Shown here: one piece after another, positions 1-64,000 of the stretch | How positions within the stretch are numbered: position 1 is the first letter of the stretch | How the letters are laid out: every line of letters starts with the position of its first letter | Assembly: GCA_021738625.1 (NCBI GenBank) | Contig: JAIPBS010000004.1 | Span: 62,001 to 126,000, forward strand | DNA length: 64,000 nt | Reading direction: 5' to 3' | Origin: Bacteroidales bacterium | GTDB lineage: Bacteria; Bacteroidota; Bacteroidia; Bacteroidales; JAIOZK01 | Made by a program: the position numbers and the translations under genes | The notes under the pieces: model-generated | The model's database searches: none | The model's input: the letters and a program-made list of their open reading frames with translations, nothing else | Told to the model about the DNA's origin: nothing

Positions 1-1
1 G

Positions 2-304
2 AGGGAAGCCTACGATCTTTATGTGGGAGCAGGAATATCAAACAATCTTTTAGTAGGTAAAAAGAACATCAACGAATATCAAAAAGTAGGCTTAAATCGT
101 CAGGTACTGTATGAGGTGCGCCCAAATACCAGGGTGTATGTTCCTGGGATTACCGTGGGACTGGGGGCTAACTTCAATAAACTTGGCTTTGAGTTTCGAT
201 TTGTCAGGACTTCTCCTCATAAGGATGTCAGATATGAAAATGTGAAAACCTTTATGAATCAATATAATTTATTGATATCCTACAAACTGGGTAAAGGAAA
301 TTAG
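2..304 (+). CDS. Outer-membrane beta-barrel protein, C-terminal part (5' end outside window)
   Basis: The reading frame is open from base 2 to the stop at 302-304, so this is the 3' end of a gene entering from the left; a GTG at 23 is not a convincing start. The visible part has alternating hydrophobic/polar strands (ITVGLGANFNKLGFEFRF and, at the end, YNLLISYKLGKG). An aromatic-rich last strand is typical of Bacteroidota outer-membrane barrels of the PorT/OmpW kind. The family assignment is inferred from this pattern; the exact function is unknown. Confidence 0.6.
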   Translation, partial: REAYDLYVGAGISNNLLVGKKNINEYQKVGLNRQVLYEVRPNTRVYVPGITVGLGANFNKLGFEFRFVRTSPHKDVRYENVKTFMNQYNLLISYKLGKGN

Positions 305-325
305 CAAAACCAGAATTGTCTGTTG

Positions 326-937
326 TCATTTCACCTTAAAATCCAGCAACAATTCATTTTCTATATATGCCTTTAGTTGATCGCCTTTTTGCACGGGGCC
401 AACCCCAGCTGGCGTTCCGGTATAGATCAGGTCGCCCGTTTTCAGGGTGAGGAATTGCGAAATATAGGCAATGATCTCATCAAAGGAAAAGATCATATCT
501 TTCGAGTTTCCTTCCTGACGTTTTTCTTCATTTACCAAAAGACTGAAGTTGATGTTGTTGATATCCTTAAATTGACTGACAGCTCTGAATTTTCCTAAAG
601 GCGCTGAAAAATCAAAAGCTTTGGCAATCTCCCAGGGCAATCCTTTCTTTTTGCATTCGGCTTGCAAATCCCGCGCAGTAAAGTCAATGCCGATCCCGAT
701 CTCATTGTAAAAACTGTTTGCCAGCCGTTTGGGGATGTGCCGTCCAAGCTTGCAGATTTTTAATACCAATTCGGTTTCGAAATGGATCTCATTGGAAAAA
801 TCCGGGTAGAAAAAAGGCTGATTTCTTCTGAGGATGGCCGAATCGGGCTTTAAGAAAAATACCGGTTTTTCCGGCAAAGGATTTTTTAGCTCTTTGGCGT
901 GGTCGACATAATTGCGGCCTATGCAAATGATTTTCAT
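326..937 (-). CDS. Fumarylacetoacetate hydrolase (FAH) family protein
   Basis: This 203-residue protein matches the short FAHD1/YcgM-like branch of the FAH family, whose members cleave or decarboxylate acylpyruvates or oxaloacetate using a divalent metal. The N-terminal IGRNYVDHAKEL motif, metal ligands Glu54 and Glu56 (HFETELVL), Asp85 (GIDFTARD), Lys106 and the GDLIYTGTPAGVGP loop are all present, so it should be active. The exact substrate cannot be read from the sequence. It is transcribed alone on the minus strand, and its stop faces the barrel gene. The ATG at 935-937 is the only good start. Confidence 0.88.
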   Translation of the reverse strand: MKIICIGRNYVDHAKELKNPLPEKPVFFLKPDSAILRRNQPFFYPDFSNEIHFETELVLKICKLGRHIPKRLANSFYNEIGIGIDFTARDLQAECKKKGLPWEIAKAFDFSAPLGKFRAVSQFKDINNINFSLLVNEEKRQEGNSKDMIFSFDEIIAYISQFLTLKTGDLIYTGTPAGVGPVQKGDQLKAYIENELLLDFKVK

Positions 938-950
938 AACAGATTAGATT

Positions 951-1018
951 GACGTTAGAAGTTAGAAGCCGGAAGTTAGAGATTAGAAAGTTGCTTAATC
1001 TTCAGACTTCTGACTTCA
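951..1018. repeat. Degenerate heptanucleotide tandem repeat (GAAGTTA-like)
   Basis: Seven-base units follow each other without gaps from 958 (GAAGTTA, GAAGCCG, GAAGTTA, GAGATTA), then the complementary form (ACTTCTG, ACTTC) appears to about 1018. The array fills the gap between the FAH gene and the exonuclease stop codon. Similar arrays lie at 5825, 6954, 8208 and 57971. Confidence 0.7.
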
Positions 1019-1027
1019 AACCGGAAA

Positions 1028-1849
1028 CTATCTGACTAAATTCCCCTGGTTGAAGTTTCTAAGCTTGATGGCCGTGATCACCCGCTTGGTGGAACGGGGA
1101 AACTTGGCCTTCATCATCCAGTCGTAATATTGAGGCTCTTTTGAGAAAACCTCTTCAACGGGTTTACCCTTATATTTTCCAAAATTAAAACATTCGATCT
1201 GTTTTTCGTTGAAAACGACATGTCCGACCAAATCCACATTGCGTGTGTTATACGAAAACTCATGCAGGGCTTGCATGTCGTTTTGTACGGGTTTTGAAAC
1301 TATCCCGTCGAAATCCTCATATTCCTCTTCCTTGTATCTGTCGAGTTGAGCTTTTAGTATTTCAAAGGTAGCCAATGTGTCGGCCTCTGCAGTGTGGGCA
1401 TTGGGCAGGTCTTTCTTGCAATAGAATTTGTAGGCAGCTTTCAGGGTTCTGGGCTCCATCTTGTGAAAGATGTTCTGCACGTCGATGAAACGCCGGTTCC
1501 GCAGGTCAAATTCGATATCTGCTCTCAGAAACTCCTCAACCAGTAAAGGAATGTCAAACTTGTTTGAATTGTAACCTGCCAGATCGCAATTCTCGAACAG
1601 TTGGTTCAACTCGGGCGCCAGCTCCTTAAAAGTCGGTTCGTTTTCAACATCCGCATTGGTGATCCCATGAATGGATGTGGATTCGGCCGAGATAGGAATG
1701 GTTGGGTTGATCCTGTATGTTTTCAGTTGCGAATTGCCATCCGAATGCAATTTGTAAATGCTTATTTCGACAATACGGTCGCTGCCGATATTCAAACCGG
1801 TGGTTTCCAGGTCGAAAAAGGCAATGGGTCTGGTCAGGTTTAGTTCCAT
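1028..1849 (-). CDS. DnaQ-like 3'-5' exonuclease with C-terminal DUF3820-like domain
   Basis: Residues 8-170 form a DEDDh exonuclease domain: Asp13 and Glu15 in FFDLETTG, the middle Asp in NSNKFDIPLL, and His/Asp in HTAEADTLAT. This is the fold of the DNA polymerase III epsilon subunit. The C-terminal ~60 residues (NFGKYKGKPVEEVF, then YYDWMM) resemble the DUF3820 domain often attached to such exonucleases in Bacteroidota. A role in DNA proofreading or repair, or nucleic-acid trimming, is inferred. The ATG at 1847-1849 is the start. A hairpin and a possible promoter lie upstream at 1877-1938. Confidence 0.87.
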   Translation of the reverse strand: MELNLTRPIAFFDLETTGLNIGSDRIVEISIYKLHSDGNSQLKTYRINPTIPISAESTSIHGITNADVENEPTFKELAPELNQLFENCDLAGYNSNKFDIPLLVEEFLRADIEFDLRNRRFIDVQNIFHKMEPRTLKAAYKFYCKKDLPNAHTAEADTLATFEILKAQLDRYKEEEYEDFDGIVSKPVQNDMQALHEFSYNTRNVDLVGHVVFNEKQIECFNFGKYKGKPVEEVFSKEPQYYDWMMKAKFPRSTKRVITAIKLRNFNQGNLVR

Positions 1850-1876
1850 ATGTTAACAGGTGTTTATTAAGTGCAA

Positions 1877-1909
1877 AAGCAATCCGGGTCAAGTTGATCA
1901 GGATTGCTT
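1877..1909 (-). terminator. Hairpin between E2 gene and exonuclease gene
   Basis: A 9-bp perfect stem (AAGCAATCC/GGATTGCTT) encloses a loop that holds a nested TCAA-G-TTGA stem. Read on the minus strand it is followed by TTTTGC, so it could terminate transcription of the E2 gene. It also lies downstream of a -7-like element at 1931-1938 and could act as a leader structure for the exonuclease. Confidence 0.5.
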
Positions 1910-1930
1910 CAAAAAAGTATGAATTTCTTA

Positions 1931-1938
1931 CAAAAATA
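1931..1938 (-). promoter_or_regulatory. Putative Bacteroidota -7 element (TATTTTTG)
   Basis: TATTTTTG on the minus strand fits the TAnnTTTG consensus of the Bacteroidota primary sigma factor. It lies about 80 bases upstream of the exonuclease ATG. No clear -33 element was identified. Confidence 0.4.
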
Positions 1939-1940
1939 GT

Positions 1941-3257
1941 TTAAATGCTTTGATTGACGTCAAAGTTTTCCAGAACTTCTTTCAATCTCCTCAGGTACAT
2001 GCCTCCGAGCGCTCCGTCAACCACCCGGTGGTCGTAAGCAAGCGAAAGGATCATGATGTGCCTGATGCCGATCACATCGCCTTCTGTCGTTTCGATCACC
2101 ACCGGTTTCTTTCGGATGGCTCCGACGCCGAGGATGGCCACCTGGGGCTGGCTGATGATGGGTGTGCCGGTGAGGCTATCGAAACTGCCGAAATTGGTCA
2201 GGGTGAAAGTTCCGCCCTGGATTTCATCGGGCTGCAGCCTGTTTTCACGTGCCCGAACAGCCAGGTCGTTTACGTCTTTTGTGATGCCCAGTAAGTTTTT
2301 CTTGTCCACATCCTTCAGCACGGGAACGATCAGGTTTCCGTTGGGCAGGGCCGCAGCCATACCGATATTCACCTTTTTCCTGTGGATGATCTTCGTGCCG
2401 TCCACACTGGCATTAACCCTGGGATATTCCTTCAATACCTTTGCAGCCGCCTCTATAAAAATGGGTGTGAAGGTGATCTTTTCCCCTTCGCGTTTCAGGA
2501 AATCTGCCTTTACCTTGTTTCGCCAATTGACAATCGAAGTAACATCCACATCAATGAATGAAGTCACATGCGGAGAAACCCGCTTGGACATCACCATATG
2601 ATCGGCGATCATTTTGCGCATGCGGTCCATTTCGATTACTTCATCACCATCTGAAGTGGTAACTGCCGGTTGCTCAACCCTGGGCGGAGCAGCAGCGGGC
2701 GCAGCCTTTTCTTTTGGTGCGGCGGGTTTAGCAGTTGCTCCTTTTTCCCTTTTATCCAGGAAACCGAGAACGTCGCGTTTGGTTACCCTACCGTCTTTAC
2801 CGCTGCCTTTAATGGCATCCAGTTCCTGCCGGCTGATGTTTTCCGTTCTGGAAATGTTTTTAACCAGAGGAGAATAGAACCTGTCTGACTTGCCGTAGTC
2901 GGTATCGAAAGGTTGTTCCTGTTGCTCAGCCTTTGGCGCCGGTTTGGATTCGGCCTGAACCGTTTCTTTTGCATCCTCCTTTTCGGCCGGTGCGGGGGCC
3001 CCGACATCTTCTCCGCCTTCGGTTTCGATGATGGCGATCACCTTTCCGATTTCCACCACATCTCCTTCTTCAAAAAGTCTTTCTTTGATCACCCCATCGA
3101 CCGGCGACGGAATTTCGGAATCCACTTTGTCTGTTGCTATTTCTACAATGGGATCGTCTTCTTCCACCTGTTCGCCGACTTCCTTCAGCCAGCGGGTGAT
3201 GGTGGCCTCTATAATGCTTTCGCCCATTTTGGGCATCACAAGTTCAAATTTCCCCAT
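1941..3257 (-). CDS. 2-oxo acid dehydrogenase E2 (dihydrolipoamide acyltransferase)
   Basis: The 438-residue protein has the full E2 layout. A lipoyl domain spans about 1-75, with lipoyl Lys44 in EIATDKVDSEIP. An Ala/Pro/Lys-rich linker precedes a peripheral-subunit-binding domain around 128-170 (SPLVKNISRTENIS), followed by a second Ala/Pro linker and the acyltransferase domain. The catalytic His410 and Asp414 are in DHRVVDG near the C-terminus. It transfers acyl groups from lipoate to CoA in a pyruvate or branched-chain 2-oxoacid dehydrogenase complex. No E1 or E3 gene is adjacent, so the substrate is not decided by context. Confidence 0.92.
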   Translation of the reverse strand: MGKFELVMPKMGESIIEATITRWLKEVGEQVEEDDPIVEIATDKVDSEIPSPVDGVIKERLFEEGDVVEIGKVIAIIETEGGEDVGAPAPAEKEDAKETVQAESKPAPKAEQQEQPFDTDYGKSDRFYSPLVKNISRTENISRQELDAIKGSGKDGRVTKRDVLGFLDKREKGATAKPAAPKEKAAPAAAPPRVEQPAVTTSDGDEVIEMDRMRKMIADHMVMSKRVSPHVTSFIDVDVTSIVNWRNKVKADFLKREGEKITFTPIFIEAAAKVLKEYPRVNASVDGTKIIHRKKVNIGMAAALPNGNLIVPVLKDVDKKNLLGITKDVNDLAVRARENRLQPDEIQGGTFTLTNFGSFDSLTGTPIISQPQVAILGVGAIRKKPVVIETTEGDVIGIRHIMILSLAYDHRVVDGALGGMYLRRLKEVLENFDVNQSI

Positions 3258-3311
3258 GGATGTATTCTTTTATTATTGCTGAATTAACAAGCTTTTCGGT
3301 TGATTTGTTTG

Positions 3312-3319
3312 CAAAAATA
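3312..3319 (-). promoter_or_regulatory. Putative -7 element for the E2 gene (TATTTTTG)
   Basis: TATTTTTG on the minus strand lies 55 bases upstream of the E2 ATG and fits TAnnTTTG. It is one of several such elements in the window that stand at gene fronts. Confidence 0.5.
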
Positions 3320-3381
3320 CGCAATTTTTTTTATTTGGATTTATTCTATATAATACAAGTTCAGAACTCCTCATTTTTCCT

Positions 3382-3389
3382 TAGATTTG
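3382..3389 (+). promoter_or_regulatory. Putative -7 element for the Nramp-like gene (TAGATTTG)
   Basis: TAGATTTG fits TAnnTTTG and lies 25 bases before the ATG of the transporter at 3415. With the element at 3312-3319 it forms a divergent promoter region. Confidence 0.5.
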
Positions 3390-3414
3390 CATACCATCAA
3401 AACCCGGTTTATTC

Positions 3415-4686
3415 ATGCCCAAAACTTTTAAAAAGAGTTTTCTTCAAATGTTGGGGCCGGGCCTGCTTTATGCGGGAGCGGCGGTTGGGGTATCCCATTT
3501 GGTGCAATCCACCAAAGCCGGAGCCGGCTTCGGCTTTGATCTGGTCTGGGTATTGATCATCGTCAATATCCTAAAATACCCTTTTTTTGAGTTTGGCCCG
3601 CGATACGCCGCTTCTACAGGAAGCAGCTTGGTGGAAGGATATTACCGGGTAGGCAAATGGGCTATCATCCTGTTTTCCCTGCTCACCATCGCTACCATGT
3701 TTGCCATACAGGCTGCGGTAACCATCGTCACGGCCGGACTAGTAGCCAATATTTTCGGCATCGGGATCGACATCACCTTCCTTTGTGCAATCATCCTGCT
3801 GGTCACCACTCTCGTCCTCATCATCGGTAAATACAACACCCTTGACCTGATCATCAAAGTCATTATCTCTTTATTGGCAGTTTCCACCATCGTTGCGATA
3901 GCATTTGCCCTTGAAATAGATGTGATCAAAAAACCTGAAGCCATGACCGGGTTCATTTGGAGCAATAAACTGCATATTGCCTTTCTGATCGCATTTGTTG
4001 GTTGGATGCCCGCTCCCGTCGATGTTTCCGTGTGGCATTCGCTATGGTCTATCGCCAAGCGCAAGCAATTGAGGCAGATGCCTTCGCTGGGTATGGCCCT
4101 GGCGGATTTCAAGATCGGATACATCGGAACTGCTTTCCTGGCGTTGGGATTCCTGAGCCTGGGGGCATTGGTGATGCATGGAACGGGTGAACAGCTCAGC
4201 CCCAGCGGAAGCATTTTTGCCGGACAACTGATCGAAATGTACACCCTGCCCCTCGGCAGATGGGCTTACTGGGTGATCGCCATTGCCGCCCTCACCGCCA
4301 TGTTCAGCACCACCCTTACCTGCCTTGACGCCTATCCGAGAGTATTGAAAAGAACCACAGAGATGCTGGTGCCGGTGTTGCGTGAAAGCAGAAGGGAAAA
4401 CCTCTGGTTGACCCGGTTCTGGCTGATCATCCTGGTGATCGGCACGATTATCCTTTTAGGCGCCTTGTCAAATACCATGGGGTTTATGGTCGATCTGGCC
4501 ACCACCATTTCCTTTGTTACTGCCCCGTTTTTTGCGATCATGAATTACAGGGTGGTTACCGACCGTCATATGCCTTCCTTCGGCCGGCCCCAAGTCTGGC
4601 TCAAAATATACGCCCAAATTGGGATCGTTTTTTTATGCATCTTTACCCTGGCTTATATTATATTTGAAATCGGAAATATTTTTTAA
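3415..4686 (+). CDS. Nramp-related membrane transporter lacking canonical metal motifs
   Basis: The 423-residue protein has about eleven hydrophobic segments and the GPGLLYAGAAVGVSH start typical of the Nramp/APC-fold superfamily. In classical Mn/Fe Nramps, helix 1 carries DPGN and helix 6 carries MPH. Here the aligned positions read AAVGVSH and GWMPAPVDVS, so the Asp, Asn and Met metal ligands are not conserved. This places it with the divergent Nramp-related clades; Mg2+ or an entirely different substrate is possible. It is transcribed alone and divergently from the E2 gene. Confidence 0.8.
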   Translation: MPKTFKKSFLQMLGPGLLYAGAAVGVSHLVQSTKAGAGFGFDLVWVLIIVNILKYPFFEFGPRYAASTGSSLVEGYYRVGKWAIILFSLLTIATMFAIQAAVTIVTAGLVANIFGIGIDITFLCAIILLVTTLVLIIGKYNTLDLIIKVIISLLAVSTIVAIAFALEIDVIKKPEAMTGFIWSNKLHIAFLIAFVGWMPAPVDVSVWHSLWSIAKRKQLRQMPSLGMALADFKIGYIGTAFLALGFLSLGALVMHGTGEQLSPSGSIFAGQLIEMYTLPLGRWAYWVIAIAALTAMFSTTLTCLDAYPRVLKRTTEMLVPVLRESRRENLWLTRFWLIILVIGTIILLGALSNTMGFMVDLATTISFVTAPFFAIMNYRVVTDRHMPSFGRPQVWLKIYAQIGIVFLCIFTLAYIIFEIGNIF

Positions 4687-4716
4687 ACAAACAAATTGAT
4701 CATAAAGAAATTGATA

Positions 4717-4735
4717 GTCATTCGATAGTTATTCA
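4717..4735 (+). repeat. Two-unit trace of the 11-bp ATTC repeat
   Basis: ATTC cores at 4720 and 4731 are exactly 11 bases apart, and their flanks match the larger arrays at 6666 and 7862. It lies just downstream of the Nramp-like gene. Confidence 0.45.
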
Positions 4736-4768
4736 GCAACTTATCTCGATCTCCGACTTCCAACAAAA

Positions 4769-5224
4769 TCAATGTTCGTGATCCTCATGTCCGTCTTCTC
4801 CTGACTGGCCGAAGGTAGCCCTCAACCCGCCGATCAAATCCTGCTTTTCCTTTTCCGTAAAGCGGGCTTCGGGATGCATCCATTGATAAATATCCAAAGG
4901 CATGGTGCCTTTCTCAACCATCCCGGCTGCTTCATCGCCATGTTCAAAAGGAGGAACAGACATATTAAAGTGTTCCCTGCCTTCATGCACATCGGAAGCC
5001 ACCAACCAGCTGACAGGTGCCACATAAGCATACCAGGGCCAGTCCGTCTCATGGCTATGACAGTCGTAGCATGCCTGCCGAACAAGTTCGTGCGTACGTT
5101 CATTATTAAAATCAGGGGTTCCCTGCACTTCAGGGTTCTCGCGACTGACGGGAATGAACTGAATCATTATAATAAGGATGGCGATAACAATCAGAATAAC
5201 AGACCAGGTTTTTGATTTCTTCAT
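4769..5224 (-). CDS. Membrane-anchored haem-binding domain protein (monohaem c-type)
   Basis: A hydrophobic N-terminal anchor (residues 7-25) is followed by a periplasmic domain with one CxxCH site (Cys52, Cys55, His56) in the context RQACYDCHSHET. The sequence then continues with PWYAYVAPVSWLVASDV and a downstream Met-Pro (GTMPLDIYQWMHPEA). This is the pattern of the haem-binding domain family of Bacteroidota (PF14376-like). The C-terminus is rich in His and acidic residues. It probably carries electrons or senses redox state in the periplasm; no partner is adjacent. Confidence 0.82.
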   Translation of the reverse strand: MKKSKTWSVILIVIAILIIMIQFIPVSRENPEVQGTPDFNNERTHELVRQACYDCHSHETDWPWYAYVAPVSWLVASDVHEGREHFNMSVPPFEHGDEAAGMVEKGTMPLDIYQWMHPEARFTEKEKQDLIGGLRATFGQSGEDGHEDHEH

Positions 5225-5434
5225 CGGGTACGGTTTTTAATTTTCAATAAATATAAGAAAAAACTTAACTAAAAACTGTAGAATTATTGCCATAACTGGA
5301 TTTCTACAACAACAGACATCAGGCAGGTATAATTGTATGCTTGAGCTTTTACAGCTAATCCAAAATTTCAAGCCAACATTGGCATGAATTTTAGCCAACA
5401 TGATATAACTTTAAAAATCAAAATCAGGAAAGTC

Positions 5435-5788
5435 ATGAAGATCATTACAAAAAGATTTACACTTTTAATCACAATCGCAATGCTGATACCGGCTCTGTTG
5501 CCCGCCCAAAGTTTTTCTCCAGGCGTGAAAGTGGGTGCAAACCTTTCAACTATTTCAACGGGCCTGTCTTCTTCCAACGACTGGAGAGTGGGTTTACAGG
5601 CGGGTGTTTTCGGCAAAATCAGGTTGAATGACTATACGGCCCTGCAACCTGAGCTGATGTATGCCCAAAAGAAAGCTGGCGCGGATTTGCAATCCGGGCC
5701 TTTGTTCAGGTCTTTCGGTTCTCACAAAAACAATAACTGTGTATCCCAACTGTTCAGGCAAATTGCTCTTAAACTGATATGTATATGA
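5435..5788 (+). pseudogene. Truncated PorT-like outer-membrane barrel gene, cut by an inserted element
   Basis: From ATG 5435 the product has a signal peptide (to about AQS at residue 26). The start of a PorT-family barrel follows: SPGVKVGANLSTIS, then TALQPELMYAQKKAG, the usual second strand of this family. At 5675 the coding sequence runs straight into a 139-bp inverted-repeat element, and the rest of the frame to 5788 is element sequence without barrel character. No barrel remainder follows the element, so about two thirds of the gene is missing. An in-frame ATG at 5384 exists but lacks a signal-peptide start. Confidence 0.75.
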
Positions 5789-5813
5789 GCACGGATTGCA
5801 AATCCGCGCCAGC
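5675..5813. mobile_element. 139-bp inverted-repeat (MITE/REP-like) element, copy 1
   Basis: The left end begins GCTGGCGCGGATTTGCAATC and the right end is its near-perfect reverse complement, ending AATCCGCGCCAGC. Each end is also a small hairpin by itself (GGATT-TGC-AATCC). The same ends occur at 7979, 8176, 12368 and 12482. No transposase is encoded, so it would need one in trans. It truncates a barrel gene. The interior differs from that of the other two copies. Confidence 0.8.
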
Positions 5814-5824
5814 CAGGGGGACGA

Positions 5825-5870
5825 TTTCCAACTTCAAAATTCTGACTTCTAACTTCTATCTTCTATTTCC
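5825..5870. repeat. Heptanucleotide tandem repeat (ACTTCTA-like)
   Basis: On the minus strand the units GAAGATA, GAAGTTA, GAAGTCA, GAATTTT and GAAGTTG follow in 7-base steps. The array fills the gap between the 139-bp element and the ubiE promoter. Confidence 0.65.
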
Positions 5871-5871
5871 C

Positions 5872-5879
5872 TATCTTTG
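5872..5879 (+). promoter_or_regulatory. Putative -7 element for ubiE (TATCTTTG)
   Basis: TATCTTTG fits TAnnTTTG and ends only 7 bases before the ATG at 5887. This implies a very short or absent 5' leader. It argues against the longer in-frame start at 5779, which would lie inside the repeat element. Confidence 0.6.
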
Positions 5880-5886
5880 CCCCCTC

Positions 5887-6606
5887 ATGACTGAACAAGC
5901 AAAACAATACCGCCCCCTGCAAAAAATGTTCATGGAGGTGCCCGGCCGATACGATCTGCTAAACCGCATGCTCACCTGGCGCTTTGATGAAAACTGGCGC
6001 ATGGCAGCTGTGAAAAAAATCCTGAAGGATGAACCTGACAGGATACTCGACCTGTGCACTGGCACCGCCGACCTGCTGCTCCGCATTGCAAAAAAAGCAA
6101 AAAATGATACAGATCTGACCGGCCTGGACTACAGCCGTCTCATGTTGGAGATCGCCAGGCAAAAAGCAGAACGTAAAAAGTTTGAAAAAATCAATTTTAT
6201 CCACGGCGATGCTGCCGATATGCCTTTCCCCGATAATCATTTCGACGCCATTGGTATTGCCTTCGCCTTTCGCAATCTAACTTACAAAAACCCGGATCAA
6301 CAAAAATTTCTGAAAGAGATCCACCGGGTAACCAAAACCGGCGGCAAGTTTGTGATCATCGAAACCAGCCGGCCCAAAAACAAACTGATGAAGGCCCTCT
6401 TCAACAGCTATATGAAAATCGCAGTAGGGAAGATCGGTGGTAAAATGTCCGGGCACAAAGCTGCCTACCGTTACCTGGCCAACTCCGCCAGAAACTTCTA
6501 CACAGCAAATGAAGTCTGCGATTTGTTAAAAGGTGCCGGATTCAAAACCGTAACCTACAGGCATTTTGTGGGAGGGGTGGCGGCGCTGCATGTGGCGGTG
6601 AAGTGA
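5887..6606 (+). CDS. ubiE: Demethylmenaquinone methyltransferase (UbiE/MenG)
   Basis: From ATG 5887 the product is 239 residues, the normal length. It carries the family start (VPGRYDLLNRMLTWRFDENWR), the SAM-binding motif ILDLCTGTADLLLRIA, and the post-motif regions GDAADMPFPDNHFD and the ending KTVTYRHFVGGVAALHVAVK. It adds the ring methyl group to demethylmenaquinol, the last step of menaquinone synthesis. That fits the quinol-linked Nar and Dms reductases of this window. The extension to 5779 is rejected because it reads through the repeat and the promoter. Confidence 0.93.
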   Translation: MTEQAKQYRPLQKMFMEVPGRYDLLNRMLTWRFDENWRMAAVKKILKDEPDRILDLCTGTADLLLRIAKKAKNDTDLTGLDYSRLMLEIARQKAERKKFEKINFIHGDAADMPFPDNHFDAIGIAFAFRNLTYKNPDQQKFLKEIHRVTKTGGKFVIIETSRPKNKLMKALFNSYMKIAVGKIGGKMSGHKAAYRYLANSARNFYTANEVCDLLKGAGFKTVTYRHFVGGVAALHVAVK

Positions 6607-6962
6607 ATCGCCGTTAATCAGCATCCTTTATAGAACTGGAATGTATTGGTTAATTGTGATTCGTCATTCGATGGTCATTCAGTGGAAATTCAATTGAAAT
6701 TCGTTGGTCATTCGGTGGAAATTCAATTGAAATTCGTTGGTCATTCGGTGGAAATTCATAGTCATTCGTAGTTGTTATTTGTTATTCATTATCATTCAGA
6801 TAAAAGTAGTGCGAGCCTGGGTTTATGCACTGTAAGCAGATTAATATCTTTTAACATTCATGGAAGCCTTTATATTCCATAGGGTTTTGGCGCCTTCGGG
6901 GCTATCTATTATACAGCAAATATTCCAGGACACTGAAGTTCACGAAGAAGCTATTCCGGCTT
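6607..6962. other. Gene-free stretch between convergent ubiE and nuclease genes
   Basis: The stretch holds the 11-bp repeat array at 6659-6797 and the start of a heptad array near 6954. The part between them (about 6798-6953) shows no coding frame and no recognisable structure. Confidence 0.7.
6659..6797 (+). repeat. 11-bp phased tandem repeat array 1
   Basis: ATTC cores stand at 6666, 6677, 6688, 6699, 6710, 6721, 6732, 6743 and 6754, exactly 11 bases apart, with looser units to 6797. The unit consensus is ATTCRDTKGWM. Positions 6688-6720 and 6721-6753 are a perfect 33-bp (three-unit) tandem duplication, which points to recent slippage or recombination. It lies between the 3' ends of ubiE and the nuclease gene. 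Confidence 0.9.
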
Positions 6963-6981
6963 CTAACTTCCGGCTTCCGGG
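6954..6981. repeat. Heptanucleotide array overlapping the nuclease stop codon
   Basis: Minus-strand units GAAGCCG, GAAGTTA and GAAGCCG supply the last codons (Glu-Ala-Gly-Ser) and the TAG stop of the nuclease gene. The repeat therefore overlaps the end of the coding sequence. Confidence 0.65.
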
Positions 6982-7805
6982 CTCATCGAAGTTGCTTCTT
7001 TCACAATGCTACTTTTACGTCTTTGCGTGATCGGCAGGTCGTTCAGTACATCCGGATTGTTTTTGATCTCCCGGCACAACACGATCCCTTTGTCTATCAA
7101 AATCTTTGTTTCCTTTTTAGTCAGTGATTTCAGGACGGTGATCGGGTGAAATCCCGACCGATCGATCCAGTCTTTCAGGCTGTTGCCTTTCGGAAAATCC
7201 CAGGACAAAAGTTTCAGGCCGGAGCATTTGCCGTATTGTTCGGCATCCAGTGTAAAACGCGTATTGGTGATGAGCATGGGCTCAAAAATCATATCCTGCT
7301 TTTGTTCGTCCAGTTTGTTTTTGATATCATGAAAACGGGAACGGACGTACAAACTGGTTTTCACATCGCTTTTGGCGCCTTCGGTTTGATGGAATTTACA
7401 CTCGGCCATGATCATTTTTCCGGGCTTTTTGGCAACTACGTCCACCTCATGTTCGACACATTTCCCCCGGATGATCTGCCCGGTCCTTACCTGATAGCCT
7501 TCGATTTCGAGCAGCCTGGCCACGAAATGCTCAAAAGGGAAACCTGTGGGCCCCAGTTGAAACAAGGCCTTTTTCAGTTTATACCGTCCCGCTGAGCGTT
7601 GGGACAATTTTCTGATTTTGGCGTAGGCGATCCGGTAAATCTTCTGGGTGGTGATCTCTTCATGAAGCTCCGACAGAACATCATTCAGCACTTCTTCAAT
7701 TTCCCGATCGCTTGCTCCCGAACGCCTCAGCGACTCCCGGAATTTTCCCCCGTCAAAAGGCTCCAGCTCGCCTGTATGCTTTCGTATGTTTATTTGTTGC
7801 TTCAA
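6963..7805 (-). CDS. ATP-cone domain fused to Mrr-like restriction endonuclease
   Basis: Residues 4-85 match an ATP-cone (INIRKHTGELEPFDGGKF), a nucleotide-sensing domain best known from ribonucleotide reductase and NrdR. Residues ~90-205 match a PDDEXK nuclease of the Mrr type: Asp122 in EHEVDVVAKKPG, and Glu135-x-Lys137 in MIMAECKFH. A helical tail (KSLTKKETKILIDKGIVLC) follows. It probably cuts DNA, possibly under nucleotide control, as defence or in repair. The apparent start is TTG at 7803-7805, which places the ATP-cone directly at the N-terminus; no in-frame ATG lies upstream. 11-bp arrays flank the gene on both sides. Confidence 0.83.
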   Translation of the reverse strand: MKQQINIRKHTGELEPFDGGKFRESLRRSGASDREIEEVLNDVLSELHEEITTQKIYRIAYAKIRKLSQRSAGRYKLKKALFQLGPTGFPFEHFVARLLEIEGYQVRTGQIIRGKCVEHEVDVVAKKPGKMIMAECKFHQTEGAKSDVKTSLYVRSRFHDIKNKLDEQKQDMIFEPMLITNTRFTLDAEQYGKCSGLKLLSWDFPKGNSLKDWIDRSGFHPITVLKSLTKKETKILIDKGIVLCREIKNNPDVLNDLPITQRRKSSIVKEATSMSPEAGS

Positions 7806-7857
7806 ATTACCGCTAATGTTTTCCGACCTCCAAAGTAGGAATTTCTTTTTAGACCAT

Positions 7858-7960
7858 AGTCATTCGATGGAAATTCAATGGAATTTAATTGTTATTCGGT
7901 TGTCATTCGATGGTCATTCAATGGTCATTCAGTTGTCATTCAGTTGTCATTCAGTTGTCA
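7858..7960 (+). repeat. 11-bp phased tandem repeat array 2
   Basis: ATTC/ATTT cores stand at 7862, 7873, 7883, 7894, 7905, 7916, 7927, 7938 and 7949, all 11 bases apart except one 10-base step. Unit and orientation are the same as in array 1. It lies upstream of the nuclease gene, so the two arrays bracket that gene as direct repeats. Confidence 0.9.
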
Positions 7961-7978
7961 CTATATGCACAATCGTAT

Positions 7979-8101
7979 GCTGGCGCGGATTTGCAATCCG
8001 TGCCTGTGTTTCAATATTTTAATAATAATAGTTAATAATCGTAGTGTGAATCATTTTATTTGGATGAAAAGTTTGCTGAAATTTGATATGGGCCCGGATT
8101 T
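7979..8101. mobile_element. 140-bp inverted-repeat element, right-truncated copy
   Basis: It begins GCTGGCGCGGATTTGCAATC. Apart from small indels, its interior (starting TGTGTTTCAATATTTTAATA, ending TGAAATTTGATATGGGC) is the reverse complement of the interior of the copy at 12368-12507. The right end stops after GGCCCGGATT and is replaced by heptad-like sequence. Confidence 0.78.
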
Positions 8102-8175
8102 CTGACTTTCGCCTTTCTGGCTCTCTGAATAATTGGTTTAAGAAGATCTGAGTATTTATCCGCCTATTGATTCAT

Positions 8176-8201
8176 GGCCCGGATTGCAAATCCGTGCCAG
8201 C
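8176..8201. repeat. Solitary end of the 140-bp element
   Basis: GGCCCGGATTGCAAATCCGT followed by GCCAGC is a complete right end of the element family without an adjoining interior. It may be the displaced right end of the truncated copy at 7979-8101. Confidence 0.65.
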
Positions 8202-8207
8202 TTTTTC

Positions 8208-8240
8208 TGATTTCTGACTTCCGACTTCCACCCTCTAACT
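8208..8240. repeat. Heptanucleotide array (ACTTCCG-like)
   Basis: The 7-base units TTTCTGA, CTTCCGA, CTTCCAC and a weaker CTCTAAC/TT follow directly after the solitary element end and precede the dmsA promoter region. Confidence 0.5.
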
Positions 8241-8308
8241 TAAACCCATTCTAAATTCCCTTCAAATTTCTCATCCCTTTCAATGCAATGGTCTGAATTT
8301 ATATTTTT

Positions 8309-10714
8309 ATGGCTGAAAGGGAAAAAATGGGAGATCAGAACAAGATTGACAGGCGCTGCTTCCTGAAGTGGAGCGCTATGCTGGGTGGGGGATTGGCCGT
8401 TTCATCCTCCTTGCTGAGCTGCCTTGACAGGCTGAAGGAGGAAGGCGTGGTGACCATCGAAAAGGGCTTCGACGGATTTGTGATCCGAACGGGCTGCCCG
8501 GCGCATAACTGCGGCGGCCGCTGCGTGCTGAAGCTGTTTGTGAAAGACAACAAGATCGTCCGCATTGAAACCGACGACCGGCCAACCGATGAAGTGAACG
8601 ACCCGCAGTTGCGGGCCTGCGTGCGCGGACGTGCCTACCGCCGCCGGCAATACCACCCCGACCGGTTGCAATACCCCATGAAACGCACAGGGCAAAGAGG
8701 GGAAGGCCGGTTCGAACGCATCAGCTGGGAGGGGGCCCTCGACCTGCTGGCCTCGCAAATCAAACGGGTAAGAAGTGAATACGGCAACTCTGCCATCTAC
8801 ATCCCATATGGCACGGGAAGCTACAACCAGATCAACGGGAGGCAAACAGCCGACCGACTGATGAACCTGCTGGGAGGCAGCCTGGGCTACTACAACAGCT
8901 ATTCCTGGGCATGCATCAGCCAGGCCACGCCCACGGTTTACGGCACCAATGTGACCGGCAACCAGCGTCAGGACTGGCTCAACTCAAAATACATCCTGAT
9001 GTGGGGCTGGAACCCGGCCGAGATGCGCGACGGCACCAACAGCGACTTCCTGATCAAGAAAGCGCGGGAGAACGGCGCCAAAGTGGTTTGCATCGACCCC
9101 CGCATGTCGATGAGCGCGGTGGCCCTGGCCGACGAATGGATCCCCATCCGCCCGGGCACCGACACCGCCCTGATGAGCGCCATGGCCCACGAGATCATCT
9201 CGGAAAACCTGCACGACAAAGATTTTATCGACCGCTGCTGCCTGGGCTTCGACCGCAGCCAGATGCCCAAAGGACTGGAAGCTGAAGAAAGCTATACCGA
9301 TTACATTTTCGGCAGGAAAGACGGACAGGAGAAATCGCCGGCCTGGGCAGAGGGCATCACGGGCGTCCCGCAGGAAACCATCCAAAAAATCGCCAGGGAA
9401 TACGCCACCACCAAACCCGCCATGCTTTATCAGGGCTACGGCATGCAGCGCAGGGCATACGGCGAGCAGCCCGTGAGAGGCGGCTGCGTGTTGGCGGCCA
9501 TCACCGGCAATGTGGGATTACACGGCGCCTGGTCGAGTGGGCTGGGCCTGCAAGCCAAAGACGGCGGCCCCTTCTGGAACGTATTCCCCACCGGCAGCAA
9601 TCCGGTGAAGGCGCGCATACCCGTTTTCCTGTGGACCGAAGCCGTTTTGCACGGCAAAGGCATGGGAAAAGAGTACGGCGTGAAAGGCACCGAACAACTC
9701 GACAACGACCTTAAGCTGATCTGGGCGGTGGCGTCCAACGCCCTGATCAACCAGCATGCGGATGTAAACCGAACGGCAAAGATTTTGAAAGATGAGAACA
9801 AGGTAGAGTTCATCGCGGTTCAGGACAACTTCCTCACCTCTTCGGGCATGTTCGCCGATCTGATCCTGCCGGCCTGCACCCAGTTCGAGACCTGGGGGCT
9901 GGAAGACGGTTGGAAATACGGCGACGAGGTGATCATCATGCCGCAGATCGTGGAGCCACCCTTCGAAACCAAAAGCGATTACCACATCTGTGCAGAGCTG
10001 TCGAAACGCTTCGGTGTATATGACGCATACACGCAAAATCGCTCCGAGCAGCAATGGATCGAATGGGTGGTGGAGCAATACCGCAAAAGCCGCTTTCCGG
10101 AAATTCCCTCCCTGGATAATCTGAAAAAAGAAAACACAGGCGTTTATGCGGTTAAGGTAAACAATCCTGAAATTGCCTTCGATAAGTTCAGGGAAAACCC
10201 GGAAGCTCATCCACTGCCAACGCCTTCAGGGAGGATCGAGATATTCTCATCAAAGCTTTATGAATTGAACAATCCAAAGGAAATTCCACCCGTCCCCAAA
10301 TATATACAGGAATGGGAAAGTCCCTTTGACGCTTCGGCGGAGAAATATCCCTTACAAGCTATGGGGCATCATTACATGGCCCGGGTACATTCCACCCACG
10401 ACAACAACGATTGGCTGGCTGAGGCATTCCCGCAAAGGGTGTTCATCAACCCGATGGACGCCGGGAAGCGGGACATCAAAAACGGTGACATGGTACGTGT
10501 GTTCAACGAAAGGGGTAGCCTGTTGCTCCCCTGCCGGCTCACTCCCAAGCTGATGCCGGGCGTAGTGGATATTCCACAGGGGGCCTGGTGGAAGCCGGAT
10601 GGAAACGGCCACGACAGGGGCGGCTGCGTCAACACCCTGACTTCGCACCGCTGGACGCCATATGCCTTTGGAAATGCGCAACACACCATCATGGTGGAAA
10701 TTGAAAAAGCTTAA
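8309..10714 (+). CDS. dmsA: DMSO-reductase family molybdopterin oxidoreductase, catalytic subunit (DmsA-type)
   Basis: The 801-residue protein starts with a Tat signal (DRRCFLKWSAMLGGGLAVSS), so it is exported folded. An N-terminal [4Fe-4S] site follows (TGCPAHNCGGRCVLK, then LRACVRGRAYRR). The Mo-bis-MGD domains carry YNSYSWACISQ, where Ser199 (or Ser197) fits the Ser-ligand type II/III family. The C-terminal domain has dinucleotide-binding segments (NPMDAGKRDIKNGDMVRVFN). It likely reduces DMSO, TMAO or a similar oxide with electrons from menaquinol. It heads dmsABC. An alternative start at 8327 gives a shorter n-region. The gene is visibly more GC-rich than most neighbours. The true substrate is not certain. 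Confidence 0.88.
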   Translation: MAEREKMGDQNKIDRRCFLKWSAMLGGGLAVSSSLLSCLDRLKEEGVVTIEKGFDGFVIRTGCPAHNCGGRCVLKLFVKDNKIVRIETDDRPTDEVNDPQLRACVRGRAYRRRQYHPDRLQYPMKRTGQRGEGRFERISWEGALDLLASQIKRVRSEYGNSAIYIPYGTGSYNQINGRQTADRLMNLLGGSLGYYNSYSWACISQATPTVYGTNVTGNQRQDWLNSKYILMWGWNPAEMRDGTNSDFLIKKARENGAKVVCIDPRMSMSAVALADEWIPIRPGTDTALMSAMAHEIISENLHDKDFIDRCCLGFDRSQMPKGLEAEESYTDYIFGRKDGQEKSPAWAEGITGVPQETIQKIAREYATTKPAMLYQGYGMQRRAYGEQPVRGGCVLAAITGNVGLHGAWSSGLGLQAKDGGPFWNVFPTGSNPVKARIPVFLWTEAVLHGKGMGKEYGVKGTEQLDNDLKLIWAVASNALINQHADVNRTAKILKDENKVEFIAVQDNFLTSSGMFADLILPACTQFETWGLEDGWKYGDEVIIMPQIVEPPFETKSDYHICAELSKRFGVYDAYTQNRSEQQWIEWVVEQYRKSRFPEIPSLDNLKKENTGVYAVKVNNPEIAFDKFRENPEAHPLPTPSGRIEIFSSKLYELNNPKEIPPVPKYIQEWESPFDASAEKYPLQAMGHHYMARVHSTHDNNDWLAEAFPQRVFINPMDAGKRDIKNGDMVRVFNERGSLLLPCRLTPKLMPGVVDIPQGAWWKPDGNGHDRGGCVNTLTSHRWTPYAFGNAQHTIMVEIEKA

Positions 10715-10725
10715 AACAAGACATT

Positions 10726-11346
10726 ATGAAACAGTATGCATTCTTCTTCGACTCCAATGCCTGTTCGGGCTGCAAGGCCTGTGAGATGGCCTGCCGCGAC
10801 AAGCACGACCTGGATTACGGCCTGCGGTGGCGAAGGGTTTATGAAGTGACCGGCGGCTCTTGGGAGCTGAAGGGAAAAACCGCCCTGCCGCAACTGGTGG
10901 CTTACAACCTGTCGATGTCGTGCAACCAATGCGTGGATGCACCCTGCGTTAAGGTTTGCCCCTCCAGCGCCATGCAAAAACGGGAGGATGGTATTGTTTT
11001 TGTCGATACGGATAAATGTATGGGCTGCAAGCTGTGCAACTGGGCCTGCCCTTATGATGCGCCCCAGTATAATGAAAAAGAAGGAGTGATGACAAAATGT
11101 GATTTTTGCAGGGATTATGTGGACGAAGGCAAAGTGCCTTCCTGCGTGGCGGCATGCCCCATGCGTGTGCTGGAATTTGGGGAGCTGGAGAAACTGAAGG
11201 AAAAACACGGCTACCGGAGCGTTTTCCCCATGCCGGTCAACAGTACAGCACATCCGGCGTTGGTAGTGAAACCGCATCACAGTATCGGGAAAATTGCTAA
11301 CTTTAATCCGGAAATCATCAATCAGGAAGAGGTGAAACATGCATAG
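10726..11346 (+). CDS. dmsB: Four-cluster ferredoxin subunit of the DMSO-type reductase (DmsB)
   Basis: This 206-residue protein has four cysteine groups: CSGCKACEMACRDKH, CNQCVDAPCVKVCP, CMGCKLCNWACPYDAP and CDFCRDY...CVAACP. These fit four [4Fe-4S] clusters as in DmsB. It passes electrons from the membrane subunit to the Mo subunit. It starts 11 bases after the dmsA stop, and its 3' end overlaps dmsC by 8 bases, so the three genes are one operon. It should be co-exported with DmsA by the Tat route. Confidence 0.92.
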   Translation: MKQYAFFFDSNACSGCKACEMACRDKHDLDYGLRWRRVYEVTGGSWELKGKTALPQLVAYNLSMSCNQCVDAPCVKVCPSSAMQKREDGIVFVDTDKCMGCKLCNWACPYDAPQYNEKEGVMTKCDFCRDYVDEGKVPSCVAACPMRVLEFGELEKLKEKHGYRSVFPMPVNSTAHPALVVKPHHSIGKIANFNPEIINQEEVKHA

Positions 11347-12214
11347 CAACGAATGGGTACTGGTGATCTTTACATTAATGTCGCAACTGGCCGTGGGCCT
11401 ATTTGTGATGCAGGAACTTTATCTGGCATACCGGCATATGGAAGACCCTGAAATGCGCAGGGTTAAAAAGAACGTGCTATACACCGATCTGGTGCTGGTG
11501 ATCATTGCGCTGATCATTTCATTTTTCCATCTGGGCAAACCCTCCAATGCAACAAACGCGCTCAGCAATCTACAATCCTCATGGCTGAGCAGGGAGATCC
11601 TCTTTTTATCCATCTTTACAATTTGCCTGATCATTTACACATTCATATTCAGCCGAAGCACCATCAACACCCTATTGCTGAAACTGTTTGGCATTTTCAC
11701 CCTCCTCAGCGGGATAATGTTTCTTTTCAGCATGGCCAAAATCTACATGCTGGAGAATGCGCCGGTCTGGAATACGGCATACACCCCCATTGAGTTTTTC
11801 ACTTGCAGCTTGCTGCTCGGGTCACTCTTGCTGATGAGCCTGATCCAGAACAGGCTGATGCGCTTCGATGCAGAGGAGCTATCGTTTTTTGCCAGGCGGA
11901 TGTTTTCGCTCTTCCTACTCATCACCTTGTTGCTGGTGATCGACATGGGCGCCGCCATTTACCACCACTTCATCGACTTCACACCGAATTCGCCTGGCCG
12001 TCCCGATTCAAGCTACCTGCCCAGCATTGTAAAATTCCTTTTCCTGATTATAAGCCTGATCGCCATTATTTTCCAGTTTTACAACTTCAACCTTAAAAAA
12101 CGCTTTACCAGCGCCACCGGTATCTCTTTTGTTTTCGTCTTCGTCCTGATCGCCGAAGTGATCGGCAGATATATGTTTTATGCGAGTTATTTGATGTCGG
12201 GAGTGAAGTATTAG
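11339..12214 (+). CDS. dmsC: Membrane anchor subunit of the DMSO-type reductase (DmsC)
   Basis: The 291-residue protein is strongly hydrophobic with about eight transmembrane segments. The first is FTLMSQLAVGLFVMQELYLA, a typical DmsC start, and HLGKPSNATNALSNLQSSWL is the usual DmsC loop. It anchors DmsAB in the inner membrane and oxidises menaquinol. It overlaps dmsB by 8 bases. No DmsD-like maturation chaperone is next to it; NarJ is the only such chaperone in the window. Confidence 0.9.
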   Translation: MHSNEWVLVIFTLMSQLAVGLFVMQELYLAYRHMEDPEMRRVKKNVLYTDLVLVIIALIISFFHLGKPSNATNALSNLQSSWLSREILFLSIFTICLIIYTFIFSRSTINTLLLKLFGIFTLLSGIMFLFSMAKIYMLENAPVWNTAYTPIEFFTCSLLLGSLLLMSLIQNRLMRFDAEELSFFARRMFSLFLLITLLLVIDMGAAIYHHFIDFTPNSPGRPDSSYLPSIVKFLFLIISLIAIIFQFYNFNLKKRFTSATGISFVFVFVLIAEVIGRYMFYASYLMSGVKY

Positions 12215-12232
12215 GGGGATGCTGGATATTTA

Positions 12233-12292
12233 ATGCTGGTTGAGCCCTTCAGGGCGAAATCCCGCAAACATAGTGCAGCGGGAATGCTGGAT
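12233..12292 (+). repeat. 60-bp REP-like repeat, copy 1
   Basis: The repeat starts ATGCTGGTTGAGCCCTTCAG and ends GCGGGAATGCTGGAT. It includes small stems GCCCT/AGGGC and CCCGC/GCGGG. A clearly related copy lies in opposite orientation at 58680-58740, at the recR stop codon. Confidence 0.75.
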
Positions 12293-12367
12293 TCCGGAAA
12301 TTGGATGGGGAGTTAGCGATAGTGTCAACGACAAAACATCAACTATTAACTGACAACAAACCTTTTG

Positions 12368-12507
12368 GCTTGCGCGGATTTGCAATCCGTGCCCATATCA
12401 AATTTCAGCAATCTTTTTATCCAGATTAAATGATTCACACTAGGATGATTAACCATTACTTTTATTAAAATATTGAACACAGGCACGGATTGCAAATCCG
12501 CGCAAGC
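12368..12507. mobile_element. 140-bp inverted-repeat (MITE/REP-like) element, complete copy
   Basis: The ends are GCTTGCGCGGATTTGCAATC and its reverse complement at 12482-12507. The AT-rich interior matches the truncated copy at 7979-8101 in reverse orientation. Its length almost equals that of the copy at 5675-5813, although that copy has a different interior. No protein is encoded. Confidence 0.82.
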
Positions 12508-12603
12508 AAACGATAGGAGCAAAGAGACAACTGAATTTCCACAATAAACATGGTATGATAATTGGTTTATTTTCAGAATGGAAATCAACCAAAAACCAAG
12601 GCC

Positions 12604-13764
12604 ATGAAAAAGTCAATTTTCATTCTTGCATTATTATTTGCAATCCCGATGGTCAGGGCCCAGGAAGAAGGCATCGGTGAAATCCTGAACAGAAATGTGA
12701 TCGATTGCTACGATGTTGTGAACAACAGCTACGCCTTGTTACCCAATTACTATGAAGAAAGCAAAATGGATACGGTGCAAATGATCATCGATTATTGGAA
12801 GGAAAACTGCCATTTTAACGAAAGGCTGCAACGCATCATCATACTGAAGGCTATTGATGAAAACAATTTTTCGGAAGAGCTTTACGATGAATACATCATC
12901 GACTTCCTTTTGCAATACAAAGGAAGCGAAAGTGTTTATTACCCCAGCTTCGGCTTGAACCCACCAGCCGATTTCCAAAAATTTGATAAGTTCACCCAGG
13001 ATCTCGCCTACAGGCTTAGCGAGCAGAATGACCTGGGCCCCCTCGAAAAGTTTTTTGCCGACTTTTACTCGAATCACTACATGAATGAATTCAAGCGGCT
13101 GTATGGGCCTGAGTTCAACGGAACCAATTTACAAGCATACTATTTTGAAGACATCCGAAAAAATAAAACATTCGGAGCATTGGGCTATTATTTTGCAGCA
13201 GGCATGTGGGCGCCAACCAGCAGTTTGAATACTCTGGGCATACATCCGCGGACGAGTTTCGGAATGGGATATTACAGTCCGAATACCACGGTGATGCTGG
13301 ATTTTGGGGTGGCCTTCCTGAATTCCGCCAATTATTATAATGTCATGTACAAGGATTCGCTTTATCGCACCAAACGGTTCAGCGGACTTTACCTGGGAAT
13401 AACAGCCGAACAAAAGATCATCGGTTCTTCCCGAAGCAAGCTGAACCTGCTGGGCGGATTTGGCTACGAAGGGATAGGCACCATCAAAATATATGACGAA
13501 CAGTGCGATTGTGACGGCCTGGACGATATACATTACCTGAATACCATCAACCTGAACCTGGGCGTTGGTGCACAAATCTATCTGTCGGACTACATGAACC
13601 TTTTCCTCAGGTCGAAATACAATTTTCTTTTCTTCAACAACGAAGGCGGCACCGATCTTTCGGGCAACACCATCACGGTTAGCATCGGAGCCATGTTCAC
13701 CGGCTATTCTTATGAAAGAAACAGACTCAGGGCCCTAGATTACAACCGGGCGAACTCATGGTAG
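12604..13764 (+). CDS. Secreted protein of unknown function with beta-rich C-terminal half
   Basis: From ATG 12604 the product is 386 residues with a clear signal peptide (KKSIFILALLFAIPMVRAQ). Residues ~20-180 are mostly helical. Residues ~190-386 alternate in a beta pattern (GYYFAAGMWAPTSSLNTLG, LGVGAQIYLSDYMNLFLRSK), which suggests a membrane barrel or a beta domain in the outer membrane. No family was recognised. The ORF could begin at 12562, but that adds residues before the signal peptide. It stands alone between a repeat element and a heptad array. Confidence 0.75.
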   Translation: MKKSIFILALLFAIPMVRAQEEGIGEILNRNVIDCYDVVNNSYALLPNYYEESKMDTVQMIIDYWKENCHFNERLQRIIILKAIDENNFSEELYDEYIIDFLLQYKGSESVYYPSFGLNPPADFQKFDKFTQDLAYRLSEQNDLGPLEKFFADFYSNHYMNEFKRLYGPEFNGTNLQAYYFEDIRKNKTFGALGYYFAAGMWAPTSSLNTLGIHPRTSFGMGYYSPNTTVMLDFGVAFLNSANYYNVMYKDSLYRTKRFSGLYLGITAEQKIIGSSRSKLNLLGGFGYEGIGTIKIYDEQCDCDGLDDIHYLNTINLNLGVGAQIYLSDYMNLFLRSKYNFLFFNNEGGTDLSGNTITVSIGAMFTGYSYERNRLRALDYNRANSW

Positions 13765-13768
13765 TTCC

Positions 13769-13803
13769 GGTGAATGGTGAGTGGTGAGTAGTGAATGGTG
13801 AAT
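13769..13803 (+). repeat. Heptanucleotide tandem repeat (GGTGAAT x5)
   Basis: Five ungapped 7-base units stand here: GGTGAAT, GGTGAGT, GGTGAGT, AGTGAAT, GGTGAAT. They begin 4 bases after the stop codon of the preceding gene. Confidence 0.8.
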
Positions 13804-13976
13804 AGAACAGGGAGCAATTTACTGAATAGGAATTTACCTGTTACCGGACACTGGAGCGTTGGAGTGTTGCAGTGATGGGGCGCTATCTGCTGGCATTTGG
13901 CAATAAGAATGCAATAAATTCCTTGTTCCTTGTTATAAAGGTGTATGGGATGAACATACAGATTACCGAATACCGA

Positions 13977-15518
13977 TCACCTCTTCCTTTTTCTCCAGTA
14001 AACCTTAATCCAGACTACCAGTCCTGTGATCAGGATGGTGAGGGAGAAGATCCCGAAAAGCGGGATGAACAGGATGTAAAAATCCCCGAACAGAAATTTG
14101 AAAAATCGGGCGGTATGAACTTCCAGCATCACATTCCAGAGCGACATCGGTTGTTTTTTAATCCCGGGAGGCATGGGGATAAAAGGCCTTGCGTTGTTGA
14201 GGGGCAATGCACCCCGGTCGTAATCAAAATAGTATTCACGGCCCATGTTGTCCTTCAGGTATCCGGCCACCACCTCTTGCCCGATAGGCGGGCCGGATGG
14301 ATTGAGGTTGACCTCGCGGCTGCCGGTGATATAATTCTCAACATATCCCGCCTCAGGGATCCAGCGGAACAAGCCGCTGAAGCTTCCGACAAGGTACGCT
14401 CCCCTGTCAAGCTGCTCAAACACATTGATGCCCATAATGCTCACCGGAGGCTGCACCGCATACGATTTAAGTGCGGAAGAAAATACATCGTCAGAATAAT
14501 ACAAACCGTCATTTGTACCTATGATCCAGCGATCGAGCTCTTCATCATAAAGCAATCCGCGGAGTTTATCAAACCAGTGATTGGGATTGTCGAGATGGGA
14601 ATATTTGATCTTATCCACTTTTGTATTGGCTATGGCAATAAGCAAAGGCGGCCGCAGGAACATACCGGCCGTGACATTGATAATCAGTATGGCCACCAGC
14701 CAGATGCCCAACTTGTTGTGCCATTTAAGGGACCATCGGTTGAGACGGGCATGTTTTTTAAGGGATTTCTGTTTGCATTTTCTTCTCTTGAGAATCCCTG
14801 GCATAAAGAAATAAATTACACCGGTGATGGCCAGTAAAATAAAAACAATTCCTACAAAATCGATGATGAGTTTTCCGGCGATGCCGTATATCTCTCCGCT
14901 GTGGATAATCCAGAGGGTTTTAAAGAGGGTGGTTTTGTTAAGAAATCCTTCCGGTGGAGGAAGGGTGACCTGTTGCCAGTTTGACGCATGAGTATTCACC
15001 AAACCAAATAATAGAAAAGAACGCGTCATAACGGCCAGTGTGTCCCCCTTTTTAACGAGATCTACAATCCGCTCCTCCTTAACCGGAAGGAATATTTTTG
15101 TCCATTTTTTGTTCTTAGAATCAAATTCAAAGAGCCCAAAATGTGTTCCGGCAAATAAACTTCCCGTGTTGGTATTCAACACCGAACTGATTTTTTTATT
15201 GTCTATACCATCGGGAAATCCTTCATTGAACATTGCAAATTTAGTAAAATTTTTTGTTGCCAGCCAAAGCCCGATATTTCCGTAAATGAGGCTGCTGTCA
15301 CCCCGCAAAACTTCTGCACCCCTTACTGCTGAATGGTTCCAGTTTTCGTATCTGTAATCCGCCGGCAATTGATCTCTGCTAAGATCATAAGGAGAAAAGG
15401 TTTTCCGGTGATTCAGAACGATACCTGAAACGGCCCACAAAACAAAGAACAATGAAAAAACCAACCCGAACCATTTATGCAGCCAGCGTGATGTTCTGGC
15501 CCTTCGCTTCTTCTTCAT
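13977..15518 (-). CDS. PepSY-associated transmembrane protein
   Basis: From ATG 15518 the product is 513 residues. It opens with the PepSY_TM signature (SRWLHKWFGLVFSLFFVLWAVS, then GIVLNHR). Further membrane segments lie near residues 240-265 and 300-320, and a C-terminal one is followed by VYWRKRKR. Large periplasmic loops lie between them. Family members are often linked to iron/haem uptake or to membrane flavin/haem redox; the exact role is unknown. The longer frame to 15608 adds 30 residues without homology-like character. It is the last gene of the minus-strand nitrate/NO block. Confidence 0.8.
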   Translation of the reverse strand: MKKKRRARTSRWLHKWFGLVFSLFFVLWAVSGIVLNHRKTFSPYDLSRDQLPADYRYENWNHSAVRGAEVLRGDSSLIYGNIGLWLATKNFTKFAMFNEGFPDGIDNKKISSVLNTNTGSLFAGTHFGLFEFDSKNKKWTKIFLPVKEERIVDLVKKGDTLAVMTRSFLLFGLVNTHASNWQQVTLPPPEGFLNKTTLFKTLWIIHSGEIYGIAGKLIIDFVGIVFILLAITGVIYFFMPGILKRRKCKQKSLKKHARLNRWSLKWHNKLGIWLVAILIINVTAGMFLRPPLLIAIANTKVDKIKYSHLDNPNHWFDKLRGLLYDEELDRWIIGTNDGLYYSDDVFSSALKSYAVQPPVSIMGINVFEQLDRGAYLVGSFSGLFRWIPEAGYVENYITGSREVNLNPSGPPIGQEVVAGYLKDNMGREYYFDYDRGALPLNNARPFIPMPPGIKKQPMSLWNVMLEVHTARFFKFLFGDFYILFIPLFGIFSLTILITGLVVWIKVYWRKRKR

Positions 15519-15671
15519 ATTAATTGTCACCCCTCTTAATCTCCCCAAAGGGGAGAAAATAAGCGTTGCATTTGAGCCTTTCCAAACGGAAAAGTTTAAT
15601 GCTCGCATATTTTACTATTACCTCATAAGTTGCAGTTATTTCCTACCCAAAAGTCCTTCCTTTGGAGGGAT

Positions 15672-16196
15672 TTAGGGAGGTGATGTTTTATAAAAAAAAT
15701 TCCTGAACACTCCATTTTGCTCCTCCGTCCAGGTCTCAAAACCCATCTCCTTCACTTTGTCGATAAGAGGCGCCGGCAAGAAAGGAGTGAGCAGTAAGTA
15801 TATCTCTCCAGGTTTCATTTTGCGCGTTTCCCGCAAAACTATGTCGAGCGGATGACCACCGGCGGCAATTGTTTCCGTGGCATCGAAAGTTCTGCGGATA
15901 TTTTTCTCATCAAGCCAATCGGGTTTTTCGCCAGAAAGATGCGTTGCTTCCTCCACCTTTATTTCATCCTGCCCGGCCGCTTTTCTCAATTTGTTCACGA
16001 TTTCATCCACCGAAACACCTCCCACCCGGGCCGCCTGCTGCAGGCTGGTTACCCGGGCGATGGTTCTTCTCAATACGGGATTCCTCAGCTTTTTGAATTC
16101 CGGGGCCAGCTCAACAAGCTTGCTTTCCAGCTCAGGATAGGCCTTTAACAATTCACCTACTTTTGTTTTGGGGGTGATGATCAATTTCTCACTCAT
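15672..16196 (-). CDS. DUF1858-DUF2249 domain protein
   Basis: The N-terminal half (IITPKTKVGELLKAYPELESKLVELAPEF...) is a DUF1858-type domain, also found in proteins linked to Ric/hybrid-cluster functions. The C-terminal half (FDATETIAAGGHPLDIVL, then FLPAPLIDKVKEMGFETW) is a DUF2249/SirA-like domain. The gene start overlaps the end of the DUF438 gene by 8 bases, so the two are translationally coupled. Such pairs occur beside NO and nitrate genes, which fits this block; the biochemical role is unknown. Confidence 0.8.
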   Translation of the reverse strand: MSEKLIITPKTKVGELLKAYPELESKLVELAPEFKKLRNPVLRRTIARVTSLQQAARVGGVSVDEIVNKLRKAAGQDEIKVEEATHLSGEKPDWLDEKNIRRTFDATETIAAGGHPLDIVLRETRKMKPGEIYLLLTPFLPAPLIDKVKEMGFETWTEEQNGVFRNFFYKTSPP

Positions 16197-17436
16197 CAGA
16201 TTTTGTTTTTCCGTACGACAATATTCTTTGCTCGCCTTCGAGTTTTCTCTTTTCTGTCAAATCCTGCGAAACTTCAAGCGTTCCCAGATATTCTCCCTTT
16301 TTATTCCGCAGAGCGAAATACTCAATGTGGATGAACTTGCCCTTCATCTGTATCCAAAACGGCGCCCTGTCTTGTTTGCCGCTTTTGAAATCCTCAACAA
16401 TATCATCCACCACATTCACGCTGGAGGGCGGATGGCATAATCGCACATCCCTGTTCAGGATGGCCCGGCTGCGGCTGAAAATCCTTTCCTCCCCCTGTGA
16501 AAAGTATTTCACTTTGTCATTCCGGTCTACAAAAGTCATGTCGATGGGAAGTGAATTCAGGATGGCCAACAACTCTTCGGCTGTCATGCTGCCGCTTGGT
16601 AGTTGTATGGTTTCCTCATCCGAGCCGGCTTCGGCTTCTTCTTTCATGTCCTTAGGAGTCCAGGTGGTTTGCGGATCGTACAGACAAAACCCATATTCGC
16701 GGGTCTGCCTTGAAATTTCAAACCACTCTCTGTCGGTTAGCTTGTCCATCGACATGGGCAAAAGAATTTCTTCTTCTTTCATGGTCATATCGGCCACGGC
16801 GTCGGAGGCGGGTTTTAATACCATTTCGATGAGGCTGCGGGCCTCTTCCCTTGTCACATCCGTTTCCTTCAGGCCTTCGATGGCGGCTTTGAGCAGTTCA
16901 CGTGTTTCATCATGTTTGCCCCACATCACCTTGGGCGGACCGGTTATTCCTTTTTGCTCAAGATATGGGAATAACAGGTTTTCTTTTCTGAGGTAGTGCT
17001 TATCTACATCCATCAACTGGTTGAATAATTCCCGAAGTTGAATAAAGTAATCGGGGATGTCTTCATCGGTAGAAAGTTCAGATAACCATTTGTATCTTTC
17101 ATCCAGTTCCCTGACCACCTTTTGAAGTTCCCTGTTTTCTTTCAGGAACACATCCACCGGATGGCCTTCCGGGATTTCTTTTGCGCCGCTGGTGTCGATG
17201 GCACCCTCCAGAGCCTGAGTATGCAGATCGCAGAATTTCAGTACTTCCTCATCGGTGAGCACACCTTCCGAGATCAACTCCTGTTCAACGTCCACCACCT
17301 CCTGATAAGGTACTTTGGCCATCAGGCTGATCAGTCTTTGCCTGACTTCCTCCGGTGCTTCTCCTTCATGCAACTGGAGGATCATGTGTTTAAGCAGTTC
17401 TTTGCGTTTTTCCGAATTGTTTAATAGTTCGCTCAT
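16189..17436 (-). CDS. DUF438-hemerythrin-PAS protein, probable O2/NO sensor
   Basis: The 415-residue protein has three parts. DUF438 spans about 8-80 (LKHMILQLHEGEAPEEVRQR). A hemerythrin-like HHE domain with several His and Glu ligands lies around 90-240 (HPVDVFLKENRELQ, KHYLRKENLLFPYLEQKG, KHDETRELL, KEEEILLPMSM). A PAS domain spans about 285-405 (LPIDMTFVDRNDKVKYFSQG). HHE domains bind a diiron centre for O2 or NO, and PAS domains sense redox or ligands. Its neighbours (RIC, Rrf2, Nar) support a role in NO/O2 response; it has no output domain of its own. Confidence 0.85.
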   Translation of the reverse strand: MSELLNNSEKRKELLKHMILQLHEGEAPEEVRQRLISLMAKVPYQEVVDVEQELISEGVLTDEEVLKFCDLHTQALEGAIDTSGAKEIPEGHPVDVFLKENRELQKVVRELDERYKWLSELSTDEDIPDYFIQLRELFNQLMDVDKHYLRKENLLFPYLEQKGITGPPKVMWGKHDETRELLKAAIEGLKETDVTREEARSLIEMVLKPASDAVADMTMKEEEILLPMSMDKLTDREWFEISRQTREYGFCLYDPQTTWTPKDMKEEAEAGSDEETIQLPSGSMTAEELLAILNSLPIDMTFVDRNDKVKYFSQGEERIFSRSRAILNRDVRLCHPPSSVNVVDDIVEDFKSGKQDRAPFWIQMKGKFIHIEYFALRNKKGEYLGTLEVSQDLTEKRKLEGEQRILSYGKTKSDE

Positions 17437-17473
17437 TATGCTATGTTATTAAGGTTTTTATTTCATAGTAAAC

Positions 17474-17496
17474 TGTTGCAAGTTGCAGGTGCAAAT
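17474..17496. repeat. Short heptanucleotide repeat (GTTGCAA-like)
   Basis: The units GTTGCAA, GTTGCAG and GTGCAAA follow in 7-base steps between the DUF438 and folA genes. Confidence 0.4.
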
Positions 17497-17535
17497 AAAC
17501 TCAATCATTCTGCCACATTTTTGCAGTTATGGTAG

Positions 17536-18030
17536 CTAATATTTTCTGTCGTATATCTTAAAGTCAAATGGATAAAGATGCCGGTCATCTTTTTGATGAT
17601 GCGTTTTGGAGATCAGTTTCCAGTTATCTTCATCATATTCAGGGAAAAAGGTGTCGCCTTCAAATTCGTGATGGATGCGGGTAAGATACATGCGGTCGGC
17701 TATGCCGAGGGTTTCCTTATATATTTCCCCGCCACCGGCCACGAAAAGCTCGTCGGCACCCTTCAGGGCTGCATAAGCCATGCCTTCATCCAGTGAGTTC
17801 ACCACGTGGCCATCTCCTGTTTCAAAAGTTTGATCGCGAGTTAATACGATCATTTTCCTTTTGATCAGCTTGCGGCCGAATTCGAGGAATGTCTTTCTAC
17901 CCATGAGGACAAAATGCCCCATTGTTTTTTCTTTGAACCAGGCCAAATCATCCGGCAGGTCCCAGGGCATATCGCCATCCTTACCGATCACGCGGTTGAG
18001 GCCCATGGCTGCAATTAAGGAAATCTTCAT
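17536..18030 (-). CDS. folA: Dihydrofolate reductase
   Basis: From ATG 18030 the product is 164 residues with all DHFR landmarks: ISLIAAMGLNRVIGKDGDMP, WDLPDDLAWFKEKTMG, MGRKTFLEFG, ELFVAGGGEIYKE and the C-terminal DFKIYDRK strand. It makes tetrahydrofolate for thymidylate, purine and Met synthesis. The longer frame to 18060 would overlap the Rrf2 gene; the chosen start leaves a 4-base gap after it. A housekeeping enzyme tucked behind an Rrf2 regulator and ahead of NO-response genes is unusual and suggests cotranscription. Confidence 0.93.
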   Translation of the reverse strand: MKISLIAAMGLNRVIGKDGDMPWDLPDDLAWFKEKTMGHFVLMGRKTFLEFGRKLIKRKMIVLTRDQTFETGDGHVVNSLDEGMAYAALKGADELFVAGGGEIYKETLGIADRMYLTRIHHEFEGDTFFPEYDEDNWKLISKTHHQKDDRHLYPFDFKIYDRKY

Positions 18031-18034
18031 TTTT

Positions 18035-18442
18035 CTATTCATTTCCTGCGTACTCATCAAAGGTTTTGTTTTTTAGATGATTTTTAAATTTCATCTTTAA
18101 TTCATTTATCCTTTCATCGAACATACATCGTGCAAAAGGACATGCATCCCGGTTTAAAGCACAATCGCCAGTTAATATCTCGCCCGAAACCAGCTCATAC
18201 ACTTCAAGCAAGCTTGTTTTGGCAGCGCCTTCTTTAAGAAAATATCCCCCTTTGGGTCCCCTGGTCGAACCCAGGTATTTGTTTTGATGCAACAACTGCA
18301 ATATTTTCATCACATGATGCCTTGAGGCAAAGAGCTTATTAGCAACTTCAACCGTATTCAGCGACCGCCCCGATCGAACGAACAGAATCATACTGTAAAT
18401 CGCCAAATAAGCCGCTTCTGATATTGTACCGAAACCTGTCAT
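18035..18442 (-). CDS. Rrf2-family transcriptional regulator with three conserved Cys
   Basis: This 135-residue winged-helix protein has the Rrf2 features: AAYLAIYSMILFVRSGRSLN, recognition helix FASRHHVMKILQLLHQ and wing RGPKGGYFL. Three cysteines at 94, 101 and 106 (CALNRDACPFARC; spacing C-x6-C-x4-C) could hold a [2Fe-2S] or [4Fe-4S] cluster as in NsrR/IscR. Lying between the RIC gene and folA, it probably senses NO or Fe-S status and controls this block. The target operator was not identified. A second, related regulator lies at 46989-47390. Confidence 0.88.
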   Translation of the reverse strand: MTGFGTISEAAYLAIYSMILFVRSGRSLNTVEVANKLFASRHHVMKILQLLHQNKYLGSTRGPKGGYFLKEGAAKTSLLEVYELVSGEILTGDCALNRDACPFARCMFDERINELKMKFKNHLKNKTFDEYAGNE

Positions 18443-18455
18443 GCTGTTACTTCTG

Positions 18456-18463
18456 CAAATATA
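18456..18463 (-). promoter_or_regulatory. Putative -7 element for the Rrf2 gene (TATATTTG)
   Basis: TATATTTG on the minus strand is an exact TAnnTTTG match 13 bases upstream of the Rrf2 ATG. It suggests that the Rrf2-folA pair has its own promoter. Confidence 0.6.
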
Positions 18464-18626
18464 GTAATTAAGTATTTATTTACTGATTTTTTAATTCCAA
18501 ACAACAAATCCCAAATATCCAATAATGACCCAATGTTCAAAAACTCAAATCACAAAAACGTCTTCCATGTACTTAAAATATTTGGTTGACAATAAATGCT
18601 TACGGAATAAGACCTTGTGAATTGGA

Positions 18627-19364
18627 TCATTGAGATTTCTCCGTTTCCATTCTGATTGCCTTCGGAAACAGTATGTTGTTCTCCAAATGGATATGCTTGT
18701 GCAGGTCATCTTCAAACTCCTCAAGCTTTTTAAAAGTCACAATGTAGGTGTTGCATGCATGAGGCGGAAAATCGTAATTATCGCTTAACTCACGGATATT
18801 CCTGAAGGCTTTTCCTGCGCTTTCATGCTCATGTTCCATCATTGCGATGGGATTTTGAACCGTACCAAATGCTCCTCCACAACTGCCATTGCTTAAATAC
18901 TTTTCAGGGTTATAAAGATTTTTGATAAAGGGAAAGAGAATTTGTTCTTCTTTCATCATATGTTGCTGAAGTTCTTGAGCAACTCCAAGAAATACATCCC
19001 TGATTTCTTTCAATTCGGGATTCGTATCATAATGTACTTCTGCGATTTTTTTAGTGTATTCCAGTAACAATGGAATGTTCTCCGCTACAAATCTGTGATG
19101 GATACTAATGATGTAATCAATAAGGTCATCGGGATTCATTGTATTGAAATCGCGTTCATCCGTTTCATCAATATTTACGTTTTCCAGTTCCTCTTTCAGT
19201 ACGGCAATATCAACACCTGCTTCATCACAGGCTTGATCAAGAGTTTTCCTACCGCCACAACAAAAATCGATTCCGTATTTTTTAAACACTTCGGCTGTTT
19301 TATAGTTCTCAGTAACAAATTTGCTAACCGATTCAAATTTTACCTTATCTGTTGTCAAGTTCAT
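18627..19364 (-). CDS. ric: Iron-sulfur cluster repair di-iron protein (RIC/ScdA/YtfE type)
   Basis: The 245-residue protein starts with the ScdA_N domain (VTENYKTAEVFKKYGIDFCC followed by GG) and continues with a hemerythrin-like domain. The His/Glu ligands are in ISIHHRFVAENIPLLLEY, HMMKEEQILFPFI, MEHEHESAGKAF and LHKHIHLENNILFP. RIC proteins repair Fe-S clusters damaged by NO or oxidants using a diiron site. It follows narK in the same direction, which fits protection against NO produced during nitrate respiration. Confidence 0.93.
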   Translation of the reverse strand: MNLTTDKVKFESVSKFVTENYKTAEVFKKYGIDFCCGGRKTLDQACDEAGVDIAVLKEELENVNIDETDERDFNTMNPDDLIDYIISIHHRFVAENIPLLLEYTKKIAEVHYDTNPELKEIRDVFLGVAQELQQHMMKEEQILFPFIKNLYNPEKYLSNGSCGGAFGTVQNPIAMMEHEHESAGKAFRNIRELSDNYDFPPHACNTYIVTFKKLEEFEDDLHKHIHLENNILFPKAIRMETEKSQ

Positions 19365-19410
19365 ATGCTTCTATTTTTTTTGATTTATACAGAATAATTA
19401 ATTTTTTAAC

Positions 19411-20688
19411 TCAATTTCTTTCGCTTCTGTGCAAGTAAAGAGCGCAAACAAAGGAAACAATCGCCAATACAATGAAAATAATGAAACCATTTGAATATCC
19501 TTTAATTCCTTGCATGTCCACGAAAAGTCCCATCAATGGTGGAATAACAAAACCACCGAATGCTCCCAGTCCGCCAACGATGCCGGCTGCTCCACCAACG
19601 GCTTCTTTTACATAATGAGGAACCAACTTAAACACCCCGGCATTATTCACTCCCATTCCAATGGCCATGAGCAACAAGCCTGTTACCGCCATGAGCAGGT
19701 TCACAGAAAAAGTCAGCAGTATGGCGCCGAGAAGTAAAATATTCACTGAAATAAAAATGGTTTTTATCCCTCCTATTTTGTCAGAGATAATACCTCCGGG
19801 CACACGTATGATCGAAGCCAATACGGAAAAGAGCATGGTGAAAGCGCCGGCGGTTTTCAAGTCTTTGTCAAAATATTCATTCCAGTATGTGGGGAACCAG
19901 ACCGTAAGTGCCAGGAATCCTCCAAAGGTTGTAAAATAAAGCAAAACCAAAGGCCAGGTTTGCCATATCCGGGCTGCTTTCTTCAATCCGCTCCAGGCAC
20001 CGCCGGATGGAAAAATCTCCTGACCGTTTTCTTTTGCGATTTGCCGGGCTTCCTCTCCTGAAATTTCTTGTGATTTTTTTCTGATCTGAAAATAGAAAGC
20101 ATTTGGTGTAATGGAAACATAAATTATGATCCCAACGATCAGAAAAAGCAACCAAACCAGGTAGGTGCCGGTTAGCATTAGAGTTCCAATCAATAAGGGT
20201 ATCAGCAAGGCAAACAAACCGGGTGCAATGTTACCGAAACCTGCATAAGCTCCCAGAGCCCAACCCTGTTTCTTTTGCGGGAACCAATAAGAAACCTGAC
20301 CAATGCCTACTGAAAAAGTGGCAACACCCGAACCAATGAACAATGCCAGGATCAACAGAAGGGGGTAATGGTCCATATTCAGATTTTCCTGCCCAGTGGT
20401 ATAAAGCAACAATGTCAGACCGGCCATGCCAATTGCGGAAAACAAAAGTAAAATGGTAAAAGGCTTTTTACCTCCGGTGGTATCGACCCAGGCTCCGAAC
20501 GGTATGCGAAGCAATGAGCCAGACAATTGAGCCATGGCCACCAGTAAGCCCAATTGCAGGTTGCTCATGTTCATGTATTGATCAAACACTTTTGCCGTTG
20601 GGCCGAAAAGAGAAACCGCCGCAAAACCAATGAAAAAACCCAGCGTGGCTCCGATTAATCCTCTGTTTGGTGTTCCTTTAAGTATCAT
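19411..20688 (-). CDS. narK: Nitrate/nitrite transporter NarK
   Basis: The 425-residue protein has about twelve membrane helices of the major facilitator superfamily. Nitrate/nitrite-porter motifs are visible: RIPFGAWVDTTGGKKPF after helix 2, GQVSYWFPQKKQGWALG followed by AYAGFGN, and the helix-11 region GGAAGIVGGLGAFGGF. It imports nitrate and/or exchanges it for nitrite across the inner membrane. Its start overlaps the narI stop by 4 bases (ATGA), so it is the last gene of the coupled narGHJI-K unit. Confidence 0.93.
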   Translation of the reverse strand: MILKGTPNRGLIGATLGFFIGFAAVSLFGPTAKVFDQYMNMSNLQLGLLVAMAQLSGSLLRIPFGAWVDTTGGKKPFTILLLFSAIGMAGLTLLLYTTGQENLNMDHYPLLLILALFIGSGVATFSVGIGQVSYWFPQKKQGWALGAYAGFGNIAPGLFALLIPLLIGTLMLTGTYLVWLLFLIVGIIIYVSITPNAFYFQIRKKSQEISGEEARQIAKENGQEIFPSGGAWSGLKKAARIWQTWPLVLLYFTTFGGFLALTVWFPTYWNEYFDKDLKTAGAFTMLFSVLASIIRVPGGIISDKIGGIKTIFISVNILLLGAILLTFSVNLLMAVTGLLLMAIGMGVNNAGVFKLVPHYVKEAVGGAAGIVGGLGAFGGFVIPPLMGLFVDMQGIKGYSNGFIIFIVLAIVSFVCALYLHRSERN

Positions 20689-21371
20689 GATTCAGATATT
20701 GATTTTACTTTTTTATTCCATATAACCACCTGATACTTGCGCCAAATATAAGCCAGCGGAAGCACAAGAAAATGCATAAAACGTGTAAAAGGTATCATCC
20801 CCACCATTACAAATGCGGATACGATATGTACTTTGATCATCAGTGGCAAAGCCGACACGGCTGCAATGTCGGGATTAAAGAAAAAGATGGATTTCAAAAA
20901 AGGAGACAACACTGATGCAAACCAATTGCTTCCCCATCGGAAAGCAATGGCAATCCAGATTCCTGAAATGATCTGTACCAATAAGAGCAAATAAACAATC
21001 AAATCCATTTTATTGGTAATAAACCACAAGCGGGGAGTGGATACACGTCTGATTAACAGCATGAGTAATCCTGAGAGGGTCAGAAAGGCAAAAGCCAGAG
21101 CCGATAATTCAAGTATGAATAATCTCACAGGCATTCCGTTCCATAGAATCACGGCACGTGGAAACAGAAACGCGATCAGGTGGCCGAAAAACAAAAACAC
21201 CAGTCCCCAGTGAAAAGGTACACTTCCGTAAAATAAATTTTTCCCTTCCAGGAACTGGGAAGATAAGGATGAAACTTTAAAACCGCTGTATTTGTAGCGA
21301 TACACCGATCCCAGTATCAGCAAAACAATTGCCACGTAAGGCAAAACAATAAACAACAAGGTATTGATCAT
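20685..21371 (-). CDS. narI: Respiratory nitrate reductase gamma subunit NarI
   Basis: The 228-residue protein has five membrane helices and the His ligands of two b-haems: FHWGLVFLFFGHLIAF in helix 2 and VHIVSAFVMVGMIPFTRFMH in the last helices. It oxidises menaquinol at the periplasmic side and delivers electrons to NarH. It sits 4 bases after narJ and overlaps narK by 4 bases. Confidence 0.93.
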   Translation of the reverse strand: MINTLLFIVLPYVAIVLLILGSVYRYKYSGFKVSSLSSQFLEGKNLFYGSVPFHWGLVFLFFGHLIAFLFPRAVILWNGMPVRLFILELSALAFAFLTLSGLLMLLIRRVSTPRLWFITNKMDLIVYLLLLVQIISGIWIAIAFRWGSNWFASVLSPFLKSIFFFNPDIAAVSALPLMIKVHIVSAFVMVGMIPFTRFMHFLVLPLAYIWRKYQVVIWNKKVKSISES

Positions 21372-21375
21372 AGCA

Positions 21376-21996
21376 TCAAACTTTTATATTTTTCTTTGAT
21401 TTCTTCCATGAACATCCGATGCAATCCAGAAAATCGGATTTTGCATCGGTTTTGATCTCAAATTGCTCATAAGGCAGATTTTTGAAATCCATCTCCAAAA
21501 TGATCAGCAACATTTTGAGCAATCCCTTATAAACATTGCTCTCCGAATGGAAGTTGCGGATCATTTCTTTGACGGCAGGTATCAGCAAACAATACGAAAA
21601 CTCCTTTATAAAACCATCATCATTGCTTTTATACATCAGGCTTAAAACATTGGGCAAATGATCGGGCAATTCCGTACCCCAATCGAGATCGGCTTTGCGG
21701 TACTCATCTTTTAAAGACACCAGAAATTCACCTCTTTTGTAATCTTCACCAAACAGCACATAGCCGATATCCAGATAGCAAAGCGCCTGAACATCAAAAG
21801 TATTGATGTAATATTCTTTCTGACTGTCAAGTAACCTTGAGCTTAGGTGCTGCTTAAAGGCATCAATATAAGCTCTTGTGCCGGGGTAATGATCAGATAT
21901 CCATTTAAAATGCCCGATGGTATCCAGCAAGGTGCATCTTGGGTAAACAAACAATTCACCTATGAGTTTGTAATGATGTAAGTCAGCAGAAAACAT
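21376..21996 (-). CDS. narJ: Nitrate reductase maturation chaperone NarJ
   Basis: The 206-residue helical protein matches the NarJ/TorD fold. Its best landmark is FDVQALCYLDIGYVLFGEDY, the family's Asp-x-x-x-x-x-x-Leu...GxxxxRG region. It assists Mo-cofactor insertion into NarG and membrane attachment of NarGH. It lies between narH (1-base gap) and narI, the standard order. The sequence is rather divergent, so the call leans partly on context. Confidence 0.87.
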   Translation of the reverse strand: MFSADLHHYKLIGELFVYPRCTLLDTIGHFKWISDHYPGTRAYIDAFKQHLSSRLLDSQKEYYINTFDVQALCYLDIGYVLFGEDYKRGEFLVSLKDEYRKADLDWGTELPDHLPNVLSLMYKSNDDGFIKEFSYCLLIPAVKEMIRNFHSESNVYKGLLKMLLIILEMDFKNLPYEQFEIKTDAKSDFLDCIGCSWKKSKKNIKV

Positions 21997-21997
21997 A

Positions 21998-23488
21998 TCA
22001 AAGTCCTCTTTTTGGTTTTTCTGTAAATCCTAATCCGGTTTCTCCTTTATATTCCTGAGTGTCCTGCAGCATTTCAATTGCTTCTTCGCGATGCGCAGGG
22101 GGTATCACAAATCTTTCATCATACAAAGGAATGGAGGTCAGCCGGAAAATGGCATCGGCAATTTCCTCTGTCAACCCGGTATCTTTAAGGGCTTTCAAAG
22201 ATTCATCTGCCGGCATATCACCTACTGTTTTGTTTCTCCTGTGAATTCTCACCGCCATCATTTTTTTAAGCACCTGCTTGATGATCTCCTTATCTCCCGC
22301 CGAAAACAGGGAAGCCAGGTATTCCATGGGCAGGCGTGAATTTTCAATACTGTCCCAGAGGGAATCGGATGTCGATTCATAAATATTATTGGCTGTGGAG
22401 GCCATGGTTGGCAACAAAGGCGGAACATAAAAGAGATTGGGTATGGTCCTGAATTCAGGATGCAATGGCAAGGCCAATCCCCATTCCTTTACAAATTTCC
22501 ATACAGGAGATTTCTGGGCCGCTTCAATCGTGGAATCGGCTATACCGGCCTTTTTTGCCTGCTCGATCACCTCTTCATCAAAAGGATCGAGATAAATATC
22601 CATTTGTTCTTTTACCAGTTCCTTTTCTTCTGTATTGGCTGCATCTTTAATTTTGTCGGCATCATAAAGCATAACACCCAGGTATCGTATCCGTCCCACG
22701 CATGAATGCATGCAGGCCGGTGCCTGGTCGGTTTCCAGCCGTGGGTAACACAAAATGCATTTCTCTGATTTTCCGGTTTTCCAGTTGTAATAACTCTTCT
22801 TATAGGGGCATGCGGAAACGCAAAAGCGCCATCCCCGGCATTTTTTCTGATTGATCAGCACAATACCATCCTCTCCTCTTTTATACATCGCCCCTGATGG
22901 ACATGCTGCCACACAGGCAGGATTCAGGCAGTGGTTGCATATGCGGGGCAGGTAGAAAAAGGTCATGCGTTCGAGCATGAACATGGCCTCCTGCTCTTCT
23001 TTTGAAATGTTCTTGAAGTTAACATCCTTGCGTGCATAATCCGGTGAACCCGAAAAATCATCATCCCAGTTGGGTCCTGACTTTGGAGTCATGACCTCAC
23101 CTGTGATATCTGAAACCGGCATAGCTGTTGGCTGATCATCCCCTTCGGGGGCATCAAACAGATCCTGGTAACGGTATCGCCAGGGTTCATAATAATCATC
23201 CATGGCCGGAAGTTTTGGGTTGAAAAAGATGTTTCCAAGGCCCTTCTTTTTACCGGCACTTTTGAGCTTCGGATTTTTTTTCGTTTTTTCCCATCCACCA
23301 CCGTAAATATCCTGGTCCTCCCACTTCGTGGGATAACCTGTTCCGGGCTTGGTTTCCACATTGTTCCACCACATGTATTCGGCACCCTTGCGGTCGGTCC
23401 ATGTATTTTTGCAGGCGATGCTGCAGGTGTGGCATCCGATGCATTTATCAAGATGGAACACCATGGAAATTTGAGATCTTATATTCAT
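21998..23488 (-). CDS. narH: Respiratory nitrate reductase beta subunit NarH
   Basis: From ATG 23488 the product is 496 residues. The Cys groups are those of NarH: CIGCHTCSIACKNTW, CNHCLNPACVAACPSGA, CRGWRFCVSACPY and CILCYP...CMHSC. The Trp in CRGWRFC marks the [3Fe-4S] cluster, so the protein holds three [4Fe-4S] and one [3Fe-4S]. It wires NarI haems to NarG in the cytoplasm. The longer frame to 23536 would overlap narG; this start leaves an 11-base gap. Confidence 0.94.
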   Translation of the reverse strand: MNIRSQISMVFHLDKCIGCHTCSIACKNTWTDRKGAEYMWWNNVETKPGTGYPTKWEDQDIYGGGWEKTKKNPKLKSAGKKKGLGNIFFNPKLPAMDDYYEPWRYRYQDLFDAPEGDDQPTAMPVSDITGEVMTPKSGPNWDDDFSGSPDYARKDVNFKNISKEEQEAMFMLERMTFFYLPRICNHCLNPACVAACPSGAMYKRGEDGIVLINQKKCRGWRFCVSACPYKKSYYNWKTGKSEKCILCYPRLETDQAPACMHSCVGRIRYLGVMLYDADKIKDAANTEEKELVKEQMDIYLDPFDEEVIEQAKKAGIADSTIEAAQKSPVWKFVKEWGLALPLHPEFRTIPNLFYVPPLLPTMASTANNIYESTSDSLWDSIENSRLPMEYLASLFSAGDKEIIKQVLKKMMAVRIHRRNKTVGDMPADESLKALKDTGLTEEIADAIFRLTSIPLYDERFVIPPAHREEAIEMLQDTQEYKGETGLGFTEKPKRGL

Positions 23489-23499
23489 ATCGCTGATTG

Positions 23500-26400
23500 T
23501 TAAAATTTCACCTTGTCCATTTTTCTGATCACGCAATGGGTGTCCCTGTTCACGCCCACCGGGCCCCAGTAATTAAAATGATAGCTGAACTGTCCGTAGC
23601 CTCCCATCAATAAATTGGGCTTGAAATGCAACCTGGTAAAACTGTTATGCCCTCCTCCCCGCCGTCCGCGGGTTTCAGATTTAGGAGCAGAATAGGTTCT
23701 TTCAGGACTGTGATAAACGATACTCACTCCTTTTGGTATCCTTGCACTCACACAGGCCCTGGTGCAATACACACCATTGTCATTAAAAACTTCCACCCAA
23801 TCGTTGTCTTTGATCCCCATTTCTTCCGCATCTTCTTCACTCAGCCAGCAGGGCTCCATACCTCTCGAAAGGGTTAGCATTCTCAGGGTATCGCCGTAAG
23901 TTGAATGGATATGCCATTTACCGTGTGGCGTCAACACGTTTAATACTTTGGCCGTACCTTCCACCACGGAGTTCTTCAATTCCCCGTAAACCTCCGGTGT
24001 GGGAGAAGGTTTATAAGTTGGCAAATGTTCTCCAAATTTGATATAACCTTCATGATCAAGGTAAAAATGCTGTCGGCCTGTAAGTGTTCTCCACGGCACG
24101 AGTCTTTCAACATTATAAGTATAGGCAGAATAAGCCCTGCCTTTGTGCATCAATCCCGACCAGATTGGGGAATTATTGTACCGCCTGGGTTGCGCCTGCA
24201 GATCTTTGAAATTTACAGAATGAATATGATTGTCACCTCCAAGTTCCTGCAGGCTGAGGCCGGTCTTTTTCTCGGCATTTACATAAGCCCTTTTACTCAA
24301 ACCGGCATTTGTTAAAGAAGAAAGCTTCAGAATGGCATTACACATTTCTTCATCCTCCTTCAGGGATGGGTAGTTTTTGTTTTCGAGCCTGCTGAGATGT
24401 TTTGCATCCTGCAGCATATCTTCATATACATCAGCACTTTCATAAGAATTTCCGTGGGCACCCAGGCCATTCTTTACATTTTCCCCCAGACTGATAAATT
24501 TTTGATGGATTTGGGTATAATCCCTTTCCACGAATTTAATATCATGCATGGTTTTTCCCGGAATGGCTTCACACTCTCCTTTCGACCAGTCATTGATGCC
24601 ACTTTGGGCAATTTCACCAGGGGAATCGTGAGCAATGGGTGTGTTTACCAAATCTTTAAACTTGCCTGGCAATACCTCTGCAGCCAGCTCCGAAGTTTTT
24701 TTGGCGATCTCCCGGAAGATGGCCCAGTCGCTTTTGGATTCCCAAACCGGTGCAATGGCTTTCGATAGGGGATGTATGAAAGAATGCATGTCGGTTGAGT
24801 TAAGATCATCTTTTTCATACCAGGAAGCTGCCGGCAAAACAATATCGGAATACAGGGCCGAGGTATCCATGCGGAAATTCAAATCGACAATGAGGTCCAT
24901 TTTACCACGCGGCGCCTTCTCATGCCATTTCACATCATTCACTTTGCCTTTGGCGGATTCTTCGGCAATGGCATTGTCGTGTGTTCCCAGATAATGTCTT
25001 AAGAAGAATTCATGCCCTTTGGCACTCGACATGAGCGCATTTCCACGCCAGATAAACCAAACCCTGGGAAAGCTCATTTCATCATCCGGATCTTCGACGG
25101 TATATTTCAAATCACCCGATTTTACAGCATCAACAATGTATTGCTTGATATCTTCTTCGCTTTTTGCGCCTTTTTCCTCTGCTTCCTTTATGATTTCAAA
25201 ATTGTGTTTGTTGTATTGTGGGAAGAAAGGCATCCATCCGTTCTTCACGGATTTCACGATAAGATCAGCCGTGTGTTGAGCGGAAAGGTCGTTTTCGGGC
25301 ACGGTGTTATAATCGGACTGATTGCCATCGTAACGCCACTGGTCGGAATGCATATAATGCCAAATGGGCGTTTGCTGCAGGCGGGCGGCTCCCTGCCAGT
25401 CCTTTCCGGCCATCATCATGCCCCATGAGTCCACGGGAGCAAGCTTTTCCTGCCCTACATAGTGGTTCATGCCGCCTCCCTGAACACCGATGCTGCCGGT
25501 CAGCATTAAAGCCATGGTTCCGGCACGGTAGATCAGATTGTTGTGATACCAGTGGTTGATACCGGCACCAATGATGATCATACATTTGCCTTTGGTTAGT
25601 TCAGCAGTTTTTCCCCACTCACGGGCAAACTGTTTCACGGTTTCTTTTCCGGTACCGGAATAAATCTCCTGCCATGCAGGTGTGTAGGAGTATTTGGGAT
25701 CATCGAAACTTTTCGGATATTCGCCTTCAAGGCCTCGGGAAACGCCGTATTGTGCCATGATAAGGTCGTATACCGTTGTAACTTTGATTCTGCCATCTTT
25801 TGTTTTCAATGAACGAACCGGAACTCCCCTCAGCCAGGTTTTGCTGCTTGCAAATTCGGTAAACTCCGCCTGAACAATTTCATCATGATCTTTGAGTAAC
25901 GAAAGTACCGGATCGTATTTTTCATCCGTTTCCCCATCCCTGAACTTCATATTCCATTTTCTGTCTTTGCTACCCCAACGGTGACCTGCACTTCCGGAAG
26001 GACAAACCACCTGATGGTTTAACTCATCGAAGTTCAAAAACTTCCAGTCTCCATTTTCTATGTTTACGTATTTCTCTACCCTGTTTGCTCTTACCAGCTT
26101 ATCAGGTACATATTTTCCATCAAGTTCTTTCAGTTCCACCAAATAGGGACTGTCGGTATATCTTTTGGTATATTCAATGAAATAAGGAACCCTTTTCTCA
26201 TGGTGAAATTCCTGGAGCAATACATGCGTTACGGCCATCCAGAAAGCTCCATCCTGTCCGGCATGTATGGGTATCCAGGTATCAGCATATTTTGAAACCA
26301 TACTGAAATCGGGAGAGAAAACCACTGTTTTGGTTCCGTTATGGCGCGATTCTGAAAAGAAATGAACATCAGGTGTTCGAGTCATGCCAAGGTTAGCTCC

Positions 26401-27108
26401 CATCACGGCCACAAACTTTGCGTTATACCAGTCGGCACTTTCAGCAACATCGGTTTGTTCTCCCCATATTTCCGGGAAGGAATTGGGTAAGTCGCAGTAC
26501 CAATCGTAAAAACTCAGGTTCACACCACCCATCAATTGCAGAAAACGTGAACCGGCGGCATAAGAGATCATCGACATGGCGGGGATAGGAGAAAATCCCG
26601 TGATACGGTCGGGCCCGTATTTTTTTACCGTGTACATATTGGCCGCGGCTATGATCTCCAGTGCATCATCCCAGTTCAACCTTCTGAAACCACCCTTTCC
26701 ACGCGCTTTCTGATAACGTTCTCTTTTAGCGGGATCTTCCTGAAGGGCTTTCCATGCATCGTAGGCATTCCCTTTCTCCTTTTTGAGGTCACGGAACAAA
26801 TCCATCAATGCTCCTCTGATCAGGGGATACTTAACCCTTACCGGACTATACAGGTACCAGGAAAATGATATTCCGCGCTGGCAACCTCTTGGCTCGTAAG
26901 GAGGAAGAGAGCTTTCAAGAGCAGGATAATCCAGGGCCTGTGTTTCCCAGACCACAATGCCGTCTTTTACATGAATATTCCAGCTACAGCCTCCGGTGCA
27001 GTTTACACCGTGTGTGCTTCGCACGATTTTATCATGATGAAAACGGTTTCTGTAAAACTCTTCCCAGTGCCTTGTTTTGGGGGATACAATATCTTTGATC
27101 CAACTCAT
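23500..27108 (-). CDS. narG: Respiratory nitrate reductase alpha subunit NarG
   Basis: The 1202-residue Mo-bis-MGD enzyme reduces nitrate to nitrite. The FS0 cluster ligands are visible: His33, Cys37 and Cys41 ([12 protein letters not shown]), and Cys76 (EPRGCQRG). The Mo Asp ligand lies in [20 protein letters not shown]. The N-terminus [13 protein letters not shown] matches cytoplasmic NarG with an uncleaved, degenerate Tat-like start, so the active site faces the cytoplasm. It is preceded by a dihaem cytochrome gene and followed by narHJIK on the same strand. Confidence 0.96.
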
Positions 27109-27119
27109 AATTTGGGTTT

Positions 27120-27968
27120 TTAATAAATTTCGATCTGACGTTTGTAAATGGCATCATTAACGCTGCCTTTTTTTCTCCTGATCCATATCAGGGCCACAAT
27201 GCCTATCAGGCAAAGCCAAAGTGTAACTCCAATGATGACGAAATACTTTGTATACTCCCTGGGATGCTGGTAGATAGCCTGTTTGGAAGATTCAACCAGG
27301 AATGCTGTCAGGGCACTTACTTCTGCCTCAGTCAGGGAGTGGTTTTTATAAGATATAGTCATGGCTGGGAAAGGCGGATTACTCAAGATTGCCTGTATGC
27401 CCGCTGCGCCTATATTTTTGTATGAAGCCGTTAAATCCCTGGCCATGGTCCCACCGGCAATGACTGCATCATTTTTAATATTATGGCAGGAGATACATGA
27501 AACACCTGAATTTTCGAATTGCTGTTTACCTTTAAAAAGAGCCAGGCCTTTTCTTACCTCTGCCATATTGTAGTCAAAAGGTCCCGGCTTGGCAGGAGTC
27601 GCCTGTGCAAGTGTATCAGTCGCTGAACCTGTGCCGGAGACATACTCAAGTACCGATTCAGCCTGTGCATCAGTCAGAGGTTGATCGGGCATGGGAATCT
27701 TGTTGTACTTCTCAAAAACACTAATCGCCACGGGATCACCATCTTTTATCATGCTTTGGGAAGATTGGATGAATCTGATCAGCCAGTTTCTATCTCTTTT
27801 TTCTGTGACGCCTTTCAGATCAGGTCCTACCAGATCGCCACCACCAACTGTATGGCAGGCAGCACAGTATTGGTTGAACAGCGCTTCCCCATTCTGAGCT
27901 TTCACGATTGCAGGTGTAAGCAGCAAGGCTGAAAAACAGACCAATACAATGTCAAATCTTGCTTTCAT
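27120..27968 (-). CDS. Membrane-anchored dihaem cytochrome c of the nar operon
   Basis: From ATG 27968 the product is 282 residues: a signal peptide ([20 protein letters not shown]), two cytochrome-c domains with CAACH and CISCH, and a C-terminal membrane helix ([20 protein letters not shown]) ending in RRKKG. Met ligands are likely in IPMPDQPLT and FPAMTISYK. It sits 11 bases upstream of narG, a position like that of NarC cytochromes in some other nar operons. It could take electrons from or give them to the Nar complex at the periplasmic side. A TTG at 27977 is a less likely start. Confidence 0.85.
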
Positions 27969-28017
27969 ATAAATCAAGTATTAGTGTACTTTAATTCATG
28001 TTTTTTGACAAAAAAAA

Positions 28018-28347
28018 TTAACCTTTGATCATGGTCAGGATCATTTTAAATTTTTCAACTGCCCGCAGGGCATGAGGTACATTGGCGGGCATGATGATGG
28101 AATCGTTCTTTCCCAATTCATGTGGTTTTCCATCAATGCTAATTTCAGCTTTGCCATCAATGATCTGCACCAGGGCATCGAAGGGAGCGGTATGTTCACT
28201 CAGGCCTTCATCTTTATCAAATGCAAACAGGGAAACATTGCCTGCATCGTTTTTTAACACATTTTTACTAACTACTGAGTTGTCGGCGTATTCGACCGAT
28301 TTGTCGAATTGAAACAACTTTGATTTGTCGAATTCTTTTGGTTTCAT
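28018..28347 (-). CDS. Small cupin-domain protein
   Basis: The 109-residue protein is a single cupin barrel. Motif 1 (EHTAPFDALVQIIDGKAEI) and motif 2 (LGKNDSIIMPANVPHALRA) carry His residues that could bind a metal. Small cupins of this type often occur near anaerobic respiration and NO genes. The exact activity cannot be told. It lies just upstream of the nar operon cytochrome on the same strand. Confidence 0.85.
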   Translation of the reverse strand: MKPKEFDKSKLFQFDKSVEYADNSVVSKNVLKNDAGNVSLFAFDKDEGLSEHTAPFDALVQIIDGKAEISIDGKPHELGKNDSIIMPANVPHALRAVEKFKMILTMIKG

Positions 28348-28404
28348 ATGTTCTTTTGATTTTTATCGATTGTTTTTATTATTATTATCGTCATTGTTGC
28401 CATC

Positions 28405-28433
28405 GTAGAGACGTCCAATTTGGGCGTCTCTAC
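28405..28433. repeat. 29-bp perfect-arm palindrome (REP-like hairpin)
   Basis: The arms GTAGAGACGTCCAA and TTGGGCGTCTCTAC pair over 14 positions with one G-U type mismatch and a single central base. It lies between the ferredoxin and cupin genes. It could be a REP-like element or a transcript-end hairpin. Confidence 0.7.
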
Positions 28434-28450
28434 AAATCCCCCTCAATTCA

Positions 28451-29344
28451 TTATAAAACATTCTCCGCAACGATCCTGCCATCCACACCAATCACCGCAT
28501 GTTTAATGGGGATTTCCCTACTGGCATTTTGCCTGGCAATCTTCGCCATTTGCAAAAGGCCACTGCAACAGGGCACTTCCATCACCACTACATCCAGGGA
28601 TTTGATGTTTGATTCATCGATGAGTTGAATAAGCTTTTGTATGTAGATTTCTTTCCCCTGATCAAGTTTGGGGCAGGCAATGGCAATGCTTTTGCCTTTC
28701 AGGTATTTGTTATGGAAATCCCCAACAGCGAATGCCACGCAATCCGCCGCAAGCACAACATCCGAATTCTGATAATATCCTGCCGCAGGATTTATGAGAT
28801 GCATCTGTACAGGCCATTGCCGGAGTTGCGATGGAATTTCTTTCTCTTTTTCTTTTCTATCATCATCTTCTTCCAAAGCATCCATATCAATGTTGAACTC
28901 CCGCATGGCCGCACCCGGACAGCCCATTCCTTTTGGCAGGAAGGGTTCTGCCTCCTGCTCATCCTTTTCTCCATCCAACAGGTCATACACATCAAAGTCG
29001 ATCTTTTCCCGGTTTGCTTTAAGGAATTCCACTGCCTGATTTAGAAAAGTAAACTCACCATGGTCCTGCAGGTGCTTTAAATGAGCAGCTACGGTATTTT
29101 TTCCTTTATTAACCATCTCTTTTATAACAGCTTTTTCATCATAAGGCTCAGCTTCCCGTTTCTCAACTTCGATGGCACCCTCAGGGCACTCTCCCAGGCA
29201 GGCGCCCAGCCCGTCGCACATCAGGTCGCTCACCAGGCGGGCCTTATCATCAATGATCTGCAATGCCCCTTCGGGGCAGGCCGGAATGCACACTCCACAA
29301 CCACTGCATTTGTCTTCATCAATCCTTATTATCTCTCTGACCAT
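28451..29344 (-). CDS. 4Fe-4S dicluster ferredoxin-type protein
   Basis: The N-terminal 60 residues hold two Fe-S motifs: CSGCGVCIPACPEGA, and CDGLGACLGECPEGA with three Cys plus the CP. The remaining ~235 residues include further Cys (GMGCPGAAM, AADCVAFAV, IACPKLDQG, VPCCSGLLQ) and may form another cluster or a redox domain. The family recurs in anaerobic Bacteroidota and Firmicutes near nitrate, nitrite or hybrid-cluster genes; no enzyme activity is established here. It is the first gene of the minus-strand block, with a strong -7 element at 29376-29383. Confidence 0.8.
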   Translation of the reverse strand: MVREIIRIDEDKCSGCGVCIPACPEGALQIIDDKARLVSDLMCDGLGACLGECPEGAIEVEKREAEPYDEKAVIKEMVNKGKNTVAAHLKHLQDHGEFTFLNQAVEFLKANREKIDFDVYDLLDGEKDEQEAEPFLPKGMGCPGAAMREFNIDMDALEEDDDRKEKEKEIPSQLRQWPVQMHLINPAAGYYQNSDVVLAADCVAFAVGDFHNKYLKGKSIAIACPKLDQGKEIYIQKLIQLIDESNIKSLDVVVMEVPCCSGLLQMAKIARQNASREIPIKHAVIGVDGRIVAENVL

Positions 29345-29375
29345 TTTTAAATATGTATTTCGGTAATTGAATACG

Positions 29376-29383
29376 CAAATATA
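29376..29383 (-). promoter_or_regulatory. Putative -7 element for the ferredoxin/nitrate block (TATATTTG)
   Basis: An exact TAnnTTTG match on the minus strand, 31 bases before the ferredoxin ATG. It is divergent from a plus-strand element at 29397-29404. Confidence 0.6.
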
Positions 29384-29396
29384 GTGTGTTTTTTTT

Positions 29397-29404
29397 TAAT
29401 TTTG
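29397..29404 (+). promoter_or_regulatory. Putative -7 element for the V-ATPase operon (TAATTTTG)
   Basis: An exact TAnnTTTG match on the plus strand, 146 bases before the ATG of the V-ATPase E gene, so a leader of about 140 bases is implied. The two divergent elements are separated by only 13 bases. Confidence 0.45.
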
Positions 29405-29549
29405 CATATAGCATCAAGGTTTTTTCAAGCGCAGGATAATTTACCGGCAGGTTGCCCGTTTTATCCAAATCTATTTTCACAGTTGCCCGATTGAAAAAAC
29501 CCGTTAATTAATCTATTGCATATAAGCGAATTAGATATAACAGTATATC

Positions 29550-30170
29550 ATGGAAAACAAGCTGCAGGAATTAACCGAGAAACTCTATGCTGAAGGCATT
29601 GACAAAGCCAATCAGGAAGCCGATGAGATCAGACGAAAAGCCGGTGAAGAAGCCGAAGAAATTAAAAAGCAGGCAAAGAAGGATGCCGAATCCATCGTGC
29701 GGGATGCCAATAAGGAAGCTGAAGAAATCAAGAAAAACCTGGAATCGGAAATCAAGCTGTCTTCCCGTCAGGCCGTCACAGCTTTGAAACAAAAGATCAA
29801 CAACCTGATCACCGCCCGGGTGATCGATAAACCAGTGGAGGAAGCATTTTCCGATAGCGAATTCATTAAAGAAAGTGTGGTAAAAGCAATTGAAAACTGG
29901 AAACCTGACGAGGGAGCAACTGCCGATCTCACCATTCTGCTTCCGGGCAAAACCGAAGAAAAACTTAAATCCTATTTTCAATCCAAAGAAAATGAGATCC
30001 TTCAAAAAGGTTTTCAAGTCAGGTTTGACGACAAGCTTTCATCAGGATTTATGATCAAACCCGTTGAAGGGGGATTCAAAATAAGTTTCACAGATGAAGA
30101 TTTTAAGAATTTCTTTAAAGCATACCTGAAGCCGCGTTCGAGCAAATATCTGTACGGAGATCAAAAATGA
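29550..30170 (+). CDS. atpE: V-type ATPase subunit E (peripheral stalk)
   Basis: The 206-residue protein has a long charged coiled coil over residues 1-85 (EADEIRRKAGEEAEEIKKQA) and a compact C-terminal domain, the layout of V/A-ATPase subunit E. It acts as a stator linking the catalytic head to subunit I. It opens the V-ATPase operon and overlaps the next gene by 4 bases. Confidence 0.88.
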   Translation: MENKLQELTEKLYAEGIDKANQEADEIRRKAGEEAEEIKKQAKKDAESIVRDANKEAEEIKKNLESEIKLSSRQAVTALKQKINNLITARVIDKPVEEAFSDSEFIKESVVKAIENWKPDEGATADLTILLPGKTEEKLKSYFQSKENEILQKGFQVRFDDKLSSGFMIKPVEGGFKISFTDEDFKNFFKAYLKPRSSKYLYGDQK

Positions 30171-31030
30171 GAGTAAAGAATCATTATTATTGTGTAATAG
30201 CCGGACTACCTGAGTTGATCCCTGATCAAACTAAATTGCGCTTTTCCCCCGAGGAGTTCAAGGAGTATTTGTATGAAGAATTAAAAGAATCAGATTTCGA
30301 ACTTATAAAAACGCTTTATCTGACGCATGATCATTGCAATCTGCTGAACCTCTTACAGAAAAATGACGAAGCCTTCGACCCACTGGGCAATTACAGCAAT
30401 GAATTCCTTGAAGAAGCCATAAAGGAACCGGAGAAGCTCCCCTCATACATGGAAAAGTTTGTTCATGCATTCAAAAACGAATCCCCGCTTCATGAAAAAC
30501 TAAGCTGGGAAAACCAACTCACCTGGGAATATTACCGTTATGTTACGGAACTTAAGAATACATTCCTTTCGGAATATTTCAGATTCGAATGGAATCTAAA
30601 AAATGTGATGACCGGTCTGATGACCAGAAAATACGACCGTTCTGTTGAAGGAGAACTTGTCGGTGAAGACATGCTTACCCATTCGATCAGGAAAAGTCAT
30701 GCAAAGGATTTCGGAATCGCAAATGAGTTTCCGGAAGTTGAATTATTGATCAGCGTCTCTGAGAAAACCGACCTGCTCGAACGTGAGAAAGAAATTGATT
30801 TACTGAAATGGAAACATATTGATCAGCTTAATACATTCAATTATTTCACCATTGAGGTGATCCTGGGCCATGTGCTCAAAACAGAGATGGTTAACCGGTG
30901 GCTGCAGCTCGATGAAGAGAGCGGGCGTGAAATGTTCAAACAGCTACTAAACGATATGAAAAACAGTTTTAAATTTCCGATAGAATTCAATATAAATGGA
31001 AGAAAAGGTTTACACAAAAGGAAAAGTTAA
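30167..31030 (+). CDS. DUF2764 protein of the V-ATPase operon
   Basis: The 287-residue helical protein matches DUF2764, found in the V-ATPase operons of Bacteroidota and chlamydiae at this position (the CT309 position). The N-terminus YYCVIAGLPELIPDQTKLRF is typical. It probably takes the place of subunit C/d, the funnel joining the K ring to the central stalk; this is inferred from location, size and helical content. It overlaps subunit E by 4 bases and subunit A by 35 bases. Confidence 0.85.
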   Translation: MRVKNHYYCVIAGLPELIPDQTKLRFSPEEFKEYLYEELKESDFELIKTLYLTHDHCNLLNLLQKNDEAFDPLGNYSNEFLEEAIKEPEKLPSYMEKFVHAFKNESPLHEKLSWENQLTWEYYRYVTELKNTFLSEYFRFEWNLKNVMTGLMTRKYDRSVEGELVGEDMLTHSIRKSHAKDFGIANEFPEVELLISVSEKTDLLEREKEIDLLKWKHIDQLNTFNYFTIEVILGHVLKTEMVNRWLQLDEESGREMFKQLLNDMKNSFKFPIEFNINGRKGLHKRKS

Positions 31031-32765
31031 ATCGATCATTGCCAACCTGGTGATTGTGGAAATTGATGGGCCGGTATCTCAGAATGAGATTTGTTATATC
31101 AAACTGCATGGTACCGATCTGATGGCTGAAGTTATCAAAATAAACGGCAATATGGCCTATGTGCAGGTTTTTGAAAGCACACGCAGTCTTAGTATTGACA
31201 AGGAGGTGGAATTCACCGGTCATATGCTTGAGGTAACCCTTGGTCCCGGATTGCTTTCCAGGAACTATGACGGACTTCAGAACGACCTGAATACGATGGA
31301 AGGTATCTTCCTGAAAAAAGGTGAATACACCAAAGCCCTTGATGAAAGCAAGAAATGGGATTTCAAGCCTCTCCTAAAAGAAGGCGATCGGGTGGAAGCC
31401 GGAAGCTGGCTCGGGGAAGTGGACGAAAACCACCAATCCCATAAGATTATGGTGCCTTTTAAAATGCAGGGTTCCTATAAGGTTAAAAGCATTGAAGAAA
31501 AAGGGACCTTCACAGTTAAGGATACCATAGCTGTGATTAGTGATGCGGAAGGTAATGCGTTTCCCATCACCATGACGCAAAACTGGCCTGTGAAAGTTCC
31601 CATCAAGGTTTATGAAAGCAAGCCCCGCCCTTACCGTTTGCTTGAAACAGGCGTGCGTACCATCGACACCCTGAACCCCATCACCGAAGGCGGGACGGGT
31701 TTCATCCCGGGACCTTTCGGAAGTGGTAAAACGGTATTGCAACATGCCTTGTCAAAACAGGCCGAAGCCGACATCGTGATCGTGGCAGCCTGTGGGGAGC
31801 GTGCCAACGAGGTGGTTGAGATCTTTACTGAATTCCCCGAACTGGACGACCCGCGCACCGGCCGAAAACTGATGGAAAGAACCACAATTATTGCCAACAC
31901 TTCCAACATGCCCGTTGCAGCCCGCGAAGCTTCCGTTTATACGGCCATGACCATCGCTGAATATTACCGGCAGATGGCCCTCAAAGTACTTCTGCTTGCC
32001 GATTCCACCTCCCGTTGGGCGCAGGCCCTGCGTGAAATGTCGAACCGTATGGAAGAACTTCCCGGACCGGATGCCTATCCCATGGATTTAACCGCCATCA
32101 TCGCGAGTTTTTATGCCCGTGCCGGATATGTTTACCTGAATAATGATGAAAGCGGTTCCATTACCTTTATCGGGACGGTTTCACCGGCTGGTGGTAACTT
32201 GAAGGAGCCCGTAACGGAAGCAACCAAGAAAGCAGCCCGCTGTTTTTATGCCCTTTCCCAGCAACGAGCCGACAGCAAGCGCTATCCGGCCATCGATCCC
32301 ATCGACAGTTATTCAAAATACCTTGAATATGATGAGGTGAAGAAATATCTGAACGAGCACATCGACGAAAAGTGGACCGACAATATCGAAACAGTGAAAG
32401 ACATCCTGATACGGGGAAGAGAAACATCAGAACAAATTGACATCCTCGGCGATGATGGAGTGCCGATAGATTATCACATCACTTACTGGAAATCAGAGAT
32501 CATCGACTTTGTGATCCTGCAGCAGGATGCTTTTGACGATATCGATGGTTCCACGCCCATAGACCGGCAAAAATACATGCTTGACAAGATCCTGAAAATC
32601 TGCCACGTGGATTTCGAATTCGATTCATTTGAAGACACAGCCGAATATTTTAAACGCATCATCAATGAGCTAAAACAAATGAACTATTCCGAATTTGAAT
32701 CGGACAAGTTCAAAAACCATGAAAAACAGCTGGAAAAAATCATTGAAGAAAGGAAAGTTGACTAA
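30996..32765 (+). CDS. atpA: V-type ATPase catalytic subunit A
   Basis: The 589-residue protein carries Walker A GPFGSGKT at residues 239-246 and the catalytic region [20 protein letters not shown]. The [20 protein letters not shown] and [17 protein letters not shown] motifs and the A-type non-homologous insert around residues 100-190 are present. It hydrolyses or makes ATP as an A3B3 head. It starts inside the end of the DUF2764 gene, and its stop overlaps the subunit B ATG by one base. Confidence 0.95.
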
Positions 32766-34138
32766 TGGAAACACAGGCATTTCAGAAAATATACACGCGC
32801 ATCACAAGCATCACCAAGGCAACCTGTTCATTGAAGGCCGCCGGAGTAGGCTATGAAGAGCTGGCCGTGATCAACGGAAAACTTGCACAGGTGGTAAAAG
32901 TAATCGGGGGTGAGGTAACGCTTCAGGTTTTTGGAGGCACCGAGGGAATCCCTACCAATGCCGAAGTGGTGTTTCATGGTAAACCGCCCGTATTGAATGT
33001 GAGTGATGAACTTTCGGGCAGATTCTACAATTCATTCGGCCACCCTATCGACGGGGGCCCGGAAGTGGAAGGAGAAGAGCGCGAAATCGGAGGTCCCACG
33101 GTAAATCCAGTCAGAAGGCAGCAGCCTTCCGAACTTATTGCAACGGGAATCGCAGGCATCGACCTGAACAACACCCTGGTGAGCGGGCAAAAGATACCCT
33201 TCTTTGCCGATCCCGACCAGCCTTATAACCAGGTAATGGCTATGGTTGCCTTGCGCGCCAAGGCCGATAAAATCATCCTGGGAGGAATGGGACTCACCAA
33301 CGACGACTATCTTTTCTTTAAGAATGTATTCGACCAGGCCGGCGCTCTCGACCGTATTGTTTCTTTTGTGAATTCAACAGAAGACCCACCGGTAGAACGT
33401 TTGCTGGTGCCTGATATGGCCCTGACCGCAGCCGAATACTTTGCTGTGGATAAAAACCAGGACGTACTCGTGCTGCTGACAGACATGACCCTTTACGCCG
33501 ATGCCCTGGCCATTGTTTCCAACAGGATGGACCAGATCCCCTCAAAAGACTCCATGCCCGGCTCTCTCTACAGCGACCTGGCCCGGATTTATGAAAAAGC
33601 AGTACAGTTCCCCGAAGGAGGTTCCATCACCATCGTGGCGGTTACCACCCTGTCGGGCGGGGATATTACCCATTCCATCCCGGATAACACGGGTTACATT
33701 ACCGAAGGCCAGTTGTTCCTCAGGAAAGATACCGACATTGGTAAAGTAATTGTTGACCCCTTCCGGAGCCTTTCAAGGTTAAAACAGCTTGTGATCGGTA
33801 AAAAAACAAGGGAAGACCATCCCAGCGTGATGAACACGGCAGTAAGGCTCTTCGCAGATGCATCCAATGCCAAAACAAAACTTGAAAACGGTTTCGACCT
33901 GACCGACTATGATGAAAGAAGCCTGGAGTTTGCCAAAGAATATTCCAGAAAACTGTTGGCCATTGATGTGAATATCGATATTGATGAGATGCTGGATACG
34001 GGCTGGGAACTCTTTAATAAATTCTTCACCAAAGCGGAAGTCGGCATCAAGGAAGAGCTGGTGAAAAAATACTGGCCCGAAGAAGAAGGCTTTGAAGATA
34101 AAAAGAGCGAAAAGAAAGAAACGGAAGAAGAAGCTTAA
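32765..34138 (+). CDS. atpB: V-type ATPase regulatory subunit B
   Basis: The 457-residue protein is homologous to A but has no P-loop: the expected position reads GQKIPFFADPDQPYNQV. It keeps B-subunit signatures such as SNRMDQIPSKDSMPGSLYSD (mitochondrial-like SxxDLARIYE follows) and the family start FQKIYTRITSITKATCSLK. It forms the non-catalytic half of the head. The last ~20 residues are a highly charged Lys/Glu tail. Confidence 0.95.
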   Translation: METQAFQKIYTRITSITKATCSLKAAGVGYEELAVINGKLAQVVKVIGGEVTLQVFGGTEGIPTNAEVVFHGKPPVLNVSDELSGRFYNSFGHPIDGGPEVEGEEREIGGPTVNPVRRQQPSELIATGIAGIDLNNTLVSGQKIPFFADPDQPYNQVMAMVALRAKADKIILGGMGLTNDDYLFFKNVFDQAGALDRIVSFVNSTEDPPVERLLVPDMALTAAEYFAVDKNQDVLVLLTDMTLYADALAIVSNRMDQIPSKDSMPGSLYSDLARIYEKAVQFPEGGSITIVAVTTLSGGDITHSIPDNTGYITEGQLFLRKDTDIGKVIVDPFRSLSRLKQLVIGKKTREDHPSVMNTAVRLFADASNAKTKLENGFDLTDYDERSLEFAKEYSRKLLAIDVNIDIDEMLDTGWELFNKFFTKAEVGIKEELVKKYWPEEEGFEDKKSEKKETEEEA

Positions 34139-34165
34139 TGTTTGTGAACCGAAAAGCCAAAAAAC

Positions 34166-34758
34166 GTGAAGATAAAATTCCAGTATAACAAAACATCTTT
34201 ACACCGGCTGAAAAAGCAGCTGGCCATCAGGGAAAGAGCTCTGCCAACCCTGAAAAACAAGGAGGCGGCTTTGCGCGTGGAGGTAAAGAATGCCAAAGAC
34301 CAGGCCGGTTATCTGGATAAAAAGCTCAGTGAAAAAATGAAGGCATACGCGCACATGGTGCAGCTTTGGAGTGAATTTAAGCCCGAACTGGTCCACATAT
34401 GCGATGTAAAAGCAGGCGCCAAAAAAATCGCAGGTGTGAAAACGCCAGTGCTGGAAGATGTTTCCTTTACAATCAAGCCTTTCAGTATTTTCAACAATCC
34501 CAAATGGTATCTCGACGGTGTCAACATTCTGCAAGAGCTTGCCCGTATTTCCATTGAAAAGGAATTCTTTATCCGGAAAATGCAATTGCTGGACCACGCC
34601 CGGAAAAAAACCACCCAGAAGGTGAACCTTTACGAAAAAGTGCAGATACCGGGATTTCAGGATGCCATCAGAAAGATCAATCGTTTTCTTGAGGATGAAG
34701 AAAATCTTTCGAAATCTTCACAGAAAATCGTCAAAAGCAGAAAGGAGGAAGCAGCCTG

Positions 34759-34759
<1 letters not shown>
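34166..34759 (+). CDS. atpD: V-type ATPase subunit D (central rotor stalk)
   Basis: The 197-residue protein has two long helices at its ends (SLHRLKKQLAIRERALPTLK and the C-terminal FLEDEENLSKSSQKIVKSRK) flanking a small head, as in V/A-ATPase subunit D. It turns inside the A3B3 head. The start is GTG at 34166, 27 bases after the B stop. Its stop overlaps the next ATG by one base. Confidence 0.9.
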
Positions 34760-37019
<2,260 letters not shown>

Positions 37020-37154
37020 GATCAGACCTGGAATTGCCCGAAATAATTGCCCGGCATGCAGCCGGAACGGGCAGTCATTCTTATTGGGTTCTGAAATTGC
37101 GTCTGCAATCAGAATCTGATTTTAGCGGAAAGTATTGCTATCAAATAAATGAAG

Positions 37155-37187
37155 AACCCGGCAGCCGGATGGTTGACGGGTTTTTTA
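37155..37187 (+). terminator. Rho-independent-type terminator of the V-ATPase operon
   Basis: A stem AACCCG/CGGGTT with a 16-base loop ends directly in a run of T (TTTTTTATTG). It lies 136 bases after the subunit K stop. Confidence 0.6.
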
Positions 37188-37208
37188 TTGTTAGCGGGTT
37201 TGAAGTTT

Positions 37209-37395
37209 GCCACAAAAGCACTAAAACACAAAGGATCACGAAAAATGTTTTTAACCAAATTATACCGATTCGGAGCAGGTTTGCAATGATTGACCTCCTG
37301 CTCCAATCGGTATAACTGAATCTAACAGAAAAATGTTTTGCATTTTTAGTAAGATTCAGTATACAACTTGGTGAAGCTTTGTGTCTTTGCGTTTT
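37209..37395. mobile_element. 193-bp inverted-repeat element, copy 1 (last 6 bases missing)
   Basis: It starts GCCACAAAAGCACTAAAACA and contains two internal hairpins. The first pairs TTATACCGATTCGGAGCAGG with CCTGCTCCAATCGGTATAA; the second pairs ACTGAATCT with AGATTCAGT. It ends CTTTGTGTCTTTGCGTTTT. It is nearly identical (two differences seen) to 38720-38906 in the same orientation. It lacks the terminal CGTGGC. No protein is encoded. Confidence 0.85.
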
Positions 37396-37446
37396 AAAAA
37401 AGAAAGGCTTAGGATATTTTGTAAAGTGCATGTTACAAAATTTATG

Positions 37447-37454
37447 TATTTTTG
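37447..37454 (+). promoter_or_regulatory. Putative -7 element for the AAA/DUF4143 gene (TATTTTTG)
   Basis: TATTTTTG fits TAnnTTTG, 18 bases before the ATG at 37473. TTTG at 37418-37421 could be a loosely spaced -33 element. Confidence 0.55.
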
Positions 37455-37472
37455 TAAAACAGACTTTGCAAA

Positions 37473-38669
37473 ATGGATAAACTAATTGAATATTCGAGAC
37501 TTAGAATCAACTCCGTTAATACGGATTTCAAAAGGTATTTGTGGAAGGAAATTAACTGGAATAACCGTTTGATCGCAATTACCGGTGCAAGAGGTATTGG
37601 CAAGACTACACTTTTGCTTCAGTATATCAAAGAAAATCTGGCACAAAAACCGGGTGAGGTGATTTACGTCAGTATGGATGACCTTTATTTCTCGAAGAAC
37701 ACTTTGGTTGATTTTGCAGATGCATTTGTGAAAAGAGGAGGTAAATATCTATTTCTTGACGAAATCCACAAATATCCAAACTGGTCGCAGGAAATTAAAA
37801 ACATCTATGATTATTTTGCTGAGCTGAAAATCGTAATAACCGGTTCTTCTGCGCTAAATATTTACAAGGGCAAAGCCGATCTCAGCCGGCGGGCCATTAT
37901 GTATAATATGCAGGGAATGTCTTTCAGGGAGTTTCTTGAACTAAAGTATAAGCTAAATTTCAACCACCTGGAATTGGAAGAGATACTGTCTAATGCCCAT
38001 GAAATAATCCCTCAAATACTTGATAAAACGAAGCCTCTGAAATTTTTCGAAGAATATCTGCGATTCGGATATTATCCTTTCTTTGTTGAAGGAGAAGATG
38101 ACTTTAATATACGGCTGAAACAAACTATAAGCCATGTATTGGAAACCGATCTTCCTTCGGTTGAAAACATTGATTATGGTGCTGTTCACAACATCAGAAA
38201 ACTTCTTGGTATTTTATCGGAAATAGTTCCCTACAAACCCAATGTACTCAGTCTGAGTGAAAAGATTGGTGTAAGCAGGGCAAGCTTGCTTAAATACCTT
38301 AATCTACTTGGCAATGCCGATCTCTTAATGTTACTGCTATCCGACACAAAAGGCATAAGCCGCCTGAACAAGCCCGAAAAAGTTTATCTCAACAATCCCA
38401 ATTTGTTCCATGCTTTATCCGGGGGTCCCATTAACAAAGGCTCTATCCGGGAAACCTACTTTTTCAATCAATTGAATCAATCACACCAGGTAACTTCATC
38501 ACGGATTGCGGATTTCACTATTGACGGAAGATACACTTTCGAGATCGGAGGCAAAACCAAAACCCGGAAACAAATCAAAGATTCAACAAATGCATTTGTA
38601 GCTGCCGACAACCTGGAATTTGCCTTTGAAAATAAAATACCGCTCTGGTTGTTTGGGTTTTTATACTAA
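37473..38669 (+). CDS. AAA-family ATPase with DUF4143 domain, flanked by a repeat pair
   Basis: The 398-residue protein has Walker A GARGIGKTT (residues 38-46), Walker B KYLFLDEIHKYPNW and sensor VITGSSALNIYKG. A winged-helix region follows (SLSEKIGVSRASLLKYLNLL), then a C-terminal DUF4143 nuclease-like part (FTIDGRYTFEIGGKTKTRKQ). Such proteins are abundant accessory genes of Bacteroidota and archaea with undefined function. Two nearly identical copies of a 193-bp element lie 77 bases upstream and 50 bases downstream in the same orientation. A distant paralogue lies at 45533-46765. Confidence 0.88.
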   Translation: MDKLIEYSRLRINSVNTDFKRYLWKEINWNNRLIAITGARGIGKTTLLLQYIKENLAQKPGEVIYVSMDDLYFSKNTLVDFADAFVKRGGKYLFLDEIHKYPNWSQEIKNIYDYFAELKIVITGSSALNIYKGKADLSRRAIMYNMQGMSFREFLELKYKLNFNHLELEEILSNAHEIIPQILDKTKPLKFFEEYLRFGYYPFFVEGEDDFNIRLKQTISHVLETDLPSVENIDYGAVHNIRKLLGILSEIVPYKPNVLSLSEKIGVSRASLLKYLNLLGNADLLMLLLSDTKGISRLNKPEKVYLNNPNLFHALSGGPINKGSIRETYFFNQLNQSHQVTSSRIADFTIDGRYTFEIGGKTKTRKQIKDSTNAFVAADNLEFAFENKIPLWLFGFLY

Positions 38670-38719
38670 CCTGCATGATTCAGCAATAATTACCAATTAC
38701 TGCTTAGCACTTTTGATTT

Positions 38720-38912
38720 GCCACAAAAGCACTAAAGCACAAAGGATCACGAAAAATGTTTTTAACCAAATTATACCGATTCGGAACAGGTTTGCAATGA
38801 TTGACCTCCTGCTCCAATCGGTATAACTGAATCTAACAGAAAAATGTTTTGCATTTTTAGTAAGATTCAGTATACAACTTGGTGAAGCTTTGTGTCTTTG
38901 CGTTTTCGTGGC
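38720..38912. mobile_element. 193-bp inverted-repeat element, copy 2 (complete)
   Basis: The ends GCCACAAAAGCACTAAAGCA and the reverse complement of TTTGTGTCTTTGCGTTTTCG-TGGC pair imperfectly over about 25 bases, as terminal inverted repeats. Internally it has the same two hairpins as copy 1. It lies just downstream of the AAA/DUF4143 gene. Confidence 0.85.
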
Positions 38913-38938
38913 AAAGTAAAGACGCTTGACAATAAACT

Positions 38939-40330
38939 TTAAAACGGCCTTAACAACAACACCCCGGCCTGGTACACCTCATCCATCACCAGGGGGATTG
39001 ACCACCTTGCGCTGATCACCAGCATGATGAAAACGATTTCGTTGCCGCCGATCCAGCGGATGTTCTTGGTGAGTTGATCCAGCCAATTGCGAAACAATGT
39101 TAGAATATATGCCGATAACACCGCAATGGCAGGATAAGCCGGAAGAAAATAACGATGCTCTTTGGCGTTGAATACCACTGCCAGAAAAATCAAGTAAGTA
39201 AAAATCCAGCAGGCCATGAAAAGAAACTGCCATTGATACGTTGGATTTTTGAACTTCCTGAAATATTTTACAAGATTCAGCCAGGCCAGGGCAAGCAAGG
39301 GGGATAAAAAAAGAACACCCAAAACAAACAGGAAAATTGCGGGCGGACGTTGTGACTTGATCTGAAAAAAACTATCCAGGACGCCGGTTTTCGGAAAATA
39401 TTTATAAACGGGCGAGCCATACACCTCCATGTTTTTAAGCAACCAGAAAAGCGTTGCCAGTATAAAAACCCCCACAAACAAAAGCATAAAACGATTTGTA
39501 AAAAACCTAAGCAATCCTTTTGCGGTAGTAAAACTTTTGTAATTGTGCAAAATGTAAAACAGCATAACCCCAATCACATAAAAGCCGGCTGTTTGTTTAA
39601 ACAGGTAGGCGATGCCGGCAGCTAACCCGCTCAAAACAGGCAATAACCAGCTTTTGCTTTTATAGCCTTTCAGAAAGAAAAGAGCGGACAAAACAACAAA
39701 CACGGCACTCATGCCGTCGGCCCAGATTTTATGCGCCACAAATATTTCCACCGGGTTTACCGCCATCAGGAGAGCGGCGATCAGGCCGGTGGTGTTTCCG
39801 AAAAACTGCCGTCCCAGAAAAAAGGTGAAAAGGATCAGCATTAAACTGAAAACGAAAGGAATGATGGCCAGGTAAAACTGGGCGTCGAAAATGGTTTCCG
39901 GTTTTGCTCTTTTTATTTCTTTCCCTATGAAGGTGGACGAGACAAAATACCCATTGCTTTTACCGATGCTCTGCTGCGACAGCATGATCACAAATGGCAG
40001 GGCGGGCGAATTGTTATACAAAGCGTTGTCGTAATATCCCCTTCCGCGGGCATACATATTTTTCAGCAACCTGCCGGTATCGGCCTCAGGGGCAAGCATG
40101 ATTTCCGTGAGCTCGCTTTTGCCGTCCAGCGAAAAAGACTCATAATCCACCCCTTTGATATTGTAGCCATCCAGTCCGCACGAATCCAGCTTCATGCCCA
40201 GGGCTACATAATGAAACTCATCTCCCGAAACATGCGGTAGCCAAAAGGAATTTATCCGCAAATAGCCGGCAAAAACCAAAATGATCAGCATTGCAAGCCA
40301 TACGCGATATTTCCTGTAAAGTTCAACCAA
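38939..40330 (-). CDS. GT-C type glycosyltransferase (ArnT/PMT-like membrane protein)
   Basis: The 463-residue protein has about eleven membrane helices. The first periplasmic loop carries an acidic pair (VSGDEFHYVALGMKL) as in the ArnT/PMT (GT39, GT83) families, which move sugars from polyprenyl phosphate to an acceptor outside the inner membrane. Acceptor and sugar are unknown. The apparent start is TTG at 40328-40330, 22 bases after a -7 element; an internal ATG at 40291 would cut into the first helix. It is divergent from the next membrane protein gene. Confidence 0.8.
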   Translation of the reverse strand: MVELYRKYRVWLAMLIILVFAGYLRINSFWLPHVSGDEFHYVALGMKLDSCGLDGYNIKGVDYESFSLDGKSELTEIMLAPEADTGRLLKNMYARGRGYYDNALYNNSPALPFVIMLSQQSIGKSNGYFVSSTFIGKEIKRAKPETIFDAQFYLAIIPFVFSLMLILFTFFLGRQFFGNTTGLIAALLMAVNPVEIFVAHKIWADGMSAVFVVLSALFFLKGYKSKSWLLPVLSGLAAGIAYLFKQTAGFYVIGVMLFYILHNYKSFTTAKGLLRFFTNRFMLLFVGVFILATLFWLLKNMEVYGSPVYKYFPKTGVLDSFFQIKSQRPPAIFLFVLGVLFLSPLLALAWLNLVKYFRKFKNPTYQWQFLFMACWIFTYLIFLAVVFNAKEHRYFLPAYPAIAVLSAYILTLFRNWLDQLTKNIRWIGGNEIVFIMLVISARWSIPLVMDEVYQAGVLLLRPF

Positions 40331-40352
40331 ATGATTTGATTTTGATTATAGA

Positions 40353-40360
40353 CAAATGTA
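40353..40360 (-). promoter_or_regulatory. Putative -7 element for the GT-C gene (TACATTTG)
   Basis: An exact TAnnTTTG match on the minus strand, 22 bases before the TTG start. It supports a start near 40330. Confidence 0.55.
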
Positions 40361-40431
40361 TGAAAAGCAGCTAAAAACAAATACAAAACGTTTTGATTTT
40401 TTCTGATAAATATTAATTTTACAAAGCTGAA

Positions 40432-42039
40432 ATGAAGCAAAACCAAATGAAGCAAAAAGAATTACCAACCGTTAAAAGTACTGGCAGCAGAAACATAAAT
40501 ATTTTGTTGATCATTTTGATTTCCGTGTATTTCAGCCTCTTCTTTTTATACGAGCAAAATATGACCAATTTCGATTATGGCAAGCTGGTGAAATACGGGG
40601 AGGTGATCGTAGAAAAGGGAGAAGTGTTCAGCACCAATTATTTTTCTTATACCCATCCTGATTATCCATTTGTGAACCACCACTGGGGCTCAGGCCTGAT
40701 CTTTTATTTTGTGCATCAGTTGTTTGGCTTTGGCGGATTGACCATCATGGGCCTGTTGCTCAACCTTGGCGCCTTTCTGATCATTGTTAACCTGTCCAGG
40801 AAAACCGGCAGTATGCCGACTACTGTTTTTTTGATAATCCTGAGCATACCGCTTATTGCATCCAGGAACCAGCCCCGGCCCGAGGCTTTCAGCATATTCT
40901 TTTTTGCACTCAGCATTTTTCTTTTGTTCAGTTGGTACAAAGGCAAACTCAACCGCAACTGGCTTTTTGCTTTGCCTGTAATCCAATTGCTTTGGATTAA
41001 CATACATGTGCTATTTTTCTTTGGCTTGTTTTTGCAAGGTGTTTTTTTACTGCAATTGTTGCTGAACAAAACAAAAAAAGCTGATCTGCTCTTCTTTTCT
41101 ATTATTTTGCTGCTTGGCGTCGCTTTCAGCTTTATCAACCCGTTTTTTGAAAAAGCCGTTTTTTATCCTTTCAGCATCATGGGTGATATACAGTATGCCG
41201 TTAGCGAAAACACACCGCTTTTTGAGTTAGGCGCCAGGCGTGGCTACCCGGCATATTTTATCCAGTTCGAGCTGTTGTTCGGGATAAGTTTATTGCTTAT
41301 TTATTTCTGGATAAAAAACCGCAAACAATCTTTTCCTTACCTGTTTGTATTAATCTGGCTTATCGTTTTCGGTTTGCTCACTCTTTACAGGATAAGGGCC
41401 AATGTGTTTTTCGGGTATTTGTTAATTTTGTTCGGGAACCAGACTTACAGCCTGACCCACCCACGTTATCACAAATGGCAGAACATATTTGCAGGCACTG
41501 CAAGTGTTTTATTGGTATTTCTTATTTCGGTTGTTGGCTTTAAACAGTACAACCCATACCACAGCGAAATTCGACATTTTGGGATTGGCATTGATAAAAA
41601 CCTGGACGATGCCGCTGAGTTTTTTAAGGAGCATAAAATAAAAGGCCCCATTTTCAACAATTTTGATGTAGGCGATTACCTGGTTTATTATTTATTCCCT
41701 GAAGAAAAGGTGTTTGTCGACAGCCGGCCTGAAGCCTACCCGCCGGGCTTCTTCACAAAAACCCTTGTCCCGGCTTTATTTGATGAAAGAAAATGGCTGG
41801 ACCTTGATCTTAAGTATAATTTCAATGTGATCTTCCTGGGAAAACATTTGCAGGTGATCCCTTTTATTAAACGACGCCTGCTCGACAGCAACTGGTTTGT
41901 GGTTTACAATGATAGATACAACATTATTTTTATTGAAAACAATGCCGTCAACAATTACCTGATACGCAACGAACTGATAAGAAAGCAAAATATGGAGATC
42001 ATGAGAGAACAACTGCAGAAATCCGTACCAACACCTTAG
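40432..42039 (+). CDS. Multi-pass membrane protein, possibly GT-C-like glycosyltransferase
   Basis: The 535-residue protein has about ten membrane helices followed by a soluble C-terminal domain of ~160 residues. Loop 1 contains the pattern NHHWGSGLIFYFVHQLFG, and the C-terminal part has FNNFDVGDYLVYYLFPEEKV then FVDSRPEAYP, a signature seen in uncharacterised bacterial membrane proteins related to GT-C enzymes. A role in surface glycan assembly is inferred from its divergent partner at 38939. Starts at 40432 and 40447 are both possible. Confidence 0.7.
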   Translation: MKQNQMKQKELPTVKSTGSRNINILLIILISVYFSLFFLYEQNMTNFDYGKLVKYGEVIVEKGEVFSTNYFSYTHPDYPFVNHHWGSGLIFYFVHQLFGFGGLTIMGLLLNLGAFLIIVNLSRKTGSMPTTVFLIILSIPLIASRNQPRPEAFSIFFFALSIFLLFSWYKGKLNRNWLFALPVIQLLWINIHVLFFFGLFLQGVFLLQLLLNKTKKADLLFFSIILLLGVAFSFINPFFEKAVFYPFSIMGDIQYAVSENTPLFELGARRGYPAYFIQFELLFGISLLLIYFWIKNRKQSFPYLFVLIWLIVFGLLTLYRIRANVFFGYLLILFGNQTYSLTHPRYHKWQNIFAGTASVLLVFLISVVGFKQYNPYHSEIRHFGIGIDKNLDDAAEFFKEHKIKGPIFNNFDVGDYLVYYLFPEEKVFVDSRPEAYPPGFFTKTLVPALFDERKWLDLDLKYNFNVIFLGKHLQVIPFIKRRLLDSNWFVVYNDRYNIIFIENNAVNNYLIRNELIRKQNMEIMREQLQKSVPTP

Positions 42040-42140
42040 CATAGCAATTAAGATATAAGATGAGATTTTTTGCTGGATGGTTTATAAATGATAAATTAGC
42101 ACTGGAATAAATTAATAATGTATACACAAATTAGAGCATA

Positions 42141-42935
42141 ATGAGATCAAAGCAAAGTTTGTTGTTAATCATAATGATGATCCTGCTTAATCATCACTAC
42201 ATGTTTGCGCAGGAAAGCGCACAAAATCAGAAAAATGATAATAAAGCTGTTAACAATCCATGCCCCGAAACTCCAACGGTTACTTATGAAGGGCAGGTTT
42301 ACAACACAGTAAAGATTGGCGATCAATGCTGGTTAAAAGAAAACCTGAATGTTGGGGAAATGATAATGAATACTGAAGAAATGGAGGATAACGGAGTGAT
42401 TGAAAAATACTGCTATGACAACGATGCGGACAGTTGTGCCAAATATGGAGGATTATACCAGTGGGATGAAATGATGCAATACTCCAATCAGCCGGCAACA
42501 CAGGGTATCTGTCCTCCGGATTGGCATATCCCAACGCATGAGGATTGGGTGATCCTTGAAGGGGAAGTTGATAACCACTACGATCGTTGGGATGAAATAT
42601 GGGATGGGACGTCAATTAATCGCGGCTATGATGTAGGCTATAATCTTAAAACAACTGATGGATGGAATCCTTATGCTTATGGCGCAGATTCAGTTGGATT
42701 TTCAGGCATGCCTGCTGGAAACCGAAACCTGCTGGGCAATTTTAATAGCATAGGCAACTATGCTATTTGGTGGGTTTCGGAAACATCGGTTGATAAAGAA
42801 GGGAAAGACAGTGAAAAACCTAACAACGATGAATCAGCGCTTTATCGAAGCCTTAGTCATCAACTCCACCAGGTTATTATGCAAACTGCCAGTAACAAAA
42901 ATGCCTTTAGTGTAAGGTGTGTAAGAAATTATTAA
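42141..42935 (+). CDS. Secreted FISUMP-domain protein
   Basis: The 264-residue protein has a signal peptide (SLLLIIMMILLNHHYMFAQ). It is followed by a Fibrobacter succinogenes major paralogous (FISUMP) domain: VYNTVKIGDQCWLKENLNVG, YGGLYQWDEMMQY, GICPPDWHIPTHEDWVIL, GFSGMPAGNRN and the closing NAFSVRCVRNY. The family is surface-exposed in Fibrobacteres and Bacteroidota, and its function is unclear. It converges with the 811-residue surface protein at 42968. Confidence 0.87.
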   Translation: MRSKQSLLLIIMMILLNHHYMFAQESAQNQKNDNKAVNNPCPETPTVTYEGQVYNTVKIGDQCWLKENLNVGEMIMNTEEMEDNGVIEKYCYDNDADSCAKYGGLYQWDEMMQYSNQPATQGICPPDWHIPTHEDWVILEGEVDNHYDRWDEIWDGTSINRGYDVGYNLKTTDGWNPYAYGADSVGFSGMPAGNRNLLGNFNSIGNYAIWWVSETSVDKEGKDSEKPNNDESALYRSLSHQLHQVIMQTASNKNAFSVRCVRNY

Positions 42936-42967
42936 AAGCCTATATTTTTCTATTTCAATAAATCTGA

Positions 42968-45403
42968 TTATTGATCTGCTTCTTTAAACATCATTGGGTA
43001 TATCCTTTTCACACTATCAGGTACCTTGTCATAATCATAAACAAATTTCTCTATTGTACCATCTTCACGTAAAACTTCGTATGTTAACTGTCTTTTCCCA
43101 CTCCAATTCTCAATATTGGTGTAATATTCCACCAGGTCAGGCCTGAGTTCCCAATCCAAACCATCGGGATCACCATATGCAAAATCCAGATTTTGAAGAT
43201 GTACTTTTTCTCTTGTTGTCCTTACGGTTGAGCAGTTATGATCGTCACCAGTATATCCCAGTAGTGAGTTACCCATTGGATAAGGAGGGACACTAAATAC
43301 TGTCTCGTATGTGGGGGAAGGCAAGCCAAAGTAGTCCCATGGGTCTGGCTCCATAACTGCGCCCATGCCAGTTCCAAGTTCCTGGTTCATTATTGCATTA
43401 TTGTTGTTACCCCATGTTGGATGGATGCCATTACCTATGGGGTCAGTAAAACAGACTGTGGTTGTGTTTATTATAGGGCCGTATCTATCCTGAATAGCAG
43501 AAGCTGTGCCTCCACATTCATCAGACCAGTAAATGCCCATCTCATTTGGTTGTGCTGTATATCCTAGTCCTTCGGGATGTTCAACAATATTTTGAGGCAA
43601 TGCTTCAACAGGATTGAATGTAGGGAGTATATTATTTAGATTGTAAAGAGTATTATTGTAATTTGTTTCTACTGAATCTACTGATACAAGTGATGAGTCA
43701 TTGAAGATATGTATCATCGGTGGTTCAACCCATGCAAAAGTGACATTCCAGATGTAATCTTCTTGAGTGTAAATAGCTCTCCTAAATCCCTCGTTATAAA
43801 GTTCCCACTCAAAATCAGAAGGGACTAAAGAGTAATCCTTCGTCAAACTCAACAAATACTTATCACCCATCAACTCACGGAAGTTTGTCGGGCGTTTTGT
43901 GCTAAGAATTTGTTTTCTGTTATTTTTCTTTTTACTAAACTCCTTGCCGGTCAGGTTTACTTGCATGGAATTGTTGAAACGGCTTTCAGGTACCACCGTG
44001 GCCCAGGTATGGAAAGGGGTGTAATCTCCATGCCTTATAGTAACCGGGTAATAAGTTACCGAATCAACCGGGCTATTCAGCTGTATCTCATAGCGGCCCT
44101 GGCTGTCGGTGGTGTCGTAATGCATATAGCCATTCTCTTCTATGATGACCACGGCGTTTTCCACCAGCAAAGCGGTGTCGAAAATATCTTTTATCTGTCC
44201 GCTCAGATCAGGCAGGCTTTGTACCTGCACTGTGAAAAAAACCGTGTCGGATAAATCACCGTCGGTTATTTTAATGCCAATTTCGCTTTCACCATAACCG
44301 TCGGTTTGCAGGCTGTCGATAAGCAGGGCATTGTCTTGCAGGTAGAGGTTTATCAAAGCGGCATTGCTTTGCTGCACAAGCTGGAAGCTTAACGAATTGG
44401 GATAGGCTTCATTAACAAAGTCGTTCAGGTCACTGATCAGTGTATCCTGCTTGCTGTCTTCTGCCAACATATGATCAGGAATTTGCATGGTGTATTGGAT
44501 CAAAACAGAGGCTTCGATTTCAGCCTGCATGCCCGGGTCCTGCGGGTCGGTGGCAGTCAGGTTTGTGGAGTATTCGCCCTGGGGCCGCTTGTGCATTTTC
44601 AGCAAACTGTCCTGAATATAAAAATCTTCTCCTTCGGCTTCAAAAATGCTTTGATCGTCGTTGTAGATATGAAGGTTCAAATTCCACCAGGGGGATTGCT
44701 GCAAGGTGAACATACTGCTGTCGATGTCATTTAAAGGCTCCGGCCCGGCGTTTCCTGTGATCACGCCAAGCAAAGTATCGTTGATGGGTGTATTCAGGCT
44801 GAGCTCTAGCGGGGAGGTGTTTTCTTTGGTGAGGGTGATCTTGTCGTTTTCAACTTTAAGTTGTTTGAGTGTTGTGGGGGAAATCCCGCCGTGGTATTCC
44901 GATTGCAACCGGCTGCTTCCCTTGCCGTTAAAAATTACTTTGGCTGAAAAGTTTTTGCCTTCGGTAATAAGGGTGATATAATAATTGCCGGGGCTCACTG
45001 CTTTCCCCAAGCGGTTGTACCCGCCCCAGCGAATGGTGTAAATGCCGTCTTTGTTGATCTTCAGCTTATCCACTTGATTGCCTTTCAGGGAGGTGACTAA
45101 AATGGCGGCCTTTCCCCGCACCTTCACCTGGAAGCTGCACTGCTCACTGAAAGGATTGGGGTACACCTGCTTGATGATATAGTCGGAGGCTTCCTCCAAA
45201 AAGGTTTTGTCGACTGTAAGCACAAACACACCTTCAGCATCGGTATAAACCGAATCAATGGCCGCGCCCTGGTACCAGTAAACCGCCTTTGCATTTTCGA
45301 TGGGATTGGATTTTTTGTCTTTGTACTGGCCCGTGAGGGTGACGGTTTGGGCGGAGAGCTGCATCAGCGATATTGTAAAAATGAAAAACAAAATTCTTCT
45401 CAT
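42968..45403 (-). CDS. Large secreted protein with an internal FlgD-like domain near the N-terminus
   Basis: The 811-residue protein has a signal peptide (to SAQ at 19) and an Ig-like carboxypeptidase-regulatory fold. Residues 79-158 look like a FlgD/T9SS C-terminal domain (QVYPNPFSEQCSFQ, GIYTIRWGGYNRLGKAVSPG), but at the wrong end. Cadherin-like and Ig-like domains follow to ~480. The last ~320 residues include MNQELGTGMGAVMEPDPWDY, which resembles a metalloprotease HExxH region whose two His are replaced. It is probably a surface protein; the function is not recognised. It is transcribed alone. Confidence 0.72.
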   Translation of the reverse strand: MRRILFFIFTISLMQLSAQTVTLTGQYKDKKSNPIENAKAVYWYQGAAIDSVYTDAEGVFVLTVDKTFLEEASDYIIKQVYPNPFSEQCSFQVKVRGKAAILVTSLKGNQVDKLKINKDGIYTIRWGGYNRLGKAVSPGNYYITLITEGKNFSAKVIFNGKGSSRLQSEYHGGISPTTLKQLKVENDKITLTKENTSPLELSLNTPINDTLLGVITGNAGPEPLNDIDSSMFTLQQSPWWNLNLHIYNDDQSIFEAEGEDFYIQDSLLKMHKRPQGEYSTNLTATDPQDPGMQAEIEASVLIQYTMQIPDHMLAEDSKQDTLISDLNDFVNEAYPNSLSFQLVQQSNAALINLYLQDNALLIDSLQTDGYGESEIGIKITDGDLSDTVFFTVQVQSLPDLSGQIKDIFDTALLVENAVVIIEENGYMHYDTTDSQGRYEIQLNSPVDSVTYYPVTIRHGDYTPFHTWATVVPESRFNNSMQVNLTGKEFSKKKNNRKQILSTKRPTNFRELMGDKYLLSLTKDYSLVPSDFEWELYNEGFRRAIYTQEDYIWNVTFAWVEPPMIHIFNDSSLVSVDSVETNYNNTLYNLNNILPTFNPVEALPQNIVEHPEGLGYTAQPNEMGIYWSDECGGTASAIQDRYGPIINTTTVCFTDPIGNGIHPTWGNNNNAIMNQELGTGMGAVMEPDPWDYFGLPSPTYETVFSVPPYPMGNSLLGYTGDDHNCSTVRTTREKVHLQNLDFAYGDPDGLDWELRPDLVEYYTNIENWSGKRQLTYEVLREDGTIEKFVYDYDKVPDSVKRIYPMMFKEADQ

Positions 45404-45532
45404 GACATTGTAATAATTTGGTTCTGTTTTAAAACATAAAAATAGAAATTATTTTCCTATTAACGAAATTATTTGTAATTTTACTAATTGGCAAAAGACA
45501 ATTTGATAACTAATTACTAAACACCAATTAGT

Positions 45533-46765
45533 ATGAATACGGAAGATTTACACGAAGTCATACTCAGGCAAAGAAAAAAATACGATGAATTTCTTATAAA
45601 AAGAGAGCAAAGCAGCAAGCTTGAATTGAAAGATGATTTTGTAACAGTCGTTACGGGAGTGAGGAGATGTGGCAAATCCACTTTACTGAAACAGGCTTTT
45701 TTTGACGATTGCTATTATGTGAATTTTGATGATGAACGCTTTTTAGAGTTTCAGGTCGCAGATTTTTCAAAACTTTATGAACTTCTACATGAGCTTTTTG
45801 GCAGTAAAAAACTGTTTGTTTTTGATGAAGTCCAAAACATTGCCGGTTGGGAAAGATTTGTCAGGCGATTAAACAACGAAAAGAACAAGGTTTTTGTAAC
45901 CGGTTCAAATGCCAACATGCTCAGTCGGGAATTGGGAACTCATTTAACCGGAAGAACGATAAACATTGAGTTGTATCCGTTTTCTTTCGGTGAGTATTTG
46001 TCGTTTAAAGGAAAGAAGGTAAACACAAAACGCTTGCTTGCCGAGGACAGGGCCATGATAAAAAGAAGTTTCAATGAATATATCGAAACAGGCGGATTTC
46101 CCGAATATGTAAGAACCGGCAAGCATGAATATCTGCAATCATTGTATAATAACATAATCTTCAGAGATATTGTGAGTAGATATAAGGTCAGGGCTGAAAG
46201 AGAACTGAGGGAAATAATGTATCATGCTGTGAGCAACCTGGCCAAAGAGATAAGCTTTAATAATTTGAGAAAACTAACCAGCCTTGCCAATACGAGTACG
46301 GTTAGTGATTTTTTCTACTACTTTGAAAGTTCGTTTCTTTTGTTTCTGGTTTACCGCTACGACCAGTCTTTGAAAAAACAAATAAACAATCCCAAAAAAA
46401 TTTATTGCATTGATACCGGGCTTGCATACCAGATAGGGTTTAGATTTTCTGAAGATAAGTGTAGGTTACTTGAAAACATCGTTTTGATTCAATTGAAAAG
46501 ATTTGGCAAAGCGGTATATTTCCATAAAAGAAAGCATGAGTGTGATTTTTTAATCAAGGAGGGAATTAACATAAATTCCGCCATTCAGGTTTGCTATGCA
46601 CTTGATAAAGAAAATGAAAAAAGGGAAATCGATGGAATCCTTGAAGCAATGGAAGAACATAACCTAACCGAAGGTCTTATCCTCACATACGATCAGGAAG
46701 ACACTCTAAAACATAAGGGATTTGAAATTAAAGTTAAGCCTGTGTGGAAGTGGCTTATTGCTTGA
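45533..46765 (+). CDS. AAA-family ATPase with DUF4143 domain
   Basis: The 410-residue protein has Walker A GVRRCGKST (42-50), Walker B KKLFVFDEVQNIAGWERF, sensor FVTGSNANMLSRELG and Arg-rich THLTGRTI. The element YPFSFGEYLSFKG and a C-terminal DUF4143 part (KKIYCIDTGLAYQIGF, then KRKHECDFLIKEG) are typical of the larger AAA_14/DUF4143 group. Asp and Lys residues in that part resemble a PDDEXK core. The function is unknown; the group is often linked to accessory or defence loci. A broken HepT-like gene follows in opposite orientation. Confidence 0.88.
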   Translation: MNTEDLHEVILRQRKKYDEFLIKREQSSKLELKDDFVTVVTGVRRCGKSTLLKQAFFDDCYYVNFDDERFLEFQVADFSKLYELLHELFGSKKLFVFDEVQNIAGWERFVRRLNNEKNKVFVTGSNANMLSRELGTHLTGRTINIELYPFSFGEYLSFKGKKVNTKRLLAEDRAMIKRSFNEYIETGGFPEYVRTGKHEYLQSLYNNIIFRDIVSRYKVRAERELREIMYHAVSNLAKEISFNNLRKLTSLANTSTVSDFFYYFESSFLLFLVYRYDQSLKKQINNPKKIYCIDTGLAYQIGFRFSEDKCRLLENIVLIQLKRFGKAVYFHKRKHECDFLIKEGININSAIQVCYALDKENEKREIDGILEAMEEHNLTEGLILTYDQEDTLKHKGFEIKVKPVWKWLIA

Positions 46766-46805
46766 TTATCTTCTTTGTTAAAAGTAGTTTCTTCATTTCT
46801 TCCCT

Positions 46806-46952
46806 TCAGCAAATATAATTCCTAACAACAGCATCAATTGTTATATCATCACTTTTAAAATCCTCAAACGACAAGTCAGTAGTATAATTCTTTATTTTCC
46901 CAATGGATTCAAGTATATCGTTGATTAGCAGGAAGGGAGTTCTTTAAGACAT
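46806..46952 (-). pseudogene. HepT-like (DUF86/HEPN) toxin gene remnant
   Basis: Read on the minus strand from ATG 46952 the frame is Met-Ser-stop, then RTPFLLINDILESIGKIKNY and later DDITIDAVVRN, before a second stop at 46806-46808. This is the N-terminal third of a HepT/DUF86 HEPN RNase (typical LLxxDILESIxKIxxYT and TIDAVVRN). Codon 3 is a TAA nonsense codon and the 3' two thirds, including the RX4-6H active site, are absent. No MNT antitoxin gene is nearby. It has clearly decayed. Confidence 0.75.
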
Positions 46953-46988
46953 AGGAAACAGCAAATGACAGGTTAAAATTACCCACCC

Positions 46989-47390
46989 TCACACATACTG
47001 ATCCAAGGTCTGACCCTCCAGGTAATCTCTGTAATCCCGGGTCATTTTTTTGGTTACGTTGTTCATAATGCATTTGTCGAAGGGGCATATGGGTTTGTCG
47101 AGCGGACAGTCGAGGAGTTCGATCTCACCTTCGATGGCTTCATAAATGTTGAGGAAGCTGATCTCGGAAGCAGGCTTTTTTAATGAGAAACCGCCGGTGG
47201 GGCCGCGATGACTTTCAATAAATCCTTCTTTTACCAGCCGCTGAAAAACTTTGGCGACATGGTGGCGTGAGCTGTTCATGGCTTCTGCGATTTTCACCAC
47301 GTTGATCATACTTTTATCCGACCTGGCTACCAGGATCATACCGTGTAAAGCAATAGATGCGGCTTCAGAAAGAGTAACTATACGTGACAT
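46989..47390 (-). CDS. Rrf2-family transcriptional regulator with three conserved Cys
   Basis: From ATG 47390 the product is 133 residues, with the Rrf2 winged helix (TLSEAASIALHGMILVARSD, SSRHHVAKVFQRLVKEG, HRGPTGGFSL). Cys95, Cys102 and Cys107 (CPLDKPICPFDKC) have the same C-x6-C-x4-C spacing as the Rrf2 protein at 18035, so an Fe-S cluster is likely. The frame to 47444 is rejected because a -7 element lies at 47416-47423, inside it. It is divergent from a heavy-metal exporter gene, which it may regulate. Confidence 0.88.
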   Translation of the reverse strand: MSRIVTLSEAASIALHGMILVARSDKSMINVVKIAEAMNSSRHHVAKVFQRLVKEGFIESHRGPTGGFSLKKPASEISFLNIYEAIEGEIELLDCPLDKPICPFDKCIMNNVTKKMTRDYRDYLEGQTLDQYV

Positions 47391-47415
47391 CCTTTGGTTT
47401 AAGTAATTAATTACC

Positions 47416-47423
47416 CAAATGTA
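47416..47423 (-). promoter_or_regulatory. Putative -7 element for the second Rrf2 gene (TACATTTG)
   Basis: An exact TAnnTTTG match on the minus strand, 25 bases before the ATG at 47390. It decides against the longer start. Confidence 0.6.
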
Positions 47424-47505
47424 GGGTTCTTTTTTAAAACGCAAACAAATTGTTCTTATTAATCCGTGAATTTCTTTTATTTTTACTCATTCAAAATAAT
47501 TGAGG

Positions 47506-48585
47506 ATGTTGGCAGGGATATTCAAACAAGCCATAATGATCACGGCTTTTGTGCTGGCCATGATGCTGATCATTGAGTTCATCAATGTGCAATCCAAAGG
47601 GAAATGGGCATCGAAGTTCAGGCAAAAAGGCTGGCTGCAAATCCTTTCAGCTGCCCTGCTGGGATTGATTCCCGGATGCCTGGGTACCTATACGGCCGTT
47701 TCCCTTTATGCCCATAAGGTGATTGGTTTTGCCGGGCTGGTAACGGTAATGATCGCCACATCCGGCGACGAGGCCTTTTTTATGATCTCGATGATCCCGC
47801 AAACCGCTTTACTGATTTTCGCCGCTACATTTGTTATCGCCATCATTGCCGGTTCCCTGATCTACGCATTTATGGGCAACAAGACCCTGATGAAGCTACC
47901 CGAAAACCATTTACGCGTGCACGAAGATGTTGAAAGCTGCATTTGTTTTTCATTCCCTCAAATCAAAAAAAACCTGAAAGATATTAGTTTTCAAAGGGTC
48001 ATCCTGATCGCCGGACTGGTGCTCTTTATTATTGGCTTGCTGATCGGGGAGTTTGGCCACAGTCATGATTTTGACAGCCTACTTAATCCACACGAGCATG
48101 AACATGCTCACGAAGAATCACATTGGAACTGGATTACAACGAGTTTTTTGGTGGTAAGCCTGATCTCGCTTTTTATAATTGTTTCGGTGAACGATCATTT
48201 TGTTGAAGAGCATTTGTGGAAACACATCATTCGGAAACATTTTCTGAAAATATTCCTCTGGACCTTCGGAGCAATGATCGTCATTCACTTCTTAACGGAA
48301 TATATTGACGTCAGGGAATGGACGCGTGAAAATTTTTACATCATGCTGCTGATTGCTTCGCTGATGGGGATCATCCCGCAATCCGGGCCACATTTTATCT
48401 TTGTTCTGATGTTTGCAGAAGGCACTATTCCTTTCAGCATCTTGCTGGCTAACTCCGTGGTTCAGGACGGACATGGCGCCTTGCCCCTGCTGGCCGAATC
48501 GGGCAAAAGCTTTGTGGTGGTTAAGCTGATCAACATCCTGATCGGACTGGCCTTCGGAATATTGCTGCATTTGTTTGGATTGTGA
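47506..48585 (+). CDS. Putative 10-TM heavy-metal exporter (ArsP_2 / putative Mn transporter family)
   Basis: From ATG 47506 the product is 359 residues with about ten membrane helices in two related halves. They contain the repeated patterns LLGLIPGCLGTYTAVSLYAH and SLMGIIPQSGPHFIFVLMFA, typical of the PF11449 family. A cytoplasmic or periplasmic loop at ~185-205 is rich in His (NPHEHEHAHEESH) and could bind metal. The first helix LAGIFKQAIMITAFVLAMML fits the start; a TTG at 47500 is less likely. The substrate metal is unproven. It is divergent from an Rrf2 regulator. Confidence 0.8.
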   Translation: MLAGIFKQAIMITAFVLAMMLIIEFINVQSKGKWASKFRQKGWLQILSAALLGLIPGCLGTYTAVSLYAHKVIGFAGLVTVMIATSGDEAFFMISMIPQTALLIFAATFVIAIIAGSLIYAFMGNKTLMKLPENHLRVHEDVESCICFSFPQIKKNLKDISFQRVILIAGLVLFIIGLLIGEFGHSHDFDSLLNPHEHEHAHEESHWNWITTSFLVVSLISLFIIVSVNDHFVEEHLWKHIIRKHFLKIFLWTFGAMIVIHFLTEYIDVREWTRENFYIMLLIASLMGIIPQSGPHFIFVLMFAEGTIPFSILLANSVVQDGHGALPLLAESGKSFVVVKLINILIGLAFGILLHLFGL

Positions 48586-48630
48586 ACAGAGTGAAAACCT
48601 TTTAGACTTTATTTCTGTAAATAAATGTTT

Positions 48631-48638
48631 TATTTTTG
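48631..48638 (+). promoter_or_regulatory. Putative -7 element for the UspA gene (TATTTTTG)
   Basis: TATTTTTG fits TAnnTTTG, 20 bases before ATG 48659. It argues against the longer frame that starts at 48575. Confidence 0.55.
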
Positions 48639-48658
48639 TTTTAAAAGATAATTTAATC

Positions 48659-49534
48659 ATGAAAAAAATTTTAGTCCCCATCGACTTTAGCGAGAATACG
48701 GAAAAAACATGCCAGTACGCGCTGGAAATCGCAAAGAAGTTCAATTCGGAGATCCGCCTGTTCCATTCATATTTTGACCAGATCATCGTATCGGACAGCA
48801 GCTTCCCCACAGGCGTTGACACCGATACCATGCTGAACGAACAATTGCTTCGTGATATCGAAATACGCGCCAGGGAAGACATACAGAAACTGCAATCGGA
48901 TTTGCTGGACCAGTTGAAAAAAGAAAATGCCCATGGCGTAAAAGTTGTTTATACGCTCAAAGGAGGAGACCCGGAAAGCGAAATTATTGAGGAATGTGAA
49001 GAATACCAACCCGACCTGATGATCATGGGTTCCAGTGGAAGGGGGAAAAAAAGCATCCTCACCGGAAGCGTCTCCAAAAAAGTGATGAACAAGGCGGACA
49101 TTCCAGTTCTTGCCATTCCCCAGGATTACGAATACAAAGGCATCAGCAATGTGCTTTACATGACCGACTTCGGCGGACCAGACCACGAACTGATCAACAA
49201 GCTGATGAAGCTGCTTAGTGATTTTGACATCAGGATACACTGCCTGCATCTGAATATTCATGATGACAAAAGAGCGGATAATGAAGTCAAAATGGATGCC
49301 ATCAAAAAACATTTTACCGATGAAATAAGCAAAGGGATGTTAAGTTGCAACCTGATCGACAGCAAAGACATTAGCGATGATATTGAGAACTTTGTAAAAG
49401 AAAACAATATTCATCTGATCGCTTTTCTGTCGCATAAGCGGAATATTTTTCAACGCCTGTTCACCAGCAAGATCACCAAAAAGGACTTGTTCCAGGCCAA
49501 TATTCCATTGCTGGCATTTCACACCAAAAGTTAA
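48659..49534 (+). CDS. Universal stress protein, tandem UspA domains
   Basis: The 291-residue protein begins MKKILVPIDFSENTEKTCQY, the UspA start. Domain 1 (1-150) ends with the ATP-binding loop MGSSGRGKKSILTGSVSKKV and DIPVLAIP. Domain 2 (155-291) starts ISNVLYMTDFGGPDHE and ends FQANIPLLAFHTK, without the glycine loop. Domain 1 probably binds ATP and domain 2 probably does not. Usp proteins help survival under stress and growth arrest. It follows the metal exporter in the same direction but appears to have its own promoter. Confidence 0.9.
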   Translation: MKKILVPIDFSENTEKTCQYALEIAKKFNSEIRLFHSYFDQIIVSDSSFPTGVDTDTMLNEQLLRDIEIRAREDIQKLQSDLLDQLKKENAHGVKVVYTLKGGDPESEIIEECEEYQPDLMIMGSSGRGKKSILTGSVSKKVMNKADIPVLAIPQDYEYKGISNVLYMTDFGGPDHELINKLMKLLSDFDIRIHCLHLNIHDDKRADNEVKMDAIKKHFTDEISKGMLSCNLIDSKDISDDIENFVKENNIHLIAFLSHKRNIFQRLFTSKITKKDLFQANIPLLAFHTKS

Positions 49535-49590
49535 TGTACTCCACTAAAACGAATTTATTAAAGACAGGACGTTTGTTCTGTAAAAATATG

Positions 49591-49598
49591 TAGGTTTG
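49591..49598 (+). promoter_or_regulatory. Putative -7 element for the glycosyltransferase gene (TAGGTTTG)
   Basis: TAGGTTTG fits TAnnTTTG, 52 bases before ATG 49651. A TTTG at 49572-49575 may serve as an upstream element. Confidence 0.5.
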
Positions 49599-49650
49599 AA
49601 AAAATTTAGCGGACTAAAATCCGTTAGGAAGTTCTGAAACCAGTGCCGAG

Positions 49651-51615
49651 ATGAAACTATCCATAGTAATCGTTAACTACAACGTCAAGTATTTTCTTGA
49701 GCAATGCCTGAACAGCGTTAAGCGGGCTGTTGAAGGCATAGATGTGGAAGTATTTGTTGTGGATAACAACTCGGTCGACAGCTCGGTGAGCATGCTGAAA
49801 GAAAAGTTTCCCGAGGTGAAACTTATCGAGAACAGGGAAAACCTCGGATTCAGCCGGGCCAATAACCAGGCGATTAAAGCTTCCCGGGGCGAATATGTTT
49901 TGCTTCTGAATCCGGATACGGTGGTTGAAGACGATACCTTTAAGAAATGTATCGCGTTTATGGATGCGCATCAAGATGCCGGCGGACTGGGCGTGAAAAT
50001 GATAGACGGCAAGGGCAACTTCCTGCCCGAATCCAAACGCGGCTTCCCTTCCCCCTCCACTGCTTTTTACAAGATTTTCGGGCTGTCGAAACTGTTTCCG
50101 AGATCCAGGACCTTCGGCAAATATCATCTAGGATATCTTGATAAAAATGAAATCCACGAAGTTGACGTGCTAGCTGGCGCGTTTATGATGCTGCGCAAAA
50201 AAGTGCTGGACGAGATCGGTTTCCTCGATGAATCCTTTTTCATGTACGGAGAGGATATCGACCTTTCTTACCGCATCAACAAGTCGGGATATAAGAACTA
50301 TTATTTTCCCGAAACACGCATTATCCATTACAAAGGCGAGAGTACCAAGAAAAGTTCCATCAATTATGTGTTCATTTTCTACAATGCTATGGTAATATTT
50401 GCCAGGAAGCATTTCTCGAAAAAGAATGCCAGGCTTTACACCTTCCTGATCAACATGGCCATATGGTTCAGGGCGTCCCTGGCGGTGATAACCAGGTTCC
50501 TGAAACAGGTATTTCTCCCCATCCTTGATTTTATTTTCATTTACGTCGGGATACTCCTCATAAAGGGATACTGGGAGCAACATGTTATTTTCACCGAAGG
50601 GGGGCATTATCCGGATGAATTCATCTATATCATTTTACCGGCCTACATCCTCATCTGGTTGTTGTCGGTATATTTCAGCGGTGGTTATGATAAACCCGTG
50701 AAGCTGCTCAAGGTTTTCCAGGGCATGGCAATCGGCACAGTGGTGATCCTGGTTTCTTATGCCCTGTTTCCTGAAAGCTGGCGATTCTCACGGGCCATCA
50801 TTCTGCTGGGAACCATTTGGGGACTTGCTGCCATGGTCGGTTTACGGGCTTTGTTCAGCACTTTTAAGGTCCAGGGGGTAAAATTCGGGGAAACCAGCAA
50901 CAAAAGATTTCTTATCATCGGTGAAAAAGAAGAAGCCCGAAGGGTCACTGAACTGCTTCAAAAAACACAACTGGCCCCAGCCTTTATCGGCCTGGTTAAA
51001 CCATCAGGCAAAGTCACTAGAAATGACGGCTTCATCGGCACCCTGAATCAGATCAGGGACATCATCACCATCTATAAGATCAATGAAGTGATCTTTTGCT
51101 CAAAGGACATCCCTCCCCAGCAGATCATCGATAAGATGTCGGAACTGCACAATTTCCAGGTGGATTACAAGATCGCCCCCGAAGACAGCCTGTCCATTAT
51201 CGGGAGCAACAGCATCAACACTTCCGGGGACCTGTATATCATCAATATCAATGCCATTGATAAGCCGGTAAACAAAAGGAACAAGCGTCTTTTCGATATC
51301 CTGATTTCACTGATATTGCTTGGGGTCAGCCCGGCGGGCATTTTCATTGTAAGACAACCAGCGGGCTTCCTGCGAAACATTTTTCTCGTTCTTGCCGGCA
51401 GGCGCTCCTGGATGGGTTATGCCCAGGCCGATGTGGCTCATTCCCATAAACTTCCTTCCATTAAGAAAGGTGTATTAAATCCGGCTGATGCATTTAGAAA
51501 AACCAATATCAGCAGTGAAACCCTTGAAAAACTCAATCTGATATACGTACGTGATTACAAAGTTTGGACCGACCTGAATGTGATCTGGAAAGGATTTAAG
51601 GAACTGGGGAGATAG
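49651..51615 (+). CDS. Family 2 glycosyltransferase fused to a degenerate WcaJ-type module
   Basis: Residues 1-230 are a GT2 (rhamnosyltransferase-like) domain: SIVIVNYNVKYFLEQCLNSV, VFVVDNNSVDSS, LLNPDTVVEDD and FMYGEDIDLSYRIN. Membrane helices follow at ~280-400, then a Rossmann-like CoA/NAD-binding domain (KRFLIIGEKEEARRVTELLQ). The end resembles a polyprenyl sugar-phosphotransferase: KRLFDILISLILLGVSPAGI and LIYVRDYKVWTDLNVIWKGF. The catalytic KFRSM/Asp-Glu part is missing, however. It probably adds a sugar to a lipid-linked glycan; the degenerate tail is probably non-catalytic. Confidence 0.85.
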   Translation: MKLSIVIVNYNVKYFLEQCLNSVKRAVEGIDVEVFVVDNNSVDSSVSMLKEKFPEVKLIENRENLGFSRANNQAIKASRGEYVLLLNPDTVVEDDTFKKCIAFMDAHQDAGGLGVKMIDGKGNFLPESKRGFPSPSTAFYKIFGLSKLFPRSRTFGKYHLGYLDKNEIHEVDVLAGAFMMLRKKVLDEIGFLDESFFMYGEDIDLSYRINKSGYKNYYFPETRIIHYKGESTKKSSINYVFIFYNAMVIFARKHFSKKNARLYTFLINMAIWFRASLAVITRFLKQVFLPILDFIFIYVGILLIKGYWEQHVIFTEGGHYPDEFIYIILPAYILIWLLSVYFSGGYDKPVKLLKVFQGMAIGTVVILVSYALFPESWRFSRAIILLGTIWGLAAMVGLRALFSTFKVQGVKFGETSNKRFLIIGEKEEARRVTELLQKTQLAPAFIGLVKPSGKVTRNDGFIGTLNQIRDIITIYKINEVIFCSKDIPPQQIIDKMSELHNFQVDYKIAPEDSLSIIGSNSINTSGDLYIININAIDKPVNKRNKRLFDILISLILLGVSPAGIFIVRQPAGFLRNIFLVLAGRRSWMGYAQADVAHSHKLPSIKKGVLNPADAFRKTNISSETLEKLNLIYVRDYKVWTDLNVIWKGFKELGR

Positions 51616-51647
51616 AAGATCTGGAGGGACTGGTTGTAATTAATGGG

Positions 51648-51772
51648 TGTCTTGTCCTGAAATAGGTTTACAAAAAAAGTGAACAAAATTCAGGATTATG
51701 AAAAGAAAAAGAAAGGTTTATTCGGTCACATTCAAATTAAAGGTTGTAGGAGTCTATTCTATAACTTTATAG
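51648..51772 (+). mobile_element. IS3-family left-end remnant with truncated orfA
   Basis: TGTCTTGTCCTGAAATAGGT resembles an IS end. At 51698 an ATG opens a frame starting MKRKRKVYSVTFKLKVV, the usual start of an IS3/IS150-type OrfA (helix-turn-helix). It becomes unrelated after 17 residues and stops at 51770-51772. No orfB or right end is present. The remnant is stable scrap, not an active element. Confidence 0.65.
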
Positions 51773-51834
51773 CATTATAACCAATTATAAGAAGGGAAGA
51801 AGTAACATCCTGGTAAACCGTAAACTATTTCCTC

Positions 51835-52581
51835 TCACCCCCTCCAAATCTCCCACGCCCTTTCGGCTTGCAGTCTGAACATCTCAACGCCACTCACGGT
51901 AGTGGCTCCTGCTTTTTTGCTGAATTCCAGGAAACGGGTTTTGGCCGGGTTGTAGATCAGATCGAACATGAGGTGGTCGGGGGTGATGTATTCGTAAGGC
52001 AGGCTGGGATAATCCATGGTACCGGGATGCATGCCGAGCGGTGTTGTGTTCACGATGATCAGGTTGTCTTCCAGGATTTGTTTGGTCACTGCCCAGTAAA
52101 CAATATGGTGTGACTTTAAGGGGCGGCGCGTAACATTCTGATAACTGATACCGAGTTTTTTGAATACAAACTTAACCGCCTTTGAAGCGCCGCCTGTACC
52201 CAGGATCAGTGCCCTTTTATGCTTTTCCCTAAGCTTTGGCCTCAGAGCGTGTTCAAACCCATAGGCGTCGGTATTGTAGCCTGTCAGATGTTTCTTGCCT
52301 TCCTGCCGCGTGATTTTAACCGTATTCACCGCTCCGATGAAACGGGCATACATATCCAGTTCATCCAGGTAAGCGATCACCCTTTCCTTGAAAGGGGAGG
52401 TGACGTTGAACCCTGCCAGGTCGGGCCGGCTTTTGATGATTTTGGGAAGCTCTTCAATCTCCTGCAGTTCAAACTTCAGGTATTGATGGTCTTTTAAATT
52501 CAATAGTTTGAACTTTTCGCTGAAGTAATCAGGAGAGTGGCTGTGCGATAATGGATTGCCGATTATTCCGTAGGTGATCAT
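51835..52581 (-). CDS. aroE: Shikimate dehydrogenase
   Basis: The 248-residue protein has the substrate motif GNPLSHSHSPDYF, the catalytic Lys/Asp region NVTSPFKERVIAYLDELD, the NADP-binding loop LILGTGGASKAVKFVFKKLG and the closing SGVEMFRLQAERAWEIW. It reduces 3-dehydroshikimate to shikimate in aromatic amino acid synthesis. It is slightly shorter than the ~270-residue norm, as usual in Bacteroidota. It lies 27 bases after the DUF368 gene on the same strand, suggesting cotranscription. Confidence 0.93.
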   Translation of the reverse strand: MITYGIIGNPLSHSHSPDYFSEKFKLLNLKDHQYLKFELQEIEELPKIIKSRPDLAGFNVTSPFKERVIAYLDELDMYARFIGAVNTVKITRQEGKKHLTGYNTDAYGFEHALRPKLREKHKRALILGTGGASKAVKFVFKKLGISYQNVTRRPLKSHHIVYWAVTKQILEDNLIIVNTTPLGMHPGTMDYPSLPYEYITPDHLMFDLIYNPAKTRFLEFSKKAGATTVSGVEMFRLQAERAWEIWRG

Positions 52582-52608
52582 TGGGGTAAAAATAAAACTA
52601 AATCCCGG

Positions 52609-53538
52609 TTAAGGCAAATCTTTTTCTTCAGCGGTTTTCTCAAGCAACCAGATAGAGACAATCCCGATCAGGATAAAGGCGAAAGCAATCCAGAATTGCT
52701 GGCTGCCGAAATCGGGCAGCAGCCATTCGTATCCTTTGATGATGGGGTTGCCGTCCTCTTTCAGGACAAGCTCGCCGTTTTCCCTGAGGTATTTGATGTT
52801 TTTCCAGGGCCATAAAATGCTGAGTGAACCCAGGATAAAACCTGTTAGCAATGAAATGGTCTGGTCTTTAAATTTTTTCAGAAGCCAGGAAAGAAAGTGC
52901 GAGAAGGCAACCAGGCCCACGGCAGCGCCGATGATCACGGGCAGCAGTATACCGAGGTCTTTGTTGTTGATGGCGTCGATCATCACCAACTGGTAGTTGC
53001 CCATCACCAGCAGGATGAAGGAGCCGCTAAGGCCCGGAAGGATCATGCTGCACACGGCCGCTACACCGCACAGCATGAGGTAAACAAAGCTTTCGTTGGT
53101 AGAAGCCGGGTTCAGCACGCTGATGCTGACTGCAATGGCGGTGCCCACCATAAAAGAAATGATCACACTGACTTGCCAGCTCTTAACCGTTTTTCCCACA
53201 AAATAAACGGAAGCCAGCACCAGCCCGAAGAAAAAGGCCCAGATGTAAACCGGGTAGTGCTCGAACAGGTAATCGAATAAACGGGCCAGGCTTACGATGG
53301 CGATTAGGATACCGATCAGAATGGCCAAAAGAAAGACCAGATCGGTATGCCGGACGAAATCATTTATTTTTCCTTTAAAAAGCAGCCGGATGGCTTTCAG
53401 GTCGAATGATTTAAGGCTGTTGATCAACCTTTCAAATATCCCTGTGATCAGGGCCATGGTTCCGCCCGATACGCCCGGGATCACGTTGGCCGCTCCCATG
53501 GCGACACCTTTCAAAGCATTGCTGATAAAATGTCTCAT
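52609..53538 (-). CDS. DUF368 family membrane protein (polyprenyl-phosphate translocase family)
   Basis: The 309-residue protein has about nine membrane helices and the DUF368 hallmarks: KGVAMGAANVIPGVSGGTMA at residues 10-29 and the repeated MILPGLSGSFILLVMGNYQL in the second half. DUF368 proteins have been identified as translocases that recycle undecaprenyl phosphate across the inner membrane for wall and glycan synthesis. A recycling role fits the glycan genes upstream. It has a good -7 element at 53562-53569. Confidence 0.9.
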   Translation of the reverse strand: MRHFISNALKGVAMGAANVIPGVSGGTMALITGIFERLINSLKSFDLKAIRLLFKGKINDFVRHTDLVFLLAILIGILIAIVSLARLFDYLFEHYPVYIWAFFFGLVLASVYFVGKTVKSWQVSVIISFMVGTAIAVSISVLNPASTNESFVYLMLCGVAAVCSMILPGLSGSFILLVMGNYQLVMIDAINNKDLGILLPVIIGAAVGLVAFSHFLSWLLKKFKDQTISLLTGFILGSLSILWPWKNIKYLRENGELVLKEDGNPIIKGYEWLLPDFGSQQFWIAFAFILIGIVSIWLLEKTAEEKDLP

Positions 53539-53561
53539 TCTTTCATTTTACATTGAAGGGG

Positions 53562-53569
53562 CAAAAATA
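53562..53569 (-). promoter_or_regulatory. Putative -7 element for the DUF368-aroE pair (TATTTTTG)
   Basis: An exact TAnnTTTG match on the minus strand, 23 bases before the DUF368 ATG. Confidence 0.55.
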
Positions 53570-53597
53570 CATAAATCGGGAAGAAGATGAATTTGGA

Positions 53598-53618
53598 GTT
53601 CAAAGTTCAAAGTTTAAG
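53598..53618. repeat. Heptanucleotide repeat (GTTCAAA x3)
   Basis: GTTCAAA, GTTCAAA and GTTTAAG follow without gaps. They lie between the DUF368 promoter and the 3' end of the TPR lipoprotein gene. Confidence 0.6.
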
Positions 53619-53665
53619 CCACATTGAAAGTTTGTAATAAGTAGTGCTTTTATCTTGACAGCATT

Positions 53666-54472
53666 TTATTTTTCCCAGAATTCCGCGCATTTTTGCTGCT
53701 CTGCAATCCGTAAGATGGAAAAGCCTAGCTTGATGGCCTGTTCAAAATCTTCACAAGCTATTTCTTTTTCTCCAAGTTCATAAAGTGCCAATCCACGCAG
53801 AAAATAGGCGTTCTTTTGTTGAGGGTCGAGGGCGATGGCTTTATTGCAATCTTTCACCACTCCTTTCATATCAAAAGGAAAAGCGGTTGCGGCCCGGTTG
53901 ATGTATGCCCGTGGGTTTGTTGTGTCCTGATCTATATACGCATCCAAGTCATGGCGTGCCTGCTCCGAATCTCCCAGGGCCAGATAAATCCTTGCACGGT
54001 TCAGGTAATGTTCTGCGTCATTGGTCTCTTGGATTTTTTCCTGCAGCTTTTTAAGCAACGCTTCATGCTTGGGTCTGGTCCAGTAACCCATGGTTGTTTT
54101 GATCCTGCCGTTGCAATTGTCTTCAACCAGGTTAAAGGCCAGGTAATACCTGTTTTGATCGATGACATATACTCCGGCATCCGGACACATTTCGCCCGCT
54201 TCATCCCTGAAAACAACCGTATCTCCTTTCATTTCATATTCCGATCTGATATCAATGGTCAGGTCATTGCCAAAATCTCCCTCAATAATTCCATTCTCCT
54301 TAAAATCAAAGCTAACCGGACCAGAGTGACCTATCCTGACCCATTTGCCGGAGAGAGTGTTATCGGTCTCTGTATTCTGTTGCTGATTCTTCTTTCCGTC
54401 AGTCTGATTGCAGGATGTCAAAACCCCCATCACTAAAACAACTGGCAAAAAGATATTAAACTTCATTTTCAA
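53666..54472 (-). CDS. TPR-containing lipoprotein
   Basis: The 268-residue protein has a lipoprotein signal (FLPVVLVMGVLTSCNQT, lipobox Leu-Thr-Ser-Cys). Residues ~40-135 form a beta-rich lipocalin-like segment (LSGKWVRIGHSGPVSFDFKE). TPR repeats follow at 145-265 (AEHYLNRARIYLALGDSEQA, AYFLRGLALYELGEKEIACE). It probably sits in the periplasm or outer membrane as a scaffold. No partner is known. It lies just downstream of another TPR protein gene on the same strand. Confidence 0.82.
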   Translation of the reverse strand: MKMKFNIFLPVVLVMGVLTSCNQTDGKKNQQQNTETDNTLSGKWVRIGHSGPVSFDFKENGIIEGDFGNDLTIDIRSEYEMKGDTVVFRDEAGEMCPDAGVYVIDQNRYYLAFNLVEDNCNGRIKTTMGYWTRPKHEALLKKLQEKIQETNDAEHYLNRARIYLALGDSEQARHDLDAYIDQDTTNPRAYINRAATAFPFDMKGVVKDCNKAIALDPQQKNAYFLRGLALYELGEKEIACEDFEQAIKLGFSILRIAEQQKCAEFWEK

Positions 54473-54518
54473 AACTTTTTGACTTGGTTAAAAAAAACAT
54501 ACATAAATCAAAAACAAA

Positions 54519-54560
54519 CTTGTAACCTGCAAGCTGTAACTTGCAGCCTGTAATCTGCAG
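54519..54560. repeat. Heptanucleotide repeat (YCTGYAR x6)
   Basis: Six ungapped 7-base units (CTTGTAA, CCTGCAA, GCTGTAA, CTTGCAG, CCTGTAA, TCTGCAG) end exactly at the stop codon of the TPR gene at 54561. Alternate units are related as reverse complements (CTGTAA-like and CTGCAG), which allows hairpins. Confidence 0.75.
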
Positions 54561-55994
54561 CTACTTCTTCCTGCTCACCTTCTTGTCCTTGGGCCGGTAG
54601 AGCCTGATCAGATCCATGAATTTGTTGTTTTGTTCAAGATCGGGTTGATATTCAAAAATCTCCGTGTGTTTGTTATAATTGATAGAAAGTGCTTCTTCAA
54701 AGGTTTTGAGGGCTTCGCGGGTTTTTCCTGAATTGAGCAGGTAGATGGATAAGCGATAATAAATGGCTGCATTTTCTGGTTGATATTCAAGCCCTTCATT
54801 TAAGATCTTAATGGCTTTTCTCAGGTCGTCCTGTTTTGCATAAAGACTGGAAAAATCAAGCCAGATGTCGGGATTGTATGCATCCAGTTCACTCACTTTT
54901 TGATAGGCCCTGGCAGCGTCTTCTATGCGTTCGCTGCGGTAGAGCGTATCGGCATAAAGGAACCAGGTTTCGGGGTTGAGATTGTCCAGTTTCAAGGCCC
55001 GCTGGAAGCACTTCAGGCTGGAGACGGATTTATCCAGGTCATCAAGGGCGATGCCCATGCCCACCCAGGCATCAGCAAAATTGGGATCTAAATCGGTTGA
55101 TTTCCTGTAATACTCGAGCGCATTTGTTGCATCCTCCATTTTTTCATAACACTCACCGATATAGTAATAGGTCATGGCGTCGGGTTCTTCATGCCCGAAG
55201 GTTTCCTTATAAACTTCTATCGCTTCCCTGTATTTTTTCAGGTTGGCTAGGGCATTGGCTTTGTTGAAGTATGAGGAGGCAAAATTATCATCAATAGCGA
55301 TGGCATAGTCATAGGCGTCCACGGCTTGCTCATGCAGGTCGATGTTGTTATAGGCTACTCCCAAATTGAACCAGGCCGCTTTTGAATAGGGGTTTTTATC
55401 GATATATGATTTAAAAAACTCGATGCTGTCTTCGGTTTTATTGCCAAACTCATAGCAAAAGGAGAGCTCGTAAATCACCGCCTCGTTTTCGGGTTCCATT
55501 TCCAGGGCTTGTTTCAGGTAAAGGATGGCTTTGTCGTAATTGCCCTGGTTCTCAAACTCAAAAGCAATATTGGTGAGGATGTCGACTTTGTCTTCAGCAT
55601 ATTCGTAAGCAATTTTATATGTGGCAACGGCTTCTTTATGCTTTTTCAGGTAGCTGTATACAGATGCCTTGATGATATATACATCGGGATTGGATGGATC
55701 TGTATTTTCGATTTGCTCAAGCAGGCGCAGGGCTTCATTGGCTCTGCCCGATCCCACGAAATGTTGTGCCTGCTTCAGCGTGATCTCCGGATTGCCCGGG
55801 TATTGCTGCAAAGCGGATTCGATGGCCTTTCCGGCTTCCTGTGTTTTGCCGTTGTCGAGATAGTAATCGATGATGTCCTCAAACTCATCCACATCGAAAA
55901 AGGCAAAACTCCCTTTCTCCAGCATGCTCTCAAATTTTTTTACAAGCGAGTGCAATTCCTCATCATAGAAATCATCAAAAAAATCTTTCGTCAT
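54561..55994 (-). CDS. Tetratricopeptide repeat protein
   Basis: The 477-residue protein consists almost entirely of about eleven TPR units of 34 residues, for example KAAWFNLGVAYNNIDLHEQA, ASSYFNKANALANLKKYREA and AAIYYRLSIYLLNSGKTREA. It has no signal peptide or membrane helix, so it is probably cytoplasmic. TPRs bind other proteins; the partner is unknown. It is divergent from glmM across an 11-bp repeat array, and has a -7 element at 56028-56035. Confidence 0.85.
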   Translation of the reverse strand: MTKDFFDDFYDEELHSLVKKFESMLEKGSFAFFDVDEFEDIIDYYLDNGKTQEAGKAIESALQQYPGNPEITLKQAQHFVGSGRANEALRLLEQIENTDPSNPDVYIIKASVYSYLKKHKEAVATYKIAYEYAEDKVDILTNIAFEFENQGNYDKAILYLKQALEMEPENEAVIYELSFCYEFGNKTEDSIEFFKSYIDKNPYSKAAWFNLGVAYNNIDLHEQAVDAYDYAIAIDDNFASSYFNKANALANLKKYREAIEVYKETFGHEEPDAMTYYYIGECYEKMEDATNALEYYRKSTDLDPNFADAWVGMGIALDDLDKSVSSLKCFQRALKLDNLNPETWFLYADTLYRSERIEDAARAYQKVSELDAYNPDIWLDFSSLYAKQDDLRKAIKILNEGLEYQPENAAIYYRLSIYLLNSGKTREALKTFEEALSINYNKHTEIFEYQPDLEQNNKFMDLIRLYRPKDKKVSRKK

Positions 55995-56027
55995 ATATAA
56001 CAGATCCTCTCTTTTCTCTTAACTCTA

Positions 56028-56035
56028 CAAAAGTA
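56028..56035 (-). promoter_or_regulatory. Putative -7 element for the TPR gene (TACTTTTG)
   Basis: An exact TAnnTTTG match on the minus strand, 33 bases before the ATG at 55994. Confidence 0.5.
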
Positions 56036-56168
56036 TAAAAGAATAGTGAATGCAGGATGGAGAAATGTTAATTGAAGATGGAAGCTAGAAGTCAGTAGTC
56101 AAAATATAGAATTTAGCAGATAGCAGATAGCTAGGAGTTTGGCGCCTAATAACAACTAGATGACCACT

Positions 56169-56260
56169 GAATGACCACCGAATTTCCATTGAATGACAAT
56201 CGAAGTTCCATTGAATGACAATCGAAGTTCCATTGAATGACCATCGTATTCCAACCGAAT
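56169..56260 (-). repeat. 11-bp phased tandem repeat array 3 (glmM promoter region)
   Basis: On the plus strand the cores GAAT/GAAG/GTAT stand at 56169, 56180, 56191, 56202, 56213, 56224, 56235, 56246 and 56257, exactly 11 bases apart. The unit matches arrays 1 and 2 in reverse orientation. The last unit ends 3 bases before the glmM -7 element, so the array fills the region where -33 and upstream activator sites would lie. Confidence 0.9.
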
Positions 56261-56263
56261 CCG

Positions 56264-56271
56264 TAACTTTG
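56264..56271 (+). promoter_or_regulatory. Putative -7 element for glmM (TAACTTTG)
   Basis: An exact TAnnTTTG match 17 bases before the ATG at 56289, directly adjoining repeat array 3. Confidence 0.6.
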
Positions 56272-56288
56272 TCCAAAAACACGCAGGC

Positions 56289-57674
56289 ATGACATTGATC
56301 AAATCCATATCCGGTATAAGGGGAACCATAGGCGGGGAGGCAGGCACCAACCTGACGCCTTTCGATATTTTGAAATTTACATCAGCTTTTGCGACTTTCA
56401 TTAAAAACAGGTCGGGCAAAGAAAATCCCACCCTGGTGATCGGGCGCGACGCACGCGTGAGCGGCGAAATGCTCAACAATTTGGTTTGCGGGACCTTACA
56501 AAGCATTGGTGTGAACGTTCTCGACCTGGGCCTCTCAACCACGCCCACAGTCGAAATGGCCGTGACCGATTCTTCTTCCGATGGTGGCATCATCCTGACT
56601 GCCAGTCATAATCCAGAACAGTGGAACGCCTTGAAACTACTGAATGAGAAAGGAGAATTTATTTCGGCTGCCGAAGGGGCGGATGTGCTGGATATGGCTG
56701 AAAAAGGCCTTTTTGATTTTACAAGCTATGATAAGCTCGGAAGGTATCAATTCGATGAAGACTATATCACCACCCACATAGAGCACATACTGAAGCTCGA
56801 CCTGGTGGATGTTGAGGCCATCAGGAGGGCACGTCTGCGGGTGGCCATCGACTGCGTGAATTCAACCGGTGGTGTGGCCCTGCCTGAACTGCTCGAAAAC
56901 CTGGGCGTGAAAAAGGTGGAGGAGATCTATTGCGAACCCAACGGCATTTTCCCGCATAACCCGGAACCCCTGCCCGAAAACGTGAGGGATATTTGCGAGT
57001 TGGTGAAAGAAAAGAAAGCCGATGTGGGCTTTGTGGTCGATCCGGATGTGGACCGACTGGCCATCATTTGTGAGAATGGAGAAATGTTTGGAGAAGAATA
57101 CACCCTGGTGAGTGTGGCCGATTTTGTTTTGCAGCACAAGAGCGGACCAACCGTTTCCAACCTGAGCAGTACAAGGGCTTTGCGTGATGTGACCGAGCAG
57201 GCTGGGCAGAAGTATTTCGCTTCGACAGTAGGGGAGGTGAATGTGGTTGAGAAAATGAAGGAAGTCGGTGCGGTGATCGGCGGGGAAGGCAACGGAGGCA
57301 TCATCTATCCCGATCTGCACTACGGCCGCGACGCCCTGGTGGGCATTGCCCTGTTCCTGACTTACCTGGCCAAATCCGGCATGAAGTGCTCGGAGCTTCG
57401 CCAAAAGTATCCTTCCTATCAAATGACCAAAAGCAAGATTCAGCTGGATGAAAAACTGGATGTGGATGGCATATTGGTTCGAATGAAAGAAAAATATGCC
57501 CAGCATGACCTCAATACCGAAGACGGGCTGAAGATCAACTTTGAAGATTCCTGGGTGCATTTGCGTAAATCCAATACCGAACCCATCATTCGCATCTATA
57601 CGGAGAGCAAAAGCAATGAAGATGCGCTCAACTTATCAAACAGGATAAAATCTGACATTGAATCACTTAAATGA
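56289..57674 (+). CDS. glmM: Phosphoglucosamine mutase
   Basis: The 461-residue alpha-D-phosphohexomutase has the start SISGIRGTIGGEAGTNLTPF, the phosphoserine loop ILTASHNPEQWNALK (Ser106), the Mg site VVDPDVDRLAI, the sugar loop GGEGNGGIIYPDLHYGRDAL and the phosphate loop LRKSNTEPIIRIYTES. The GEGNGG loop favours GlmM over phosphoglucomutase. It converts glucosamine-6-phosphate to the 1-phosphate for UDP-GlcNAc. It is slightly longer than E. coli GlmM, as usual in Bacteroidota. It is transcribed alone. Confidence 0.9.
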   Translation: MTLIKSISGIRGTIGGEAGTNLTPFDILKFTSAFATFIKNRSGKENPTLVIGRDARVSGEMLNNLVCGTLQSIGVNVLDLGLSTTPTVEMAVTDSSSDGGIILTASHNPEQWNALKLLNEKGEFISAAEGADVLDMAEKGLFDFTSYDKLGRYQFDEDYITTHIEHILKLDLVDVEAIRRARLRVAIDCVNSTGGVALPELLENLGVKKVEEIYCEPNGIFPHNPEPLPENVRDICELVKEKKADVGFVVDPDVDRLAIICENGEMFGEEYTLVSVADFVLQHKSGPTVSNLSSTRALRDVTEQAGQKYFASTVGEVNVVEKMKEVGAVIGGEGNGGIIYPDLHYGRDALVGIALFLTYLAKSGMKCSELRQKYPSYQMTKSKIQLDEKLDVDGILVRMKEKYAQHDLNTEDGLKINFEDSWVHLRKSNTEPIIRIYTESKSNEDALNLSNRIKSDIESLK

Positions 57675-57739
57675 TTCTGTTCATATTTCTTGCTTTGCCC
57701 GGCCGAAATTTTCTTTAATTTAGACCCAAACTGAATTCT

Positions 57740-57961
57740 ATGGCTTCAAAGAGACGTAAAAAAGTCAGGTACAGCACCCTGAAGATCAAGTTGAGCAGCC
57801 AACAGAAAAGATCCCTGCTCAATTATTGCCATGCCCGAAAAACCACTCCCAACAAGCTCATTAAGAAAATGATCAGGCCCTACCTGAACAATTTTGCAAA
57901 AGAAGTGCCCGAAGAATATTATGTTACCGAGAATCAGCTGGATCTGTTTGAGGAGGAGTAG
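57740..57961 (+). CDS. Small basic protein of unknown function
   Basis: The 73-residue protein starts with a very basic stretch (MASKRRKKVRYSTLKIKLSS). A ribbon-helix-helix-like helix follows (KRSLLNYCHARKTTPNKLIK), and the tail is acidic (ENQLDLFEEE). The pattern suggests a small DNA- or RNA-binding protein; no family is recognised. It lies 65 bases downstream of glmM. A heptad repeat array begins just after the stop. Confidence 0.65.
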   Translation: MASKRRKKVRYSTLKIKLSSQQKRSLLNYCHARKTTPNKLIKKMIRPYLNNFAKEVPEEYYVTENQLDLFEEE

Positions 57962-57970
57962 GGGGAGATG

Positions 57971-58012
57971 GAAGTCAGAATTTAGAAATCGGAAGTCAGA
58001 AGTCGGGATATA
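57971..58012. repeat. Heptanucleotide repeat (GAAGTCA x6)
   Basis: Six ungapped units stand here: GAAGTCA, GAATTTA, GAAATCG, GAAGTCA, GAAGTCG, GGATATA. They begin 9 bases after the stop of the small basic protein gene. It belongs to the same family as the array at 951-1018. Confidence 0.75.
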
Positions 58013-58058
58013 GTGTTTTTAGCAGAGGCTCAGCTGACTTTTTTTGACAGTTGATCTC

Positions 58059-58113
58059 ATTCGGTAGTCATTCGACAGTCTTTCTTTTTTCATTCAGTAG
58101 AAATTCAATTTTG
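58059..58113 (+). repeat. 11-bp phased tandem repeat array 4
   Basis: ATTC (once TTTC) cores stand at 58059, 58070, 58081, 58092 and 58103, exactly 11 bases apart. It lies upstream of the HigA-like gene and has the same orientation as array 5 downstream of it. Confidence 0.8.
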
Positions 58114-58198
58114 AAAAAGAATGGGCATTCATAAGATTCATTGGCACGCATGAGCATTACGATAAAATAAATGCAAATTCGATCTAATTACTGAAATC

Positions 58199-58567
58199 AT
58201 GAACATAAAACCTATAAGAACAGAAGCTGATTATCAACTTGCATTAAAAAGACTTAACGAAGTATTTAATGCACCCTTGAATACTCCAAGGAGCGATGAG
58301 GCGGATATACTGGCCGTACTTGTGGATGATTATGAAAATAAACATTATCCCATCGACCCACCAGACCCAATAGACGCCATCAAAATTCGCATGGAGGAAA
58401 TGCAGCTCAAACAAAAAGACCTTGTTCAGGAAATCGGCGGAAAAAGTCGTGTTTCGGAAATACTTAACCGTAAGCGCAAGTTAACTGTAGAAATGATCCG
58501 AAAACTAACTACAAGGTTGAGCATCTCTGCCAATATCCTGGTAAGGGACTATGAACTGGGCAGCTAA
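58199..58567 (+). CDS. HigA-type antitoxin, orphan
   Basis: The 122-residue protein has the N-terminal region of HigA proteins (IKPIRTEADYQLALKRLNEV) and a C-terminal XRE-type helix-turn-helix (MQLKQKDLVQEIGGKSRVSE, then ILNRKRKLTVEMIRKLTTRL). HigA neutralises the HigB mRNA interferase and represses its operon. No HigB-like gene or remnant is seen on either side, so it may act as an orphan regulator. 11-bp arrays lie at both sides (58059 and 58614). Confidence 0.87.
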   Translation: MNIKPIRTEADYQLALKRLNEVFNAPLNTPRSDEADILAVLVDDYENKHYPIDPPDPIDAIKIRMEEMQLKQKDLVQEIGGKSRVSEILNRKRKLTVEMIRKLTTRLSISANILVRDYELGS

Positions 58568-58613
58568 TCCAAACAGTTGGAAATTTGTTTGTAAAAAAAG
58601 AAAATCAGTTGTC

Positions 58614-58661
58614 ATTCAGTAGAAATTCAATTGTCATTCGGTGGAAACTCAATTGTTGTTC
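58614..58661 (+). repeat. 11-bp phased tandem repeat array 5
   Basis: Cores stand at 58614, 58625 and 58636 (ATTC), 58647 (ACTC) and 58658 (GTTC), all 11 bases apart. With array 4 it brackets the HigA gene in direct orientation. Confidence 0.78.
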
Positions 58662-58679
58662 ACTGGAATACCTTATGAT

Positions 58680-58740
58680 ATCCAGCATTCCTGCTGCGCT
58701 GCGCTTGCAGGATTTCGCCTTGAAGAGCTCAACCAGCATC
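58680..58740 (-). repeat. 60-bp REP-like repeat, copy 2 (contains the recR stop)
   Basis: On the minus strand it reads GATGCTGGTTGAGCTCTTCA to GGAATGCTGGAT and matches 12233-12292 with scattered differences. The first bases of the recR stop codon (TGA at 58739-58741) are part of it. Confidence 0.75.
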
Positions 58741-59347
58741 AAACAAAAAACGGCGTCCTGTTCAGGATCGACCTGCCGAGGGTGACTTCGTCGGCATATT
58801 CAAGTTCGTCGCCGATGGAAATGCCGCGGGCGATGGTGGAGATGCTGATATTAAAATCCTTAAGTTTTTTGTAGATGAAATAATTGGTGGTGTCACCTTC
58901 TACGGTGGTGGGCAGTGCGAGGATCACTTCCACGGTTTCATGTTCCGAAATGCGTTTTACCAGGCTGCCGATGTTCAGGTCATTCGGGCCGATGCCTTCC
59001 ATGGGGCTGATGATACCGCCCAGCACATGGTACAGTCCCTGGTACTGGCTGGTGTTTTCCACGGCCATCACGTCGCGGGTGTCTTCCACCACGCAGATCA
59101 GGCTGTTGTCGCGCTTGGGGCTGGCACAGATATCGCAAACTTCATTATCGGAGATGTTGTGACAATGTTTGCAAAAAACAATCTCGTTTCTCATTTTGAT
59201 CAGGCTGTTGCCTAGTGATTCAGCCTCTTCCTTTTCCTGCCGCAACAAATGCAGGGCCAGCCTCAGCGCCGTTCGGCGACCGATGCCAGGCAGTCGTGAA
59301 AGCTCGTTAACGGCCTGTTCCAGCAGTTTAGACGAATAAGTGTTCAA
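58739..59347 (-). CDS. recR: Recombination mediator RecR
   Basis: The 202-residue protein has the helix-hairpin-helix ([20 protein letters not shown]), four-Cys zinc finger ([16 protein letters not shown]), Toprim domain ([15 protein letters not shown]) and the ending [20 protein letters not shown]. RecR with RecO/RecF loads RecA at gaps. The start is TTG at 59345-59347; it matches the usual N-terminus and no ATG is in frame before it. A -7 element lies at 59373-59380. The stop codon lies in a REP-like repeat. Confidence 0.94.
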
Positions 59348-59372
59348 ATTGATCTCCCTCTTCTTTTACCTG

Positions 59373-59380
59373 CAAATTTA
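59373..59380 (-). promoter_or_regulatory. Putative -7 element for recR (TAAATTTG)
   Basis: An exact TAnnTTTG match on the minus strand, 25 bases before the TTG start, which supports that start. Confidence 0.5.
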
Positions 59381-59453
59381 CCGATTATAAGGCAAATCCT
59401 TTAATAAATTACCTACTTTTACGTTCCAATTAAAAAACCCACTCTCAATGTAT

Positions 59454-60206
59454 ATGAAGAAGATCGTGCTTGTTTTGTTTATGTTGTTTTGCGTTCAGGG
59501 CCTGTTTGCCCAGGAATACCTATCGGGTCATAAAAACCAGGTGGATGATCAGGGCCGGAGGCAGGGCGAATGGAAGGTTTACGACCAGGCCGGCAACCTG
59601 AAGTTTGTCGGGCAGTTTAAAGATGATATTCCTTTTGGCGAATTCACCTATTACTATCCCAGCGGCAAGGTGAAAGCCGTTTCATTGATCTTCGACAGCG
59701 GCCGTTCTTCTTACACCAAGACATATCACCAGAACGGCTTTTTGATGGCCGAGGGTAAATACGTAAACCGCGAAAAAGACAGTGTCTGGAAATACTACAG
59801 CAAATACGATAAAAACCTACTGCTGTCTGAGGAAACCTATCTTGATAATAAAAAGGAAGGCACCTGGTACAATTATTATCCCGATGGCAGCGTGGCCGAA
59901 GAGACCACCTATCAGGACGATCAAAAGCACGGACCCTGGAAACAGTATTTTGACGACGGCTCTATTAAGATCAGGGCAAAATATGAGGAGGGCGAACTGG
60001 AAGGCTTATTTCAGGCTTTCTACCCAAATGGTCAGGCCAGCATTGCAGGCACCTATGAAGACGCCATGAAAAACGGCGTCTGGATGTATTTTGACGAAGA
60101 TGGAGAAACCATCCAGCGCGAGGAATACGACCATGGCTACCTGATCGACAGGGAAGTTTTCCAGGAAGACAAGCTTACACAACCCGTCGAACGGCAGTCA
60201 GAATAG
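59454..60206 (+). CDS. Secreted MORN/YwqK-like repeat protein
   Basis: From ATG 59454 the product is 250 residues with a signal peptide (KKIVLVLFMLFCVQGLFAQ). About eight YwqK/MORN-like repeats of ~22-25 residues follow (GEWKVYDQAGNLKFVGQFKD, GPWKQYFDDGSIKIRAKYEE, GVWMYFDEDGETIQREEYDH). Such proteins are common and poorly understood in Bacteroidota; a surface or envelope role is likely. The ATG at 59448 is an alternative. Its 3' end overlaps the HAD gene on the other strand by 9 bases. Confidence 0.82.
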   Translation: MKKIVLVLFMLFCVQGLFAQEYLSGHKNQVDDQGRRQGEWKVYDQAGNLKFVGQFKDDIPFGEFTYYYPSGKVKAVSLIFDSGRSSYTKTYHQNGFLMAEGKYVNREKDSVWKYYSKYDKNLLLSEETYLDNKKEGTWYNYYPDGSVAEETTYQDDQKHGPWKQYFDDGSIKIRAKYEEGELEGLFQAFYPNGQASIAGTYEDAMKNGVWMYFDEDGETIQREEYDHGYLIDREVFQEDKLTQPVERQSE

Positions 60207-60851
60207 TTCCTTAAGATACCCCAAATCCTTAACAACTTTGCAGTTTAGGCGGTTCAGCCTTTCGAAGGCCTGATGCCCGTTGGCAACCAGTATGCATTCA
60301 ACACCCAGTTCACGGGCCACTTCATAGTCATGAATGGTATCACCGATCAGGCAGGTTTCATCAGGTATCAATCCGATCTTATCAGCCGCTTCATTGGCCA
60401 ACTCCAACTTGCTATGTGCATAATGATCGTTAATGCCTGCGATAAAGTCGAAGTATTTGCCAACGCCGGTATATTCGACGGACTTGAGCAATTCAGGCCT
60501 TTTCATAGCTGATAGGATGATCTGCCTGAATCTCCTTCTTTTGAAAAAGTTGAGCATTTCTTCAACCTCTTGATGAAGCGAAGCTTCCTTTAGTCTAGTG
60601 TTATAAACCTGGATAAACTCTGTTGCCGGAATTTCGAAATCTTCTTTTTGAAAATCGAAACCCACTTTTTGGTAATAGTCTTTTACGGGAAAGGTGAAAA
60701 TATTTTTGTAACGATTGATGTTGAGCAGGGGTAGCTTTCTTTTGTAAAGTAAGCTATTCATGCAGCTTATACATATATCCATGTCGTTGAGCAGGGTGCC
60801 GTTCCAGTCCCAGATGATGGTGTTGATGTTTTTCAGGCTTTCATAATTCAT
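60198..60851 (-). CDS. HAD-superfamily hydrolase with a DxN nucleophile motif
   Basis: From ATG 60851 the product is 217 residues. Motif I reads IIWDWNGTLLND: the nucleophile Asp is present but the usual second Asp is Asn. Motif II/III are visible (LSAMKRPELLKSVEYTGV, HYAHSKLE), as is motif IV (ETCLIGDTIHDYEVARELGV). It resembles the phosphoglycolate-phosphatase-like group. The Asn may change the reaction. A TTG at 60875 overlaps the upstream gene and is less likely. Confidence 0.83.
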   Translation of the reverse strand: MNYESLKNINTIIWDWNGTLLNDMDICISCMNSLLYKRKLPLLNINRYKNIFTFPVKDYYQKVGFDFQKEDFEIPATEFIQVYNTRLKEASLHQEVEEMLNFFKRRRFRQIILSAMKRPELLKSVEYTGVGKYFDFIAGINDHYAHSKLELANEAADKIGLIPDETCLIGDTIHDYEVARELGVECILVANGHQAFERLNRLNCKVVKDLGYLKELF

Positions 60852-60871
60852 CCCGGCAAAGTAAACGATTT

Positions 60872-61783
60872 TCAAAAATATAGAGGATGAAATTTTACTT
60901 GCCCGAGCGAATTGTATTCCAGGGTGGGGAAGGGAACTTTGATAAAACCCAGGGCAGTGAATATGATCTTCAGGAAATTGGAGTTTGTTTTTATCCTGCT
61001 GAAATCAACATCCATAGAAAGATAAAAGCTACGGTACCTGTCGAAATGGGGGAGAGGCCGTCCGTTGTGTTCATCCGGGTTGGAGGTGGCCCCCAGCATG
61101 CCGTCTGCCCCGTAACCGACAGCCACATTCAGCCAGTCGGGTATCCAGCTATCACGCTTTGAAAATGATCTTATATTTGCCGACAACCAATATGTGTGCC
61201 CGTTATAGTCTTTAACAAGTTGTTGCAAAAGGTCATATCCGAAAAGGTCGGGGCGGTAATCGGGAAATTCGGTATAGTGATATGAAAACTTAAGACTGAT
61301 GCGTTGTTCTTTCCATACCAGTTGTTGTCCGACAAAAAGTGCGGTGCCTCCTGCATTGAAAACCAGGTCGGCAGGGCTGGCGCCCCATTCGGCCGAAAAA
61401 CCGTCGAGAGTTTCAATGGTGAGCAGGTAGATAAATCCCAGACTTCCTCCGTAAATCACGCTGTGCTTTTCATTCACACCGCACCATTGCAAAGTTTCGT
61501 AACCGATCTTACCCACATAATAAGACGTTACAGCATGACCGATCTTATCCATTTGCAACCATCCGTTCCAGTCGTTGATAAAATGAAAATTGGATTGGGG
61601 ATAGTCTCTGTACCAAAGCTGATAAAGGCCGTACATGGTTCCCGCAAACAAGCTTGCTTCTGTCAGGATCACCCCCTGCAGCCTTTTCCTGTTGATGCTG
61701 TCGTTTGTTTGCGCGCTTATATTGCTGCTTAGAAGTAGCGCAATCAGAAAGATCGGCAGTGCCCTGCTGGCATTTTTTTGCAT
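60872..61783 (-). CDS. DUF2279 family secreted protein
   Basis: From ATG 61783 the product is 303 residues with a signal peptide (ALPIFLIALLLSSNISAQ). The DUF2279 (YfiM-like) region follows: FHFINDWNGWLQMDKIGHAV, then GFSAEWGASPADLVFNAGG. The family is of unknown function and probably associates with the outer membrane. A GTG at 61795, 4 bases after the mltG stop, is an alternative start. It appears to be in an operon with mltG and the genes upstream. Confidence 0.78.
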   Translation of the reverse strand: MQKNASRALPIFLIALLLSSNISAQTNDSINRKRLQGVILTEASLFAGTMYGLYQLWYRDYPQSNFHFINDWNGWLQMDKIGHAVTSYYVGKIGYETLQWCGVNEKHSVIYGGSLGFIYLLTIETLDGFSAEWGASPADLVFNAGGTALFVGQQLVWKEQRISLKFSYHYTEFPDYRPDLFGYDLLQQLVKDYNGHTYWLSANIRSFSKRDSWIPDWLNVAVGYGADGMLGATSNPDEHNGRPLPHFDRYRSFYLSMDVDFSRIKTNSNFLKIIFTALGFIKVPFPTLEYNSLGQVKFHPLYF

Positions 61784-61798
61784 TAGCGGCCTCACAGG

Positions 61799-62896
61799 TT
61801 ACCGGTATATGTTCTGATCATCAAGCGCCCGCTGATATTTTCGTGCGTTCAGGTTGTGCTGGTTCAGGTTTTTGCTGAACACATGATAGCCTGAGAGGTC
61901 ATCCTTCGCGCAGAAATAAAAATAGCTGTGATCGTCGTAATTCAAAACAGCGTCGATGGAGGATATTGAAGGCAGGCAGATGGGACCGGGAGGAAGCCCG
62001 CCGTATTTATAGGTATTGTACGGAGATTCGATTTCCTTGTCGCGTTTCAGCACCCTTCTGATCTCTTCATCTCCCATTTGGTATTCAAGGATGTATTTGA
62101 GCGTGGGGTCGGCCTGTAACAACCAGCCGCGGGTGAGTCGGTTCATATAAACACCTGCAATTTCATCCTTTTCTTCTTCCTTGTTGGTTTCCTTTTCTAC
62201 GATGGAAGCCAGGGTGACGATCTCAGGTATGCTTAATTCAAGTTCTTTTGCTTTGCTTTTCCGCCCTTCACTCCAAAACTTATTGTATTCGCGTTGCATG
62301 CGTTCGATGAATTCATCTGCACCGGTGGTCCAGTAAAACTCGTAGGTGTTGGGGATGAACAGGCTGGCAGCGGTTTCGGGTTGCAGGTTGTATTTGCTCA
62401 ATAAAGCCGAATCTTTTAAAAGCCCAATGAGTGTGGCTGAATCCAGTTCAAGTTGAAGGCTCACTTTTCCGGCAAGTTCTTCCAGGGTATTGATGTTGTT
62501 AAATACTACCTGTACGGGAGTCTGTTTACCAGCCCGCAGCATATTGATCAGGTCGTTGTTATTCATGCCTTGTTCGATCACATAATGCCCGGGTTTGATG
62601 TTGGCAGGATATTCTTTTTGTTTGGCCAGCCATTCAAAGTTTCTCCTGTTTACAATCATACCGTTTGAGTACAATATAGATTTTACCTCATTAAAATCCG
62701 TTCCGTGCGGAATGTAAACCGACACTTCTTCCTTTTCGCCAAGCCATACATTGGGGTGGTACATCACACGGTAAAGCATATACCCGACAACCAATGCTAC
62801 AAGGATCAAAAAAAGTAAAGTGAATAAAATAAATTTTTGAAGTTTCGTTTTTTTTCTTCTTTTCCTGCCGGAATATCTGGGATGATAATATGCCAT
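61799..62896 (-). CDS. mltG: Endolytic murein transglycosylase MltG
   Basis: The 365-residue protein has a Lys/Arg-rich N-terminus and one membrane helix (ILFTLLFLILVALVVGYMLY). A LysM-like subdomain is followed by the YceG catalytic domain with the key Glu in ASIVEKETNKEEEKDEIAGV and the YGGLPPGPICLPSISSIDAV region. It cuts nascent peptidoglycan strands and limits their length. The gene order dapF, GNAT, mltG, DUF2279, all on the minus strand with small gaps, suggests an operon. Confidence 0.94.
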   Translation of the reverse strand: MAYYHPRYSGRKRRKKTKLQKFILFTLLFLILVALVVGYMLYRVMYHPNVWLGEKEEVSVYIPHGTDFNEVKSILYSNGMIVNRRNFEWLAKQKEYPANIKPGHYVIEQGMNNNDLINMLRAGKQTPVQVVFNNINTLEELAGKVSLQLELDSATLIGLLKDSALLSKYNLQPETAASLFIPNTYEFYWTTGADEFIERMQREYNKFWSEGRKSKAKELELSIPEIVTLASIVEKETNKEEEKDEIAGVYMNRLTRGWLLQADPTLKYILEYQMGDEEIRRVLKRDKEIESPYNTYKYGGLPPGPICLPSISSIDAVLNYDDHSYFYFCAKDDLSGYHVFSKNLNQHNLNARKYQRALDDQNIYR

Positions 62897-62902
62897 AATT
62901 AC

Positions 62903-63424
62903 TTACTTGTTTATCAATTGATACATGAGTTCGTCTTGCCAGTTGTTGTTTTTTCTTATCCAGTCTCTTTTCTTTCCTGCTAAAACAAAATTAAAGTTCT
63001 CGAACAATTTGATGCTTATCCGATTGTCGGCTGCAATATTACAAAAGAGTTGATGCAGGTTCAATACATCGAAAGCATAGCTGATAATCATTTCCAGGGC
63101 TTCGGATGCCAGCTTTTGTTTGCGTGATTCTGCTGTAATAAAAACGCCTACTCCGGCTCGTGCATGAACAGGATCATATTCAAAGAGATCAATGTTTCCA
63201 ATGGTTAGTCGAACACCATCTTTTTTCTGGTCGATCATGAATCGGGCCTGCTTTTGGCTTGCAATATCTTTTTCTGCATTCAGCACATATTGTTCAAGAT
63301 CGAAGCGGGAAAAAGGCTGGTTGGTATTGCTGTATGTCCATGATTCCCTGTCGTTTTCCCAACGGTACAACAACTCAACATCAGCAGGTTCCGGTGCACG
63401 CAGTATTAAATGTTCTGATTCCAT
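62903..63424 (-). CDS. GNAT-family N-acetyltransferase (RimJ/RimL-like)
   Basis: The 173-residue protein is a single GNAT domain: start LILRAPEPADVELLYRWEND, acetyl-CoA region GVGVFITAESRKQKLASEAL, and NIAADNRISIKLFENFNFV. It transfers an acetyl group to an amine, perhaps on a protein or small molecule; the substrate is unknown. It lies 3 bases after dapF and 6 bases before mltG. Confidence 0.87.
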   Translation of the reverse strand: MESEHLILRAPEPADVELLYRWENDRESWTYSNTNQPFSRFDLEQYVLNAEKDIASQKQARFMIDQKKDGVRLTIGNIDLFEYDPVHARAGVGVFITAESRKQKLASEALEMIISYAFDVLNLHQLFCNIAADNRISIKLFENFNFVLAGKKRDWIRKNNNWQDELMYQLINK

Positions 63425-63427
63425 AAT

Positions 63428-64000
63428 TTATATTTCAATGCTTCCCTCAAATATAAATTCAGCCGGTCCTTCCAGCCAAATATTATAAAATAGATCTCCC
63501 TCTTTTTGCCAGGAAACTGTCAAAACTCCTCCTTTTGTTTTAATAACCTGATTTCCTGATGTTTTATTGCTTTGCAGTCCAATTGCCAATGCAACTGCAG
63601 TAACCCCCGTGCCACAGGAAAGCGTTTCATTTTCCACACCTCTTTCATAGGTTCTCATGTGGATTTGGTCGCTTTTCATGCCGATGAAGTTCACATTGGT
63701 GCCATTCGGAAACAGTGAACTGTTGTTTCTTATCCTGCGGCCTTCATTAAAAACATCTGTTTTTTCGATATCGTCTAAAAAAATAAGATAGTGGGGCGAG
63801 CCGGTGTCGATAAAATAATTTCCATCAATTATTTTTATTTCCGCAACATCGTTCATTTTTAATCTGACGATGGCTTTACTGTGATCGTGTGCTATGATGT
63901 TCGCCTTATGGATTCCGTCGATTGCTTCGAAAGTGATTTTCTGTTGAGCAACCATATTGCATAGCAGGGCATGAAAGGCAATACAACGGCCGCCGTTTCC
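63428..64000 (-). CDS. dapF: Diaminopimelate epimerase, N-terminus outside window
   Basis: The frame runs out of the window on the right. The last visible residues before the internal Met are GNGGRCIAFHALLCN, which hold the first catalytic Cys. The second catalytic Cys is in ETLSCGTGVTAVALAIGL. About 80 N-terminal residues are missing. It converts LL- to meso-diaminopimelate for lysine and peptidoglycan, in line with mltG nearby. Confidence 0.92.
   Translation of the reverse strand, partial: GNGGRCIAFHALLCNMVAQQKITFEAIDGIHKANIIAHDHSKAIVRLKMNDVAEIKIIDGNYFIDTGSPHYLIFLDDIEKTDVFNEGRRIRNNSSLFPNGTNVNFIGMKSDQIHMRTYERGVENETLSCGTGVTAVALAIGLQSNKTSGNQVIKTKGGVLTVSWQKEGDLFYNIWLEGPAEFIFEGSIEI

Follow-up and report, generated by a model that had tools for sequence, protein, structure and literature searches.

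Why does a single nuclease-like gene sit between two short-period tandem arrays of the same unit and orientation? The window, by which we mean the whole 64,000-nucleotide stretch of DNA that was analysed, had been given a sequence-only reading in which nine ATTC cores on either side of one accessory gene recur every 11 bp, with one 10-bp step, and, at a period near one helical turn, would lie on one face of the DNA, suiting a cooperatively bound protein or curvature. All nine cores proposed for array 1 were recovered, at 6666, 6677, 6688, 6699, 6710, 6721, 6732, 6743 and 6754, with 11-bp steps throughout, and a tenth ATTC follows at 6764 after a 10-bp step. For array 2 the proposed positions and the single 10-bp step hold, but the count of nine ATTC cores does not, as the array comprises eight ATTC cores (7862, 7873, 7894, 7905, 7916, 7927, 7938 and 7949) and one degenerate ATTT unit near 7884. 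The two arrays do share an orientation and do bracket a single ORF (Table 1). Read from its conserved end, the unit is GTCATT followed by CRRTD, ~11 bp in all, and its variation is limited by position (A/G, A/G, then G/T/A, with the last two bases mostly TC or AA). A higher-order repeat of 33 bp, present in 2.8 copies with 96% matches, runs inside array 1. Further arrays of the family lie elsewhere in the window, and the last two in Table 1, on the same strand, enclose an HTH ORF (58199-58567, 122 aa; HTH_3 matched weakly, under the Pfam cut-off).

Table 1. Positions in the window of the arrays, the bracketed ORF and the neighbouring hairpins.
Feature	Coordinates	Strand	Remarks
11-bp array 1	6666..6774	+	~9-10 units ATTCRDTKGWM; single arm; ubiE (+) on one side, Mrr ORF (-) on the other
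ORF, 280 aa	6963..7805	-	ATP-cone + Mrr_cat + AF1548-like_C; lies between array 1 and array 2
11-bp array 2	7862..7959	+	9 units, one degenerate; single arm; REP-like hairpin 3' of the array
REP-like hairpin GCTGGCGCGGATTTGCAATCCGTGCC	7979..8004	+	first of an inverted pair, 3' of array 2
REP-like hairpin, inverted partner	8176..8201	-	AGAAGTC-type heptamer repeat on the outer side
11-bp array, array 1/2 family	56151..56260	-	10 units
11-bp array, array 1/2 family	58059..58113	+	4 units, degenerate
11-bp array, array 1/2 family	58603..58657	+	5 units

Followed beyond the window, the consensus proves to be a genome-wide repeat family. The two-unit pattern matches the 4.1-Mb assembly 244 times and its reversed form 2 times, and mapping in 826 kb of fetched sequence, in part picked for containing matches, gave 34 arrays with 3-29 units each, where the reversed sequence yielded 0; thus, the periodicity is not a product of chance. 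Placement relative to genes is uniform in one respect, as all 34 mapped arrays are intergenic, but the arrays are not confined to the surroundings of the Mrr gene. No Rfam family matched them at the gathering threshold, so that a known RNA family was rejected as their identity, and the literature searched contained no description of an element with this unit, in keeping with the earlier statement that no named element with it is known. The three-unit pattern occurs in at least 114 stretches of the GTDB genome collection; nearly all of the matches listed come from Bacteroidota MAGs, with Ignavibacteria, Neomarinimicrobiota and two desulfobacterial MAGs also among them, and with Dyadobacter sediminis as the cultured carrier listed. 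The family is patchy in an even sample of 395 genomes of the phylum (198 matches in the window's own genome, G000, 47 in G412, 6 in G078 and 0 in most). Most of the genomes analysed are draft MAGs, and their genes were called by a simple hexamer scorer. At the stringency of the pattern the same-genus genome G001 has one array only, at the site orthologous to locus L065 of the own genome.

A helically phased operator array, in which a dedicated protein binds the ~11-bp unit cooperatively and regulates flanking genes or organises the nucleoid, would account for the strictly intergenic placement, for the restricted variation of the unit and for the predominance of the 11-bp step, which makes up 408 of about 540 steps counted over 80 loci from related genomes. 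The same count includes steps of 10 (42), 14 (25), 15 (15), 16 (8) and 18 bp (14) with a few others, and such a range within one family implies that constant helical phase is not a conserved property. Arrays of 10 bp (ATTCATGGTC) are interleaved with 11-bp arrays in the own genome, and mini-hairpins, for example GCTTCGC or GCCCTTCGGGC, make up many of the longer spacers. The number of units, anywhere from 3 to 29, shows no favoured value, the arrays follow no rule of orientation or distance to promoters, and the sister species is nearly devoid of them. Furthermore, an operator array leaves unexplained the convergent pairing and the link to S23 genes described below, and the short hairpin-forming pairs favour 3' ends between convergent genes (10/20, against a baseline of 71/561). 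The phased operator was rejected because the spacing varies and neither a promoter rule nor an orientation rule is seen; we regard it as improbable, and one-face protein binding likewise lacks support as a conserved property.

Direct flanking arrays could alternatively be substrates for recombination, through which the gene between them is gained or deleted, be it the Mrr gene, the HTH ORF or the ORF at locus L055. Same-strand pairs bracket a single gene in three cases, two of them in the window and the third at L055, and the Mrr gene is missing from the corresponding, rearranged locus of G001, which agrees with its description as accessory. However, both arrays are absent from the G001 locus too and ubiE is inverted there, so that no footprint of array-mediated recombination is readable, and array-mediated gain or loss of the Mrr gene was set aside. 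Aligned without gaps, the two arrays match at just 60-75% identity, which is poor for homologous recombination. Arrays fall in neighbouring intergenic slots 5 times where 0.3-3.0 are expected for an assumed total of 30-90 occupied slots; this clustering is modest at best and depends on the array total assumed, and gene bracketing as a general rule was rejected on that account. We consider it very unlikely that the arrays act in this way.

The arrangement of paired arrays points elsewhere. Among loci from other genomes, neighbouring arrays on opposite strands within 700 bp of each other are convergent in 29 cases and divergent in 1, which establishes a convergent architecture; the own genome contributes one convergent pair, S23-bearing, among its 31 arrays of at least 3 cores, for an overall ratio of 30:1 at most. 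Of the convergent pairs from other genomes, 24 enclose a gene-free loop of less than 150 bp and 3 enclose an S23 ORF. Long hairpins are predicted for the short pairs; the two arms of an element are not reverse complements unit by unit. Convergent pairs are often asymmetric (L115-L192, e.g. L153 9-241 and L132 2655-2881), with 11-bp spacers in one arm only and mini-hairpin spacers (GCTTCGC, GGCCTGCGGCC) in the other.

Gene calling in 138 loci gave 1368 genes, and when these were clustered the top family beside GTCATT arrays was S23 (the 23S_rRNA_IVP family, PF05635, a four-helix bundle known from the intervening sequences, IVSs, of ribosomal RNA), with 6/11 members adjacent to an array compared with 16% of all genes. 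One S23 clade is flanked by inverted GTCATT arrays, converging on the gene from both sides, in many Bacteroidota. At L065 of the own genome, an S23 gene (9918-10313, E 1.9e-25) has a forward array at 9812-9899 and a reverse array at 10290-10377, and G001 keeps a remnant of this gene beside its orthologous forward array. In the reciprocal test, a profile of six S23 proteins was run on the 395 phylum genomes with arrays ignored. Forward cores upstream and reversed cores downstream accompany 10 of the 11 S23 loci that score at least 174 bits, the remaining one (L278) having them downstream only, and wrong-strand cores are almost absent; below 165 bits, most loci are flanked by inverted units of other kinds. 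On a tree of 55 S23 proteins the GTCATT label requires 4 changes compared with 9.5 for shuffled labels, and 0/500 shuffles came as low. The clade (at least 162 bits) is present in 29/50 genomes picked for arrays, or 24/45 when the five that were sources of the profile seeds are excluded, versus 12/395 otherwise, and arms lie beside 24/28 of its genes in the array-picked genomes. Dyadobacter sediminis Z12, which can be cultured, has a gene of the clade whose downstream side bears a reversed GTCATT-type arm. Array-bearing genomes without any match to the clade number 13/50, many of them incomplete MAGs. PF05635 as a whole is present in 232/296 sampled Bacteroidota genomes.

The relation extends beyond the GTCATT unit. 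An inverted-flank score of at least 14 was reached by 23/55 S23 genes, by 2/55 in direct orientation and by 2/180 control genes, and the mean score of S23 flanks was 17.1 with their own partner, 9.1 with a swapped partner and 9.3 in direct orientation; by the flank score used, some S23 genes have no clear arms. Among S23 genes picked without regard to arrays, the inverted layout is phylum-wide and the 7-11-bp unit is specific to each clade, so that S23 clade and repeat unit are paired; in the own genome, most S23 copies proved on inspection to have inverted arms, with a unit that differs by copy. S23-bearing copies also differ from the arrays at large in that they are placed in sense between co-directional neighbours, as found for 46/54 S23 genes with both neighbours called, versus 78/183 controls, and for 21/23 in a second S23 set. 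Intergenic S23 genes with tandem-repeat arms were not found described in the literature searched, a search that took in papers outside subscription.

This association might nevertheless be incidental if the arrays were short tandem repeats of a neutral kind, much like cyanobacterial STRR or the TAACTGA heptamers, which grow through slippage and are dispersed when they happen to recombine, with S23 genes merely inserting in or near them. Slippage is evident from the 33-bp higher-order repeats and the heterogeneity of units, most arrays of the own genome are solo, and the same genome holds many other short-tandem-repeat families, with arrays of 7- and 8-bp units among them. The sites shared by G000 and G001 bear on this point. 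In the CysN (sulfate-assimilation) region common to both, one intergenic site is occupied by a different S23 gene in each species (36/94 identical). Their arms, one pair with an 8-bp and the other with a 7-bp unit, score 32.5 and 59, respectively, inside their own element but 5-7 between the species; since gene and arms differ together at this locus, the arms go with the gene and not with the locus. A second shared site has a truncated S23 gene with GTCATT-type cores upstream in G000 and an ORF-less heptamer hairpin in G001, and at a third, one S23 gene with one unit is kept in both. All 32 of the GTCATT arrays tested away from S23 genes were closer to the S23 arms of their own genome than to any of 60 foreign arms, as were 46/62 solo arrays of other units, which suggests that the mixed short tandem repeats of this genome are largely solo arms of several S23 element types. 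Neutral repeats would explain neither this match to own-genome arms, nor the change of arms together with the S23 gene at one locus, nor a unit that the S23 clade predicts across genera, nor convergence at 29:1, and we judge that account unlikely.

The CysN-type gene lies in an S23 gene cluster of ~15 kb (L339 5369-12190, that is G000 C74:75369-82190, and G000 C74:90668), whose intergenic sites are occupied in the same-genus genome by different S23 elements or hairpins. At L339 3540-4080 the S23 ORF of G000 has an internal deletion and is split by a further insert with inverted repeats; its counterpart in G001 is an intact S23 with an identical arm unit.

The dispersed arrays have a unit identical to that of the S23 arms of their own genome. 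Because the array unit is the one that mirror-flanks S23 genes, we read the arrays around the Mrr gene as leftover arms of a repetitive element and not as a DNA-binding platform for Mrr. We put a probability of roughly 0.7 on the conclusion that the arrays in the window are solo arms of a family of intergenic, IVS-like S23 stem-loop elements. Neither array 1 nor array 2 is paired with an inverted array, both being same-strand single arms, and no S23 gene accompanies the window arrays (no S23 match is listed on their contig, C49); their membership is therefore based on the identity of the unit and on what is seen across the genome. The Mrr ORF that they enclose is of a different family, outside the element family.

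A full element would consist of two arrays of degenerate GTCATT units (~11 bp), the first forward and the second reverse, with a short loop or an S23/IVP ORF between them. IVSs without an ORF are known. Once co-transcribed, the element may form a long hairpin that either sets the S23 ORF apart or is cut back by RNase III, and it is by analogy with rRNA IVSs that we infer such folding and trimming in transcripts. Excision at the RNA level, mobility of the element, recognition by S23 of its own repeat and a role of S23 in spread or maintenance are likewise presumed. Solo arms such as those around Mrr would arise when one arm of an unstable palindrome is lost and the other is then reshaped by slippage, to which the 33-bp higher-order repeats may be owed. 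In the own genome solo arms are far more numerous than GTCATT-type S23 copies; they do not share the sense, operon-like placement of S23 elements and are indifferent to gene orientation, so that they may have another origin. This indifference is the chief point that the S23-element reading leaves unexplained. A wider version is possible, although we lean against it, namely that a large class of minimal mobile elements has the intergenic S23 genes of Bacteroidota as its coding part and, at its ends, tandem arrays of a clade-specific 7-11-bp unit which the cognate S23 protein recognises, with solo copies and ORF-less hairpins spread in trans, and that such elements are the source of much degenerate short-tandem-repeat DNA and possibly of the heptamers of other phyla.

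The S23 repetitive element family has been little noticed so far. Its nearest known relatives in structure are the 23S rRNA IVSs with an S23p ORF in Coxiella and Leptospira (PMC4990558), which share the stem-loop, the terminal inverted repeats and the sense S23/IVP ORF. In rRNA IVSs the terminal inverted repeats form a stem that RNase III cleaves, and the S23p ORF lies in sense; the Coxiella IVS has tandem heptamers (GACAGAT) before this ORF as well as terminal inverted repeats, and the function and origin of IVSs are still unclear (PMC4990558). In the family described here, full copies contain the S23/IVP (PF05635) ORF (L065 9918-10313; L276-L286), which is absent from the window arrays, and the inverted-repeat stem appears in the 29:1 pairs, the predicted hairpins and the S23 flanks, whereas the window arrays are same-strand arms. 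Protein-coding genes, not 23S rRNA, surround the arrays and S23 genes examined, and we therefore call the elements IVS-like and not IVSs. They differ further in that their arms are long degenerate tandem arrays with a clade-specific unit, single-arm copies are abundant and excision is a presumed step. Tying S23/IVP genes to inverted, clade-specific tandem-repeat arms defines an element architecture, suggests possible routes of element maintenance or movement, and could explain why short tandem repeats, otherwise a puzzle, are dispersed in the carrier genomes. The TAACTGA heptamer direct repeats (MacGregor 2015, PMC4679880) and cyanobacterial STRR are likewise dispersed, intergenic and patchy, with Bacteroidetes included, but the unit here is 11 bp and not a heptanucleotide, and inverted arms surround S23 genes, a link not found for those repeats in the literature searched.

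RAYT-associated REP/BIME sequences resemble the arrays in being extragenic, multi-copy and hairpin-forming, and a REP-like hairpin lies 3' of 7/34 arrays in the genome (array 2 and six others) at similar spacing. However, the 11-bp unit is not palindromic, unlike the REP unit (palindromic, 20-40 bp), and the adjacent hairpin is a separate element. A pattern search found no Y1 family transposase near the REP-like hairpins, and the two clear Y1 transposase genes of the genome (154 and 159 aa) are not near any hairpin that matches. A REP/RAYT origin of the arrays was rejected, as other hairpins abut other repeats and the Y1 genes are without a matching hairpin nearby. At L055 6106-7276, a 170-aa ORF without a Pfam match lies between two direct copies of array, spacer and REP pair. 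Inverted REP-like pairs (GCTG-GCGCGGATTTGCAATCCGTGCC) occur in the window at 5679-5809, 7979-8201 and 12372-12503, among 45 sites in the genome, and in many copies a short tandem repeat, whose type varies, lies on the outer flank.
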